A DNA stretch of 64,000 nt from Branchiostoma floridae (Eukaryota; Chordata; Leptocardii; Amphioxiformes; Branchiostomatidae), in assembly GCF_000003815.2 (NCBI RefSeq), contig NC_049982.1, forward strand, positions 27,534,648-27,598,647, written 5' to 3'. The notes beneath the pieces are model-generated. The model did no database searches, was not told where the DNA came from, and saw only the letters and a list, made by a program, of their open reading frames with translations. Positions 1 to 64,000 of this stretch are shown here, piece by piece; the stretch's first letter is position 1; each line of letters begins with the position of its first letter. Position numbers and translations under genes: made by a program.

Positions 1-159
1 CCGCACTGGTGCCCCAAGTGCAGTGATATACCATCTTTACATGCTACCATTCCTCAAAATATTCATCATTACTGTGGACGCATACCAAAAACTCCAACAG
101 ACTACAACGTTTCAGTTTGTACTAATAATAATACAGACACAACTCAGCCCCAAACTTAC

Positions 160-1003
160 CTATTAGTATACACAAAAGCAAGGCTGCCACCACGCTACAT
201 GGAAGCATGTACGGGAACTGCTGAAAGAACGGCTGGGCAAAAGTCTGGAATCTTGTCGCCGGGCAGGCCAAAAATCCACCAAGCACGGGGCCCTAGAAAA
301 TCGGGAATCCGTTAGAGATGTGCTGATCATTATATACTACGACACGTATTGAACATTCACGGACATTTAGTTGAACAATTGTCATTTGGCCTGGCAAGTA
401 AAATCTATTGATTCATCTTCTCAGATTGATTTGAAATTACAACATGTTGGCCGACTGTACCGATCCCTTATTTGAAGTGGTCAGTGCCTAAACTCAGTGG
501 CGTCATAAAAAAAATATGGCGGCGGGGTCATCGAACTCTTCTGCCGTATACTAGAAAATATAGAAATATCATAATTGGGCTTGTTGGACGCTTGACATAT
601 CTGGATACTGTCTGGAGTGAGTTGTTATGACTTGGAACATCGCTGATGACATTGTGACATCTTGAATTTGACTAATTTGACATCATCTTGCCATACATTT
701 TGATCGGTGTCCATTTTTACCCTCTGAATATTAGAAAAACACTTTACCACAAAGCGCGCGATAGCTGCGGGAATCCAGACGACCGAAAAGGCAATTGAAT
801 GAAACCGTGCAGAACAAATCTGAAATGATAAAAAAAACAGGGAATGAATTACGCTGAGACAATGAAGAATGTTAGAATCTGAATACAACAAAAACCAAAA
901 GGTTCCCGCTCGAGCTTTTCCTTCTAATTATTATCATTAATAATAAGTATTTATTCCTTCTACAAACACACACTGAACGCGTACCGCACACACAAAAACT
1001 ATA

Positions 1004-1083
<80 letters not shown>

Positions 1084-4000
1084 GCACACACACACACACA
1101 CACACAAACAAACAAATTAAACAAACACACTATCAATCTTGGCATCATAAAATTTTGATTGACCAGGAATGTTATTGGGTCACAGGTGGTCACAGTGGCA
1201 GTCTTATTTCTGAGAACAGTCGAAAATCAATGCGCGCGCGGGTGTCACCCATAGGATTAAGTCGGTGTGGCCTTACAAGTTATGCATTGTTCCCTGACAA
1301 TCTACACCCTTTATACTCACCTCGTATAAGTACGTCTTGGCCACGCCCAGATTCCCGTTCAGAAACCCTCCGACAAACTGCACACTGATGGCCCACGCGA
1401 ACGAGAAACTTTGAGGGAACAAGGGCGATGTTGATTGGTCAGAACGATGTTTGGCATTTTGTGATTGGTTTGTTATGTGAATTCATTTATCAAGTACTAA
1501 ATTTAGAAGACAATTTATAACATTCTCACCGTGTTCTTTACTGGTCACACATTTAGTATTAAATTGTAGCACATAAAACACTCGCGGCCTACATAACAAT
1601 ACTGGGCTGAAGTTTCCACTCATATTGGCGGTTGTCAGCCAATCAGAGAATCGCCAGTTGTCAGCCAATCAAGGAATTGCCTAAATGCTTCCATTGTCTG
1701 ATTGGCTAACAGCTGGTTAGAGGATTAGCAGAGCTTCCCCAAGGTATATTGTATACCATTAGGTCGTGGGGGAGGCTCCAGCAGTGAAGGTGATCACACG
1801 TGCGTATATTTTAAAGTCCGTTTGAGGTCCGGATGTAAGCCCATACTAGGCTCGACAGGTAGTTGGAAAATTAATGGTAATTGGACAAATATAGTCAGAT
1901 AACATGTCAGCGGAGTTAGCTGGTCGAAAACCATACTAATCTGGCATGTAATGTGTCTAAATCTATCTAATTTCTACCTTTTTCAGCGACCTGACTGTGG
2001 ACCCTGGTAGAGGCTATGAAGTTCATACGGACCTCATACGGAATTGAATTACACGTGTGAATATATATTAATCCGGCTTGAATAGGCGAATGTGGCCGCG
2101 TGCGCCTTACCTGAACCCCAACAGGAAAATAGACAGCATCAGTCCAGTCACTCCACACAGCAGTATGGGTCTGGATAGAAAAAAATCTCAGCGTCACTTT
2201 CACGTCAAATAACATCAAACGTTAGTGTACCGTACGTTGTTCAATATATGATGATTTGCCCGGTGCACATATATAACGTGCGAGCAATCGAGCAATGTAA
2301 AATAATGGACTTTGGGGACTAAACAAGAACTGTTGGTGGTAATTGTTTTTAATACACTTTTAGCAGAGTGACATGAAGTGAGTTAGAAGATGACCGTAAA
2401 TGTCAGGTTTGCGGAAGCGTCAGGAAGCATCGTTAAAGCAAGTAGAACTAGACCTTGATCATACATGAGAGATATTCAATGATAGAGGGCCCTATTAGAG
2501 GCTATTAATATAATTTTGGCTAATTTTAATTTTCTAAATGTTAGATAACATGTCAATCATTCCTAGCATTGTGTAACACGGCCCATTTCCTCACATGGTG
2601 GTGTTTTAATATGGGAACGTCTGGGGAAAGACGTTAGATACAGGATAAGAATATAACAATTACAAAGACTACTTCCAGTAGTAGTATGTTGAAAGAAATT
2701 CTGATCCTACCTTCGGCCGACGATGTCCGACAGTTTTCCCCACTAGAAACGGAAATACAAGTTGTTACATATGTTCACGATGTGAGTAAAAAAGTGTGTA
2801 ATTCAATTTGTTGAAAATGTGGAAACACTGGAAGCTAATGATTAAAGAAAGGTAAAGATACCTACCATGAAACATCCGACAAATGTGCCAGCAAAGAATG
2901 CACTCATCAGGAACCCTGCATAATATCCTATCCCGGGGGAAAACAGAGAGCATGTCACATACACGGAGAAATTGTCTTTGTCTTTTTTTTTCGTGTTTGC
3001 TTGTGAGTCTTGAGAACTTTGAAAGCAGTATGCAGTAGAGTGTCAGGAAGTGAGTTTGAAAATGGTATATGCATATATGACAGGAAGTTAAGACCGAATT
3101 TGATGTAAAAAAATGCTTTTGTGCCCCATGGATTTCCACATACTAGTCACGGTGGAGACACTGTTACAGTGATAGAAAACTAGGTGAAAGGTCCCAGAAT
3201 AGGTTATCTAATTTCCTCTCTTCAAGTTCCTGCATAATCCATGTCTGTTGACGTATATGCGAGTCAGTGGCAAATACATTATCATCATCAGCGAGAAATT
3301 CACAGCATCGGATAAAACAAGAAATTCACAAAAACTACAAAATTGGAGTTTACAATCCTATAAAGTTAAGAGCTGGTGTCTGTAAAAACCAAGCAGATCG
3401 GAAAAAAAGTTGGCCAAACTAAAGAAAATAGATTTTGTACGGCGGTAGGCAATCAGACCACAGGCCTGAAACTCTACCATTTTTGTACGTTTTGTCCCAA
3501 GGCCCTACCACGTGCACCACACAAAATCGTAGGAATTTTGTTTTTAGTTTGGCCACCCTAAGCTTGGTTGTTACAAAGCATCTCAAGTTTGAATCATGAC
3601 GTCGAGAAAAATGAACTTTACTTTACCTAGCTGGTTACTCTTCAGGTAGGGGAAGAAGTCGTGGGTGAGGAACGGAAGAAACGGCGCTGTCACGCTAATG
3701 GTGAAGGAATCTGCCGTCAGGAGCACTCCTAACACTGACACCTAAAGACGAGATCATGTTATTGGTGTTGTACCATTCCAGTGTGCTTGCCATTGAGTAT
3801 TCCATGGATAATTGGGACTTAAACGATATTCAGTAGTGCGTTAAGGTGTGTGTGTGTGTGTTTCTTGGGGGGGGGGGGGGGGATTGGAAAATATTTTGGC
3901 CTGGGCATAGGGCCATAGGAAATTCTGCAATTTGGTATTCTTTAACACACTCGGATTTGTAGAAATACAAGTATACCGCTTATACGTTCTGAACCACTTA

Positions 4001-5907
4001 GAAATCACCAGTTTCGTGTAGGAGTGGGAGTGGGAGGGGGGTCTTTGTGTGTGTCACAAACGTATATCAGAACTAAAAAAGAATGTGCTGTTTGCTTTTT
4101 CACAGTCTTTACATTTACTAACTGTAGTGTCCGAACACCAGTATATATATATATATATAAATATAACATGCGTGTGTGTGTGCGTGTGTGTACAAACATA
4201 GCCATGCATACCGTAAATAATCACACATAACGAGACATGCACATAAACGTAAACACTGACACACACAAGTATACAGTGAATTCTTTTGTGCCCTAGTCAA
4301 TCTACATAGGTTGTTCTCGATTGGATAAAATAATCTCTTCAACCAGTCATTCTTGTTCTTGTCCTTCTTAAAAAATGTGCCCACTAAATTATGAACGAGA
4401 GCCATTGTTCCAGCTTGCAAACCACACCGTAGTGACCATGACCCAAAGTGAGGTCACCCAGCTTTTGAAAACGCCGGGTTGTACTTGTTCACTTGTATGT
4501 TACATTTACTAGTACACATCACTATCCAGTGGACTCAGTCAGACACTTTTTCCTGCAGTGCATACTCTAACACATCAGCTTTGTAAAATGTGACAATTTT
4601 TCAATTGAGCAAGACGGTCTATTAGTATGTCAGTACAGTACGTACGAATATGACGGTTTGGATGTCAGGCATTGGGCGGTGATGTGGAGATCTAATCCGG
4701 CTTTGCATAGTGTTATAACGATAATATAACCGTATAGGGCCTTCTCACGCATACACATGTACGTTGTTCGATGGTCACAGTATTGCAAATATCGTCATAC
4801 TATTGAAAATATCAGAGTGCCGGAGGTGTTTCAAGTTGAAATAGTCTTGTATTTATTATACAAAATCCAACCCTCCTGTCATGTAACTAAGGAATAAAGC
4901 CTGTCTTTGATCGGGGGTTGGTTCTGACACTGCCTGCTTGAAAATCCTATGGCAACACATTCAAAAGAATGCGTCGACGGCCTAGGAAGAATGTATACAT
5001 GCTTACAGAGAGCTGAGGGAAGACTGTCTAACTGTATGTCTAGATATCTGGGTTGGGCAAGAAGTCTAGAATTGGGCTTGAAATCAAGGCATACATGTCT
5101 GGCCTTAAAGGTGGGGTCACACATGCGTATATATTCAAGTCCGTTTGAGGTGCATATGGCGCTCTTAGTCTCTACCAGGCTCCACAGGTCGTTGGAAAAA
5201 TATTAGAAATTGGACAATCGCAAACAGGTAACATGCCAGATGTGTTAGCTGACCGAGAAGTATGGTTAGCGACCCAGCTAACTCGTCTGACATGTTCCCT
5301 GTTTACGTTTGTCCAATTTCTAATATTTTTCCAACGACCTGTGGAGCCTGGTGGAGGCAAATACTCCTATGTGCGCCTCATACGGACTTAAATATATACG
5401 CAGGTGTGACCCCACCTTAAGCTTGTAACGAACGAATGAAGACGGGTTGCTACAACCAGACATAGTACTTCAACAGAACGTTTGTATTAGGTCGCGTACG
5501 TAAGCTATATACAAGGATGGTAGATCGCTTAAAAGATACCGTATCTAACGAACGAAACTCTGATGCAACATAGACCAAGCACTCAACAAAAACAGCGATG
5601 AATTCTATTGTACTACAAGACAACGACTCCTGTATATGCCTGATAACACGAAGGAGCTTTCATCTTTGATAAACACATAACACAACTGCTATTTCAGCGT
5701 TATAAAAATGTGTCTAGTTATTGTTGACGGTTGACTCTAACGCTAGTTATTGATAGACGGACGATTTAACAGCCGGACAGATCGCAAGGAGTCCCACATA
5801 CACGTACACAACTTTGTTGGACAGTGCCTCCCGGTCATGTAACTACGTGTACATACCTGTTTAACCGGAAAGTCTCGCCATAGTTGTCGGATGCCACCAC
5901 CAACCAT
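160..5907 (-). CDS. Major facilitator superfamily transporter, ZIFL/tetracycline-efflux-like (N-terminal half; 3' end outside window)
   Basis: Eight coding exons on the minus strand, in transcript order 5857-5907, 3627-3741, 2866-2927, 2711-2742, 2111-2170, 1321-1408, 748-819 and 160-292. All have GT-AG borders and phases join without a break, giving about 204 residues. The start ATG at 5905-5907 opens MVGGGIRQLWRDFPVKQ. Seen: TM1 (VLLTADSFTISVTAPFLPFL), TM2 (YYAGFLMSAFFAGTFVGCFM), the loop 2-3 motif A GKLSDIVGRR, TM3 (PILLCGVTGLMLSIFLLGFS), TM4 with GGFLNGNLGVAKTYLYE, then GPVLGGFLA at TM5. The order and the GPxLGGFLAxPA signature resemble plant ZIFL and DHA1-type transporters, which export small solutes by proton antiport. 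Substrate unknown. The last visible exon ends in phase 1, so the gene continues to the left. Identification as MFS is firm; subfamily is inferred from remembered motifs. Confidence 0.82.
1003..1112. repeat. Compound microsatellite (GTCT)n-(TC)n-(AC)n
   Basis: About seven GTCT units, then about 16 CT dinucleotides, then an interrupted AC tract running to about 1112. It lies in the intron between the 1321-1408 and 748-819 transporter exons. The open frames across it are low-complexity artefacts. Confidence 0.95.
1787..2075. mobile_element. Degraded foldback MITE, family A (same family as 5108-5418)
   Basis: The left end (AAGGTGATCACACGTGCGTA, then AAGTCCGTTTGAGG) is inverted at the right end (TCATACGGACCTCATACGG, then ACACGTGTGAATATATATTA). 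The internal segment around TTAGCTGGTCGAAAACCATA also matches the 5108-5418 copy. It sits next to the 2111-2170 exon, within the intron that follows it. Confidence 0.75.
3842..3882. repeat. (GT)n followed by a G homopolymer
   Basis: A short GT dinucleotide run, then TTTCTT, then an unbroken run of about 17 G. It lies in the first intron of the transporter. The G-run could form a quadruplex or mark a sequencing difficulty. Confidence 0.85.
5108..5418. mobile_element. Palindromic foldback MITE, family A
   Basis: The first 15 bases, AAGGTGGGGTCACAC, are repeated inverted at the end (GTGTGACCCCACCTT). The long arms pair, for example GTCGTTGGAAAAATATTAGA with its inverse near 5320. The arms are nearly complementary over about 130 bases around a centre near 5255. 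No coding capacity. It lies in the first intron of the transporter (5857-5907 to 3627-3741). Confidence 0.9.
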
Positions 5908-6758
5908 ATTTGCAAAACACGGACTGAGAGCGCAGGTGAGACAACACGACACCAAACACGGATGTCCTACTGCGATCAAGTTTCCTGATAATACAATAGC
6001 CAGAGATTGTAACTGTGAAATATGATATCTCAGTGGAAATCCTATTTCAAACACAGACTTGTCATGCTTGTCGTGAGCAGCTATGCTATGGGGATTATTG
6101 TTGTCTGTCAGGACGTCACTCCGCTCAACCCAATTAACGCTAAAAGGCACCTGATTGGTCCACATCAAGGAGGCTATATATAGATCGCGGACACGCCTAC
6201 ACCACGTGCTTGCCTTGGGACATGAGGTTTAAGGTAAATCAAGATTTGAAATAGTGATAACCTGATTGGGTAAATAGACTGTGTGCGAGTATCACTATGA
6301 AGTTGACCAATATATTTTGGACATGTTTGTCATTGAATTGGGCCAAATGATGCGTACAGACATTTAATGAGCTGCTTTTTCGTCTTAAGTTTCCATAAAA
6401 AATTCGGCACTTCTTTATGTATTTAGAAGTCTTCAGCAATGACGACAAAAGTGATAGCGAGATTACCTGCGCCACTCTATGTGTGTTTTATTCAATGCAC
6501 TTTTACAGTTGTCACATATATTATTCACAAGATCAAAAAGTATTTACCGCCTTAACCTATCTGAACAAAGTTGTTGAATGGACTACTTTAATGGAATCAG
6601 AAAAGAGTCCAAGTGACATCTATTCTAGGGGTAATACTTTGTAATTCATTCCTAAGCTTTAAATTCATCGATGCAGGTTAGACATCCAGGTAATAAGATA
6701 CACCAAAAAGCAGTTAATGAAGCAACTGGACATGATTTTGGAAATGGCAAGACGGTTC

Positions 6759-6868
6759 AGATAGTATCCCCTATCTTTCGTCAGTGACACTGAATCAGGG
6801 TAACGTTATAAAACCAGTCTCTTCCAGATCTCTTCAGTGTCACTGGCGAAGAATAGTGGATGCTATCT
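6759..6868. repeat. Short foldback element
   Basis: Left arm 6759-6793 (AGATAGTATCC ... CAGTGACACTGAA) pairs with right arm 6832-6868 (TTCAGTGTCACTGG ... GGATGCTATCT) around a loop of about 38 bases. MITE-like; no coding content. Confidence 0.8.
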
Positions 6869-7604
6869 GGAATGTCTGTTTCCACAATCATATCCAGTTG
6901 CTTGAGTTACAGTTTTTTGTTGCTTGAGTTACAATATTCCCAAGCTTGTTGTGGGCATAATATTCACAAGGCTGTTTGTAAACGCTACGTGCTATGTATA
7001 ATTGCTGTAAAGAATGAAACAGGTCATAGTAAAGTTAAAGAAGTTCTATCAGACTTATGTATTACAGCACTTTGTTGCATAGGTTTATAATGTGACACAT
7101 ATCAACTACAACTAACAGTCAGAGCTTGAGATACTGGGTGCATAAAATGTACTTCTGTGCACCTACTAATATATTGCCCAACTTGGACTTCGAGCCTTGT
7201 ATCAATTGTCTTCAAAATGCATGTATTACTATAATGAATAATTACAGCTTTCACCATGTCTTCTTCACTTGGAACGAGTACCATATTTCCAATAATACTA
7301 AATAGCATGATTATATAATTCACTTTTCTGTATGACCCATATATCCTGATATGTATAATTCCCCATATATATCTACCATCTCCTATACCTGGATTTCTCT
7401 TAATGGATTCAAAATATACTATTTAGATGTACACATTGGCCCCGGCATTGTACTGTACATATGTGAGCACATATGTGAGTAAAACTGTACATATATGACA
7501 TTACATGATTAAAAAAATGTCTAAACATGAAAAATTCCACCATTGACCAATAATTGTTAAACCCCTTTTCTTATACCATGCTACATTAGTCTTTTGTTAT
7601 CAGG

Positions 7605-7745
7605 CAATGTTTTGATTTGATCATATGGATGATATCCGCTCACACATAAATTCTTATCTGTTTTGAAAAAAAAAAGCTTTTGACCATACTGTGAATTGTA
7701 CAAAGCTGTAAAATGGGCAAATATATGCCATAAACTGCAAAAAAT
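7605..7745 (+). repeat. Dispersed repeat, family C (degraded copy)
   Basis: Contains TTTGATTTGATCATATGGAT followed by GATATCCGCTCACACATAAATTC and later TTTGACCATACTGTGAATTG. The same words occur near 20352, in the 21958-22107 foldback and near 49012. Confidence 0.65.
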
Positions 7746-7861
7746 ATCTGACCAGTTTTATTTCATAATGATGTTTTTTTTTTATCTTTGCATGCCAATG
7801 AATTGCACTTTGTATAATTGTTGGGTAATAAAGTAATTTTATAACATATTGACTTCCTCTA

Positions 7862-8100
7862 AAGGTGTGCTTGTGTCAAGCTTGTGTCACCGTGGGGTTC
7901 TTTCACTGCGTCAACATGTTTTGTTATTTTCTCCGATTTTTTATAGTTTAGATATTGCGTAATACATAAAAGTATGACTTAGAAGACAACAAAATATGCT
8001 AAAAGAAAGAAAATTCTTTGTTTATCTCTAAAATTCTCTGAGTATCTCTCGAACTCCGCAGTGGCGCAAGCTTGACACAAGTGCGGTGGGAGCGCACCTT
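7862..8100. mobile_element. MITE in the 3' flank of PCYOX1
   Basis: Left end AAGGTGTGCTTGTGTCAAGCTTG is mirrored by CAAGCTTGACACAAG and GCGCACCTT at the right end. The left arm lacks about 14 bases present in the right. The right end lies only 16 bases past the PCYOX1 stop codon, so it is probably transcribed in the 3' UTR and could supply or disrupt polyadenylation signals. Confidence 0.75.
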
Positions 8101-8116
8101 AACACAGACCTTGCAC

Positions 8117-11100
8117 TCAGAGCTCTGTTTTGGTTGTCCTTCCAGTATCTACCTTTCCATCTAACCCATGCCACCAGTTGTATGACAGTAGCGCCACATT
8201 TCTCCCTCCTATTGCACTCATCTCCATAGCAGAGGCAGCCCACTCTATACCATTCACATAGTACAGCCCATCGTAGAGAACAAAAGTCTCTAGATGTCCG
8301 GGGCTAGCGTAGTGTGGGTACGCCAGCCAATCGACAACCTGGCTATCTTTCACCACCGTAAATAACTGAGCAATCTCCGAGTCTGCCAACGGGCGCTGGG
8401 AGAATACCTTCCACACAGCGTCCTCACTTTCGGGCCCTACGGGGGTATAGCCTTTTGAGATGTTTAATGGTGTGTGTTTGCCTATACTGTTGAACATGAC
8501 ATCAGCGTTAATGGTCATAATGCCTGTGGGAGCAGCTTTTGGGTCCGAAATACCAAAATATTCGGCGTTCAACTTACCGCGTACGAAATTCGCCACGGTT
8601 CTGTGGAACTTACCCTTTATTTCTGGCAATGGGGTCGGGAAATTAGTAAACGTGATGTTGCTCATTCCTTCGTTAAGGGGGGTAGCGACAATGACAATGT
8701 CGTAGCCTTTCTGCTCGGTCAGGATTTGGTTATTATTGGGGTCTTTAAGCTGGTACTGGAGTAGGAATTTGGGACGATCGTCGGAATTTTTTAACGTGAC
8801 CTTGGACACCTCACCAGGAATGAGGTTGACCTTGGCGGCCTTGACTAGTTCCTCCGGGACTCTTTTGTTCCCTCCCTCCACTGACCACAGGCCTGGCTGG
8901 GCACCTGCCAATGACACAGCACCTGCAAGGTATCAATTTGAATATCATTAGCATAAGCCAGTTGGCCTTGACCTATAAGAAGGATTCCATTTGCCTAGCC
9001 ACTGATCATTATTTCCTCTTATCTACCACTTGTAAGCTCTTCACATACATAAACATTGCACAACGCAGTCAAGTGTACTGGGGGTGGGCCTGTTTTTTTC
9101 AAACTTGAGTCATCATCTTCTGCATGTGTACAACATTGGAGCAGAGCCAAACCAGATATCCAATTCTCCAAATATCCTATAACACTATTTTTTTGCCTAA
9201 CATCCTAGCAAGTTGTTAAACTGCAGACACAAACTCTGTAGGACACACAAATATGGCAACAATTAACCCTTTTCTACCTCCTTTTCCAGGTAAGAATTCT
9301 AAGAATGGACATTAGGACTTAACTCATACTCACCAACAAAGAAGGGAACATCTACAGTTTGTCCATAGTTTTCTCTATTGGCTGCCATGGCCAGTTCGTT
9401 GATGAACCTCGGTGAGAAACCCTCCTCTTTCAGCCCCTGTGCGGTGGATGTCTGTGTCATGTTGACAAACTTGGCTCCACCCATGGCATAGAGAAGTTCC
9501 TCCACAGAACTGTAGGCATTTCCAGCATCCTGTAGGGTGTATATGCTAGGAGAGAAAAAAACACATAAAGTTATTGTTATTTCTTATTGGTTGGTCTGAC
9601 TACATCCTCTTCAAAGTCAGGGGCTGAATTGTGAGGAGGTTATAATAGTCGGAGCTCAATCACAAGGGTCTGGAGTGGCTCAGGTGACCTCAATATTCAG
9701 ATGACCTCAATACAACTGTCACAAGAGTCTATAGTGGTTACCATACAGCGCATGATCAAGTGACTTCAATACGACAGCATTTGCCCCAATTGTGGCCAAA
9801 GGACTGCAGGTTTTGAACAACTCATACTGGCCAGAAAATTACATCATATTTCCGCTCTCTATAGCCTCTCAGTCTAGGTAGTTGAAACCAATGCCATTAC
9901 AAGCAGCTAGTCTGTAATTGAGAATAGGAATTAATACAATGACAACATCAGCAATCTCACAACTGATTAAAATCAGTACAATAAAGAACAGAGATCATAC
10001 TTACTTCTCAAAGTTGGTCAAAGTTCGTCCAATCAAACTATTCAGCCACACGCAGTCCCATCCGTATCGCCATAGTAACTTGGCGAGCGTGACAAGACTC
10101 CAACTGCTCTCCGTGAAGACAAACTCTTGTCCGTTGTACAGCGCAAAGTGACCAGGGAAGGTTTTCCTGTGTTTCAAACCTGTGATATAGAATAAGACAT
10201 TGTCAATGAAAGTGTTTCAAGGGCAGTAAATAAGCTCACTGAGAAGATAGATACTGATACTACACTGTACATGTATGTACTTACAGTATATACAGATACA
10301 GGTAAAATTAGCTATGAATGGAGAACCGTGGCTTAACGTCCTTTTGTCCTAAGGACTGCCATCCTTTCTGATAGTGTGCATGTTGTGTAGACTGAGCGAC
10401 AACAGATGGCATGGGATTCAAGCTCCCAACCCCTTGGTCCAGAGATAGGGTCACTGGTCATGCAGATGTTATTACCTTGCCCCAAGCAGGTTATGTTTTG
10501 GTAGCAGCATGTATTAGAGGTATAAGTTATTCATTTATTAATCAGATCAGCGAAGTAGAGTAATACAAAGTCACATATATGTCGCAATTCATATTGCACA
10601 AGCTTATTAAGAAAACATCAGACACGGGCACAAAAAGTAAAGATCAAGAAAAAATACAGACACCTTTAACAGAGATCCCTTTGTTTGTGAATCTGTTCAT
10701 CAGCAGTTAAAAAGCAGTTGCAAAGGCATTAATTCATCTGCTGAGCAAAACAAAAACAAAAACACAGCAATGTTGCAAGTTAAAGGGTTTAGTGCAATAT
10801 ATGCAAGAAAACAAAAAAAAGCTGCAAAAGAAGTTTTGCATTTGTAAGAATAGTGAGTAGTGAACAGTGCTGTTACAAAGATGTTGGTGCAATTGTTGAG
10901 GAAAGCAAAATTGTGTTGTTGCATAATTCTATCATTTATCTTACAAGCAAAAGTTGTGTTGAAGATTAACTTGTATGTAACATTAATGCAATATCATATA
11001 TAAGTTTCTTACGAGTACTTGACCCAATAGAATATATAGCTAATGAAGCACTTTTCACATAACAAAATCAACCGATCAGCCGATCCTTCCAACAGTCAGG

Positions 11101-12703
11101 CTGGTACCTTCGGTGACACTGAATATGGTGATGTATTCTAAATCATGTCATGCCTTGGCCTTGATAACGTTTGATACAGGTGTTCCGGACCGGGTGATGA
11201 AAAGCCATATCAAACAGGCTTGAAAGTTTTATCACATAGGCTTCCATAGAATAATTCGGACTCTGAGCATGCCGAGTGTGGCGCGGTCGAAAATTTGAAT
11301 ACCTGATTTGGACATTGAAATTGCTGTTGTAACAATTTTTGCTCAAGGGCACCAAATTTTGTCCACTTTTGGCGCATTTCGCATCAAACGTGTTTTCTCA
11401 GGTGGGTATGACATAAATAAGATACATCACGGTGTATTCCGCATCACACTCGGTTCCAGCCCTCCCGGGGGTCGGATCACCCTCCGGCCTTTGGGTGATC
11501 CTTCCCGCGGTCGGACTTGTACCTCGGGTGATATGGAATACACTGTGTTGTATTTTATTCTACATTATTCTATATACAGTACTAGAAATTGTGTTACCTA
11601 GTTCTTCAGCAAACTTCACCATGTAGTGGTTTTTAGCGTGGATGATGCTCCCTCCGGATTCAAACTCCTCGTCACCAATCTTCACTGTAGCTAGACGACC
11701 TCCAACCTTACGCGGCTCGTACATGTCGATGGAGACATCGTCGCCGAATAGCTTCCTCAGGTAGTGTGCTGAAGATGCGCCACCGATTCCACCTCCTATC
11801 ACAGCTGTTATGTTAATTTAAAGAATGATATATTATTACAATACAAATGATATTACTAAAGTCACTTTTGCCAAGTTCTGCATCTTACTAATGCCGTAAT
11901 GACAGGATACTGTACATGCAGTAATACTTTAGTTTGTGGGGATTTGATCTAAATTTTGCAATAGCTGGAAAATGGGGGGATTTGGGCAATTTTGACTTCG
12001 CAGTAGCAATATATACTGTAGTCACATACATGTAGTATGATGGCAAAATATTTGTTGCCGTTTGGAGTTTGCAGTGAAGCGCCACTGTAAAAACTGTGAA
12101 CATAAAACCTCCGTGAACATGCATGTATGTTTTTGACATATACAATACACAAAATACAGAAAGCCATACATCCTCAGTCAGAGCTGCTATTTTCATCTGT
12201 GGAACAGGAAGCAATACAAAGCAGTATGGGTAAGGGGGTGATGCCTGCCATCTCTTTTGCAGAGAGTTTCTACTGTTTTGTGTGAGTGTCAGCCCACCTC
12301 TAACCTATGATCTGTCATTGCGACTATGTGAACACATGCAAGATTTTCAGACGGCAGCTGGTGAAACATACGCAAGACTTAGCTAAAGATACATGAGGGG
12401 CTTGATGATTTTGGATATGGCACATGAGTTTGTTTAATGATTTTTTAATTTTTTATTGACATGTTGTATGTGTGTATGTTGCAAACTGTATGTGTCCAAG
12501 TATTATGTGTATTACTCCTGGAAGACTAGTTGTTGCAATGATATGTTAACAACTAAAGGAGTTAATGAACAATAAACAATAAACAATCTGTGATTACAAT
12601 TTTAAAGTTTATTAACCTACAACTCACCTATGTTACTTGGGGACTTGGCTTCCACAGAAATCAGTATAGTGCCTAGTAAAAACCATCTTAGGTTCCAACC
12701 CAT
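8117..12703 (-). CDS. PCYOX1: Prenylcysteine oxidase 1-like
   Basis: Flavoenzyme that oxidatively cleaves the thioether of farnesyl- and geranylgeranyl-cysteine from degraded prenylated proteins; family members are lysosomal or secreted. Exons in transcript order: 12628-12703, 11598-11804, 10005-10179, 9334-9545 and 8117-8922, all GT-AG with matching phases, giving 491 residues (human about 505). Exon 1 encodes a signal peptide (MGWNLRWFLLGTILISVEA). Exon 2 opens with the FAD-binding dinucleotide motif AVIGGGIGGASSAHYLRKLF and the following GGRLATV. The last exon holds most of the C-terminal prenylcysteine lyase domain, including NITFTNFPTPLP, WLAYPHYASPGHLETFVL and YYVNGIEWAASAMEMSAIGG near the C-terminus. 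Stop at 8117-8119. A second possible first exon lies at 13121-13247. Identification is strong. Confidence 0.95.
10320..10500 (-). repeat. Possible tRNA-derived SINE fragment
   Basis: The minus strand carries GGTTGGGAGCTTGAATCCC, a B-box-like word, in a PCYOX1 intron. No clear A box or tail was found, so the call is weak. Confidence 0.3.
11415..11563. mobile_element. GC-rich foldback MITE
   Basis: About 30-bp imperfect terminal inverted repeats: AATAAGATACATCACGGTGT at the left and, inverted, ACACTGTGTTGTATTTTATT at the right. The interior is GC-rich and itself self-complementary. It lies in the PCYOX1 intron just before the donor side of exon 11598-11804. Confidence 0.75.
11890..12130. repeat. 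Degraded repeat related to the 20727-20913 element
   Basis: Shares the word order TTTGTGGGGATTTGA, TTTGCAATAGC, GGGGATTTGGG and AGTTTGCAGTGAAG with the TTCGCGGGGATTTAATTTCG-type element near 20.7 kb. Heavily mutated. Confidence 0.4.
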
Positions 12704-13120
12704 GGTTTCATAAACCCTTCAAACATGTATTGCAAATCCTGAAAGAATTCTACTACAAATAGACATGTAGCTGGATTAGATATGTATATGGTGCTTCCAG
12801 TTTTGATCTTTGCACCCTTGAAGGTTAACGCCCTCTTGCAGAATAATTAAAATGTGCAGAACGAAGACGAGTCGGCATATTATTAGGAAAATGTCGCGAT
12901 TTCCCCCACCAACCTCTGCTAGAGGGTCTCGTTTGGGAGGCCTCACAAAGAAGACGTTAAATGAAGGTTCCTTTTTTTAGGAGTGCCACACCAGTCCTTG
13001 ATTCAACTTGAGTTCAAGGCCACATATCTGGTTAGAATTTGAACTGTTGGTAGAGTTTTTGTTACAACTTACACAAATTACAATGCATCAACAAAATGTA
13101 ATTGCTTGTTCTCGACTCAC

Positions 13121-13247
13121 CGATATTTGTTGGACCAGTTTTCGCTTCCCTGCTGTCTGCCTCGGCCTTCGACATCGACAGTGCCGACAAAACCAAACAC
13201 CCTAACCCCGCAAGCGGTCCAACTACTCGACTCAAACTAACCGCCAT
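13121..13247 (-). CDS. PCYOX1: PCYOX1 alternative first coding exon
   Basis: ATG at 13245-13247 opens a 42-codon segment beginning MAVSLSRVVGPLAGLGCLVL, a typical signal peptide, and ending GPTNI plus one base, followed by GTGAGT. The phase (1) and the final Asn-Ile match exon 12628-12703, which ends SPSNI. Either exon joins exon 11598-11804 in frame and gives N-I-A-V-I-G-G-G at the FAD motif. Use of this exon gives a 508-residue protein. Expected from sequence only; no transcript evidence is available here. Confidence 0.75.
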
Positions 13248-14777
13248 GTTGTGGCCTTCTTCCTTTGCTTTAGAGACGAGTCCACTTGTACTCCAATACA
13301 GGGGTAACACTGTTACTCTTCAATCTAATATCCGATGGAATCGATACAAAAAGCAAAATCATTGTTAAATAAATATTATATTTCATATCAAATTTCATTC
13401 TAGTATGTAGGTTGTCCATTAAATGTATTTTTAGTATCTTTTGTGCGGCTCTCCGGCAACTATGCCCATCCCAACTTGCATTAGTCCATTTGGCGCCAAA
13501 GGCCAGCTGGCGATTATTCCACTTTCTTATGGGGGTGCCAAAACCATAGGATATTTGTGAAAGTCATCAATATCATCGTTTTATCAGTATATGGTGGAAT
13601 AAAAAAAAATTAAATAGAATTATAAATGTTGACTTTGACTTTTTGGCACATAAAGACTGTGAAAAAAGAATTCATGGAAAATTTCAGCTTACCCGAATCT
13701 ACATTGACAGATAATATGCTATTATTACTGTATGCTTGTAAGGGGAAAGGTCATTGACCTGAGGCACAGTGCCCCAGTTGCAAACTTGGATTCTACTCTA
13801 AGCTATGATGTTGTCACTTTGTCTTCGCTGCTTCAGGTTGGTAGTAACTTCAGGCGGAGTGTTGCCGTTGTGTGATATGATGCCTCTTCACAGCTGTATT
13901 TCTATGTTCCCATTTGCTGCATAAAAGTTTCTCAGCCCTGGAAATTCAGTGCTCATTGTCTCTGCTCAGCGCTCAGCACTCTGTTGTTTCCAGTCATGGT
14001 TTCCAGTGCCGACAGGAGGGTTTCCAGTGCCAAAGGAACCCGTTACTTCTTTTGGCGAAGCCTCAAGGGCGAGCCAAATGTATATTATTTGTGTATTTTT
14101 GCATTTTAGTTCTTAAAAATTTGGGTGATACAAAAGATGGTGCATATATGGCGCCATCCATCTCTGGGCCACACAACTTTTGTGCAATCACTATACTTAT
14201 TAAGTATACATGTTGCCGTTATAGTAGGGGGTTATTAAAATAAATCCACTGGTAGTGTAGTATGTGTTCAACTACCACAATGAATGAAGACCGTTATTGC
14301 ACATTTTTGCCCCACTGGGCTAAGTACAGGTCACACGGTAATAATCACATATATGTAGCAATGGAAACAATCATACACATCTAAATATGCAGATATGCGT
14401 CTAATCTATTCTAGGACATTCGACTTCCTCTCGCTTCTTGGTAATTGCATAAATGCAGCTAGCTGTATGGTTGGTTAGAGTTGGTTTATCAAAAGCTGTC
14501 AGGAATATAAATCTTACTTCATAATGCACACTCTCTCTCAAATGAGAAGCAAAGAATTAATGCAGAATGTACATTTTTAATCTACAGTGATTGCCTCGAC
14601 CGGGGATCAAACTCATACCAAAGGCAAGGCAAACAGTTGTACTGGCACACATCATGTATATATATACACAGAATGAAGTGGAAAGTGTATCGATGTCAAC
14701 CTCAAATTGCATTACTTGTAATGATTTTCAGAAGACAGCAGAGCTGTATACAACTGAAGAATGTGATCTACACCTCC
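13248..14777. other. Divergent promoter spacer between PCYOX1 and DIABLO
   Basis: About 1.5 kb between the most upstream PCYOX1 ATG (minus) and the chosen DIABLO ATG (plus). No convincing coding exon or repeat was recognised. A frame open from 14637 runs into DIABLO exon 1 but looks like 5' UTR. The head-to-head arrangement suggests the two genes may share regulatory sequence. Confidence 0.6.
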
Positions 14778-17700
14778 ATGAAGACAATGTTGAGAACAAG
14801 CAGAGGTCCTGGTATGTGTGCAGCTGTAGGAGTTTGGACAGGCTTGACCTTGTCAATGATTGCGAGAGTCAAGGCCGCTGAACCTGTGTATCCAGCAAAG
14901 CTACAGGTAAGAATGTGTTAAGGAAATAGCTACAGGCTAGTTGGGCAGCCCTGGCTGTGCATGCTGAATAGCCAAATACCAATACTAGATCTATGTCAGT
15001 ACTATAGTGTAGAGACTCCGATGCAACTGGTAGAATCAGCAACATTACCTCTACCTGTCTCAATGGGAGTTTCTGTCAACATAGTTACGAATTGGGATCT
15101 CTGCCTGGAAAGACTCAGATTGGAGTCTCTGCCAAACGAAACTCTGATCAAGATTGTTACCAGTAGAATCAGTGATGTCTCCGTCCTTCAGCTGTATCCC
15201 CTGACCCCAGCACCCTGACACATGTTTGGTTGATTGCTTGATTGTTTGATTGATTGATGTCTCCCTCCTTCACCTGTAACCACCTCACCCCAGCACCCTG
15301 ACACATGATTGGTTGGTTGATTGTTTGTTTGATTGATTGTTGTCTCCCTCCCTTCATCTGTAACCACCTCAACCCAGCACCCTGACACATGATTGGTTGG
15401 TTGATTGTTTGTTTGATTGGTTGTTGTCTCCCTCCCTTGACCCCAGCACCCTGACACATGAGTACCTGATGAGATCAGCGGCGGCCATGACGGTTGACTC
15501 TGCAATCACCCTGCTGTCCCAGACTACCATGGCTATCATCCACCTGGAGCAGGAGTATGCCAAGGTCAACTTTGAAACTTTTAAAACTGGTAGCCCGGAG
15601 TCCAGTCCTTTTAGATTTAGTCCATTTTGAATCATTGCTACCCCTGCATTGGTGGTTTGCTATCCTTCTAACAAAGCTAAATGTAGCTGATGACTTGAAT
15701 CCAGGCTAAAAAATAATTCTTGTATGAATACAAGTACTACATATGGCCTCCTTTGGTTAATATTCTGTATCTGTATCTGTATCTGTATCTATATAGCCGG
15801 TATAAACGCCCTTCCGCGTAACACACCAGCTTCGCAGGCACGCGGTGCGGCAGCAGCTGGTTATATTACACTAAATGATCCGTCACACCTAACTTCTGCA
15901 CATCGAAGTTGCACATCGAATATTGACCATTGTAAAATCCTAATTGATATCAGCCCTACAGCGTTGACTGTGGCTAAACAGTCCTATACGAGTATGACAG
16001 TCTCTGCCACACAGGACACATCTGTTAGCTGACTCAGGAATACTAGGATACTAGGACAAAGGAAATAAGTTCTTGTGATGGAAGGGGTATAACAGGCCAC
16101 TTTAAAGTTTGAATAAAAGTATTATGATGTCTTGCTTGAAGATCCTTCATATTCACTGTTACCCTTCAAGCCTAAAAATATGAATAAAGAAAATTTTAGT
16201 TGGTACTGGCAATCCATGACCCAATTTCTTCCGTTACAATTCATTAAGCATGTAAGCTCAGAAATTTCACAGTGTACAGTTGCCCGGTCATACAAAGCAA
16301 AACTCTTGTACCATGCTAGTATGTAGAATTCTTGTGGGGTGAACACATTAGTGTTAGGCTTGCCCCTGAGGTGTTGCCAAAATCTAAGTGCACAGCTTGA
16401 GTTTTGGGTGCAAAAATGTGTTTGTCCTGCCTAAGTTTGAGCATCTCAAAACTTTTTTCTGTTGTGCAGATAGTTTCCACACTTACTTCACTGCTGGAGT
16501 ATGAGACCCTGGTCCTGGGGAATGCTCCAGAGGAGGAGAGAGTAGCACAGCTCATCATACAGCAGAGAGTGGAGCTGGAGGACAAGAGAAGAGAACTACA
16601 GGTGAGGTCATCTTAAACCACAGGTAACCAACACCTGTAGACATATAAGGGGGCACTCACTCACTATCCTTTGTTTGATTATACTGCTGCTGGGGTCCTT
16701 GATGCAGGGGTAGGCAGCAGTTGGGGAGTCTTCGACTGCTGCCTACCCCTGGTTCAGGGACCCCAGTTTATTTTTGGTCGCAGTGAGGGAGCTAGAAGAT
16801 AGTGTCAAATTTTCAGAAGTGGTAGCTAGTAGAGTACAGAGGTTGTAGAATTAATCATTTATCAGACATGACAGATGTTTCAGGTCATGGGGTCAATGGA
16901 AGAGGCTACTAATTCATGGGAAGGCACAGGATAATTTTTGGTCTGGTTGTGTTTTTGAAGTTTATATTTTTCATATTCTAGTCATGTTTCACAATTGAGT
17001 GACACAAAGTGTTCAATTGACATGTTTAGTGAATCAAAATCTTGTTTGTATAATCAATGAATTACAATTAAAAGAGAAATAGTTTTGGAGTTCAGAAATG
17101 AAAATAGAGATTAGCATACAATTTCAACCTGCAATAACTGAGAGTGAGTCAGAAGAACTCCTCATCAAACTGCCCTCAATGTGTATTTATATTCAGTTCT
17201 GTCTTTCTTTATTCATCCTGTTTTGCAGAACATTGAGGTGGTACTTCTGGCTGTACAGCGCCTGGTGGAGTCAGCAGCTGAGGCAGCTTATCAAACAGGT
17301 ATGCTTTGTAAATCAGAAGTAGGTCTAATATATGGTTACTCCGATTCAAATGGGAGTGTCCACCACAACTGACCACATCAGGGTCTGATGTGGCTAAAGG
17401 ACTTCTTGTGATGCTCTGGATGCATCTTCTACATAACTATAAACAGAAAACGGTTAGTCTTGAGTATTCACCAGTTTTTCAGGATACTCAAAGGAGATTC
17501 TGGCCGAAGTGCAGACAGTACTAGTATCTTTTGCAGGAGTATACAGTCCGCCCCTTCAGTCCACATGTAAATGGTGCTAAAACTGCAACAAAGTCTTCAA
17601 GAAGGTTTCCCTTTGTGTTTACCAAGTTTCAGTGCTCTACATACTTTTTAAAGTGCTTTTGGTAGATGAAAACTATGGTGCAATCAGAAGGAAAATGTCC

Positions 17701-18152
17701 AGACTTTGCATGATGTACAAAATAACCAATAAACTGGTGGACGTACCAACTGATAAGTATCTAACACCAGCCTAAAAAACAAACTAGAAACAGTCATGCC
17801 TTAAAGTACCAGAGTTACCAAACTAGGATGGATGTCATGGCCTGCAAAGCTGGTGTGTTACGCCGAAGGGCGGTTATACTGGCTATATAGATACAGATTC
17901 AGTCATGTCTGTTTAAGGTAAAATCGCTGACAGTTACAGGAAGTTTGTGTCTATCATTTGCTAACAGGTGCAGAATCAGCAACAGTGGCTGCCCAGGACA
18001 GGCTACAGCTGGCACAGAACCAGATAGAACTGGTCAGGAACCAGTCCAGACAAGCAGACGTGGTACTGAACCAACTTCAGACTCAGTCCATCCATAAAGT
18101 CGGAGAGATGATCAAGGAAGCAGAAGAAAGCACTACAGAAACTGAATCTTGA
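14778..18152 (+). CDS. DIABLO: DIABLO/Smac-like mitochondrial apoptosis factor
   Basis: Smac/DIABLO is imported into the mitochondrial intermembrane space, processed, and on release binds IAP proteins through a free N-terminal tetrapeptide. Exons: 14778-14906, 15463 (or 15447)-15564, 16470-16601, 17229-17298 and 17968-18152, giving about 205 residues (human 239). Diagnostic stretches: EYLMRSAAAMTVDSAITLLS, SQTTMAIIHLEQEYAK, VSTLTSLLEYETLVL, AAEAAYQTGAESATVAAQDR and RNQSRQADVVLNQ, matching the helical bundle of the human protein in order. Exon 1 has an Arg-rich, hydrophobic presequence, then AEPV at residues 34-37, the expected position of the IAP-binding motif. Exon 1 ends in phase 0. The natural-looking CAG acceptor at 15446 would shift the frame, whereas the AG at 15461-15462 keeps it; an unseen small exon is the alternative. 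Start codon uncertain, since the frame is open upstream to 14637. Confidence 0.9.
15208..15460 (+). repeat. Tandem duplication of the DIABLO exon 2 splice-acceptor region (four copies)
   Basis: The word CAGCACCCTGACACATG begins at 15208, 15291, 15375 and 15444, spaced 83, 84 and 69 bases. Between copies lie TTGGTTGATTG-type runs and a pyrimidine stretch ending TCTCCCTCC. Only the last copy runs into coding exon 2. The first three are ready-made decoy acceptors. Confidence 0.9.
15765..15830 (+). repeat. Dispersed repeat, family D, copy 1
   Basis: (CTGTAT)n followed by CTATATAGCCGGTATAAACG and CCCTTCCGCGTAACACACC. The same block is inverted at 17841-17900 and direct at 47651-47709. No coding content. 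Confidence 0.8.
16691..16765 (+). other. Near-perfect 75-nt hairpin in a DIABLO intron (pre-miRNA-like)
   Basis: Arms 16691-16721 and 16735-16765 are 31 nt each and pair with three mismatches (GGGGTAGGCAGCAGT against ACTGCTGCCTACCCC next to the loop), with a 13-nt loop. Size and stem geometry fit a miRNA precursor on either strand. A short foldback element is the alternative. No known miRNA was recognised. Confidence 0.45.
17841..17900 (-). repeat. Dispersed repeat, family D, copy 2 (inverted)
   Basis: Reads GCTGGTGTGTTACGCCGAAG then GGCGGTTATACTGGCTATAT on the plus strand, the inverse of the copies at 15765 and 47651. It lies in the last DIABLO intron. Confidence 0.8.
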
Positions 18153-20351
18153 CAAACTATATTCAAGTTTGCAGGGATTCTATTTTGACATAGTGAAAAA
18201 AAGGAGTGTTCGCGGCGGGTTTTAGTTTTCAGTAGTGCCATCCCGCAAATTCCCACGAATGCATTCACAGTACTGTACTGTATTGCACTGAAGTCACATA
18301 CTGAAGTGGGAAACCTGGTGTTTCTTTGAACTGCCAGTTGGAAACCACTTACTGGTTACTCAGAAAGGGTGCTACAAATTAACAGAACAGTCCACCTTTG
18401 ACTTTGTAGATTTCAGTGAAGTGACCACCACAAAAAAAGCAAACATAAAGCCATTGCAAAAGCTTCTGCATTTACAGTATTGTAAACTTCATGCCTGTAG
18501 TTAATGTAAGTGCTGATATGGAAGATTTTACACATGCTATGCTATCAAGATAGAAAAAATAACCTGACAATTTCTGCATCTTTCCTTTTTTTGTCTTGAC
18601 TATGTTACTTTACATGTTTTTAGAGGTAAAACATTTTTTGTACCCACAAACTGTAAAGATGACTCTAATGGTTCTAATTTAAATGTGGATGATGTAACAT
18701 GCATTGGCATAATACCGGTAGTAAGACTTATACCGGTAGATTTAAAATACGGAACTAAAGAGATCTACACTGCACAATAGTTATTTCTGAGCTGTGCACA
18801 CTTCAGACATCTAGGTGTCCACATACACCATTTACAAAGCATCGATAACAATGCATTCGAAGACAACAAGGCCAAACGTTTTCAGTATACTTTTTTTAAA
18901 ATTTCGGGGTAGGCAGCTCGTCGTGGGACGAACACACTGTCACATTCATTGCCAAATTTATATAGATCATAATTACACATGCTCACGGCACAAGACGAAC
19001 ATGATTCAACAACAATCTTGAATTTCTGTTGGTGACCTACAACTCATGTAAAAGTGTGAAGAACCGTTGCATAATAGCCCGGATCTACGACTGAATGGGC
19101 AAAATTGAACGTACGCAGCCATTTTCCCGCCATTTTATATCTACGCTAGCAGTGAAGTGTTACGTCATAGCGGTTGTGACGGACAGAAGTTAAATGAAAA
19201 TTCTTGACAGTATACGTCCGTTTTCTCATGACATTTTGTATGCTCATGCAGGTTTATGTTTTATGCATTTACTGACAGAAAAGGAAGGAACATCAGAGGA
19301 TGTATAAATGTACATAGCGGCAGTTAATTGTGCCGTGTTTCTTCCTACCGGTATTTTGTACCCCCTCCCAACCACGCGCCCGTTCGCCGTGTAATTCCGC
19401 GGCGTGTTACAATTACAATATTACGCTTTTAGCAGGACAAGAGTGGCAGAAAAGTTACACAGAAGAAGTGGCAAGGGTAACCTATAACAGCAACATGTAA
19501 CTGGAGAAAATGATGCGTTGACAATTTGTCAAATCAGTATGGCTAGAGAAATCGTCGTAAACGTACCGGTATTATGATAATAGATGTTAAATGTTTTAGT
19601 GTTTTAAACACCACTGGAGTCACACATTTTAGATAGGTCTATATTTTTTTTTGCCTTGAGGGATATCTATCCACTGCATACCCCTTGAAGTTTGCGATGA
19701 TGTTCCAAAATATTCAATAACACAACTGATATAGTTTTCCATCCTGCTTTACTAGACATTTGTTCTGAATTTCCATTCAACACTATCTTCTGGTAAGCAT
19801 TTGTATCGTACAAGGATCTGAAATGCAAAGAACACATGCTATGTGTTTGTAAAGACTTGTTGAGTGTGGATGGAGTTCAGCACCAAGGACAGAGAGAGAC
19901 GAGGTTGAAGACAGCTCTCTATCTTCATGATTTACTTGACCCTCCTTCCCTCTGAACCCAATGACGTGGTGGTCAAGGCACTTGACACATGTAAGGTACG
20001 TAATTCTAGCCTCTTGCAGTCTTTGAACAGGGCTGGTTTTTATTATTATTATTTTTTTGGGGGGGGGGGGGGGGGCGTTAGTTGGTGATTTTGAAAAGTT
20101 GCCTAGGTTCTCTTGTGCTGGGAAAGGGTGTTAGTAGCTCCGTTTCAAGACTGCGACAGAGTCTAAGGTAATACTAGGGATAATTTTTGAGAGTATTCAC
20201 CGCCAGGAAAAAATGTCTGTGTGCCTGTGTACTGGTATATGATATTCAGTACCAAGGACAGTTCGCAGACCCACATGTAATTGAATCTTTTTAACCGTGT
20301 GCTGGGTGGTTGTTTCTCAATAGCAAAGAAACAAACTCAAAAGGAATGAAT

Positions 20352-20540
20352 AAGGCCCTGTTGATTTGATTATATGGGTGACATCCACGAACACACATAA
20401 ATTTTCGGAACTTTTTAACCATACTCTAAATCGTTACTTTACAAAACAGTTGTAAAATAAGAAAATATATACTATAGATTGCAAAACATATTGTAAAACG
20501 GATACAACTATGTCAGAATGCCAAAGGCAATTCCAAGGTC
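20352..20540 (+). repeat. Dispersed repeat, family C
   Basis: Begins AAGGCCCTGTTGATTTGATT and continues ATATGGGTGACATCCACG, ACACACATAAATTTTC and TTAACCATACTCTAAAT. It matches 7605-7745 and the ends of 21958-22107. Confidence 0.7.
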
Positions 20541-20726
20541 AAATTCAAAGATATGAAAGAAGAAAAATGAATGATCGATTGTTTTTTTTATCATACTCTG
20601 TGTGTTAAGTTATTTACATTCCGGATCACTTGGATTTTTTATGATGAAGGCAACTTTTATGGCCAAACTTTTTTTTTATTATCACGCTTTAATATATTTT
20701 GGGGTTCCCAAGAGATGTCATCCGCA

Positions 20727-20913
20727 TACTGTAAATGCATTTAAGTTCGCGGGGATTTAATTTCGCGGTTGCGGGAAAAGGGACTTTTCGCAGTGGTTTT
20801 AATTTTGCGGTAACACGTTAGACTGAAGTCTAATACCATAATAGAAAAATGTTCGCGGTGGTTTGAAGTTCGCGGTGAAATGGTCCACCGCGAATATTTC
20901 TGCATTTACAGTA
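20727..20913. mobile_element. Foldback MITE with TACTGTAAATGCA ends
   Basis: Terminal inverted repeats TACTGTAAATGCA (20727-20739) and TGCATTTACAGTA (20901-20913). The interior has repeated TTCGCGG/CCGCGAA words that extend the pairing. Related degraded copies lie near 11.9 and 18.2 kb. Confidence 0.85.
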
Positions 20914-21894
20914 ATGCTCATGGATCAAAAGCGTCACCTAGCATCCTCCACTTGAAGTACAAGATTATCTTGTTATGGTATTGTCACTCACGTTCATGGA
21001 TCAAAGGCGCCGCCTATTAATCCTCACTAGAACTGCAACCACTCGCAACCTGATGTGGTTGTGTTGAAGCCAATTTGCTGAATGTGCGCCTTCAACGTTT
21101 TATTATTAGAAATACAGTATTCTATACCTGTCGCCGATAGCCGTAGTTTTTATCAGGTTGCTTTGTGGAAGTAATATGCATTTCCGTATGTTCCCGAGTC
21201 GTATTTTGGGGGGTCAATGTACCGCGTTTTCGCTAAAGATGACTCGCCATGCTGATTTGAATAATGGAGGCATGGCATCCGTACACTCATCAATTTCGTC
21301 ATACTGTAAATCGTACTTAACAGCTGCACAATGAGCAAATGTGTACGGTAAATTGACAAGGAGTTTTGGAAAACGGATAATAATGCTGTATGATGTTTAC
21401 GACAGTATATACGTTACGTCCTTGGCCTAATGTGCAATAGTTAGTTGCTCCTGAAAAGAGGTCCAACGCCTAACGGAGCTCGAGGATTATAGCTGACGAT
21501 GTTGTGCTGTTCGCAGCTGTATCTCTTCTTGCCTCTGCTGCATTCCTACGTATTTCGGCATGTCTTCTGCGCGCATGTCTAAGATAGTACACATTGTCCT
21601 CTTCACCTTGACTGTCTCTTTGTAATCTCCAAGCAGACGTTGGGTTATGTTATCGTGGCTTGACACAAATTGATCAAACAGCGGTGCCAGATAGATGAGA
21701 TTTCAAGCAGATGTTAAGGGAGACTACATTGTTGACTATCCCTAGTGATATAGTAAACTACCTGTACATAAAGGGAAACAGCACTTAGATATAAGATATT
21801 GCGAATCAGCAGCTAAATTAAACTCACTTCGGTTCACTTCATGATAGGACCCTCAAAATGTGACATATGTCCTGAGATAGACAGGAATGTGGAA

Positions 21895-22340
21895 AAGCAA
21901 ACCTCATGATATCCTTTATTGGCCATTGTATGATTTTGAAATAGCAAGAAAAACACTAATAAGGCCATGTTAATTTGATCATATAAATGACATTCAATAG
22001 ATGACATTACAATTTACAGTATGGTCAAAAACGTTTCTTTGTTTGGAAAGGGACGAAAATTCATGCGCACGCGAATGCCATCCATATAATCAAATCAACA
22101 TGGTCTCATTTCAGAGTTGTGACTGTTGATTGCATAAAAGAACAGCGCTGAGAAGAAACATGATCACGCTAAGCATATCTGTTCCGTGGTTGTTTGAAGA
22201 AGACAGGGAGACAAATAAACACTCTGGATAAACAGATTTTTGTGTACGAATCCGAGGGAGAAAGGTGAAACAACATGGCGAGGGGAGTCCAGCACGTTTT
22301 GTTCCAGACTGTCCCGTTTCACCTCAACTTTTGTCCCAGT
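21895..22340 (+). pseudogene. Upstream partial duplicate of the PM20D1 5' flank, 5' UTR and start of exon 1
   Basis: Matches 22413-22680: shared words include GATATCCTTTATTGG, AGAAGAAACATGATC, GGTTGTTTGAAGAAGACAGG and GAGAAAGGTGAAACAACATGG. The duplicate ATG (22275-22277) begins M-A-R-G-V-Q, against M-G-R-G-I-Q in the real exon, then soon reaches a stop. Similarity fades after about ten codons. It has no M20 domain, so it is a non-functional start exon or a second promoter. Confidence 0.8.
21958..22107. mobile_element. Foldback MITE, family C, inserted in the duplicated flank
   Basis: Ends AGGCCATGTTAATTTGATCA and TAATCAAATCAACATGGTCT are inverted repeats of each other. The homologous position in the 22413-22680 copy lacks this block. 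Confidence 0.8.
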
Positions 22341-22649
22341 AAAAGTTCGCGAGAGATGAATAAAGTGTAGAACTAAATCTTTAAAAAAGATAACCAAGAT
22401 TCATGTCAAAGTCAAACCTAAAGATATCCTTTATTGGTCTATGGATGATTTCAAAACAGAATTGCAGGCAATACGGTAATAACTTCATATATATCCGTAA
22501 CTGTTGATGCAAAAAAAGAACAGAACTTAGAAGAAACATGATCCGGTTCAGCATATCTGTCCCACGGTTGTTTGAAGAAGACAGGAAGGCAAACAAGCAC
22601 TCAAGATAAACAGTCAGACTTTCGTCTACGGAGAGAAAGGTGAAACAAC

Positions 22650-25600
22650 ATGGGTAGGGGAATCCAGCGCGGTCTGTTCGCCACATGCAAGTTGTTGGCT
22701 GTGATGTTGGTCTTGGTTCTGATGATTGTCGTTTTTAGAACTGCGACCTTCCAGTCCTACCAAACCTCCCCACCGGAGTGTAAGACCAGCGACCCTGACT
22801 TCATCCCTGCCGATGAGGAAAGAATTTCCCGTTTCACCTCAGCCATCCAGTTCCAGACTGTGTCCTACAAACGCGGTGTTGGAACACCACAGGAGTTACT
22901 CAAGTTCGTCCGGTTTATCCAGGAGAGTTTCCCGACGATCCACAGCTCACCGTTGGTCCGGAGGGAAGTGGTCGGGAACTACAGCCTGTTGTACCGAGTG
23001 GAAGGGTCGGACGCCTCGCTACAACCCTACCTGTTGGCGGCTCACCTAGACGTGGTTCCCATCACAGAGGAAGAAAACTGGGAAGTGCCGCCATTTTCTG
23101 GACAAGTCAAAGACGGGTGCATCTACGGGAGAGGGACGATTGACGACAAACATAACGTAATGGGGAGTCTAGAGGCTTTGGAGTTTATTCTATCGAAAGG
23201 ACACCAGCCCAAACGTACTTTGTACCTCGCCTTCGGACACGACGAGGAAACAGGCGGCCATTTTGGGGCAAAGGTTATCAGTGACGTGTTGACTCAAAGG
23301 GGAGAGAAACTGGCATTCATCCTGGACGAAGGGACTCCAGTAGGAGATAGCCTTTTACCAGGTGAGCAGCTATGTGCAATATTCCAAGTACACATGTGCT
23401 TGAAACTACGGATGGTTTTTAATCAATTTTTTTGTCTATTGAATCATGAAGTACCATTTGCGCCCCGCTCTATAAGACTTTAGTAACACAATGGCAGTTA
23501 GTTTGAAGTTAATCAGCAATGATCGTTAGTTTTATCATGGCTAGATTTTATTTGATCGTTGTTGAATTTCAAAACATGTATTTATGCATCAATGTTAAAC
23601 TTCAGTAATCATTAATCTTGTATCATTGTCAGACAATCATGTCACTGATGCCGCAATTCATGTGTATTAATCATTTCATATTTGATATCATATGCCAAGT
23701 CGATCAGAAATAAATCTGAATCTGAAATTGGTAGTAGTTATAGTTCATAGTGCAAATTGCCATCGACACGGTTTGTTTGAGAATATAGCTAATCGTGATG
23801 AGAGAGTTGTGATAACGGCCCATTTATTGTAGTTTTAGAAACACCCCTCAAGCTACTGACATAACAGTGGTAGTTCACACAAACTTTAATACCAGGGACA
23901 GGCACAACGATTGAACTATGCACACAATTAAGTAGACAGGGACAGGCACAACAGTAGTATAGTACTAGGACAAACATTAGTGATAGTGTGTACAACATTC
24001 AGCACCAAGGACAGATGCAAACATGTAATAGTAGAAGTCTTGCGGAACACTCACAAGATTTTCCGTTGCGATCTCCTATTCTTCAGGTGTGAGTAAACTT
24101 GTTGGCCTCGTCAGTGTCGCCGAGAAAGGTTTCTTGCAGTTGCGTCTTGAGGTGAATGAAGAAGGCGGCCATGCCTCCATGCCAAGATCCGAGTCAGCCA
24201 TAGGTAAGGCTTAGCAAGTAAACTTTATGGATAACATCCTCTACAGACTTAAGAAATAGCCAGATAGGGTGAAAAAAAAACAAGATGGGTAAGAAAAACG
24301 AGATAGCTAAATGTTTTAGATAGATACCGTAAACATTGTGACGACAGTTGAAGCGACGAAACATATCAAAGCTAACAGGGCATTGATTCATGTATTCAAA
24401 AAGTGCACTAGTATCGATCGGGGTAGACTTACAAGTATCACTTACCAACATGGCAACTACACTCATGACCCATATTGATGCCTCTTTTACTATTCAACTA
24501 GTTTCACTTCTATTGCAGTTACTACGGTCATGGCTACACAGCATATTTGCCCATTTTGATACTTTCTCGTCACGTTGACCAACACCAAAGAAGAAACAAA
24601 TTCTTGTTTTTTTTCCCTGAAATCAGACGAAAATCAATGAGCTCACTGATGTTATCAATTAAATTTACTGGCTGTTGCCTAAGTACAAATGTATAGTTTC
24701 GATTGATTTGATTCTTCAAACTTACTGCCGCTAAATGACCCTGGCCTATTCACCTAGACATCGAAGTCAAATCTCAGCCCAAGCGTGCATCATCTTTTAT
24801 GCCATGCTTGATTGTTTTACTTCAGGAATCCTATCCAAAGCCATCAGTAAGCTTGAGAACAACCCACACCCTAGCATGTTCGGCACGGGTCCGGAGACCA
24901 GGTGTGAAGCTAAATCGATGCGCCGCCAAATACGTGAGAGGTCAGGTACTGCGGCTGCGCACTGCAGGGTAAGAGCAAGTATTTCGCAGCGGGGATTACT
25001 ATGGCAACGACCTTTGTAGAAGCTAGCAGATGTTTTGTATTAGCCGATTCGACAATCCTGTAAATAGAAGAACCTATTTTCAACAACTTTTGTTGTTCAA
25101 AATTTATCTGGCTATTCCACAATTCAACACTATATAGATAAATATATTTTAAGGGAATATTTTAAATGAGCCATATGCCTTTGTTGATTTTATGGGATTG
25201 AAAATTGGGACACTCCATAGAGACCCCTCAGGAATTCTAAAGATAATGATATGCAGCGGGAAATTATGGCTGTGTGGGCACGCAGCACAGCAGCAACTCA
25301 GTCGTAGTGTCGCGATATTAGCTTAAGTACATCAGAAACGGGCACAAGAGGTTATAAAAACATAAGTTTGTGTCATTGTTTGGCTAGCAAAGCGTGTAAA
25401 AATGAGCAAATTAGGGCCAGTGTCTGATGACAAGATCGCCATTTCTGAAAAATGGCGGAACAGGACTGTGAAGAACAGGACGGTCGCGGGGGAAATAAGC
25501 CTATGGCCGAATCGAGACGGCCTTTGTACCAGGTACCTGAGTACAATATATTATTCCTTTAATATGATGTTGTAACCTACATATGAAATGTGCACTGCAG

Positions 25601-28600
25601 GGGAAGAGCAAGTCGTGTTTGGCGTTCGGCTCGGAATCTAGAGATGGATACCCGCCGTGCCCTTGGGAAAGGCACATAACGTTAAAAACACACGACTTTC
25701 CTCACTTCCAGGAGTAAAAAAAGATGGGTAAATGACTTCGGTCGGAGAGGTAAAAGAAAATACTATACTTAAACTTCTGTCTGTACTGTGTATGAGGCAA
25801 CGCTTTATCTACAAAATGTATCTACCGTAGTATTTGTCACGGTTGTTCCTGTTTTACGTCTTTTATTTCGCTAGACCACCTTGGCTAGACGTTACTCTCC
25901 AAGCAGAGGTTAGGCTCCGGCTGTTCTTTTTAAACGTTTTTTTAGTCGTTTTTCTCGGGCTTTCTATTTTGTATTGTAAAACCACAGCAGGAGCCTAACC
26001 TCTGCTTGGAGAGTAGCTAGACGTGGCTCTTAGTACTGAGTAACACATGGTTGACGTCTTTGAGTCAGTAGTCTCTGTTGGCATTGAACTCTTGGTGCCT
26101 TATCTACCTATACTGTAGGCTTCGGTTCAAGAAGTACAAACACTCTTAACAACGAGAAAATATCCAGAGAGTTTTGCAGAGCTCGACCCCTCAACCAAGA
26201 GATCACGGATGCACACCTTACAAACCTACTCGAAAAAGTTTTTCCTAGATGAAAGTAAGTACTCAACCCATAACATAAAAATTCCAATAATTTGTTATGG
26301 GATCTTGTCGAATGGCATGTAAGTGTATGACTTTTGTGGCTGGATGTTAAAACATAATTAACCTCAGGTAGAATGCATTGTTCTTGTTGTTCTTGCTTAA
26401 GGTCTATTATCATAAAGGCAGGTGATGTTGACCGATCAGAGGGCCCCACGTCATGTTCGTTATGATGCGTTATTCACCAGTCATTAGCAAAATAGCCTAA
26501 TTAATGACCACTTGACAATAACATTATGCAGAGCAGTAGAGCCTTTTTGCCAACATTTGTACTAGTAGCACATTTCTTCAATGAAGAGAATTATGTACGT
26601 CTTCACATAACCTATTATTCTGCGTAAAGTACGTATTTGAAGACTATTCTTTATTGCATGTTCATGCCCGTAGGCTAATGCACAATGGACCACATGTGGT
26701 CTAATCATCGACTAACGGATGATTATTTATTTCTCTTTGAGAAGGGTTGACAGTCTTGGTTTACAATTCTGCAGTTCTTGATTTGAAATTTGCCAATAAT
26801 TTCTTTCAAAGTTAAAGTCAAAGTTTTTTTTTTGTTTGATCCGGATTTGCTATGGATTGTAGAAGTGAACAAGCCATGTATCATTTGACAGATCTTCTTG
26901 ATGTGCCAAATTGGTTTTTTTAATCAAATGCAAACCGCACCAACACAAGCGAACTTGGACCGGAAGGAAAAATTAATATAATTCATGCCACCCCCATTGT
27001 GTAAAAGTGCAATCGTCTACCTACATCCTGGGTATGCACAAAATGGCACTGTATATACATATTAGTCACATATTGCATCTGACATTTTAGGTGTCTTGTA
27101 TTAAAGATGCATGTACTAGTACAAACTGTACATTGTTAGTAGTGGATAAAATTACATTGTGTAGACATTGCTTTTAAAACAAACCTGTTATTCCCATGGT
27201 CAGAGGTGTGCAGTGCATTCATGATCATGATGTCATGTAATTCTTGTATTTGCAGATTGACACTTGCCTTGAATGTCAAAGAACCTCCAAGATCAAGACC
27301 ATGTGCCCAGAGCTGAAGCCAATCTATGTAAGTTAACACATCAAAATGATTCAATGATTGGATGCCCTGAATACACTGAGTGACAGACAAGGAATTATAA
27401 CTCTTTTTGACATCCTTGGTGCAACCAACATTTAGTCGTGACCTTCCTCAGAACAATTTATTCATGTTGGATAAGGTACTTGCCCGCAGCTGACAACCAT
27501 GAAGCCTTACCACTGCGACCAGCACCAGTATATGTACAGTACAGTACATATGAAGGCTGCCAGACATTCGGCGACTGGACTTAAATCTTGAGCAAGAACA
27601 TAGTTCATGGCATGACACATATATCAATGTATCCTCTGTGAAAATTCAAGCGTCCGAAACTGCCCGGACGGTGTCTACAAGCGTCCAATGGCGTCCGAGC
27701 GCGTTTCAGACGTTCTGGACGCGTTCATTGCGGTCCGAAACGGCCGCGGACACATCGTGAGCGTCCGTGCCGTTCTGTCAGTTTTTATGGTGAACGCCCG
27801 AACGGCTGAAAGACCTTCCATTGCCGTCGGAGACGGCCACTGATGGGGCTATAAAATACTTAGTCACCCGACGCCGGCAGACGGCTGCGTCTTTTCTTAT
27901 GATCCCCACGGGAAACATGACGTTTTAACTTCTGCACATGCGCCAATTTCAGCGGGTGAATTCGAATTTCAGACCGTTGAACACTCCGGCGGTTGCAGGA
28001 CTTATGTTCAGAAGGTGACTATTTCTGTGGATTTCATGTCCGTTTGTTAAATTTTGCGCACTTTTGGACCAAGGACTTCACGTCTAGACGTAGCAGCTGA
28101 TGTTTGTACGACATTGTGCTGAGGTTGGGTTTACGGCGATGACTGTATCCGTTATTTATACTAAAAAGAATGTACAAAAATTATTTGTCGTGCGCCGACA
28201 AGGGGGAAAAATTATACTACTTACTCGAAGCAGCAAACCTTGGACAGCAGAAATCACACATGTGACAGACGTCAAAAGAAGCAGCGGTTCTTCCGTTAGC
28301 TGATTGTCGATACTTTGCAGGCGCCGGTAAGTGAATACTTCGCATTTTATTCTAATTTTTTGTACATTCATCTGTTGCAAAGTTTACCGACGACTTGTTG
28401 TTACGGGTGCCCTCCCCACATACGCGAAGAAATGATAAAATTTAGGATCTTGTTTTGATGCCACAAAATAAAAAGAATTATGAACACGTTGTAGAATACT
28501 TGTAAAAAATATCTGTTGTTTCTATTAAGAATGATAATGCTGTTAAAATGTAGATTTAGACAACAGATAATGAGATAGCACCTACCGATTTTGCCGGTGC

Positions 28601-31600
28601 CAATCAAAATCTTAGTCGGCTCTTCCAACTACTTGGGGTTAGGAACTTATGAAACGGAAGACTTTATTTCGCTACCTCGAAATAAAAAAAATGACTTATG
28701 ATCTTTGTAGAAAATTTAACGTTATTTCACATTTATATATCCAGTCTTTAGCAACTACTGGTGCAATTAAAATTTACGATAGAAAATTTCAAACGTCCTG
28801 TATTTACCCTTGATGTTATGTGGGCTCGTCCATTCTGATGTAACGTGTCGGCACGGCGGCACAAAAAGCCGCGGACACGATTGAAGGCCGGATTGAATTT
28901 CGTACATGTAGCAAAGTTGATTAAACGCCGCGGAGTACGTGTAAACAATTTACGAAGAGATTTGTTCAAGTTGTGTTTGATTTTAGCTAAACCTGACGGC
29001 CCGGTGGTGGGTGGTCTTCTACAATTCACTGCCTGGCTGAATATTTGTTTGTTTGGTATGTGGCAACGCTTGTCCCAACAGGCCATAAAATTATAGCCGT
29101 GACCGGACGGCGTCAGAAACGGCGTCCGGGCAGCCGTCTACGCACGTTCCAAATTACTAGTAAATGCACCGGCCCGTTATGAGTTTCTACCGTACTGCCT
29201 GACTAACTAAAACTGTGTCTTGAAGAAAAAATATTTTGCTAGGAGTTTGGCCCAGATATTAACCTTTAATAATATAGCGATGACAGCCTCTTGGCCTTTC
29301 ATTCCATTTTCTGTCGAATTTTACGATCTGTACCCCCCGTGGGAAGGCGTGGTGGAGGCTACCGCCCGTACCAGCGGCTTGGATTACGCCGTTTATGCCC
29401 GTCGCAGCCGGCGTCCGATCCGTCCCAGCAGCCTGGATTACGTCATTTACGTCCGTCGCAATCGGCGTCTGGTCCGTCCGCAGAGACGTCTGTTCCCAGC
29501 GGGGGGCCCGCCCGACGGAGCGCGGGAGCGTCCGGCTGCCCGCTTTCAGACGCCGTCTCGGACGTCCCGAACGTCCGACCGGACGCGTCTAAAGTGCCAA
29601 TCTAGACGCGTCCAAGCGTTTGTTATGCCGTTCGGACCGTCTTGGACGTTTCGCCGGGCGTTCAAAAGCCCGTCCCATGCCGTCCGCCGCCGTAACCGTC
29701 CAAAGCGTCCCAATAATTTAAGACGCCTTGGACGGTTGTCGCAAACGGCGTTTCGCCGTCTGAGACGCTTGAATTTTCACAGAGGATTCTTTTATAAAAG
29801 TAGTATACTGTCTTCTTGCATAAAATTTCTTTTTGTGGATCTTTCAATGCTGTTCCAAAATTTATTCAATTGATCTTTCGATGCTGTTCCAAACCACGAC
29901 TGCCTGTTTTCCAATTTTTTTTAGGTGATTTTGGGTCCTCTTCCCATTTTGTCTGGGCAGTAACCTCTAAGTGTGCAACCTCACTTTATAAGCGACCCCA
30001 TGTGACTACTTTTGGTGTTTGTTCTACTTTAATTGAGAAAACACTAATACGGTAGATGCACCACAATGATCTTAATTCCTTTACTAAGGCTTGGCATATT
30101 AATGATGCAGTTTAAACCAACCCATGATGTCTTACATTTTGTTCATATGTTACAGACTTCAGAGCCTTGGGAGCTCGTTGGAATCGACCTTATTGGGCCG
30201 TTCAAGACCTCTCCAAGAGGTCACAAGTATGCCGTTACAGCAACTTGTTTGTTCACAAAATGGGTTGAAGCCGAGCCTATAGCGGACAAGAGTGCTAAGA
30301 GTGTATTCTACGCCCTCAACAGATGGATTCATAGGTGGGGCGCACCAAGGAAAATTCTCACCGACCAAGGTTCAGAATTCAATAACCAGGTAGGCTGGAT
30401 AACGAAATTTGAAATTATAATTGGGTTAATTCTAACATCAGGGTGTACTAATATAGAGTTACTGTAATGCTTGAGCCAAATTTTCAACGGCTTTCTTGGT
30501 GTCTGATGACTTATTGTGTGCTTAGTGAACTATGTAACTCAAAAACTTTTAGATAGACAATATAAATAAAATCTTTTCTGTACAATTGTACTTTCATGAT
30601 GGGACAAGTGAGTTCTAGAAAATCGGCCAACCCCATGAATATGACATATTTTGGGTTTATTATTTTCAGCATTTAAATGAGATGATCTATGAGAAGTTCA
30701 ACATTCGCCACTTGGTTACATCCGCGTACCATCCACAGACGAATGAAAGGACAAATGGCACTATAAAACGCCATCTATCAAAGGTATCTATTTCACTGTT
30801 AACTAGAACATTACCTGCAAGATAAATGTGGACTTTAGATAAGTGTGGACTTATAGATATTGTATACTATGTTTTAGCCCGTTAAAGATGATACTTTTTG
30901 TTACTTACTAGTATTATCTTCACTTTGTAATTAACCTAACAAGGATACAGTGACTATGAAACTTGATAATTCTTGGCAATGAATAGTCCTCCTAAACTGA
31001 TCTGATGTACACAGTGCATAAATTGAACAAAAAAAATGATTTGATATGTATGTATGTAATGATGATTTCACAAAAGTGACAGTGACAAACATGAGATATA
31101 TCTTTTACCATTTGTTGCAAAACTTTAATGACATGCATGTATGTTGCAGATGGTAAATGATGCCCAAGATGACTGGGACTTGTATCTTGACAAGGCGTGT
31201 TGGGGTATCAGATCATCGTTCAACGAGTCAACTAAAACGACACCATTTGAGGTGATTTTTTAATTCAATCTTAACATGGGTGGCTTTTGTTTGTCTGATT
31301 TTTAAGGTGGCCTACAAAAACAGTAAACATTATGGGGAAACAAATGTGAAAGAAGATTTAAGACAATGCTGAACACATGTATGCGGAAAAATGCTGTTGT
31401 GTACAATTCCGAATCAAACAGGACCACTGAGTCACATATGATCTAGAAATCAAAGGTCATAAACCATTACAGGTCAAGCTTCATATGAGGTGAGAGATGT
31501 ATCATACCTGAATCTTTTTTGAACTGAATAAGCATTGAAATTTGTCTTACGTTTAATGTAGAATACGGCTTATAATAAGTATTTGTATCAGCCTGGCGCC

Positions 31601-34600
31601 ATGTGTATATGAAAGTTCTTAGCTAAGTATAGTGTGACCAGAATCTGAAAGCCTTCACAAATATATCTTAGTCTGTCTGTCAAGGTCTTGGGACTCTAGT
31701 TGTGTATACAACAATTATTAAGTAAACTTCACCTTCCAAACTAAGTTTGGAAGGTCAAGTTTACTTAATGATTGTTGTATACGTGAAAAAATGTTTATGG
31801 CAGAAAGTGGTGTATATATTATATTGTCATTGGGGTCCTGGCCTTTGTTACATTTGGGAAACCAATTTGCACAGGTGATGATGATTCGGAAACCACGTTT
31901 CCCATCAGAACTACTGGATGAATCTGATGAAGATGACCCAGTCTTCCCTGATGCTGACCCTGCTGCGGTTGCTGAGTACGTCAGGCACAAACAAGGTCAA
32001 CAAGCAGTGTTACACAAACAGGTAAATATATATATAATACAAGACGTTGTATTCTTGTCACCTAAAGTACCAGCCTGATTGCGAGTTGGATCGCCTGAAG
32101 GCTGATCTGACCCGTGACATGGCTGTGAATTTTATTCACTGTCACAAAAAAAACACATTTTGGTGCAAAATGAGATGGAGAAATGATCTCAGTGTTCTCA
32201 AACCAAAAATTGTTACAGCGGCAAATACAGCCAAATAAATTTCCTCCTGTGGGTACCCTGTGTGATATTCAAAATACAATGTACACTGAGTTGTATTTTA
32301 TCTGTCTGTTGTTGCCTAATAATATTATTCTTCCATGTAGGTGGATCACAACAACATTGTTGCCAAAGAAAAGCAGAAGAAATACTATGCCCGTAAAAAA
32401 GCAAAAGGTTTCAAAGCATTTGACTTTCATGTTGGACAGCAAGTGAGCCGGGCCAATCCCAAGAAAATGGGCGACAGAAAAGGAGATAGGTTAGGGCCAG
32501 ATTGGCTACACGGATTCACCATCACCAACATATGCGGCAACCGCGTTCAGCTGAAGAGCAACACAACAGGTGGGTTCATGATTTATGCATCATCATCATC
32601 ATCAAGTTCAAAATTTGAAGGTATTATGATGGGAAAGGTAGTAGCTAGTGCTAATGCAGAGATTGGCTTGCTCTGGCTATAGGCAATATAAGCCTTCAAG
32701 AACATTATGCAGGGCTCGAAATACTACCTGTATATGCAGGTTAGTGCTGTAAAATTAGAGCTGTGCAGGTATTTCTGGTGTCTACCTGCACCTAACCTGC
32801 ACTGTACTATACGTCCTATTACGTAAGGTGTACACAGATTGTTATTAGATGCATTGACTGTTAGAAATAACAATGATAGTACTTTTCTTGATTTTGGTTA
32901 TCAATATTGAGTATTAATCATCCTTGTCCTGTTCATCCGTCTTCCTTAACATGCACATTTGATAAGTATAATGTTATACTCTGCTTGTACAGGTAAAGTG
33001 CTAAAGTCTTAAATTTTTCAATCACTCATTGTGCAACCCATGTGCACTGGCTTCTGTTGTATTACCGTCAAGGACTGATTTTGGATATAGAATCTTTAGT
33101 CATTAAAATTTCTCTGAAATTTATGAATCCTAATATTTCTCTGAAATTTATAAATCCCAATATGTTCTATCTCTAATCTAAGGCAACTGTAGTCTTCGTT
33201 ATTTGTATCACAGCTCACATTTAACACAAGCAAGCAAAAAATGTATATGTAGTATTCTATTTTGACAAGCACTTTTTGTTTTCTGACTACAGAAGGCTAA
33301 CTATGAAGTCATGGTCCTCCTGCCAGAGGCCCTGGCTGCAATCTACAAGGAAAGGAAAGGCCTAGCCACAATTGAGGAGGCCAGGGAACATATTTGGTTA
33401 GCCGGTTTCCAGCTAGACCTAGATTAGAAGTTTGAGTAGTCTTTTGTTTGTCTTTGAGACCTAGTATTCCTGTGTTGTTGACAATGTACAACATATACAT
33501 GTATATTCAAGAGTAAGACTAAGATTGATTTGGTTGAAATGTGGTCATGAGTTTTCCCTATGTTGTTAAAGTCTCACAATGTACTAACTAAATATGCAAG
33601 ACATGATTCACTTGCGACATGACTTTGACAGTCCCACTGAGTATTCCCTATGTTTTTTAATGTACAAGATATCTATCCAAAAGACAAACTAAGTTTTACA
33701 GTGTGCCAGAGTGATACTGTTTGATTTTGTAGAGTTCATTGGATATGTAACAAGAACTGTTTTGTTCACTTTCACTTTCTTTTTCTTGCCTTCACTTTGT
33801 TTTTGGAAAGTTTAGATTGTAATTTGTAGACTTAAATTGCTTTTTTATTTCTTGTCTCCAACCAGAGAGAAACATGTCTTTCAGGACCTGCATGGTTTAA
33901 TAATTGACTATATTTCCAAAATTGGCATCTGATACACATTTTGTAAGTCTAGGATGTGTACATAGCATGTTTTGCACATGGACAGCCCACCCAGTCTTGT
34001 ATCTCAACTGAAGTATTATATGCTTTCTGTCATTTGGGAGACAATATGTAGTCTATTATTATAATTAGTGAAACAACCAGAGGGGCGAGTAGAACAGAAA
34101 GAAACAACATCCCGACTCCCGGGATTCGAACCCGCGCCGAACCCGGGCAGCCGGATCACAAATCGGACGTGCAAACCGTTCGGCCAAAAGGCTTAAGCCG
34201 TTAGGCGTCTTCGGTTTAGCAGTCCTTGAACACCACTGTTACACTACTCCCCCTTTTTTTCAAGATTCGTCCTCGAATCTCCGAGTTCGACATCCCTGTG
34301 TGGCACATACTAGCCTGTTACTCACAGGGCCGGCGTGGGAACCAATGAAACAACCAGAGGGGCGCGTAGAACAGAAAGAAACAACATCCCGACTCCCGGG
34401 ATTCGAACCCGCGCCGAACCCGGGCAGCCGGATCACAAATCGGACGTGCAAACCGTTCGGCCAAAAGGCTTAAGCCGTTAGGCGTCTTCGGTTTAGCAGT
34501 CCTTGAACACCACTGTTACATTAGTATTAGCCAGACTCAGAGTCATGATTTTATCAACTGTGTTAACTTTGTGAATCAATCGATGTAAAGTGGAAAAACT

Positions 34601-36542
34601 CCAACCACAGTTCTGACAAAGCAATAAAACAAGTTGACAATAATTCTTGGTCCTAAGTGTGTGTGTGTTTTCAGAGGATAATGTATAGTGTCCTTCGTAA
34701 TGTGCTGAACGTCATATTCAAAAATGCATTTCAGGTAGAATTTCGACAGTAAACTTTATTATACTCTCCGTAACTATATACATAAAACGGAAAAGAAAAT
34801 AGAACAAAACACATTGTGCCCATACTAGATATGATACAACATGATTGAAATATGATCACATTGATATCTGGGCTGCAACTGAACTGCTTACAAATGCTCT
34901 GTTTCTCAGACCGAATTAGGTGCTATGTTCACTGAGGCTAAAGGTCAGAGGTGACCTGTAAGCATTCAATACGATTTCAGCGCTAAAATGAATGACGTCA
35001 CCTTTTTTTCTTTTGTGAATTGTCTGTAATCTAGACAAATATAGCTTTTAGTTGATAACATAAATAATTAAAATATTTTTAGTAATTATTGAATTTATGT
35101 CACTATTTAGCCGAGCAAAATGTAATTGCCATATTCGAAACCCCCATGCGCACCCTACATCTCAGGTATTTGGCATGGCGCATAAATTTGGCGCTTGTAT
35201 CTGCCAAATCCATGCTTGCGCATGGATTTCGCCAACGCAGGGATTTAGCTTCACACCGGATGTTGGAGCACGTTGCCACGGAGATGACCCTACCCTATCG
35301 GACGTTGGCCTCTAACCTTTGGCTCTTCTCCCCATTGGTCGCCTGGGTGTACGCAAAAAAGCCACAAACCAATGCGATCGCTCGAACGACGACTGCTCTG
35401 ACGCGTTTCAACGCGGGGGTCAAGGATAACGTCATCTCACCGGAGGCCGTGGCCGTGATTGACCACCGGATACATCCAATGTCAAGTGTGGAGGAAGTGA
35501 TGGAGTTTGACCTGAAGGTCATTAATGATCCCAGGGTCAAGGTCACTGTTATAGATAGCCGACAACCTTCTCCGACCTCACCTTACGGGAAGGATTCTCC
35601 TACATATATGTTACTTCAGGAGACCATTCAGCAGGTAGGTACATGTATGTTTAAGTAGTACTATTTTTCAACTTGCACTGTACTGTTTCTTAACTGCTTC
35701 ATTGTTGACTATTTACATGTACAACAGCCTATTTACTACTGCCTTTGTGCTTCTACTGCAAGTGTTGAAAAAGACCCTTGTTGTACTATTACAGGCCAAC
35801 GTTGCGAAGTAAGTGTCAAGCTATTCTTATGTTCCCCCCGTTAGTGAAAACATTTTGTTTTTTGTTGGAGCGTTCTTCTTTTTCTTCTGTCAATGGAAGC
35901 AAAAATGCAGTAATTGTCTATGAATGTAACGTTAGATATAACTTTCTTTTAAAATGGCTATATCATCTATATCACAAAAAATGCACAAGACTAAACTGAT
36001 TTGATCTAGAACAATTGCGCATATTCTATCATACTGTATGTCACAAGTTTTATTTTACAAAACAAGTTTATCATCGTAGTAATTCGGTGTGTGAATCCAG
36101 TTACATTGATAATGAAAATGCCCCTTTTCTTAAATGACGCATCAGGGACGAGCCTAAAGGTATAGTAGTGTGTGCGAGTAGCGTGGCAAAGGGAAAATTA
36201 CTGGAAGGGAAACATACTGCATTTTCTCGAAAATGTTACATATCTAAGAATATCAAATGTTTATTGGCATGATGTTGTACACAGATCTACCCTGATGCCC
36301 TGGTGACCCCCACCTTCATGGTTGGCTTCACGGACACAGGGCACTACCTGAACCTCAGCAGCGCCATCTATCGGTTCAACCCGTTTGTCATGACACCGTC
36401 CGATCTCCCGAGATTCCACGGGGTAAACGAGAGGATCTCTGTTCAGAATTACGAGAGGGTCATGAACTTTTACTACCACCTCATCGTGAATATTGATAAA
36501 CCTTTGGACGTAAAAAAACACACACATGAGGACGAGCTATAG
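22650..36542 (+). CDS. PM20D1: PM20D1-like M20 peptidase family N-acyl amino acid synthase/hydrolase
   Basis: The family reversibly condenses fatty acids and amino acids to N-acyl amino acids, and the vertebrate enzyme is secreted. Exons: 22650-23361, 24087-24203, 24826-24901, 35241-35634 and 36285-36542; phases agree and give 518 residues (human 502). Residues 9-29 form a hydrophobic signal or anchor. Metal-site motifs visible: AAHLDVVP (H132, D134), GRGTIDDKHN (D165), GHDEETGGH (E199, E200), LDEG (D226). The dimerisation domain holds EEGGHASMPR, and exon 4 has TNAIARTTTALTRFNAGVKD and VIDHRIHP. The last exon carries RFHGVNERISVQNYE, with the final ligand His. All expected ligands are present, so it is probably active. 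Intron 3 (24902-35240) is 10.3 kb and hosts a separate integrase-derived gene and several mobile elements. Confidence 0.95.
25600..25760 (+). mobile_element. tRNA-derived SINE body fragment
   Basis: Words GCCCTTGGGAAAGGCACATA, CGACTTTCCTCACTTCCAGG, ATGGGTAAATGACTTCGGTC appear in the same order, inverted, in the SINE near 46960-47200. The tRNA-like head is missing here. Confidence 0.55.
25884..26024. mobile_element. Foldback MITE, family B
   Basis: Inverted ends contain CTCTCCAAGCAGAGGTTAGG and CCTAACCTCTGCTTGGAGAG; the middle reads CGTTTTTCTCGGGCTTTCTA then TTTTGTATTGT. The same element, interrupted, is at 41343-41712. It lies about 95 bases upstream of the first recognised integrase exon. 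Confidence 0.85.
26119..33427 (+). CDS. Intron-containing gypsy-type integrase gene (GIN/KRBA2-like), nested in PM20D1 intron 3
   Basis: Exons: 26119-26254, (one not found), 27256-27327, 30156-30389, 30670-30783, 31150-31251, 31875-32021, 32341-32637 and 33293-33427. Borders are GT-AG, almost all phase 0, with no stop inside. Domains in order: an N-terminal segment (TTRKYPESFAELD, KRSRMHTLQTYSKKFF); the Cys pair of the zinc-binding domain (DTCLECQRTSKIKTMCPELK); the DDE core (VGIDLIGP, TDQGSEF, HPQTNERTNG); then a GPY/F-like region (GDRLGPDWLHGFTITNI). The exon with the His pair, expected between 26255 and 27255 with length 2 mod 3, was not found. The donor after 32569 would break the frame into the last exon, so 32637 was preferred. 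The catalytic Glu follows the second Asp by only 33 residues. Could be a domesticated gene or a Ginger-like DNA transposon gene. Same strand as PM20D1. Confidence 0.75.
27631..29787. mobile_element. 2.16-kb DNA transposon-like element with 24-bp TIRs and GACG-rich subterminal arrays
   Basis: The 24-bp ends, ATCCTCTGTGAAAATTCAAG plus CGTC, are exact inverted repeats (27631-27654 and 29764-29787). Inside each end, about 250-450 bases are crowded with GCGTCCG, CCGTC and GACGG words on both strands, and the GC content contrasts sharply with the AT-rich surroundings. The interior (about 28000-29100) has only short open frames (68-112 codons) that I do not recognise. Target duplication is unclear; AT flanks both ends if the TIR begins at CCTCTG. 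Probably non-autonomous. It lies in an intron (27328-30155) of the integrase gene. Confidence 0.85.
31704..31782. repeat. Near-perfect 79-bp palindrome
   Basis: Arms 31704-31740 and 31746-31782 (37 bases each) pair with two mismatches around a 5-base centre, CTAAG. It lies in an intron of the integrase gene, about 90 bases before exon 31875-32021. It may be a tiny foldback element or a small-RNA precursor. Confidence 0.85.
33106..33165 (+). repeat. Short tandem duplication
   Basis: AATTTCTCTGAAATTTATGAATCC is followed directly by a second copy reading ATTTCTCTGAAATTTATAAATCC. It is in the last intron of the integrase gene. Confidence 0.8.
34110..34198 (-). other. Class II tRNA-like sequence inside LTR (copy at lower coordinates)
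   Basis: On the minus strand: A box TGGCCGAACGG (34176-34186), an anticodon-arm-like segment GTCCGATTTGTGATCCGG, a variable stem GCC...GGC, and a perfect B box GGTTCGAATCC (34122-34132) in a T arm CGGG-TTCGAAT-CCCG. The layout resembles a Ser/Leu-type tRNA. The acceptor stem is poor, so it is tRNA-derived rather than a working tRNA gene. Confidence 0.75.
34387..34475 (-). other. Class II tRNA-like sequence inside LTR (second copy)
   Basis: Identical to 34110-34198, shifted by 277 bases. B box at 34399-34409 and A box at 34453-34463 on the minus strand. Confidence 0.75.
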
Positions 36543-38475
36543 AAGAGCTATATCTGTATAAAGCCGTTCTAAACATGTGTATAATGTAGTACTGTAACAG
36601 TAGAATCCGTTTGATTGCACTCCTCATTCGCCAGCACATTTTATCCGAATGGTGCAACAAAGCAAAGTTATTCAGTTTTACCACAACACTACGGAACCTC
36701 GGGATTCCGTGCAATTAACAGTAGCGTGCAGTTATCCGCTGTGCAATTAACTGTAGTAGCATATACTTCTACTGTAGTAGTATAGTAACAGTATTTTAAA
36801 ATCATAATGTAGCCAGATGACCTATGAGGAACCCATATTTACTCCGGGAAGGAGGGTGACCTCATGGCGGAGTATTGTAGTTGGGGCTGTTATACTGTTT
36901 GTAGCTGTATCTCAGGATCCCTTTGCTGTGTTCGTATGCAGTTTGGTGTGTCGTCTGGCCGTAAGTATGTGGACGTTGGCCAGTTAGATGAAACTAGAAG
37001 CAGATGTTAATTAACTGAGATAGAGAGCGATATTGATAGATATAGATTGTGCAAATGAAGGCCCTTTTTCCATAATTGACAAGGAAATACTGTAATTCCG
37101 TAGATGTAAAAAATAGGAATTTCATTCTTGCAGCGAGGTAAGTAAATAAAAATGTTATACATATATAAAAGCAAATGAGGGTCTCATTTACATAATTTAT
37201 GATCAAAAGCTGGAACAATCTTCTTTCATAAGATTAGACTTTCATACATAGATAAACTTTTGTCCGGGTCTGTTTCAGGTTATAAAGTAAAAACATTTTA
37301 ATCAATACATTTCAGCACGTCCACGAATATCATGTTGCAGCAATGGATTCGAGCTTCTACCTTGGGACATTATAAGACCGCATTGTTTAAAACATAATGG
37401 CCTACGTGTTTTGGAGTAAACGATGCTGTTGATGTTGGCAGGTTCTCCCACAAGAGAGAGGGAATTTGACACGGGCTACAGGGTCTGAAATACCGGGTCG
37501 TTGACAGTTGCGCCGTGCAGCCATGTATATTTTGTTTGACGCAGCTTAGTTTCAAACAGTGAGTGTCGTGCGCGCGGTCTACCGATATGTGCCAAAAACC
37601 AGAGCAGAATACAATCATAGCAGAATACAATGCATGAAAAATGCAAACAATTCTAGTACGCTCTGGGTTCTTTCAGGGCAGCTTCTTTTTTATATATTAC
37701 TATGCCTTTAATGAGCACGAAGTACTACAGGGACCAAGGTAGAAGGACAACCAGACAAAGCACCAGCAATTACCTGGTTGTCCCAAAGCCTCACCGAGAG
37801 ACCTTCAGAATATCCATAGGCTACCGTGAGCCCAAATGTCTGTAACAGTCTACCTCCAAACATACGCACGGCCCAACGACACCCCTTCAAATACCAGCTT
37901 ACACTTTATGATGCCCTATTTTACCATGCATGTATAAAGATATAGATTTATCAGTAGTTTAATGTTGTTATCTGTACCGTTGTTATATTTTGTCGTGCCT
38001 TTACCTCTTCCCCAATGGACTCAATGAAAAGCAGGCTGCGTGTCGACTTGAGCTTCTCACGAGTAAACAAAAGCCAATCAAAAACACGTTTCGTTTTCTA
38101 TCGATGGCCATGGTTTGTATACATGTATTGTGACTCAACGGATATGATATTAAAACACCACAATACCGTTCGTACTGGGTGGGCCTATGAGAGTGGGGAA
38201 AACGAACATCATTGGAGGAACTGTATCCTGAAAAAATAACAACAACTGCCACAGCAAAGTACAAATAAGAGAACAAACAGACACAGTTTTAGTTTACATT
38301 TTCAAGTTGAATGCGATCAATGCGCAGTCTCGTATCTATTACTCAGAAGAAACAAAGAAGAAAGAACCTACGTTAATCCCCGGGGTATCAAACTAACAGT
38401 CTTCATTGCCTCTTGAGGCAGAAGTTGGGTTATTTTTTTTTGAGGCTGTACCGTGTGTATGATGTGAGATACAAC
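36543..38475. other. Intergenic spacer, PM20D1 to SVEP1-like gene
   Basis: No convincing coding exon. It contains the PM20D1 3' flank, a possible pogo-like short element (36594-36775) and the promoter region of the next gene. The frame is open from 38413 but a better signal-peptide start is at 38476. Confidence 0.6.
36594..36775. mobile_element. Possible pogo/Tigger-like short element
   Basis: CAGTAGAATCCGTTTGATTG at the left resembles Tigger-type termini, and GTGCAATTAACTGTAG at the right is a partial inverse (CAGTTAATTGCAC). GTGCAATTAAC occurs twice inside. The ends pair imperfectly. Confidence 0.35.
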
Positions 38476-40382
38476 ATGAAGGCGGTGTTTGTAATTTTAC
38501 TGTTAGTAGTTATAGCAGTTTGTCCAATTGTGGAAGGTCAGTACGTCATGTCTGCTTGGGAGGCAGCAAGCACACTGAACGCATGTTTACCCACTCGCAG
38601 TGGAGCTGTAGACATCATCTTTGCTCTCGACCGCTCTGGAAGCGTTGGCCGTTCGAACTACGACAAAATCATCGATTTCGTGAAGGCCGTTTTGAATCAC
38701 TTCAGCGTTTCACCGACAACGACTCGCGTGGCCGTCGTTTCGTTTGGAACCAGCGCAAGAGTCGAGTTTGATCTTCTTCGGTCGTCGTCGAATGACAACA
38801 ACAAGTGTGAACTGCTTCGCACCCATCTGCCCAAACTCAGTTACACCGGAGGTGCGACAAACACTGTAGGAGCTCTAAGACTAGCTTTGGCGTTATTGAA
38901 GAATCCAGGGGTCCGATCGTACTCAACAAAGGTGGTCTTTACGATTACAGGTGAGCACATATAACAAACGTTTATTGTACGTTGTCTTTGCACGATAGCT
39001 ATAAAGGACATGTATATGACTTAACATCTTTAGTTTGGGCATTGATGCATTTACGCAAAATATCAGAATGGCAATACGTTTTTGATCTATGAGTTTTAAT
39101 ACATTTTGTACATGGATTTACTGTAGCTTTGTCAATTGGTTGACAATACGTGTGATGTGTGTAACTCAGGTTGAAAATTCATTGTTTTGTTGTTTATTGA
39201 TAACCTCTGTGACCATATAGTGTTAGAATTGCACTATAAACAATTACTGCCAGATCGGCGACGTTACGTTGTGCTGCGTTTATCTTACATTTCGGTGCCA
39301 CCCCTTCCCCAATACCATAAAATCTACATAGTTGATAGAAGCAGACATGCTAGATCCTGAAAATGCCTCCGGTCCCATTGAAAAATGAGTTAATAGCTAG
39401 CACATTTCTTTTCGAACAAGAGATTAAGATCTCCGAGAAGTATCAAGAGTTTTTGTACACAGTATACAGTACACAGTATACAGTAGAAATATACAGTATC
39501 CCGTCGGATGTCAACAAGATCTAGAGTTTTCCCACCGAATGTAACGTAATACACCACCCAATTGTTGACAAGTCAGAAGGTCAAAATGGCGGACGAAGAT
39601 TGGGTGCCGAACAGTCAACACTGACAACAGTCCACAAAGAGCTTTTAATTGGTTATATTAATTTTATAATATGTGATGATTATTCGACAGACATCAAATT
39701 TTTTAAATCTAAAATACAGCATATCGGACGCTCTAAATTTTTTCAAAATATTTCAGTTTGAAACCATCGTCTGTCAACATGATATTCCTTGACATTCCTT
39801 GCTGTTTTTTTTTTAAAACAACCCATATCGGTTACTCTGCCAACTAAAGGTGAGATAATGTTACATCCCAATTGTAGCTGCCGAGTGTCTTCTTCCTCTC
39901 CGCTATTTGGGGATCCGAACAAGGATTCCCGCAACCATCCGATGCTTTACTATTATGTAATTCATAAGAGCACGTCTCTGTAACTCTCTCGATTCTGCGT
40001 TCATAAGTGATTGGTCATCAGTGTTAATACTGAAGAAGGCAGCAGTGGTCGTTGAAAATTTGATCCATGTATCCTTTTGTGTTGGAAGAAAGTTTAGCAT
40101 TGTACTATGATTACTACCCAAACAGATGAGCTTTAATCATAACATAGCTATCTATGTTTTATCATATAGATGGCTACTGGAATAGAGGCGGAGACCCCGC
40201 ATACGTCGTTAGGGAGTTACAGAGCAGAGGTGTGATCATGTTCGCATTCGGGATCGGTTCGTGGGGTATCAGCAGTTACAGATTGAGCGCTCTGGGTAAC
40301 AGGGACAGCGGTAGATACAAGTACGTCTACCTGTGTCTGGATTTCACCGTTCTATCAGAGATAGCCAGGAGGCTAAGAGGAG
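38476..40382 (+). CDS. SVEP1-like exons 1-2: signal peptide and vWA domain
   Basis: Exons 38476-38950 and 40170-40382. The domain reads [14 protein letters not shown] (DxSxS of the MIDAS), [14 protein letters not shown] (the MIDAS Thr) and [12 protein letters not shown] across the junction (the MIDAS Asp), then VIMFAFGIG. All metal-site residues are kept, so divalent-cation-dependent ligand binding is possible. Confidence 0.9.
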
Positions 40383-40411
40383 GTAAGGCAAGATTTTGAT
40401 TTTTTAATCTT

Positions 40412-40448
<37 letters not shown>

Positions 40449-42241
40449 CTATGTCTGTGTTTGTGAATCTGCTTGCGCGCGTTTGTTTGTGAGCGTGAGT
40501 ATATATATACATGTATGTGTGTGTATGTGTGTGTAACTTGAAAGTTCATCTGTGTTGGTAGAAGTCATTATAGAACTAGTATAACTGTAATTTCCAACAC
40601 AAAAATGAGACTTACCCAAATTTCTGACTGAACCGCACCCGTCTTTGTCAAGGAATGAACAATCCACTGCTGTCGTGACGTCACGATATGCAGATAGAAC
40701 AGATGACCCAGTAAACAGTGGATCATACGTTGCAGGACGTCTATGGCGCCCACTGTCTCTTGGACATAGAGCCACACTTTTTTCGCTAGAGGGATCAAAG
40801 AAGCCATCTACATCAGAGCTTTACAACCATCCCTAAACAGAGACGGTGGGCGCCATAGACCTCCTGCAACCTATGATCCAGTGCCGCTTACTCTAGTTCT
40901 ATAATATATATATACATATGTATGTTTGCGTTTGTGTGTTTGCGTCTGTGTATAGAAATATTGTGTTGCATGTGTATGAGTTTCCGTTTGCATGTGTGTC
41001 ACGGTAAGTTTGTGTGCGCGTGTGTGTATGTGTGTGTGCTACCGTGCATGTTTCTTTGTCCTTCACAAAAAGAGGGCCAATTAACACAATTAAGTTCAAT
41101 ACATAGCATCCTTACTATCGTCCGTACCGCAGATTACCACTGGGTTCAATACGTCCCATTTACACGCTGTCCTTCCCGATGTAACCACGGATGTCTGTGT
41201 GAAGTGTACGGCGGAAACTACGCCTGTTCGCTGTGTCCGAAGGGGTACTACTGCAACACTTGGAGCTCTATAAGTGAGTAGTGACAATATCAAAATACCG
41301 ACGCCGAAATGATGTTGTAGTATTGTTAATTTATCATTTATGCAACTATTCTCCAAGTAGAGGTAAGACTCCGGCTGCTTTAAACTTTTTTTATTGTCGT
41401 TTTTATCGGGCTTTCTATTTTGTATTGTATCTTGTATTGTCAAAACCTTAGAACTAACTTAGGTTTTGACAATACAAGATAGAAAATTTTTATTTGCTTA
41501 TTGGTTTGGCTGTTCCGAACACACAGCCATGGCTGCCCAACTAGCCTATGGCTATTACAAAGGGCTAGCCCTGCTGACAAACACATACTAGTAGACAATA
41601 CATAAAAAGAACATTTATGTACAAGATAAAATACAACACAGAAAGCCTGATAAAAACGACTACAAAAAAACGTTTAAAAATAGCCAGAGTCTAACCTCTG
41701 CTTGGAGAGTATTATTCACCCCTATGTTAGCTATCGTGATACTGACAGAAGTCAGCGGATGGCTACCTGAAACGTCTGACCGTTTCTGAAATCATATCCA
41801 GTTGCTTGAGTAACTTCTTTTTGGTGCACATTATAATGACACTTGTCTTCTATGTTATTCAATTCTCTTTCAAGCTAATGCTGTTTTCTTTACGTTTTGG
41901 AACAATTGTTGATATTCATTTACAGAATGCCCTTTGAACACGTACAAAGATACCGCAGGGCCTGGTTATTGTAAACGCTGCCCTGCGAATTCCGTGACTT
42001 CAAGAACAGGGGCCACCAGTAAGGCTGAATGCAAGTGTAGAGTCGGGTACCACCAGGTTGGCAATCCCATCCAGAGTTGTGCACGTAAGAATAACTCAAT
42101 TTAGATTCATATTTCTCTATAGATATAGAAACATATACTATAACTAGAGATCTATGCATCTATACTATCTATATATAGATATCTATGCATCTATATATAA
42201 ATATCTATATCTATCTATTTATCTATCCATCTCTCTCTCTT

Positions 42242-42288
<47 letters not shown>

Positions 42289-42365
42289 TTGTAACTCTCT
42301 TTTTCTCTATATCTGTATATAAATATGTATGTACTATATGACGTTATATATATATATATATATAA

Positions 42366-42418
<53 letters not shown>

Positions 42419-45400
42419 GATACAGATTTAAGTTGTTATATATTTTTACAACAAGCAACTAAGTAGTTGTTTGTCACATGGTTTGGCTGGGCTGAAAGAA
42501 AACGTAGACGTTCAAATGTATCATTTTCTGATTATACTCAACAGCAAACCATGTTGCATACTTCCATAGTTCGATCTCTCTCTGTTTATTTATTTATTTA
42601 TTTACTATGTTAAAGGTGTGACTTGCGGTATACCAGTCTATGACTCCACCACTGTTAGCGTTTGGTACACATGGACATGGTGGTGGCTAGGGATTTACTA
42701 TGGCAACCGGTGTAGCTTGAGGTGTCGGTCAGGTATGTTTTGACAATATTTGTCCGTTGATGGAACAAACCTCCTTAACCGGTAATAAATAAAGCTTTTC
42801 ATAACATCACATAGAGTAAACATCGACGCATTTATTGTTACCTAATTGATACATGTATGTACAATGCCTACAGTATATTAAAAATTTATTTGCAACTTAA
42901 ATCATATATTGGCATAATGAATATAGTTTAAAATCATATATTGGCATGATGAATATAGTTTAAAATTGTTCATTTCAAATTTAAATTTTCTCTGTCCAAA
43001 GACATGTGTATTAACAGTATAGACCTTTTGAAATAAGTTAAATGTGTACATTTTAGTGTAGATTATGTAAATATATCTATAATTGGTTAATTATAAAATG
43101 TAGACTCTTACGATGTATTTCCCAAAGGAAAAGACTTTTAAACGTACAATGTACGTACAATAAAATACATCCACGACGGCTGTGAATAATTGATGGAGGT
43201 ATAAAATATTGTCTTTTGTGCGTTTTCAGGCTACGAGTATGCCAGAGGAACAACACTCATGACTTGCGGAAGTTATGGCAGATGGAGTGCAACACCGTTG
43301 TCATGCACAAGTAAGCATTTTCACAGTAAATGCAGTTCTTATCTTATTTCAGACCACTGTTGATAAGATACCTGAGTCGTTTTATCAGTGATTACATATT
43401 ATGCAATATAGGAATTGTTTCTTCACCTTGCATTTTTTTCTTTCTTTTTTGTTGTAGTGTATCTTTTTACACTGGGGAGGGATTGCTTAGATTTAACGTG
43501 CTTGATGCACCTTCTCGAACACGGGACCCGCTTTATGACCCCTACCTAAAATTGAACCAGGGTTTCCTATGTTATAATTGTTCCTAGTGACATCAATAGT
43601 AGTTACATACACGAAGATTTGAAGGTACATTTGAAATAACAAAAACTTCCTTTACAAGTAATGCCCTCTTGAGATATTAATGTATAATGTCTATAACACA
43701 TCTACCGTTCAATGATTGTCTTTCAGAGGTGACGTGCCCAATCTTGACAGCACCAAGGTATGGCAGCATCAATTCATGTGGCAACAGTTATGGCGACAGT
43801 TGCACATTCAGGTGTAACTATGGTTACGGCCTGTCCGGGTCAGCCACAACCACGTGTACCGCAGGGAAATCGTGGTCTCATCCGACTCCAAGATGCAGCA
43901 GTAAGTACAACATTGTCGGATAGGGCGTATACTTCCCAAACAAAAAGACTGAATGGAAAATGTTGAGGGTGCATTTGTCAAACCGAAGGTGATGACTTTG
44001 AATTGGAATTGCCCCAATTGAGTTGTAAACGCTGCCTTCTCTATCGATTCAGCATGCGTCGGGATCTGCAAATAACTCGATCGTAAATCTAGTACGCTTA
44101 ACAATTCAGAGCCAGCCATATTGGGTGCTAGATACTAATTATAATCTTGTTAAATTGTGCACCTAAAGTCTTGGACCTAGCGACTGGAAAGGGAATGAAT
44201 GAATGAATGAATGAATGAATGAATGAATGAATGAATGATTGTCTCGACTCGTTGAAAATGTGTCTGTATTACTTAGGTGCATGCATGAAGTAAGAAAACA
44301 TTGGCTCTATAAGTCTATAAAGTTCAGCTTTCTTTTTAGGATGATTCATATTCTACGTCATGACCCGGAAACACATTTTTCAGATACAGCTATGTGTTTT
44401 GTTTGTAATATCTTTACATCTCGGTAATATTTGGCAATTCTTTCTGCCACAGAGCTTTCGTGCAAGAACATTGAAATTGCAAACCCATCACCTAACGGAG
44501 TTCGAGTCTGCCCTGGGTCGTACACTGAAGTCGGTCAGTCCTGCTCAGTGACCTGTAACACCGGTTATCAGCCGAGAAGTCGGCAGGTCACCACATGTGT
44601 GGAGGTCAATGGAGTTGCAGCGTGGCAGAACCTTCCACAAGCTTGTCAAGGTGCAGATCCTGATCTTCTTTTATGTGTATTCTAGCTTTACATAGTTACT
44701 GGAAGCCAGAATCTATCATAATTACAGATGTAGTATCGGTCTAGTATTCTGAAATGAAAAGATTGGTGACCTTCTATTTATTCAATTTTATAGTCATTGT
44801 TGATTTTTTTTCGAAATTTTCTTACATCTTAGTAAAGGTGTCTCCAGTGTTTAAGAATTCTCATATTTAATCAATTATTATGTTACTATAAGTCAACATT
44901 TACTGTTATAATTCTTGTCTGATCTGCCGTTATACTATGAAATTATTACTTGTTATCATTATTTATCATAGTTGTATTTTGCTTAGGTAAATTTACAGGG
45001 CTATTTTCTTTTTGATGGAGTGGGGGTTTGGGGGATTGGAATTAGCCCTGTGGCTTTTTTCTCATCCAGCTCGTGATCATTTTGTGTTCTGTTTGTTAAA
45101 TCGTGCACGTGCGAATAAGCCAAAAACTATGACTAACGTGGAATGAGTATATAATAAAATCATCTACATATGCCTTTAAGCTGACAAGTGCATCCCACTG
45201 ACTGATCCCCTGGGTGGAACAGTGACACCAGTGTTGTGCAAAATATCGCCGGAGTACAACACACACTGTACTTACAGCTGCAACAAACAGTACACTCTAC
45301 ATGGACCTACGGCCAAGACATGCCAGCTTGGTGGGGTGTGGTCCTCAGCTGCCACGAGCATCTGCAGAGGTACATGGTTTATGTTTGTTTGAACCTTCAT

Positions 45401-48400
45401 TTATTCATGAGAAGCTCAAATTGACCTGCAGGCCGCTTTTCATTGAGGTCATAAGGGAGGTAGGGGTCAGATAGATATTGATTAAATCAACAGATATCAC
45501 AGAGCATTAGTAGAGCGAAAGCTCAGCGTTATTTGTTTAGTAACAAGTATAAGAGTTCAAAATCTACCTATTTATAACGACGAAAGACTTTCATGTTGGC
45601 AACAGATTGCGAACATGTGTTGGAGTTAAAAAGCAACCGTGGTGTGCGTACCAACATATGTATCGAAGTCGGTTATTGCCCAAACCTAGACCTTCATTAC
45701 ATGAAATGATCAAACCCAATCTGCTGCATTTTTCTTTTAGATGAGATGGAGCCATCGTTTCTATCTTGCCCCGGTGACATCACAGCTGTGGCCCCATCCC
45801 AAAAGACGGAGGCAGCGGTTCTGTGGTCGGTCCCGAAAGCAACAGACAACTCCGGCTTAACACCTACGGTAGATGTAGACATGACGACTTCTGGAGGACC
45901 GGTGAACGTTCTTCAACGAACTCCTCCACTATGGATTCCTGAAGGCCGGTACTTTGTCCAGTACACTGCAACTGACAATGCCGGGAATACTGCAACTTGC
46001 AACTTCACCATAAACGTTCAAGGTACAGTGCAGGTCCACTATAAATGCATCAGTTACGCATTGCATGCACATGTACATGTGCATATGCAAGTATAATGTA
46101 TCTGTTAGTTGAAATGGCAAGTTAGTTATTAAATGTACATCAACAACCACAAAGGTAAGGTGAAAACCGCAACACTGGGTAAACGTAAATAAAAGGAAGT
46201 TATGATAATGGTGAAATGGTAGCTGCAGAAGACAAAATTTATACAATGACAATGTGTGATGTCAGATGCAACAGATTCTCTATCCTACAAAAGGCCTTTG
46301 AGAATCCTTATCATGATGAGTGTGCTTGATCGAGAATAACTCTCACTAGTGTTTCAGATAAATCTCAAGCTGGTTTGCTGGTTTGAAAGTTTACGATTTT
46401 CGTTTTTATTTTCATGATCAGTGACAAGGTGCAGCCAACTTGCTCAGCCAGCAAATGGTGCTACTGCCCCAAGTCCGTGTGGTGTTCTTCGTGGCTCCAA
46501 GTGCAAGTTCACATGCAATAGAGGATATGAACTTGTAGGTCACGGTGAATCCATCTGCGATGATGATGGTTCGTGGACTAACCCAGTTCCAACATGTGAA
46601 GGTAATGTTTTTTTTTCTAGATAAATATAAGTTATTCTTTACCACGTAACAAGAACTGAAGGTCATTTCAAGGTGTGATCCTAAGGCCATTCAAAGGTTA
46701 CGGATTACATTGTAACTATAAAAGCATCTATTCGCCCTAGGTCAGAAACATCATGATTGAGACCAGCTAAATTGCTCACTATGAGTGAGGACCAACTGAC
46801 CCAATAGGCGACTCGGGGGTTTCGAAGGCTGCTAGGGAAATTCCCTACCCCAGTTAATCTAAAGTTATGTTTATGTCACGCCAACCTAGAATTGCAGTTG
46901 CCATACCGCGTCTACTAAGATGATATCTGAAACTGTTTAAAAAAAAAGGTAGTCTCATAGCCCTTTCGGAGGCCGTTTGTGTGCCTTAGGCACGGTATTG
47001 GAAGGTGGAGCCCATTCCTCTCCTTCCACCACCCTAAACGAAGTCAGGTACCCTTTTTTTACACCTGGGTGGAGTCAGAAAAGTCGTTTCAAGTGCCTTT
47101 CCCAGGGGCAAAATTGCTGCATGGTTGGTATTCCATGGGATTCGAACCCATGACCTCTGGGTTCTAGTACGAAGACCCTGAATTTTACACCAACACGACG
47201 CTACTGAGAAATCTCTTTGAGTTGGAAGTCAAAAAGACGTGGTGCTACACTTCTGGAGACTATTACTCACTACACCTACATTCATGATTAAAATGTCTAC
47301 GTTTATCTATTGTATGAAATACAACTTCTTGGTTCGTTATGTACAGTTGTGCACTGTTCATCGTTGTCTGTACCTCCCAACGCTACCATGTCCGGGTGCT
47401 ACGGGACCAGTACGGTGCCGTACGGAAGGGTTTGCTACTTCGACTGCAAGGCCAGATACAGGGTCAAAACAGGGTCACGGTCACGTCAGTGCTTGGCTGA
47501 CGGATCATGGTCGGGAGATGAACTTGAATGTGAAGGTACTCACTGACATTGACAATGAAATTTCATGAATGCCTATTCATATTTTTCTTATATCTTCTTT
47601 AAGATCGTGTAGAGGTTTCCAATGCATCGTAGTTAGATAAAGACATTAGATATCTGTATCTGTATCTATATAGCCCGGGTATAACCACCCTTCGGCGTAA
47701 CACACCAGCAAATATGTGAGCAAATCTTCCTTTGTTAGATGTGCATTTCTGTTTACATTTTGTGGCATTAACAAAGGTATTAGTACGTATTACGTATAAC
47801 TACATCTTTATACAATGAAATTGCTCTTCGTGCATATAGACATATGAATGGATTGAAATCCATGTAGTTGACTTGGAAAGTGTAAAACTTTTAAGAATGA
47901 TATATACCAAGTATTATCAATTAGTCAATGATATGATTTTAATCCTAATTGTGAAAGTGATATCTTGATCACTTATTAGTTGAAGGAATGACAATAAGTA
48001 CTACTAGCTTGCTATGTAACTCAATATTGACCATTGGTAGATTTGCAGATCTGTAACTCATCATTCTTCTGTTTCAGCGGAAACTTGTTCTGGTCTTACC
48101 ATTCCACCCAATGGTGACATAAACCCTTCACCTTGTACTTCCGGGTCAACCTATGGTACTGTTTGCTATCTGAGTTGTGAGGCGGGGTACCAGACAATCG
48201 GACCAACAGAACAAACATGCAACCGTGGTGGTCTGTGGTCTAATCAAGGCAAACCGACTACTTGTGTTGGTAAGAAGACTTTTACCTCGTTGAATTTTCA
48301 CAATTGCTTTTGCTTATTATCTAACCTTATATTGTCTTCCTCTCACTTGGTAGTGTTACTAGAAAAGTAGGTCACCATTTGGTTGTGTTTCCATATGCAA

Positions 48401-51400
48401 ATTTAGAGTGAGTAATGTTTGCTCCATGGTAGGGGCATCTCGGTTGGGGTTGCGCCCATCTTTCTGCTGTTGGAGAACATAACACGAGGTCCAAAGTCAT
48501 ATCCAGTTACTTGAGTAACTGCTTTTTTTGCGTATCTTCTTACCCTGGTGTCTTAGTTTCATCGACTTATAGTTGAATAAAGCTTATTTGCTCTCACATC
48601 CATCTAAACCTTCCAACGCAGTTTATGAATGATCATACACTTTTGATAATTGTTGCACGATAGGTACCTTCAGTGTGGTCAGGAAGAGGTATACACTGCT
48701 CATCGCAGTATAAGTGTTATTACTACAATCATTGTCTTTCTGAATAGTTTAATTGGTCAATTTACAGACGTGCAACCGCCTACCTTCAACAACAGCTGTC
48801 CGACAAGCCAAACTCTGTATGCAGACCCGGGGGAGACTACAGCAACAGTCACATGGACCGAACCTACCGCGACAGACAACGCAGGGGATCCACATGTGAC
48901 CCTCGTTGAAGGAAAAGGACCAGGTACTTTGCTACATTTGCAACTTTACTGTTACTTTTTCTGCAGCGTTCGTAGTGGTGTTTGTAGCCATAGTTGTGTT
49001 TTAGCAACACAAGGCCACACTGACTTAATTTTATGGATCACATCCGCGCACGCATTAACTTTTGCCTGAGTGTTTAAAATGTGGCCACATATGATTCAAT
49101 AGTATCCATGCACTGTAAGTCAGCGATATGTTATGCAGAAGTAAGCATTTAAGTTATATACTATTCAAATAAGGCGATGCCCACACTAACTGGTGATATT
49201 GCATGGCAAAAGTATGGAGTCCATTAACCATAGTTTCTACACTGACATACTTTTTTTACATACATTTATAATTGTTCCATACAAATGTGATCAGAACAGC
49301 ATCTTCAAGAGTCAGGTGGGATTATATAGTTTGCGCACAAAGTAATGAAATATTAATCGTATCATATTCTGAATGAAAATTACCAAATTGGTCTTGCAGG
49401 ATCTACCTTTGACGAAGGAAAACATTCCATCAGGTACACTGCTGTGGACTCAGCAGGAGGCAACGCCGACTGCTCATTCGAGATTATAGTAAAAGGTAAG
49501 CTTCAATATTCAAAGTTATTTGGTGGTAAATACAATTCAACTTCAAATACGCTTAGAATAATGTTGATTTTTGAAACATACAGACTAGGGGTGGGTAAGC
49601 CTCCCGAAACGTTAACGGCTGCTGGTGTAATCTGTTCATTTTCGAATCGGTCCAACATCCGGTCCACAGCGACTTTTTTCAAGTCTGTTTTTTTTTCTGG
49701 TACCGTTCAATAAGAAAAACAGGTTTTCTACACACCCTAGCTTTCTTTTCGCTTGACTGTGTTTCAGCGGTATATTGCTCCACGTTGAACGCTCCAACTA
49801 GTGGCAAAATAACGTGTGACCAAAACGACAGGCGGTATGGGACAACGTGCCAGTTCCAGTGTAACCGGGGGTACCAACTAGTTGGAAATGGCACAGCTTC
49901 TTGCGACAAAACTCAAGGCAACGTTGGATTCTGGACATCATCAGCTCCAAGTTGTGAGGGTATGCAGATCCTTTTTATAGAAAAATAATTTTGAACTGAT
50001 TCGTAATAGTCATACTGCCCCAATGACCCACTAGAAGGTAAAGGGCTGGGTGAAGTGAGATAACTATGATGATAATAGATAGAAATACAAACAGATGAGA
50101 ATGTTTTGGTCAACAAAATTGGATATCAAATAACACCCCATAGGTAAGTTAAACACAAATAGTTGTCTAAATTTGCGAAGTAAGTATTTCGTTTTGTTGT
50201 TTGAAAATAAAACTTTTAAGGCCCATACCTTTTTGACAAATTAAGGTAAATGTTTGAATGATGAACAGTTTGGTAATTTCTATAAAATTGGTATCTTCCT
50301 ACCGATTCAAATTGAAAATACTGATGTATAAATTTTGCCCCTCCCTTGGAAAATTGATTTTTTGTTTTAATAGTGCATAATGAGTGCATAAAAAGATCAT
50401 AAAATCATGCTGGATGATGGAGTAAAGGCCCCTCTACTACCAAATTAGGACATTTTCTGTAAGGTGGGTGCAACGAAATCATATTTTTAGGACCTGGCTC
50501 TTGTACCAACAGGACAAGCCGATGTCTGACATTAAAGATGTTGTCCTAGTTCAACTGATTTAATTTTTCTTGATATCATATTTGACTATAGCTGTAACAT
50601 GCCCAAGTCTGGACACCCCTACTCATGGGGTCAAGTCTGGATGCAACAAAGCACAGGAGGACTACAACACTATCTGTACCTTCTACTGCAACAAGGGATA
50701 CAGACCAAAGATCAGCATTCAACGCACTTGTCAGCAGAATGGGACATGGTCTGGGGTGGATCTAACATGCACAGGTGAGGGTCAATGAAATATTTCGTCC
50801 TATTGTAAAACCCTTGTCCTGCTGAGCCCGTTTGTATACGGGATGGACATATTTAACACTTGTCATGCTTAGCTGTATTTTTATGAGTTTGGGGTATTTC
50901 TCATGTAAAAGAAGCATACCACTGCAAAGCCCATCGAATTAGGAAGTAAGTCTGCAGCAGCAGCACAGAAAAGGTGACGTTTTACTTATCTAATAAAGCC
51001 ATCAGCTTTGGGAAGTTAAACTGACCAAAAAGCCAGCAGGACATGGGTATAATAAAACAAACAAAAGTCACAAGCTAGGGGACAGTCATTTTTCCTAGTA
51101 GTACATATTACATACATCCAACATCTATCTAATTACCAAATATCATGAAAATCCATCCAGAGGTTTTATAGTTGTATGCTGACCACAAATATCCGTAGAC
51201 ACAGACACAAACAATTATGCCTCCCTTTTTTATTTAGATAATAAACATGCTATTTTTTAACGCTCATGACACTTCAGCTATAGCTGGATACAAGAGATGA
51301 TAATTATGCTGAATGCAAGCTAACTTACTGCGAGCTAAAGGCTATCTACAGCAGCAGCTATATAGCTATATTTGAATCACGATTTATGAATTTGTAATTG

Positions 51401-54400
51401 TTATCTGCAGTTGACACATGTACACCCCTGAGCTCAATACAAAATGGCAACATCACCCAAAACGTGTGTACATCGAAGCCAAGCTACAACACCATGTGCA
51501 CATATTCCTGCGAGGCCGGATATACCTTGACAGGTTCTCGCATCAACAAATGCCTAGAAGAAGGTCAATGGCAGAATAGAGATACTGTGTCCTGCCAAGG
51601 TATGCTGTGCATTGTCTTCTTTACAACTGTCAGTAGATAGGGGTTTGGACTAGGGACCCTATCCCACAAGACAGCATTTATCTACAGTAGCTCTTCTACT
51701 TTCTCTTCTACTCAACAGAAGCTAATTGACTCAGTTGCATCAACCACGCCTTTACTTTTGACTTACATTTGTTTCCCATTTGGTATCTAAAAGTTGCGTG
51801 AATCCTTTGCATAACAATTAATAGGGCACAAACCTGCTTTTAAATAAGATCCCCTCAGTGTTATTGACGAAAAGTACCGGGTTCAACCTTAAACGTTTGA
51901 CCGTTTTCAAAATGAAGTCCATTTGCTTGAAAAATTTAGCTATCACTTGGATGTCTAGCATTTGTCGATATGTCAGTAGATAGGTTTGGCAAATTGTTTT
52001 GGCAAATATGATTTTTATAATATGTGCCTCATTTTCCACACGTATTCACTTTTACTGTTCGCATGGCTCTATCACAAATACACACCTGACATTTACATAA
52101 CATATTAGAAAGCCTTAGTGTTGATTTGACTAATTTCTTCCGGCAAAAAATCAAATACTATTCCTGATTTGAATGCGATTATTTCAATATCTTGATATTC
52201 AAGGGAATTTGAATATCATATCTACGTATCTAAGTACAATGCTAGTCTTTTAAGTATTGATTCTTAAACTTTGAACTGTTGACAGATGTGGCAAAGCCGG
52301 TGTTTCACGGATGTCCCGGGGACACCCACGTCACAGCTGACGGGGGAGAGGGAAGTGTCAACGTCACATGGACTACACCAATTGCAACAGATTCAACCGG
52401 TGATTTGCACCACAGTTCCGTCCACGTTGACGACTTGTAGCCCCAATCCTGTAGTAATGTCAGCACTTATAAAAGTGTACATTAAAGGAAGAATTAATTG
52501 GAAACAATCTACTAATGCGACATCAGAATTCTCAAAGGCACACAAACTTTAGACAATACCAGTGAGCTAGTCTTTTATCTTTTTAATTTCAATTCATAGA
52601 AACTCGATAGCAATTTTCTTTGTACATAACCAAGATTAGTGTTTTATTCAGGCGACGTTTCAAAGACTGTATGGCACCTTCCTGAGCACCTTCTGGCACC
52701 TACCTGAGTAATGCTGACTATATTAATGCTCTATTGCACACTGTAGCTAGATGTAATGTATTGGTTACTATTAATTTAGCATTCTTTTTAAAGAATTCAT
52801 GGATTTATTAAAACTCGTTTCTATTAGGTATTGCTCCTACTATTTCGGCGATGGGAGTGAAAACTGTGTTTACCGAGGGTTCACACCATGTGATCTACAC
52901 TGCTGAAGATGGCGCTGGAAACAGAGCAAAATGCCAGTTTACCGTCATGGTCACAGGTAAGAATGAATAACCAATTTGTTAAAATACTATTCATACATAA
53001 TCTTTATGCATTGAAGTTTCAGCTAGCGATCAATATGCCCCACATAGTGTAATTGGATAAAGATCTCTACTGTACATTTTTTGCCAAATCGAGCTATTAG
53101 TAAAGGTCATAGAAGGCAAAAAATCAAAGTTTTAATGCACAACAGTTGTAGCGGACTACTAGTACAATGGAAGGCAAAGCGTTGTCTAAGATTCCCGGAT
53201 AGTTACATTAATCTAGTACAATCTATAGTGTCTATGCTATAACATATCGGTAATGTATAAGGTAAATATTTGTTTCCTTCTGAGTTTATAAGCTATAACA
53301 TGTTATTAGAAGACAAAATGTACAATGTAAGGTAAATAGGTATACATTATGAAACTGCCGGTTATCTACATCAATAAGGAACAATCTACATGTAAACACA
53401 ATTTTCATGCTACAAAATAGAAGACCAAATGTGCAATGCAAGGTAAAACGCTGTACAGTATGAGACTGCTGGTTATCTACATTAATACAGAACAATCTAC
53501 ATTTGAACACAGTTTGTATGCTACAAAATATTGATAGAAGACGCGGTGAACAAAGTTATGAATATTACTCATTTCAAGAAACCATTTTCACTTGATAGTG
53601 CACCGATGTAAAGCCCTTCCACCGCCATCGTTTGGTCAGTTCATCCACACCTGCAACAATTTGGAAGGAAGCAGTTGTAGTATGGAGTGTCACATGGGAT
53701 ATCGTCTCACCGGCTCTGCTACTAGAACCTGCGTCGTGACCAACAACGGTACAACAAGCTACTGGGACGGAGTGGAGACCAAATGCGACAGTAGGTTTAC
53801 AAAGTAACTTAAGATTTGAAAGTAACTGACATATGTTTACTTATTTTTTTCTTGTTTATTGCTGCTGGACAATATCTATCCCTTTATACACAGCAATGCT
53901 TCTGTCTGGTTCATTGCTGATAGACAAATGAGTATAAACTTTATATACATAACGATATTTTTACGTTTATGACCGCATTATTAGCAGCGAAAATTTCCTG
54001 CAGTATGAAGTAGAACCAATCAGTGTTGTCCTGAAGAATGTGCCGGACGATCATTGAAACATAGACTGTGATTGTACTTGTACTGTGTCTTATGTACGCC
54101 AGAAGAATGCTTTAGTTGTGAGGATATAAAATGTACTGATGTTATCTGATACATTGTCTCTTGGCAGTTTACAGATGCAGCCCTCTGCCCAAGCCTACTC
54201 ACGGGACCCTAACCCCAACTAGTTGCTCTGGCCAGCCGGTAGCTGGCACACAGTGTAGCTTCCATTGTGAATCTGGTTTCGAGATGCAAAATGGCATCAA
54301 CACGACACTCTGCAACGCAACAGGCCACTGGTCACCCAGTGTCTCCTCTACACCTTCGTGTAAAGGTTCGTTCTTTCGTTCAGACCGTTGTAGTGCCATA

Positions 54401-57400
54401 GTGTCATATAGTACAGGGTTTCCGTGCTGTTTCTGTAACTGGGTATTTTTACAGGGATGGGTTGCTAGCTATTCCCCCTTAGATATCCTCGAGGTAGCTC
54501 TTTGAACATGAAGCCCCCATTTTACGTACCTTCAGAAGGTGGAGCCCCAACCGAATGCGGCCCATACCGAGATGTCCAATTCTTCAAGACCGGGATCTCC
54601 CAGTTACCGACTGCTTGAAACCAGGAGGCTGTGAGACTCCTACCAGTTAAGCTACAGGGTCATCCCTGAATGGCTTAGTGTTGACATGTATGAAGAGTAT
54701 TTCAAATGCTTCAAATACATCGAAATCAGAAGTTAGTGTCTATCAAGAAGTGTGTAAAGACATATCATGAAGTATCAAAAATCAAATGAACTTGATATAT
54801 TATTGATTTCAGTGAAATGTTACAAAATATCATGAAATATTATGAAGTATGAAAATCAAAATCAAATCAACTTAATATATTATTACTGTCTGTGTATTGT
54901 AGATGTTCAGCCACCAGTCTTCACCAGCTGCCCAAGTGACGTGTATCGAGAGCCAGCAGCAGGGTTAGGGACTGTACTCGTGAATTGGGACAAACCAACA
55001 GTTATAGACAACACGGCGGTAAGCATCGCGGTATCACCAAACGGTACAGAGCCGCCCACGGTCTTCTCTGTTGGGACACATATTATAACGTACACTGCAA
55101 CGGACTCGGCTGGACTGACAGCAACATGCAGTTTCATGGTCAACATCAGAGGTATACTTTTCATTTTCAAGTCATTTAACGTTTTCGACAATGGATAGAA
55201 TCAATTTTCTGAAGATGTTCTCATTCACAGAAGAACGTGTCGAGTGGATATTATCAGAGCTCAACTACTACTAGTACTTGTTAGTGGTAGTATGATTGAA
55301 AATGCTGGTTGGATTGATTGCAACCTTATTAGTGTCGTGTAATACAGAGCAAGTTACACGTGCCAATTACTCATTGCACTAATTACCATCGGGATGGCTC
55401 CTGAGGCGTCGCCAAAACTTTAATAGCAAACCACAAAGTTTGCCATGTGTTACATTCTAATTGTCGAAAATTGATTCAACAGACAACGAAAAACCAAACA
55501 TCACTTGCCCGAATGACGTTGAAGTAAAGACCAGTACCGTGCCCGTTGAAGTCACGTGGGCTCTGCCAGTCGCTGTGGTATGTATCTTTGACATGTGAGA
55601 TAAAGTGTTGTACTAAATTAGATACTTACATGTAGTGTATGCTATATGAAGTCATGTTGTGTTTAGCTCCTTTCTGGAAGTAGAAGAAGACGAAAAGCCC
55701 CCTTTTTATATATGTTATTAGACCTACTTTCTGTATGTCATGTCGGAAAGTTAGTGAAAGCCTTGGTGACATTTTAAACAATTCGTTTTGTTTCTCGTCG
55801 TCGTAAAATGAAATGCGTTTCGTCGCCCACAGCGTTTGTCATCTTTACAAATTCTTTCTTATACCGGTAATGTCTTATATTGACGTCTCCCTGCAACTAG
55901 GGGTTTAGTACTAAACTCCAGCGTTTCTTATTGCAATGAGCAAGTTGAAACATGAAATGAGCGCAAGTTCTCCTCAGTAACGTTACTCATAAAGTTACTC
56001 AAAGATTTTACTTATCAGCGTCTCCATAGCAGAAAGTTCTCTTTTGAGCCGATGAAAGTTTTTTTTTGCAAAACTTGCCTGCTTGGGGTACATATACAAG
56101 GACACTGTTGATATGTATTACATTGTATCATTATCACTTTAAATAATCTGTATATATCCATCCATTAGTCAGATATTTACCATTATCAAATCTTTTGTTT
56201 GATTCTTTCTGATTGTTGAGGTTGAATCATCAAAGCTATTGATATTACGTATCTTGAATGTAAGTTCATCTGTGATGGTAGTCAACATTATGTTACAATT
56301 TTGATACCTTATATCAGTACACATAATAAATTTAGTGCTTGCCAACAAGCTTTCGATCAGTCCTCCGATCCTTATCATGTTGAAATGACCCAAAGCCTAA
56401 GTCACACATCCAGACAGAAGGTGTGACGTCAGCAAAGGGTCAAAGGTGTTTGGCAGTCGGTATCGGCCCCCGTCTTGGTTGAGGGAAGGTTGAAGATAAC
56501 GAATCAATGTGAACCGCTAACAATTCATTATTGCTTTCAGGATAATTCTGAGGAACGGCCAACAGTCACTTCCCTAAGCCACTTTGACCCTGGTGACGAC
56601 TTCCGGTACGGACCAGAGCTTATAGCGTACGAAGCAACTGACGGGTCCGGAAACCGTGCGACATGTACCTTCAAGGTCTTGGTAAAAGGTAAGTGTTTAT
56701 ATAAATGTATGACAATTCTATGTCTTATATAATTACTTCTTATAACCTTAGACCTTAGTCCGATTAATGTTTGAGTAAGATAAACAAAGTAGTCATTTCG
56801 TAGGGTAGACCACGTGAATGTGAACGTAACCATATTTCATTGCAAATGTTACATTTCTAGTTACAAGCTATGATGAGATGTGAGAAACCTTATACCTTGT
56901 GGATAACTCTTTTCCATTCTCGTCATCCTACCTATGCAGTTCTTGCTTGTTTTCTAATGACAATGTTTCTAATGAAAAGTAAGTATTAGTAACTTTTACA
57001 TGACCTGTGCTGTGACATGGAACCACATGACATGATACTTTTATTTCAGCAACTGACTGTCCATCATTAAATGTACCAGCCAATGGCGCTCTTGTGTGCG
57101 GCATTTGGTTCTTTGGCACATATTGTAATCCGAACTGCGAGGGAAGCGATGACTTTCCAGCGGGTTACACGCCGTCTACCTACGTCTGCGATACATCAGG
57201 GACCTGGCTCACCAGCCTTGATAGAGATGCCCCACCCGCGAGGGTGCCAATACCAGACTGTAGTGGTAAATATGTTCTCCAATATTCTATACTAAAACCT
57301 CCTACGCAGGACATCCAACGGCGAAACCGCCTGTTTGGATGTACCCTGCTTTCTCAACCGTCACTCGTAGTTCCCGTGGCCGTCGCCACAAACCAGCTGT

Positions 57401-60400
57401 CAGCTAATCGCAGTCTATTACCTTTTAGTTTTCGAAAGGGCCCTCGCATGTATAAGGGTAAGCTCATTAATATTTATAAGCAGGGTGGTCAGGTGGTTTC
57501 GTCGTTCGTTGTCCCTGCGTAGGAGGATGCTATATTTAAAGTCATGTTAAAACTCGATGAATAACTGATATTGTTGATGGTTATTTTACATCAATATCTA
57601 TTTTGGCTTGGTCATGGGATCCTAGGACTGTGAGCATTACCCAAATCAAAATGTATAAATAGCTCGTGCCGTAAACGAATTTCGATTGTTACATAAGGAA
57701 AACGTAGAACTTTATATGATTATCAAGAACAGAGCCATGTTATATCGAATAAAAAGGCACACATAAGGCAACTTATTTTTCGTATCTTTATTCATAACCA
57801 AGACATAACAAACACAGCCGACGTTAAGTTGACTGTCTGTCACCTTCCTCAGTGCAATGCTGGCTGGTACTATTCCACACTGCAGCTAGGTGTCGCTGCT
57901 AACAATTCGGTCCCAAACGTAGAGAACTGTCAAGTATGTCACACTTAAGCTGCAGTGTGGAATGGTACCAGAGTACCCCCATGCATTAATTCTTGGTCGG
58001 AAGTCCTCCTAGGAGATGGAAACTCCAGATAACAAACCTGCCTCTACTGGGGCCGTCCTACACGTGGTATGCAGTTCTTTTCCCTGTGAGACTTAGTGCG
58101 CCAGTAGACGATAGGACGCACTTAAAAAGTCATGTGCAGGCCAGGCAAACGACGAGTTACTGCCTGCCTACCATTGTTTTCCTAGACAGATGGAAAAACT
58201 ATGTGAAAAACCCAAATAAAGAAATAAAGGATGCCAACAACAACCTGAGGAAGGTGACAGACGGTTATGTTAACATTAGCTGTAATGTTATGACTTCGTT
58301 TTGTACAAAGTACCTTGTTATCTAGTGATGTAGTGAGTCGCCAACCTAATGAAATTATTATGGTACTAATCATGATGTATGCGAATTACAGAAACATCAC
58401 CACCCACCGCAGATAGGCAAGGCTACATCAACTTCTACTACAGCGGGAACTGCAGTGACCCTGCTGTACAGCAGCAAATCAAGATCAGCTTTATCGATGA
58501 GGTCACCAAACGATTCTATGTAGTTTGTAGACATGCGCTGATAAGGGACAGAGACAGCGGAGGATGCACCATTAAGCAAGTTTTCGTAAGTATATGCGCA
58601 GTAAATTTTTGCAGCCCCTCAAACTAACTCTTATCTCTTACTTTATCTATGTTACTGTATGATATGCGAGAACAAAATTTGGTACTAAATGTTAATTTTG
58701 TATAAAGTGTCATCTGTGACAGGAATCGACGTAGAAAAAAAACTTGAAACGCTATTTCCGTACACAATGTAAAGCGCTTACCAACAACCTTTCTTTCTAT
58801 CAGTCCTCTGATCTTTCTCAAATTAGAATGATTCGAAGATAATGTCACGTGAACTGGGTGGAGTGTGACGTCAAAGGGTCAAAGGGGCCAGGTAGAATTA
58901 AATTGACAAATCTTCATTTAGGCCATCGGCCATTTCTCAACAGAGACGGGGCCGATACCAATTGCCAGGCAATTTTGACTCATTGCTGTCTTCACATTAT
59001 CACTCAGGTCACGTGACATTGGCTTCTGGTCATTTCAAGTTGAGAGGAATCAGCGGAGGAATTGTTTCATTTCTTTTCTATGACCATGTGACACTCTGTC
59101 TTTGAAATTAAAATTTTACAACAATATCATTGCTACAAAAGGTCTCCGTTCAGAATCTGTATATTTTGAATTTATACGACGTAGGTGACTTGTGGAACAC
59201 GTTCGTGGCGTTCGCTTTGGCAATCTCTGTCGAGGATGGTACGGCAGGCCCCCGACGAAGTACGCATTGAATTTACACTCACCGTTGCAGCTGGAAACAC
59301 AACTGACAACCAGACAGCTTCTGAGTCATTAGAATCCACACTTGCCACAATGGAAAGTCTGTTGGAGAGTCTTCAAAATGCAACTGATTCGGGAGAACTG
59401 CAGCTGGAAGTGGACGGGGAAACGTTGGGAGCTGTTCCTAATTCCCTACAAGCAAGCGAGTTGGTGTTGACTTGTCCAACGGGAATGGCGTGGAACAATG
59501 ACACAAAGAGATGCGGTAAGTCATGATAAGGAGGTTTCGTAGTCACTTTGTGTTTGTGACGATGGGGAATGTGTCCACACTTTCACTATTGGCATCTTAA
59601 TGATATTAGGCACGTCGACACTAACAGTAGTAGTTGCGATAAAAGTATTCAAAGATTACATGTAGATGCAGGAAGTGGCAGATCAGTGTTGATAAAACTA
59701 CTCATAAATCAATCGTGACATAGAGTCCATGGATTAGACAGAAAATTCATGTTTATGGTCTGTATATTCATGATTATCTATTTTCAATATATATAAATGC
59801 TAGTTTCATATGGCGTTGTAATGAGAGGTTGTGTTTAGGCCTGTTACCAATGATTGCTTTACACCCCCCTCTTCCCATTCATATATCTTACCAGCTAGGT
59901 AAATATCTGCGGAGAATCCCCTCGCAGTACCATTCTCAATCGCTCCATACCATGTTGTTTCCAAGAGTGTCCCTTCTTTTAAACTAAACTTATTATGCAT
60001 ATTCTCTATTTCAGTCGGCTGCCCATCAGGCTTTTACTTCGATGAACACAACGACACATGTGTGGACTGCCCTCTTGGCTCGTACCAAGACCAACATAAC
60101 CAACTGTCTTGCAAGGCGTGCCCAAATGCGACATGGACGGAAGATATTGGCAGCAAAAATGACACCTACTGTAAAGGTGAGTAACTGTTTATACTGCATG
60201 GACCTAACTATAAAAGTGTACGACGTATAAGAGGACTTGAACAACTAAGAAGAGGTAAACACACATACTAAAGTATTCATACTGCTATTTATATTATGTG
60301 AGAAATAGTTTTTACAATTTTGCTGATGTACACATACCTATCATTAGAATTTGAATTTAGCAAGAAAGCTGCTATTTTATAGAATACTTTATGTACTTTA

Positions 60401-63400
60401 ACCATTATCATATTTATCTCATCATGAAAGTTCATCTGTGTTAGTATATGCCATCATAAACAAAGACTGGAGTTAGCAAAACACTAACTAGAGTTGTAAC
60501 CCAATCTTTCACTGATTACGTTTGCTAGCCTTTTACAAATGTAGCGGAGAGAGACGGTGAACGACATAGGTTATCTGGCACTTGAAGATTGAGGTTTGGT
60601 TTTGTAATTTTCAGTCATCATTTCTAATCTTTCATCTTACCAGAAATCTGCCAGGCAGGGCGGTACTCCTCCTCAGGAGTCCAACCCTGTACAGAGTGCC
60701 CTCTTGGAACGTACCAGACAGATATAGGCAGTACATCCTGCCTATCGTGTCCTTCAGCTCAAACTACAAATACTACATCTGCAACGTCTGATTCATTTTG
60801 CTTCGGTAGGTATTTTCATACTACTAGAAGTATTGTTTGCTTCTGTTCGATCGTGTTATGACACATATTGGTAACTACATGACAGCTATGTGCTCAACAT
60901 CCCATTTTAATGGGATAATTGCTGGAAAGAGATGACAAAGATTTGGTTCTTAACTATTTTCTAAAAGATGCAGAGCACCTCGTATCCTGTTAACAGTTGG
61001 CTAATATTAGCACATTGTCAGAGAAGCCCTTCAAATTACACAATATAATACACATTGGAATGTAGGCTGAACTGAACTGAACTGATGTAGGCACATTGTC
61101 ATTGGTATAACAGTTGAAACTTATATTTTGCTTGTCTTCAGGTATATGCAAAGCTGGACATTTCTCCACCAATGGCCTGGCTCCCTGTACACCGTGTCCA
61201 CTAGGGGAATATCAGCCTACAGAGCAGAGCACATCTTGTCTTCAGTGTCCACTCGGGTACACTACAGCATCAAATGCCTCGGAAAGCAGCACAGACTGTT
61301 TCAGTAAGTGCACCAGTGTGCTAATTCGTATCTCATTCTGTCTCAATGTCGTATGTCATTGTCTACTACGCATGTTATAAACTAATGTTGTCAAGATCAT
61401 GCTATGTTTAAAATATGTTGCAAGCTCCGATTTTTTTATTTCTATTAGCTTTAAAACTTACACCCGGAGCCAATTTTATTGGATCGGCAAGACACTGGAT
61501 AAGAAAGCTATTTGTACACAGCACACACCAGAGTTTTATTCAAGACGAACTGCTACATGTTACCTTCCTCAGGGCGATTCTGATAGGTAGTGTTACACTG
61601 TGCAGGTAGGTGTCGCTGCTAACAGATGCGGCCCCAAACGTAAACTTTCACAAATATTAACACATATCCGTAGAAAGGTGGCCATGCGGTATTTATCATT
61701 AGAGGCTTTAGAGGCTTTATTTCGTCCATTAGCAGAGAGATACAAACATGAGGCTCCATACAGCCCTCAAACATTCTGGGTGTCATTCAATACATGACAG
61801 TGTAATCAATAATTTTTTTGGACCTTTGGTATTCTTTTAAGGTTAAACTTTAAAATTAGTCACCGATACTATGTATGTAATTTGATATTCATTAATCACA
61901 AACATTGTTTCAACCAACAGATATTGATGACTGTGTTTCATCTCCGTGTATCAACAACGGTACTTGCTCGGACAGAATCAACGCGTACCTGTGTCACTGC
62001 CTGGACGGATTTGTAGGTATGCTGTGTGTTATATCTGTCAACATGTGATGCCAACGGTTCCAGGCCTTAGGGCGTGGTCACTAAGTTTTGACACTTTGAA
62101 TGACAAAAATGTACGTCTCCTGCAAAGTTCAATTATCTTGGTGCACAAATTGCATGCTGTTTTGGATCCATATCAGTAAAATCGTACGACGACCGCACGA
62201 TCTATGTGACGGCGCCCTTAATGTTAAGGCTTCTTAAAGTCCTGTCATAATGATTAAAGTTTTCGTAAGATCGTCGAAGTCGTGCGATCTTAAAGTTATC
62301 ATATTCTTGAAATAACCGTAAGTGTGCCACACGAATTTTTGCTGTCTTAGTACAGAAAAAGCTATTGGCGCTTGCCTCTGTTACATGCACTGTCTGCTTG
62401 AAATCAAAATCGTATGACGAATCAGATGCTTACTTCAAACAGTTTAATTTTATTATTAGGCTGCTTAGATTGAGCTTTAAGCTGCCTTCATTTGGCCTTA
62501 GTCCTCACAGCAAGATATGCAATTGTCTGGTCAGTTTTGCTCTTGCTAAATCAGGAATAATATCAAATCAACCATGTTCCTTTTCGCAGGTAACGATTGT
62601 GAGACAGATATTGACGAGTGCTCGTCTGGCCCCTGTGTGAATGGATCCTGTACAGACGAGATAGACGGTTACACCTGCGTCTGCTACCTGGGATTTACGG
62701 GAGAGGACTGCTCAACAGATATTGACTACTGTGAAGTTAACCCCTGTTCCAACGGGGCACAATGCGTCGATGGTGTTGATTCCTTCAGGTATGTGTAAAG
62801 TTATCCTGCCTTGCACTGTGGGCCTTCATTTTCTTTCAGCCCCTTGTAGTGCCATGTGGGAATTTTCCTTACTGTGTCAGTAGAAGGGTATATTTACAGG
62901 GATATGCTTCCCTTCCCCTTTAACGTGCTCGAGGTACCTTATTGATTACGGGACTCCATTCTACGTCCCTCCCGAAAGACGGATGCAACCCTAACCGAGA
63001 TGCCTTACCCAGGATTGAACCGGGGTCTCCCAGTTACCAAGTAATTGGAACCTGAGGAGCTCAACTTTGAGGCTGCTATTAATTGTGCTACAGGAACATC
63101 CATATCGTTGACCTTACTATACATATAGTACACTCTGGTATCATACAATGTATGTTACTTCAATTTTGTAGACAGGTCAAAGGCTTTATTTTTTAGTTTT
63201 CAAATCTGTACCGTTTGGTTTTGTTGAATAAACGAGCTTATCTACGAAACAAGCATCTTCGAATCGTGAAAAATGAACTGATTGTCATGTAAACAACGAG
63301 GAGTAGAGTAACTGCAATGAATTTTCGATACCTCTGAATATGTTTTTATAGGTGTGATTGCCTAAGTGGCTACAGTGGCGTGTTGTGCGACGTAGAAGTA

Positions 63401-64000
63401 AACGAGTGTGAACCCAGTCCATGTGAAAACAATGCAACCTGTAGTGACCTGGTGGGCAGCTATGTTTGCAACTGCAATCCAGGATATACAGGTAATAAGC
63501 AACTACATGCATATCAGAAAACAAAATACTGCATGTATATTCTTTCATACCTTTTGAAACGAAGTTGGAATCCTGCTGTGTACATGGTGATGTGTACATG
63601 ATGATGCGTACATTGAAATATTGCAATACATAGAGAGCTGACAGTAGTATAAAACGTGGTCCTTCTAACATGTTCGCATAGATTATGCTAATGGTATGAG
63701 TTATTCACACCTAAAAGAGAAAACGACAACCATAGAATTACAACCATAAATTATCACTGAACAGAATATATTTTGGTCAGTATTTACTCCCGTTTCATGG
63801 TCAAAACAATGCGTGATTTTTTGACAGTCAAATTTCTGGATGCTATAGTGAATGAGACGTCACTTATTGTTTCCAGGAACACATTGTGAACAGAACATCG
63901 ATGACTGCGACGTATCGCCATGTGTAAATGGTGGAACATGCATCGACGGTATCAACTCCTACACATGCCTTTGTGTCGAAGGTTTCACGAACGACGACTG
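38476..64000 (+). CDS. SVEP1: SVEP1/polydom-like multidomain secreted adhesion protein (C-terminal part outside window)
   Basis: Thirty-five exons were joined with continuous phase, mostly 1-1, covering about 2,105 residues to the window edge. Order: signal peptide ([21 protein letters not shown]), vWA with MIDAS, a Cys-rich segment, CCP x4, HYR, CCP x3, HYR, CCP x3, HYR, CCP x2, HYR x2, an atypical CCP, two linker exons, three GCC2/GCC3-like Cys repeats, then at least five EGF repeats. SVEP1/polydom has vWA, CCP, HYR, ephrin-receptor-like Cys repeats, EGF, pentraxin and many CCPs, and acts in extracellular matrix as a ligand for integrin and Tie receptors in vertebrates. Here CCP and HYR are more numerous than I recall for SVEP1. 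The start at 38476 is chosen because a signal peptide begins there; an in-frame ATG at 38413 would add 21 residues. The open last frame shows that the gene continues. Confidence 0.85.
40414..40445. repeat. (TG)n microsatellite
   Basis: About 15 TG units just after the vWA exon 40170-40382; TG-rich sequence continues in patches to 41040. Confidence 0.9.
40569..40904. mobile_element. Long foldback MITE
   Basis: Outer ends TATAGAACTAGTATAAC and ACTCTAGTTCTATAATA are inverted. A second, longer pair lies inside: CAGTGGATCATACGTTGCAG ... GGCGCCCACTGTCTC (40716-40760) against its inverse (40839-40883). The ORFs across it are artefacts. Confidence 0.8.
41133..42084 (+). CDS. SVEP1-like exons 3-4: Cys-rich EGF/ephrin-receptor-like segment
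   Basis: Exons 41133-41273 ([20 protein letters not shown], then CPKGYYC) and 41926-42084 ([20 protein letters not shown], then CKCRVGYHQ). The spacing C-P-x-x-T-Y-x(7)-C-x-x-C-P is that of GCC2/GCC3-type repeats, which also follow vWA in SVEP1. Confidence 0.85.
41343..41712. mobile_element. Foldback MITE, family B, interrupted by a second palindrome
   Basis: Outer arms match 25884-26024 (CTCCAAGTAGAGGTAAGACT at the left, TAACCTCTGCTTGGAGAGTA at the right). Near the centre a second foldback occurs (TCTTGTATTGTCAAAACCT, inverse AGGTTTTGACAATACAAGA). About 150 unrelated bases follow before the right arm. Confidence 0.75.
41791..41850 (+). repeat. Dispersed repeat, family F
   Basis: TCATATCCAGTTGCTTGAGT, then AACTTCTTTTTGG. 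Copies also at 6888-6935 and 48497-48555, and a diverged one at 51868-51960. Confidence 0.75.
42219..42420. repeat. Complex microsatellite block: (CT)n, (TA)n, (TG)n
   Basis: Alternating CTCT, TATA and TGTG tracts, ending in about 25 TG units. It lies in the intron before the first CCP exon. Confidence 0.95.
42616..43310 (+). CDS. SVEP1-like exons 5-6: CCP 1, split by an intron
   Basis: Exons 42616-42732 and 43230-43310. [19 protein letters not shown], then [20 protein letters not shown], the intron, then [19 protein letters not shown]. The four Cys are present. The only CCP here whose domain is interrupted by an intron. Six Trp occur in this domain, five of them within ten residues. Confidence 0.85.
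43455..43585 (-). repeat. SINE-like fragment
   Basis: Shares the words TTTAACGTGCTTGATGCACC and AAATTGAACCAGGGTTTCC with the 62845-63105 SINE (TTTAACGTGCTCGAGGTACC, GATTGAACCGGGGTCTCC). Confidence 0.5.
43727..43900 (+). CDS. SVEP1-like exon 7: CCP 2
   Basis: [19 protein letters not shown] ... [20 protein letters not shown] ... WSHPTPRC: a standard CCP with four Cys and the GY...G...C..G..W pattern. Symmetrical phase 1-1 exon. Confidence 0.9.
43962..44119 (-). pseudogene. Ty3/gypsy reverse transcriptase fragment
   Basis: The minus-strand frame reads [20 protein letters not shown], then [13 protein letters not shown] and [11 protein letters not shown], matching the first part of the gypsy RT palm (LDLRSGYHQI, FGLTNAP). 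Homology ends after about 52 residues, before the catalytic YxDD. It is a solitary fragment in the intron between CCP 2 and CCP 3. Confidence 0.8.
44191..44240. repeat. (GAAT)n microsatellite
   Basis: About eleven tandem GAAT units in an intron of the SVEP1-like gene. Confidence 0.95.
44453..44650 (+). CDS. SVEP1-like exon 8: CCP 3
   Basis: [20 protein letters not shown] ... [19 protein letters not shown] ... AWQNLPQAC. Phase 1-1. Confidence 0.88.
45181..45369 (+). CDS. SVEP1-like exon 9: CCP 4
   Basis: The CCP pattern appears in the phase set by neighbouring exons: [19 protein letters not shown] ... [20 protein letters not shown] ... [12 protein letters not shown]. The overlapping ORF from 45236 is a different frame and is not used. 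Confidence 0.85.
45741..46022 (+). CDS. SVEP1-like exon 10: HYR 1 (single exon)
   Basis: [17 protein letters not shown] ... VPKATDNSG ... [20 protein letters not shown]: hyalin repeat motif order (CP.D, P.a.DNsG, YtAtDnaGN.atC). Confidence 0.92.
46422..46601 (+). CDS. SVEP1-like exon 11: CCP 5
   Basis: [19 protein letters not shown] ... [19 protein letters not shown] ... [10 protein letters not shown]. Phase 1-1. Confidence 0.92.
46960..47205 (-). mobile_element. tRNA-derived SINE
   Basis: On the minus strand a tRNA-like head with B box GGTTCGAATCC (around 47140), then a body with TGGGAAAGGCACTTGAAACG, CTGACTCCACCCAGGTGTAA and GGTACCTGACTTCG. The body also occurs at 25600-25760. It lies between CCP 5 and CCP 6. 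Confidence 0.7.
47347..47535 (+). CDS. SVEP1-like exon 12: CCP 6
   Basis: [17 protein letters not shown] ... [20 protein letters not shown] ... [10 protein letters not shown]. Phase 1-1. Confidence 0.9.
47651..47709 (+). repeat. Dispersed repeat, family D, copy 3
   Basis: CTGTATCTATATAGCCCGGG, then TATAACCACCCTTCGGCGTA and ACACACCAGC. It matches 15765-15830 and the inverse of 17841-17900. Confidence 0.8.
48078..48269 (+). CDS. SVEP1-like exon 13: CCP 7
   Basis: [20 protein letters not shown] ... [19 protein letters not shown] ... [13 protein letters not shown]. Too short between stops for a long ORF but has correct acceptor, donor and phase. Confidence 0.9.
48411..48475 (+). repeat. SINE body fragment
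   Basis: GGGCATCTCGGTTGGGGTTG, then CGCCCATCTTTCTG, matches the body of the 62845-63105 SINE in the opposite orientation. A family F copy follows directly (48497-48555). Confidence 0.6.
48768..49495 (+). CDS. SVEP1-like exons 14-15: HYR 2, split by a phase 1 intron
   Basis: Exons 48768-48923 ([20 protein letters not shown] ... [19 protein letters not shown]) and 49400-49495 ([20 protein letters not shown], then [11 protein letters not shown]). Confidence 0.9.
49768..49959 (+). CDS. SVEP1-like exon 16: CCP 8
   Basis: [16 protein letters not shown] ... [19 protein letters not shown] ... [10 protein letters not shown]. Phase 1-1. Confidence 0.92.
50592..50774 (+). CDS. SVEP1-like exon 17: CCP 9
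   Basis: [17 protein letters not shown] ... [19 protein letters not shown] ... [10 protein letters not shown]. Phase 1-1. Confidence 0.92.
51411..51599 (+). CDS. SVEP1-like exon 18: CCP 10
   Basis: [19 protein letters not shown] ... [19 protein letters not shown] ... [11 protein letters not shown]. Phase 1-1. Confidence 0.92.
52286..52956 (+). CDS. SVEP1-like exons 19-20: HYR 3, split by a phase 1 intron
   Basis: Exons 52286-52399 ([13 protein letters not shown] ... [15 protein letters not shown]) and 52828-52956 ([19 protein letters not shown], then [11 protein letters not shown]). The split lies after the DsxG motif; in HYR 2 the intron comes a little later. Confidence 0.9.
53310..53530 (+). 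repeat. Two to three tandem copies of a ~110-bp unit
   Basis: GAAGACAAAATGTACAATGT ... GGTTATCTACATCAATAAGG ... ATGCTACAAAATA is followed by GAAGACCAAATGTGCAATGC ... GGTTATCTACATTAATACAG ... ATGCTACAAAATA. A more diverged copy precedes, from about 53168. Intronic. Confidence 0.85.
53599..53790 (+). CDS. SVEP1-like exon 21: CCP 11
   Basis: [18 protein letters not shown] ... [19 protein letters not shown] ... YWDGVETKC. Phase 1-1. Confidence 0.92.
54168..54365 (+). CDS. SVEP1-like exon 22: CCP 12
   Basis: [19 protein letters not shown] ... [20 protein letters not shown] ... [13 protein letters not shown]. Phase 1-1. Confidence 0.92.
54405..54670 (-). mobile_element. tRNA-derived SINE
   Basis: On the minus strand: ACCCTGTAGCTTAACTGGTA (tRNA-like A-box region), then ACTGGGAGATCCCGGTCTTG (B-box-like), then body GACATCTCGGTATGGGCCGC and GGGGCTCCACCTTCTGAAGG. 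Same family as 62845-63105 and the fragment near 48411. Confidence 0.75.
54903..55151 (+). CDS. SVEP1-like exon 23: HYR 4 (single exon)
   Basis: [18 protein letters not shown] ... [19 protein letters not shown] ... [19 protein letters not shown]. Confidence 0.92.
55483..56688 (+). CDS. SVEP1-like exons 24-25: HYR 5, split by a phase 0 intron
   Basis: Exons 55483-55577 ([19 protein letters not shown] ... [10 protein letters not shown]) and 56541-56688 ([20 protein letters not shown] ... [17 protein letters not shown]). The intron falls just before the DNS motif and in a different phase from HYR 2 and HYR 3. Confidence 0.9.
56170..56510. repeat. Dispersed repeat, family E, copy 1
   Basis: Shares with 58640-58970 the words TCAGTCCTCCGATCCTTATC / TCAGTCCTCTGATCTTTCTC, GTGTGACGTCA, AAAGGGTCAAAGG and CGGTATCGGCCCC (inverted there as GGGGCCGATACC). 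Also contains AAGTTCATCTGTG, seen near 40542 and 60427. Confidence 0.65.
57050..57265 (+). CDS. SVEP1-like exon 26: CCP 13 (atypical)
   Basis: [20 protein letters not shown] ... [19 protein letters not shown] ... [16 protein letters not shown] ... IPDC. Longer than the others, with an insertion after the Trp. Confidence 0.85.
57298..57526. mobile_element. 229-bp MITE with 13-bp TIRs
   Basis: CCTCCTACGCAGG (57298-57310) and its exact inverse (57514-57526). The interior has no recognised coding content. No clear target duplication. Confidence 0.8.
57866..57969. repeat. Foldback repeat
   Basis: GGTACTATTCCACACTGCAG and CTGCAGTGTGGAATGGTACC are inverted ends. Internal AGGTGTCGCTGCTAACA and CCCAAACGTA recur near 61600-61640, so the sequence belongs to a dispersed family. 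Confidence 0.75.
58392..58585 (+). CDS. SVEP1-like exon 27: linker segment
   Basis: [20 protein letters not shown] ... [19 protein letters not shown]. It joins phase 1 upstream to phase 0 downstream. No named domain recognised, though SVEP1 has a comparable region before its Cys repeats. Confidence 0.8.
58640..58970. repeat. Dispersed repeat, family E, copy 2
   Basis: Matches 56170-56510 over the words listed there. It may be the tail of an interspersed element. Confidence 0.6.
59185..59515 (+). CDS. SVEP1-like exon 28: helical linker
   Basis: [19 protein letters not shown], then [11 protein letters not shown], an acidic, Ser/Thr-rich and probably helical stretch ([20 protein letters not shown]), and [16 protein letters not shown]. 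The last part starts the Cys-repeat region. Enters phase 0, leaves phase 1. Confidence 0.85.
60015..61303 (+). CDS. SVEP1-like exons 29-31: three GCC2/GCC3 (ephrin-receptor-like) repeats
   Basis: Exons 60015-60176, 60644-60805 and 61142-61303, each exactly 162 nt (54 codons) and phase 1-1. They share C-P-L-G-x-Y-Q-x(7-9)-C-x-x-C-P: [57 protein letters not shown]. Equal length and phase point to exon duplication. Confidence 0.92.
61921..62016 (+). CDS. SVEP1-like exon 32: calcium-binding EGF 1
   Basis: [19 protein letters not shown] ... [11 protein letters not shown]. The D-x-D/N-C start and NG.C pattern mark a cbEGF; its last Cys comes from the next exon (NDC). Confidence 0.9.
62590..62788 (+). 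CDS. SVEP1-like exon 33: EGF 1 end, EGF 2 and EGF 3 start
   Basis: [20 protein letters not shown] ... [14 protein letters not shown], then [20 protein letters not shown] ... DSFR. Ends in phase 2, within EGF 3. Confidence 0.92.
62845..63105 (-). mobile_element. tRNA-derived SINE
   Basis: On the minus strand: GATGTTCCTGTAGCACAATT (tRNA-like 5' part), ACCCCGGTTCAATCCTGGGT (B-box region), then GGCATCTCGGTTAGGGTTGC and CGTCTTTCGGGAGGGACGTA. Same family as 54405-54670. Confidence 0.75.
63352..63491 (+). CDS. SVEP1-like exon 34: EGF 3 end and EGF 4
   Basis: [19 protein letters not shown] ... [23 protein letters not shown]. Phase 2 to phase 1. Confidence 0.92.
63877..64000 (+). CDS. SVEP1-like exon 35: EGF 4 end and EGF 5 (cut by window edge)
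   Basis: [37 protein letters not shown]; the frame is open to the last base. Confidence 0.9.

Follow-up and report, generated by a model that had tools for sequence, protein, structure and literature searches.

A TRIM with tRNA-like LTRs in amphioxus, its likely Gypsy helper and antisense tRNA-Glu copies behind LTR ends

TRIMs whose LTRs carry tRNA-like sequence were named Helenus by Kojima in 2024 and correspond to the tRNA-type TRIMp3 (PMC10886601). Their hosts include coelacanth, sturgeon/paddlefish and several Ostariophysi (PMC10886601). The chordate hosts in Table 1 of that paper are vertebrates only, and Branchiostoma, lancelet and amphioxus are absent from its main text; the supplement or Repbase may hold an entry. 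Kojima suggests several origins for Helenus and, for animals, leaves the identity of the helper to similarity of the primer-binding site (PBS) (PMC10886601). Our literature search for follow-up reports on Helenus or TRIMp3 returned only the paper of Kojima. Cassandra of plants and Ajax of nemerteans, like the amphioxus TRIM described here, have a pol III-type promoter in the LTR, but theirs is of the 5S rRNA kind, and Ajax is reported with a 5-bp target-site duplication (TSD). A first-pass annotation of the amphioxus locus had suggested that a tRNA-type counterpart of Cassandra in a chordate would be a parallel invention; such elements had already been published in 2024 as Helenus, vertebrate hosts included (PMC10886601).

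The TRIM in the window and its family

The window analysed here is a stretch of 64 kb (64,000 nucleotides) of the Branchiostoma floridae genome, and all positions below are those of the window. A complete TRIM occupies positions 34065–34524, with its sense on the minus strand, in the order TSD, 5' LTR, interior, 3' LTR and TSD. The 5' LTR (34346–34520, minus strand) and the 3' LTR (34069–34243, minus strand), both of the type that we call A, are direct repeats of 175 bp with a single difference (174/175 identical; also scored as 178 nt, 99%), just as the first-pass annotation had described them. Read on the minus strand they run TGTAAC...TTTCA, and matching TTAG sequences flank them on the left (34065–34068, plus coordinates) and on the right (34521–34524), so that the LTR-type ends and the target duplication proposed earlier are both confirmed. 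The 102-bp interior between the LTRs (34244–34345, minus strand) leaves no room for a gene and contains the PBS and the polypurine tract that had been noticed before. The PBS, TGGTTCCCACGCCGG (34330–34344, minus strand), is the complement of the 3' end of tRNA-Glu, as judged from the primer scars described below and from a tRNA-Glu(CTC) gene (locus L191). The polypurine tract (34244–34260, minus strand) was recognized from its sequence and by comparison with a Gypsy partner. At 34260–34277 (minus strand) there is a remnant that reads FEDES followed by a stop; it resembles the 3' interior end of the Gypsy partner, and we take it to be the end of a Gypsy integrase frame. An A box, TGGCCGAACGG, and a B box, GGTTCGAATCC, are found by pattern on the sense strand of each LTR, as had been claimed, at 34453–34463 and 34399–34409 in the 5' LTR and at 34176–34186 and 34122–34132 in the 3' LTR (all minus strand). 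The element thus has the two LTRs, short non-coding interior, PBS and polypurine tract of a TRIM, together with the tRNA-derived LTR sequence, the 4-bp TSD and the tRNA 3'-end primer that characterize Helenus.

Two frames of an M20 peptidase gene flank the TRIM, which is antisense to them; Pfam gives Peptidase_M20 in the frame at 22644 and M20_dimer in the frame at 35086. Neither a second TRIM copy nor a piece of a Gypsy LTR was found elsewhere in the 64-kb window. Pfam also recognizes a prenylcysteine lyase-like coding piece at 8117–8932 (minus strand) and a von Willebrand A-domain coding piece at 38377–38964 (plus strand).

The first-pass annotation had named multiple genomic copies with TSDs of 4–5 bp as support for its reading, and such copies are abundant. 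A 24-base interior pattern, with up to two mismatches, occurs at 270 places in the genome, and the reversed control at none. An LTR search of the 513,431,437-base assembly gave 1174 first-look candidates, the best 40 of which were scored, with 41 LTR matches reported, and an interior search gave 481 first-look candidates, the best 40 of which were scored. The LTR matches, and the 270 places against none for the control, exclude chance as an explanation of the element. Since most of the copies studied rank among the top matches to the window, the sample is biased toward young copies. A perfect 4-bp TSD was found in 32 of 37 delimited units with two or three LTRs, as against a mean of 1.17 when the flanks were swapped. 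In a first count, TSDs flanked 23 of the 27 units with two LTRs, all three of the units with three LTRs and four of the six solo LTRs; 11 partial units, one of them with matching flanks, were kept separate. In 26 two-LTR units both LTRs are of one type; the two are identical in 13 of these units and have one or two differences in six, and the remaining seven pairs, unequal in length, were left unscored. In agreement with the earlier view of a recent insertion, the TRIM family has been recently active. A tRNA SINE, which would have no LTRs, a LINE-type tail and a TSD of variable length, is ruled out by the LTR ends and the fixed 4-bp TSD. Tandem arrays of three LTRs within one 4-bp TSD were recognized at three loci (L014, L023 and L037).

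LTR types, tRNA-like block and hairpin

LTRs of three types, A, B and C, are attached to interiors that are 93–100% identical to that of the window, and a fourth type, D, occurs in L117. The 55 distinct LTRs comprise 38 of type A, 12 of type B and 5 of type C. Compared in blocks of 20 columns, types A and B are 85% identical in the first block, 38–72% in the next three and 93–100% from the anticodon region to U5, with 55% over the last 11 columns. The corresponding values for A and C are 90% in the first block, 25–75% in the middle, 87–100% in U5 and 36% over the last 11 columns. On these alignments, the divergence of the LTR types is that of a mosaic. LTRs of different types also occur in one unit: three two-LTR units and one three-LTR unit (A-C-A) of this kind lie inside a perfect TSD, and four mixed units are without one. 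Some B/A units with common flanks are probably copies of one insertion. The mixed units look like the result of exchange between LTRs during replication, or of arrays that later collapsed.

Of the 55 distinct LTRs, 53 retain an intact B box, GGTTCGA[AT]TCC, across three types with differing tRNA-like cores, and 49 satisfy a loose A box pattern. ARAGORN and Rfam, the latter at its gathering score, found no tRNA in the window, and the Rfam tRNA model gave no match up to E = 5 in L008, the locus that holds the window element. The type B LTR of L040, which is without the insert described below, scores 35.6 bits against RF00005 (gathering score 29) over model positions 8–63, with the acceptor stem missing. 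ARAGORN calls LTR B of L035 a tRNA-Thr, the sole LTR called in 10 loci.

The first-pass annotation regarded the block as a class II tRNA with a variable stem. This part of its description does not stand. The segment between the anticodon arm and the T arm repeats the start of the T arm (34415–34424 in the 5' LTR and 34138–34147 in the 3' LTR, minus strand) and so mimics a class II variable arm, and it is absent from the L040 LTR, from type C and from L117 (type D). A class II origin was rejected since there is a T-arm duplication instead of a true variable arm; because the insert is a T-arm repeat missing in other LTR types, the block is best read as the relic of a class I tRNA carrying a duplication. 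No match to 5S rRNA was found in the window, nor in L008, L022, L040 and L046 at E ≤ 5, and membership in Cassandra was rejected because the LTR has no 5S rRNA sequence. Besides tRNA, the Rfam matches in the tested loci (microRNAs, riboswitch, coronavirus element and others) all lie below the gathering score. A long near-perfect hairpin at positions 64–148 of L040, perhaps a MITE, has sub-threshold matches to microRNA families.

Directly before the A box there is a hairpin with a T-run, recognized by fold and pattern. It lies at 34460–34483 (minus strand) in the 5' LTR, where it would mark a putative RNA start, and at 34183–34206 (minus strand) in the 3' LTR, where it would be a putative pol III end signal. 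The palindrome at the T-run is GGCTTAAGCC in type A, AGCTCTTGAGCT in type B and GCACTAGTGC in type C. One sequence of each type was folded, and the three give the same two-part stem-loop with free energies of -8.4, -12.8 and -10.4 kcal/mol for A, B and C, respectively. The fold z-scores are -1.75, -2.73 and -2.13 in the same order, and a variant with AATGGCTTAAGCCATT gives -12.8 kcal/mol and a z-score of -3.94; three of the four values (-1.75 to -2.73) are thus modest, and few LTR types are independent. Both hairpins are found in 46 of 47 distinct two-LTR units (one was dropped), and the T-run of the 3' hairpin is T4 in 34 of these 46 and T3 in 12. All 46 are free of T4 between the 5' and the 3' hairpin. 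As 758 of 1950 shuffled controls are likewise free of it, the T4-free body was rejected as proof of reading by pol III and is consistent with it only. In vitro, a hairpin adjoining T4 upgrades a weak pol III terminator to a moderate one (PMC9278858). Of the type A LTRs (38 distinct), 17 carry no more than T3 next to the hairpin and one is missing the hairpin, which is evidence against a strict terminator. Mapping of the RNA start from scar junctions inside the LTR (L046, L114, L117 and L129) was abandoned, since the junctions are scattered.

From the boxes and the hairpin we infer that the TRIM is transcribed by pol III. The TRIM might instead be moved by Gypsy with an RNA made by pol II, its tRNA-like block being a passenger, left by an old SINE insertion, whose boxes are kept by recency only. 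The copies are mostly young and near-identical, so that conservation within a type says little; the Gypsy partner's LTR must rely on a different promoter; and the T-run varies in type A. However, the B box is retained in types whose cores drop to 25% identity per 20-column block, and we consider this possibility unlikely.

Equally unlikely, in our view, is the main rival to a terminator, namely that the hairpin is a signal for dimer formation or packaging. Its loops sit within self-complementary palindromes (GGCTTAAGCC and GCACTAGTGC), and palindromic loops of this kind resemble known kissing-loop signals, but a dimer or packaging signal leaves unaccounted for both the T-run directly behind the hairpin and the position before the A box. 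We therefore prefer to read the hairpin with its T-run as possibly a pol III end signal.

A Gypsy family sharing its kind of PBS with the TRIM

The first-pass annotation had also looked to a full-length Gypsy partner with the same LTR or PBS. A larger Gypsy family does exist, and it agrees with the TRIM in the type of its PBS, in the polypurine tract and in the terminal letters, though not in its LTR. Its LTRs are about 510 bp long; of 90 candidates 40 were scored, and these gave 30 loci. The Gypsy LTR starts with TGTAAC like that of the TRIM and usually ends with TTTCA, the PBS is of the same type and the interior end is similar. One Gypsy LTR compared with the TRIM LTR showed no significant similarity, and a different Gypsy family could therefore be the usual helper. 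In L061, a deleted Gypsy copy, a 420-aa frame matches rve (51.5 bits) and Integrase_p58_C, and its match to SH3_Tf2-1 is below the curated cut-off.

Twelve places in the 30 loci have a Gypsy 5' LTR with its PBS, and these continue into a normal interior in seven, a primer scar in three and a TRIM interior in two. One of the two hybrids, L072, consists of a Gypsy LTR (509 bp), the PBS, the TRIM interior and a TRIM LTR of type A, and has GGGT at either end; lying within this TSD, it was probably formed before integration and inserted as one piece. The second, L071, has no TSD (TTAG/ACAA). The exact hybrid pattern, searched genome-wide, recovered these two hybrids plus two scars, and its control nothing. 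The L072 hybrid is the best evidence that the TRIM may be co-packaged with this Gypsy, and the likely helper is a Gypsy whose PBS is of the same type as that of the TRIM. A hybrid inside a TSD is genomic evidence on the kind of helper that moves one pol III-type TRIM.

Primer scars and comparison with known systems

Antisense tRNA-Glu sequences stand behind LTR ends in the amphioxus genome. These scars were searched for with a pattern that joins an LTR end, after a single spacer base, to the opening 27 bases of the CCA-tailed tRNA-Glu complement and that tolerates up to two mismatches; this pattern extends beyond tRNA position 58, so ordinary stops are uncounted. The pattern occurs at 66 places (29 exact; reversed control 0), all of which were inspected, 31 first and then 35. 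The scar loci are L043, L046, L061, L063–L066, L075, L112–L131, L139–L141 and L162–L196, and older LTR families are included. One match, L191, is a genuine tRNA-Glu(CTC) gene without CCA and with T5 downstream, L190 is a tRNA-Glu copy joined within an LTR, and L188 is ambiguous. By a simple motif test an LTR-end motif lies at most 38 bases before the tRNA in 52 of the 66, and most of the others, by eye, end like older relatives. There are thus, as read from these junctions, about 60 insertions in which the tRNA-Glu primer appears to have been copied beyond the usual stop.

With L191 excluded, the copy comes to within 10 nt of the tRNA 5' end in 35 of 65 and ends exactly at nt 1 in 11 of 65, by a scoring that is sensitive to mismatches (L066 is shortened by a 3-nt insertion). 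In the first 31 scars the end is at nt 1 in eight, at nt 4–10 in 15 and deeper in eight. Two tRNA-Glu isodecoders are distinguished at PBS position 11, which is A in 26 of these 31 scars and G in five; 14 of the scars extend at least as far as nt 5 (11 A, 3 G), and in every one of them nt 7 fits its acceptor partner. In contrast to the scar tRNAs, normal interiors carry G at PBS position 11 in 30 of 31 distinct 5' ends, as if the PBS were not rewritten from the tRNA, which is also the case in Ty1/Ty3 (PMC5371799, section 2.2).

Beyond the tRNA, the scars jump to the U5 end, the LTR, the TRIM interior, Gypsy coding DNA or unidentified DNA. Both flanks are visible in ten scar insertions. Five have a 4-bp TSD, namely L043 (CATT), L075 (ACAA), L112 (GATA), L130 (CGAC) and L064 (GTCC), a deleted Gypsy that has L070 and L073 as its ends; one (L066) matches at three of four positions, and four (L119, L120, L123 and L124) have none. 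In L124 and L065, tRNA nt 1 is followed by a near-complement of the first 15 LTR bases; read in reverse, the LTR start is joined to sense tRNA-Glu, which looks like snap-back copying. In L113 and L172 the tRNA-Glu complement is followed by AG and the LTR start, resembling a 2-LTR junction that retains the primer.

Read-through products being common, the tRNA-like block of the LTR might itself derive from the element's own primer tRNA-Glu, a derivation that we regard as quite improbable. Among 19 tRNAs (18 from the genome plus the scar tRNA-Glu), it is tRNA-Glu that gives the highest score for the cores of L040 (B), L022 (C) and L117 (D), and after the addition of 12 provisional tRNA sequences Glu still comes first for C (20.0 vs 18.5) and D (25.5 vs 23.0). 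However, the L040 core then prefers Gln (26.0 vs 24.5 for Glu), type A of the window favours Glu in neither comparison, the 5' halves of all types are closer to other tRNAs (Gln, Val, Ser, Asn and Trp), the read-through copies lie antisense, and the tRNA sets compared are incomplete or provisional. The results being mixed, tRNA-Glu was not accepted as the source of the core. It is very improbable that the antisense tRNA-Glu beside the LTRs came from DNA recombination with tRNA genes, of which L191 is one among the 66 pattern matches, since the CCA missing in that gene occupies the PBS position, at a distance of one base from the LTR end (where the search pattern demanded it, two mismatches being allowed and the reversed control giving 0), the eight early scars that end exactly at tRNA nt 1 have no leader, and both acceptor-stem ends fit one of the two isodecoders in 14 of 14 scars.

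Taking the scars as primer copies, we consider it highly probable, for the explanation as a whole, that this is a Helenus-type TRIM, moved by Gypsy, primed by tRNA-Glu, transcribed into a pol III RNA and accompanied by read-through scars. The structure, TSDs, PBS, boxes, young copies and Gypsy hybrid are read from the genome itself, and the transcription and packaging are deduced. Pol III would begin a short distance before the A box of the 5' LTR, read through the interior and stop at the hairpin with its T-run before the A box of the 3' LTR. With a start before the 5' hairpin and an end at the 3' hairpin, the RNA would have the short repeat at its termini that the first strand transfer needs. 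Packed together with the Gag, RT and integrase of Gypsy, the TRIM RNA would be reverse-transcribed from a tRNA-Glu primer and then inserted by the Gypsy integrase. Plus-strand synthesis would sometimes fail to halt at tRNA position 58, where it usually stops, and would continue into the primer body, and part of these read-through strands, rescued by a jump, would be integrated as antisense tRNA-Glu scars.

More tentatively, we propose as a serious possibility that the stop at tRNA position 58 fails regularly, that copying of the primer body is a normal side product, that integrase takes the rescued molecules and that scars generate new small elements. If this is true, the new small elements would be single LTRs with an antisense tRNA, internally deleted Gypsies, and tandem and mixed-LTR TRIMs, and the genome would keep an inherited record of primer read-through and of the priming tRNA-Glu isodecoder in each event. 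The scars identify the primer event by event, down to the isodecoder, and let the genome test what follows when the tRNA modification block in reverse transcription fails. In the literature searched we found no earlier report of long primer scars as genomic insertions, and this part might surprise specialists.

The amphioxus TRIM is a Helenus-type element, apparently in a new subphylum. With it, pol III-type TRIMs are now known from an invertebrate chordate; the literature searched appears to contain no earlier case. Helenus has, like the amphioxus TRIM, tRNA-like A and B boxes in the LTR, a PBS, a polypurine tract, a 4-bp TSD in animals, a tRNA 3'-end primer and a likely link to Gypsy (PMC10886601). 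A Glu primer is reported for Helenus families of bivalves, and tandem arrays for LTR-11_DR of zebrafish (PMC10886601); Cassandra likewise forms tandem LTR arrays (PMC7215508). What is new here is the likely Gypsy helper, the three LTR types that share one kind of interior and have diverged as a mosaic, the hairpin with its T-run and the tRNA-Glu scars; the passages that describe Helenus mention no Gypsy/TRIM hybrid in a TSD, several LTR types, hairpin with T-run or scars. Plus-strand synthesis in Ty3 ends once 12 nt of the tRNA have been copied, and dead-end strands pile up, whereas in amphioxus longer primer copies are integrated. In HIV-1, an unmodified primer tRNA is copied as far as its 5' end, and in TRMT6 mutants copying goes beyond A58 (PMC13191261). 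The whole-tRNA product of HIV-1 is no working template (PMC13191261), whereas in amphioxus such products are found as genomic insertions.
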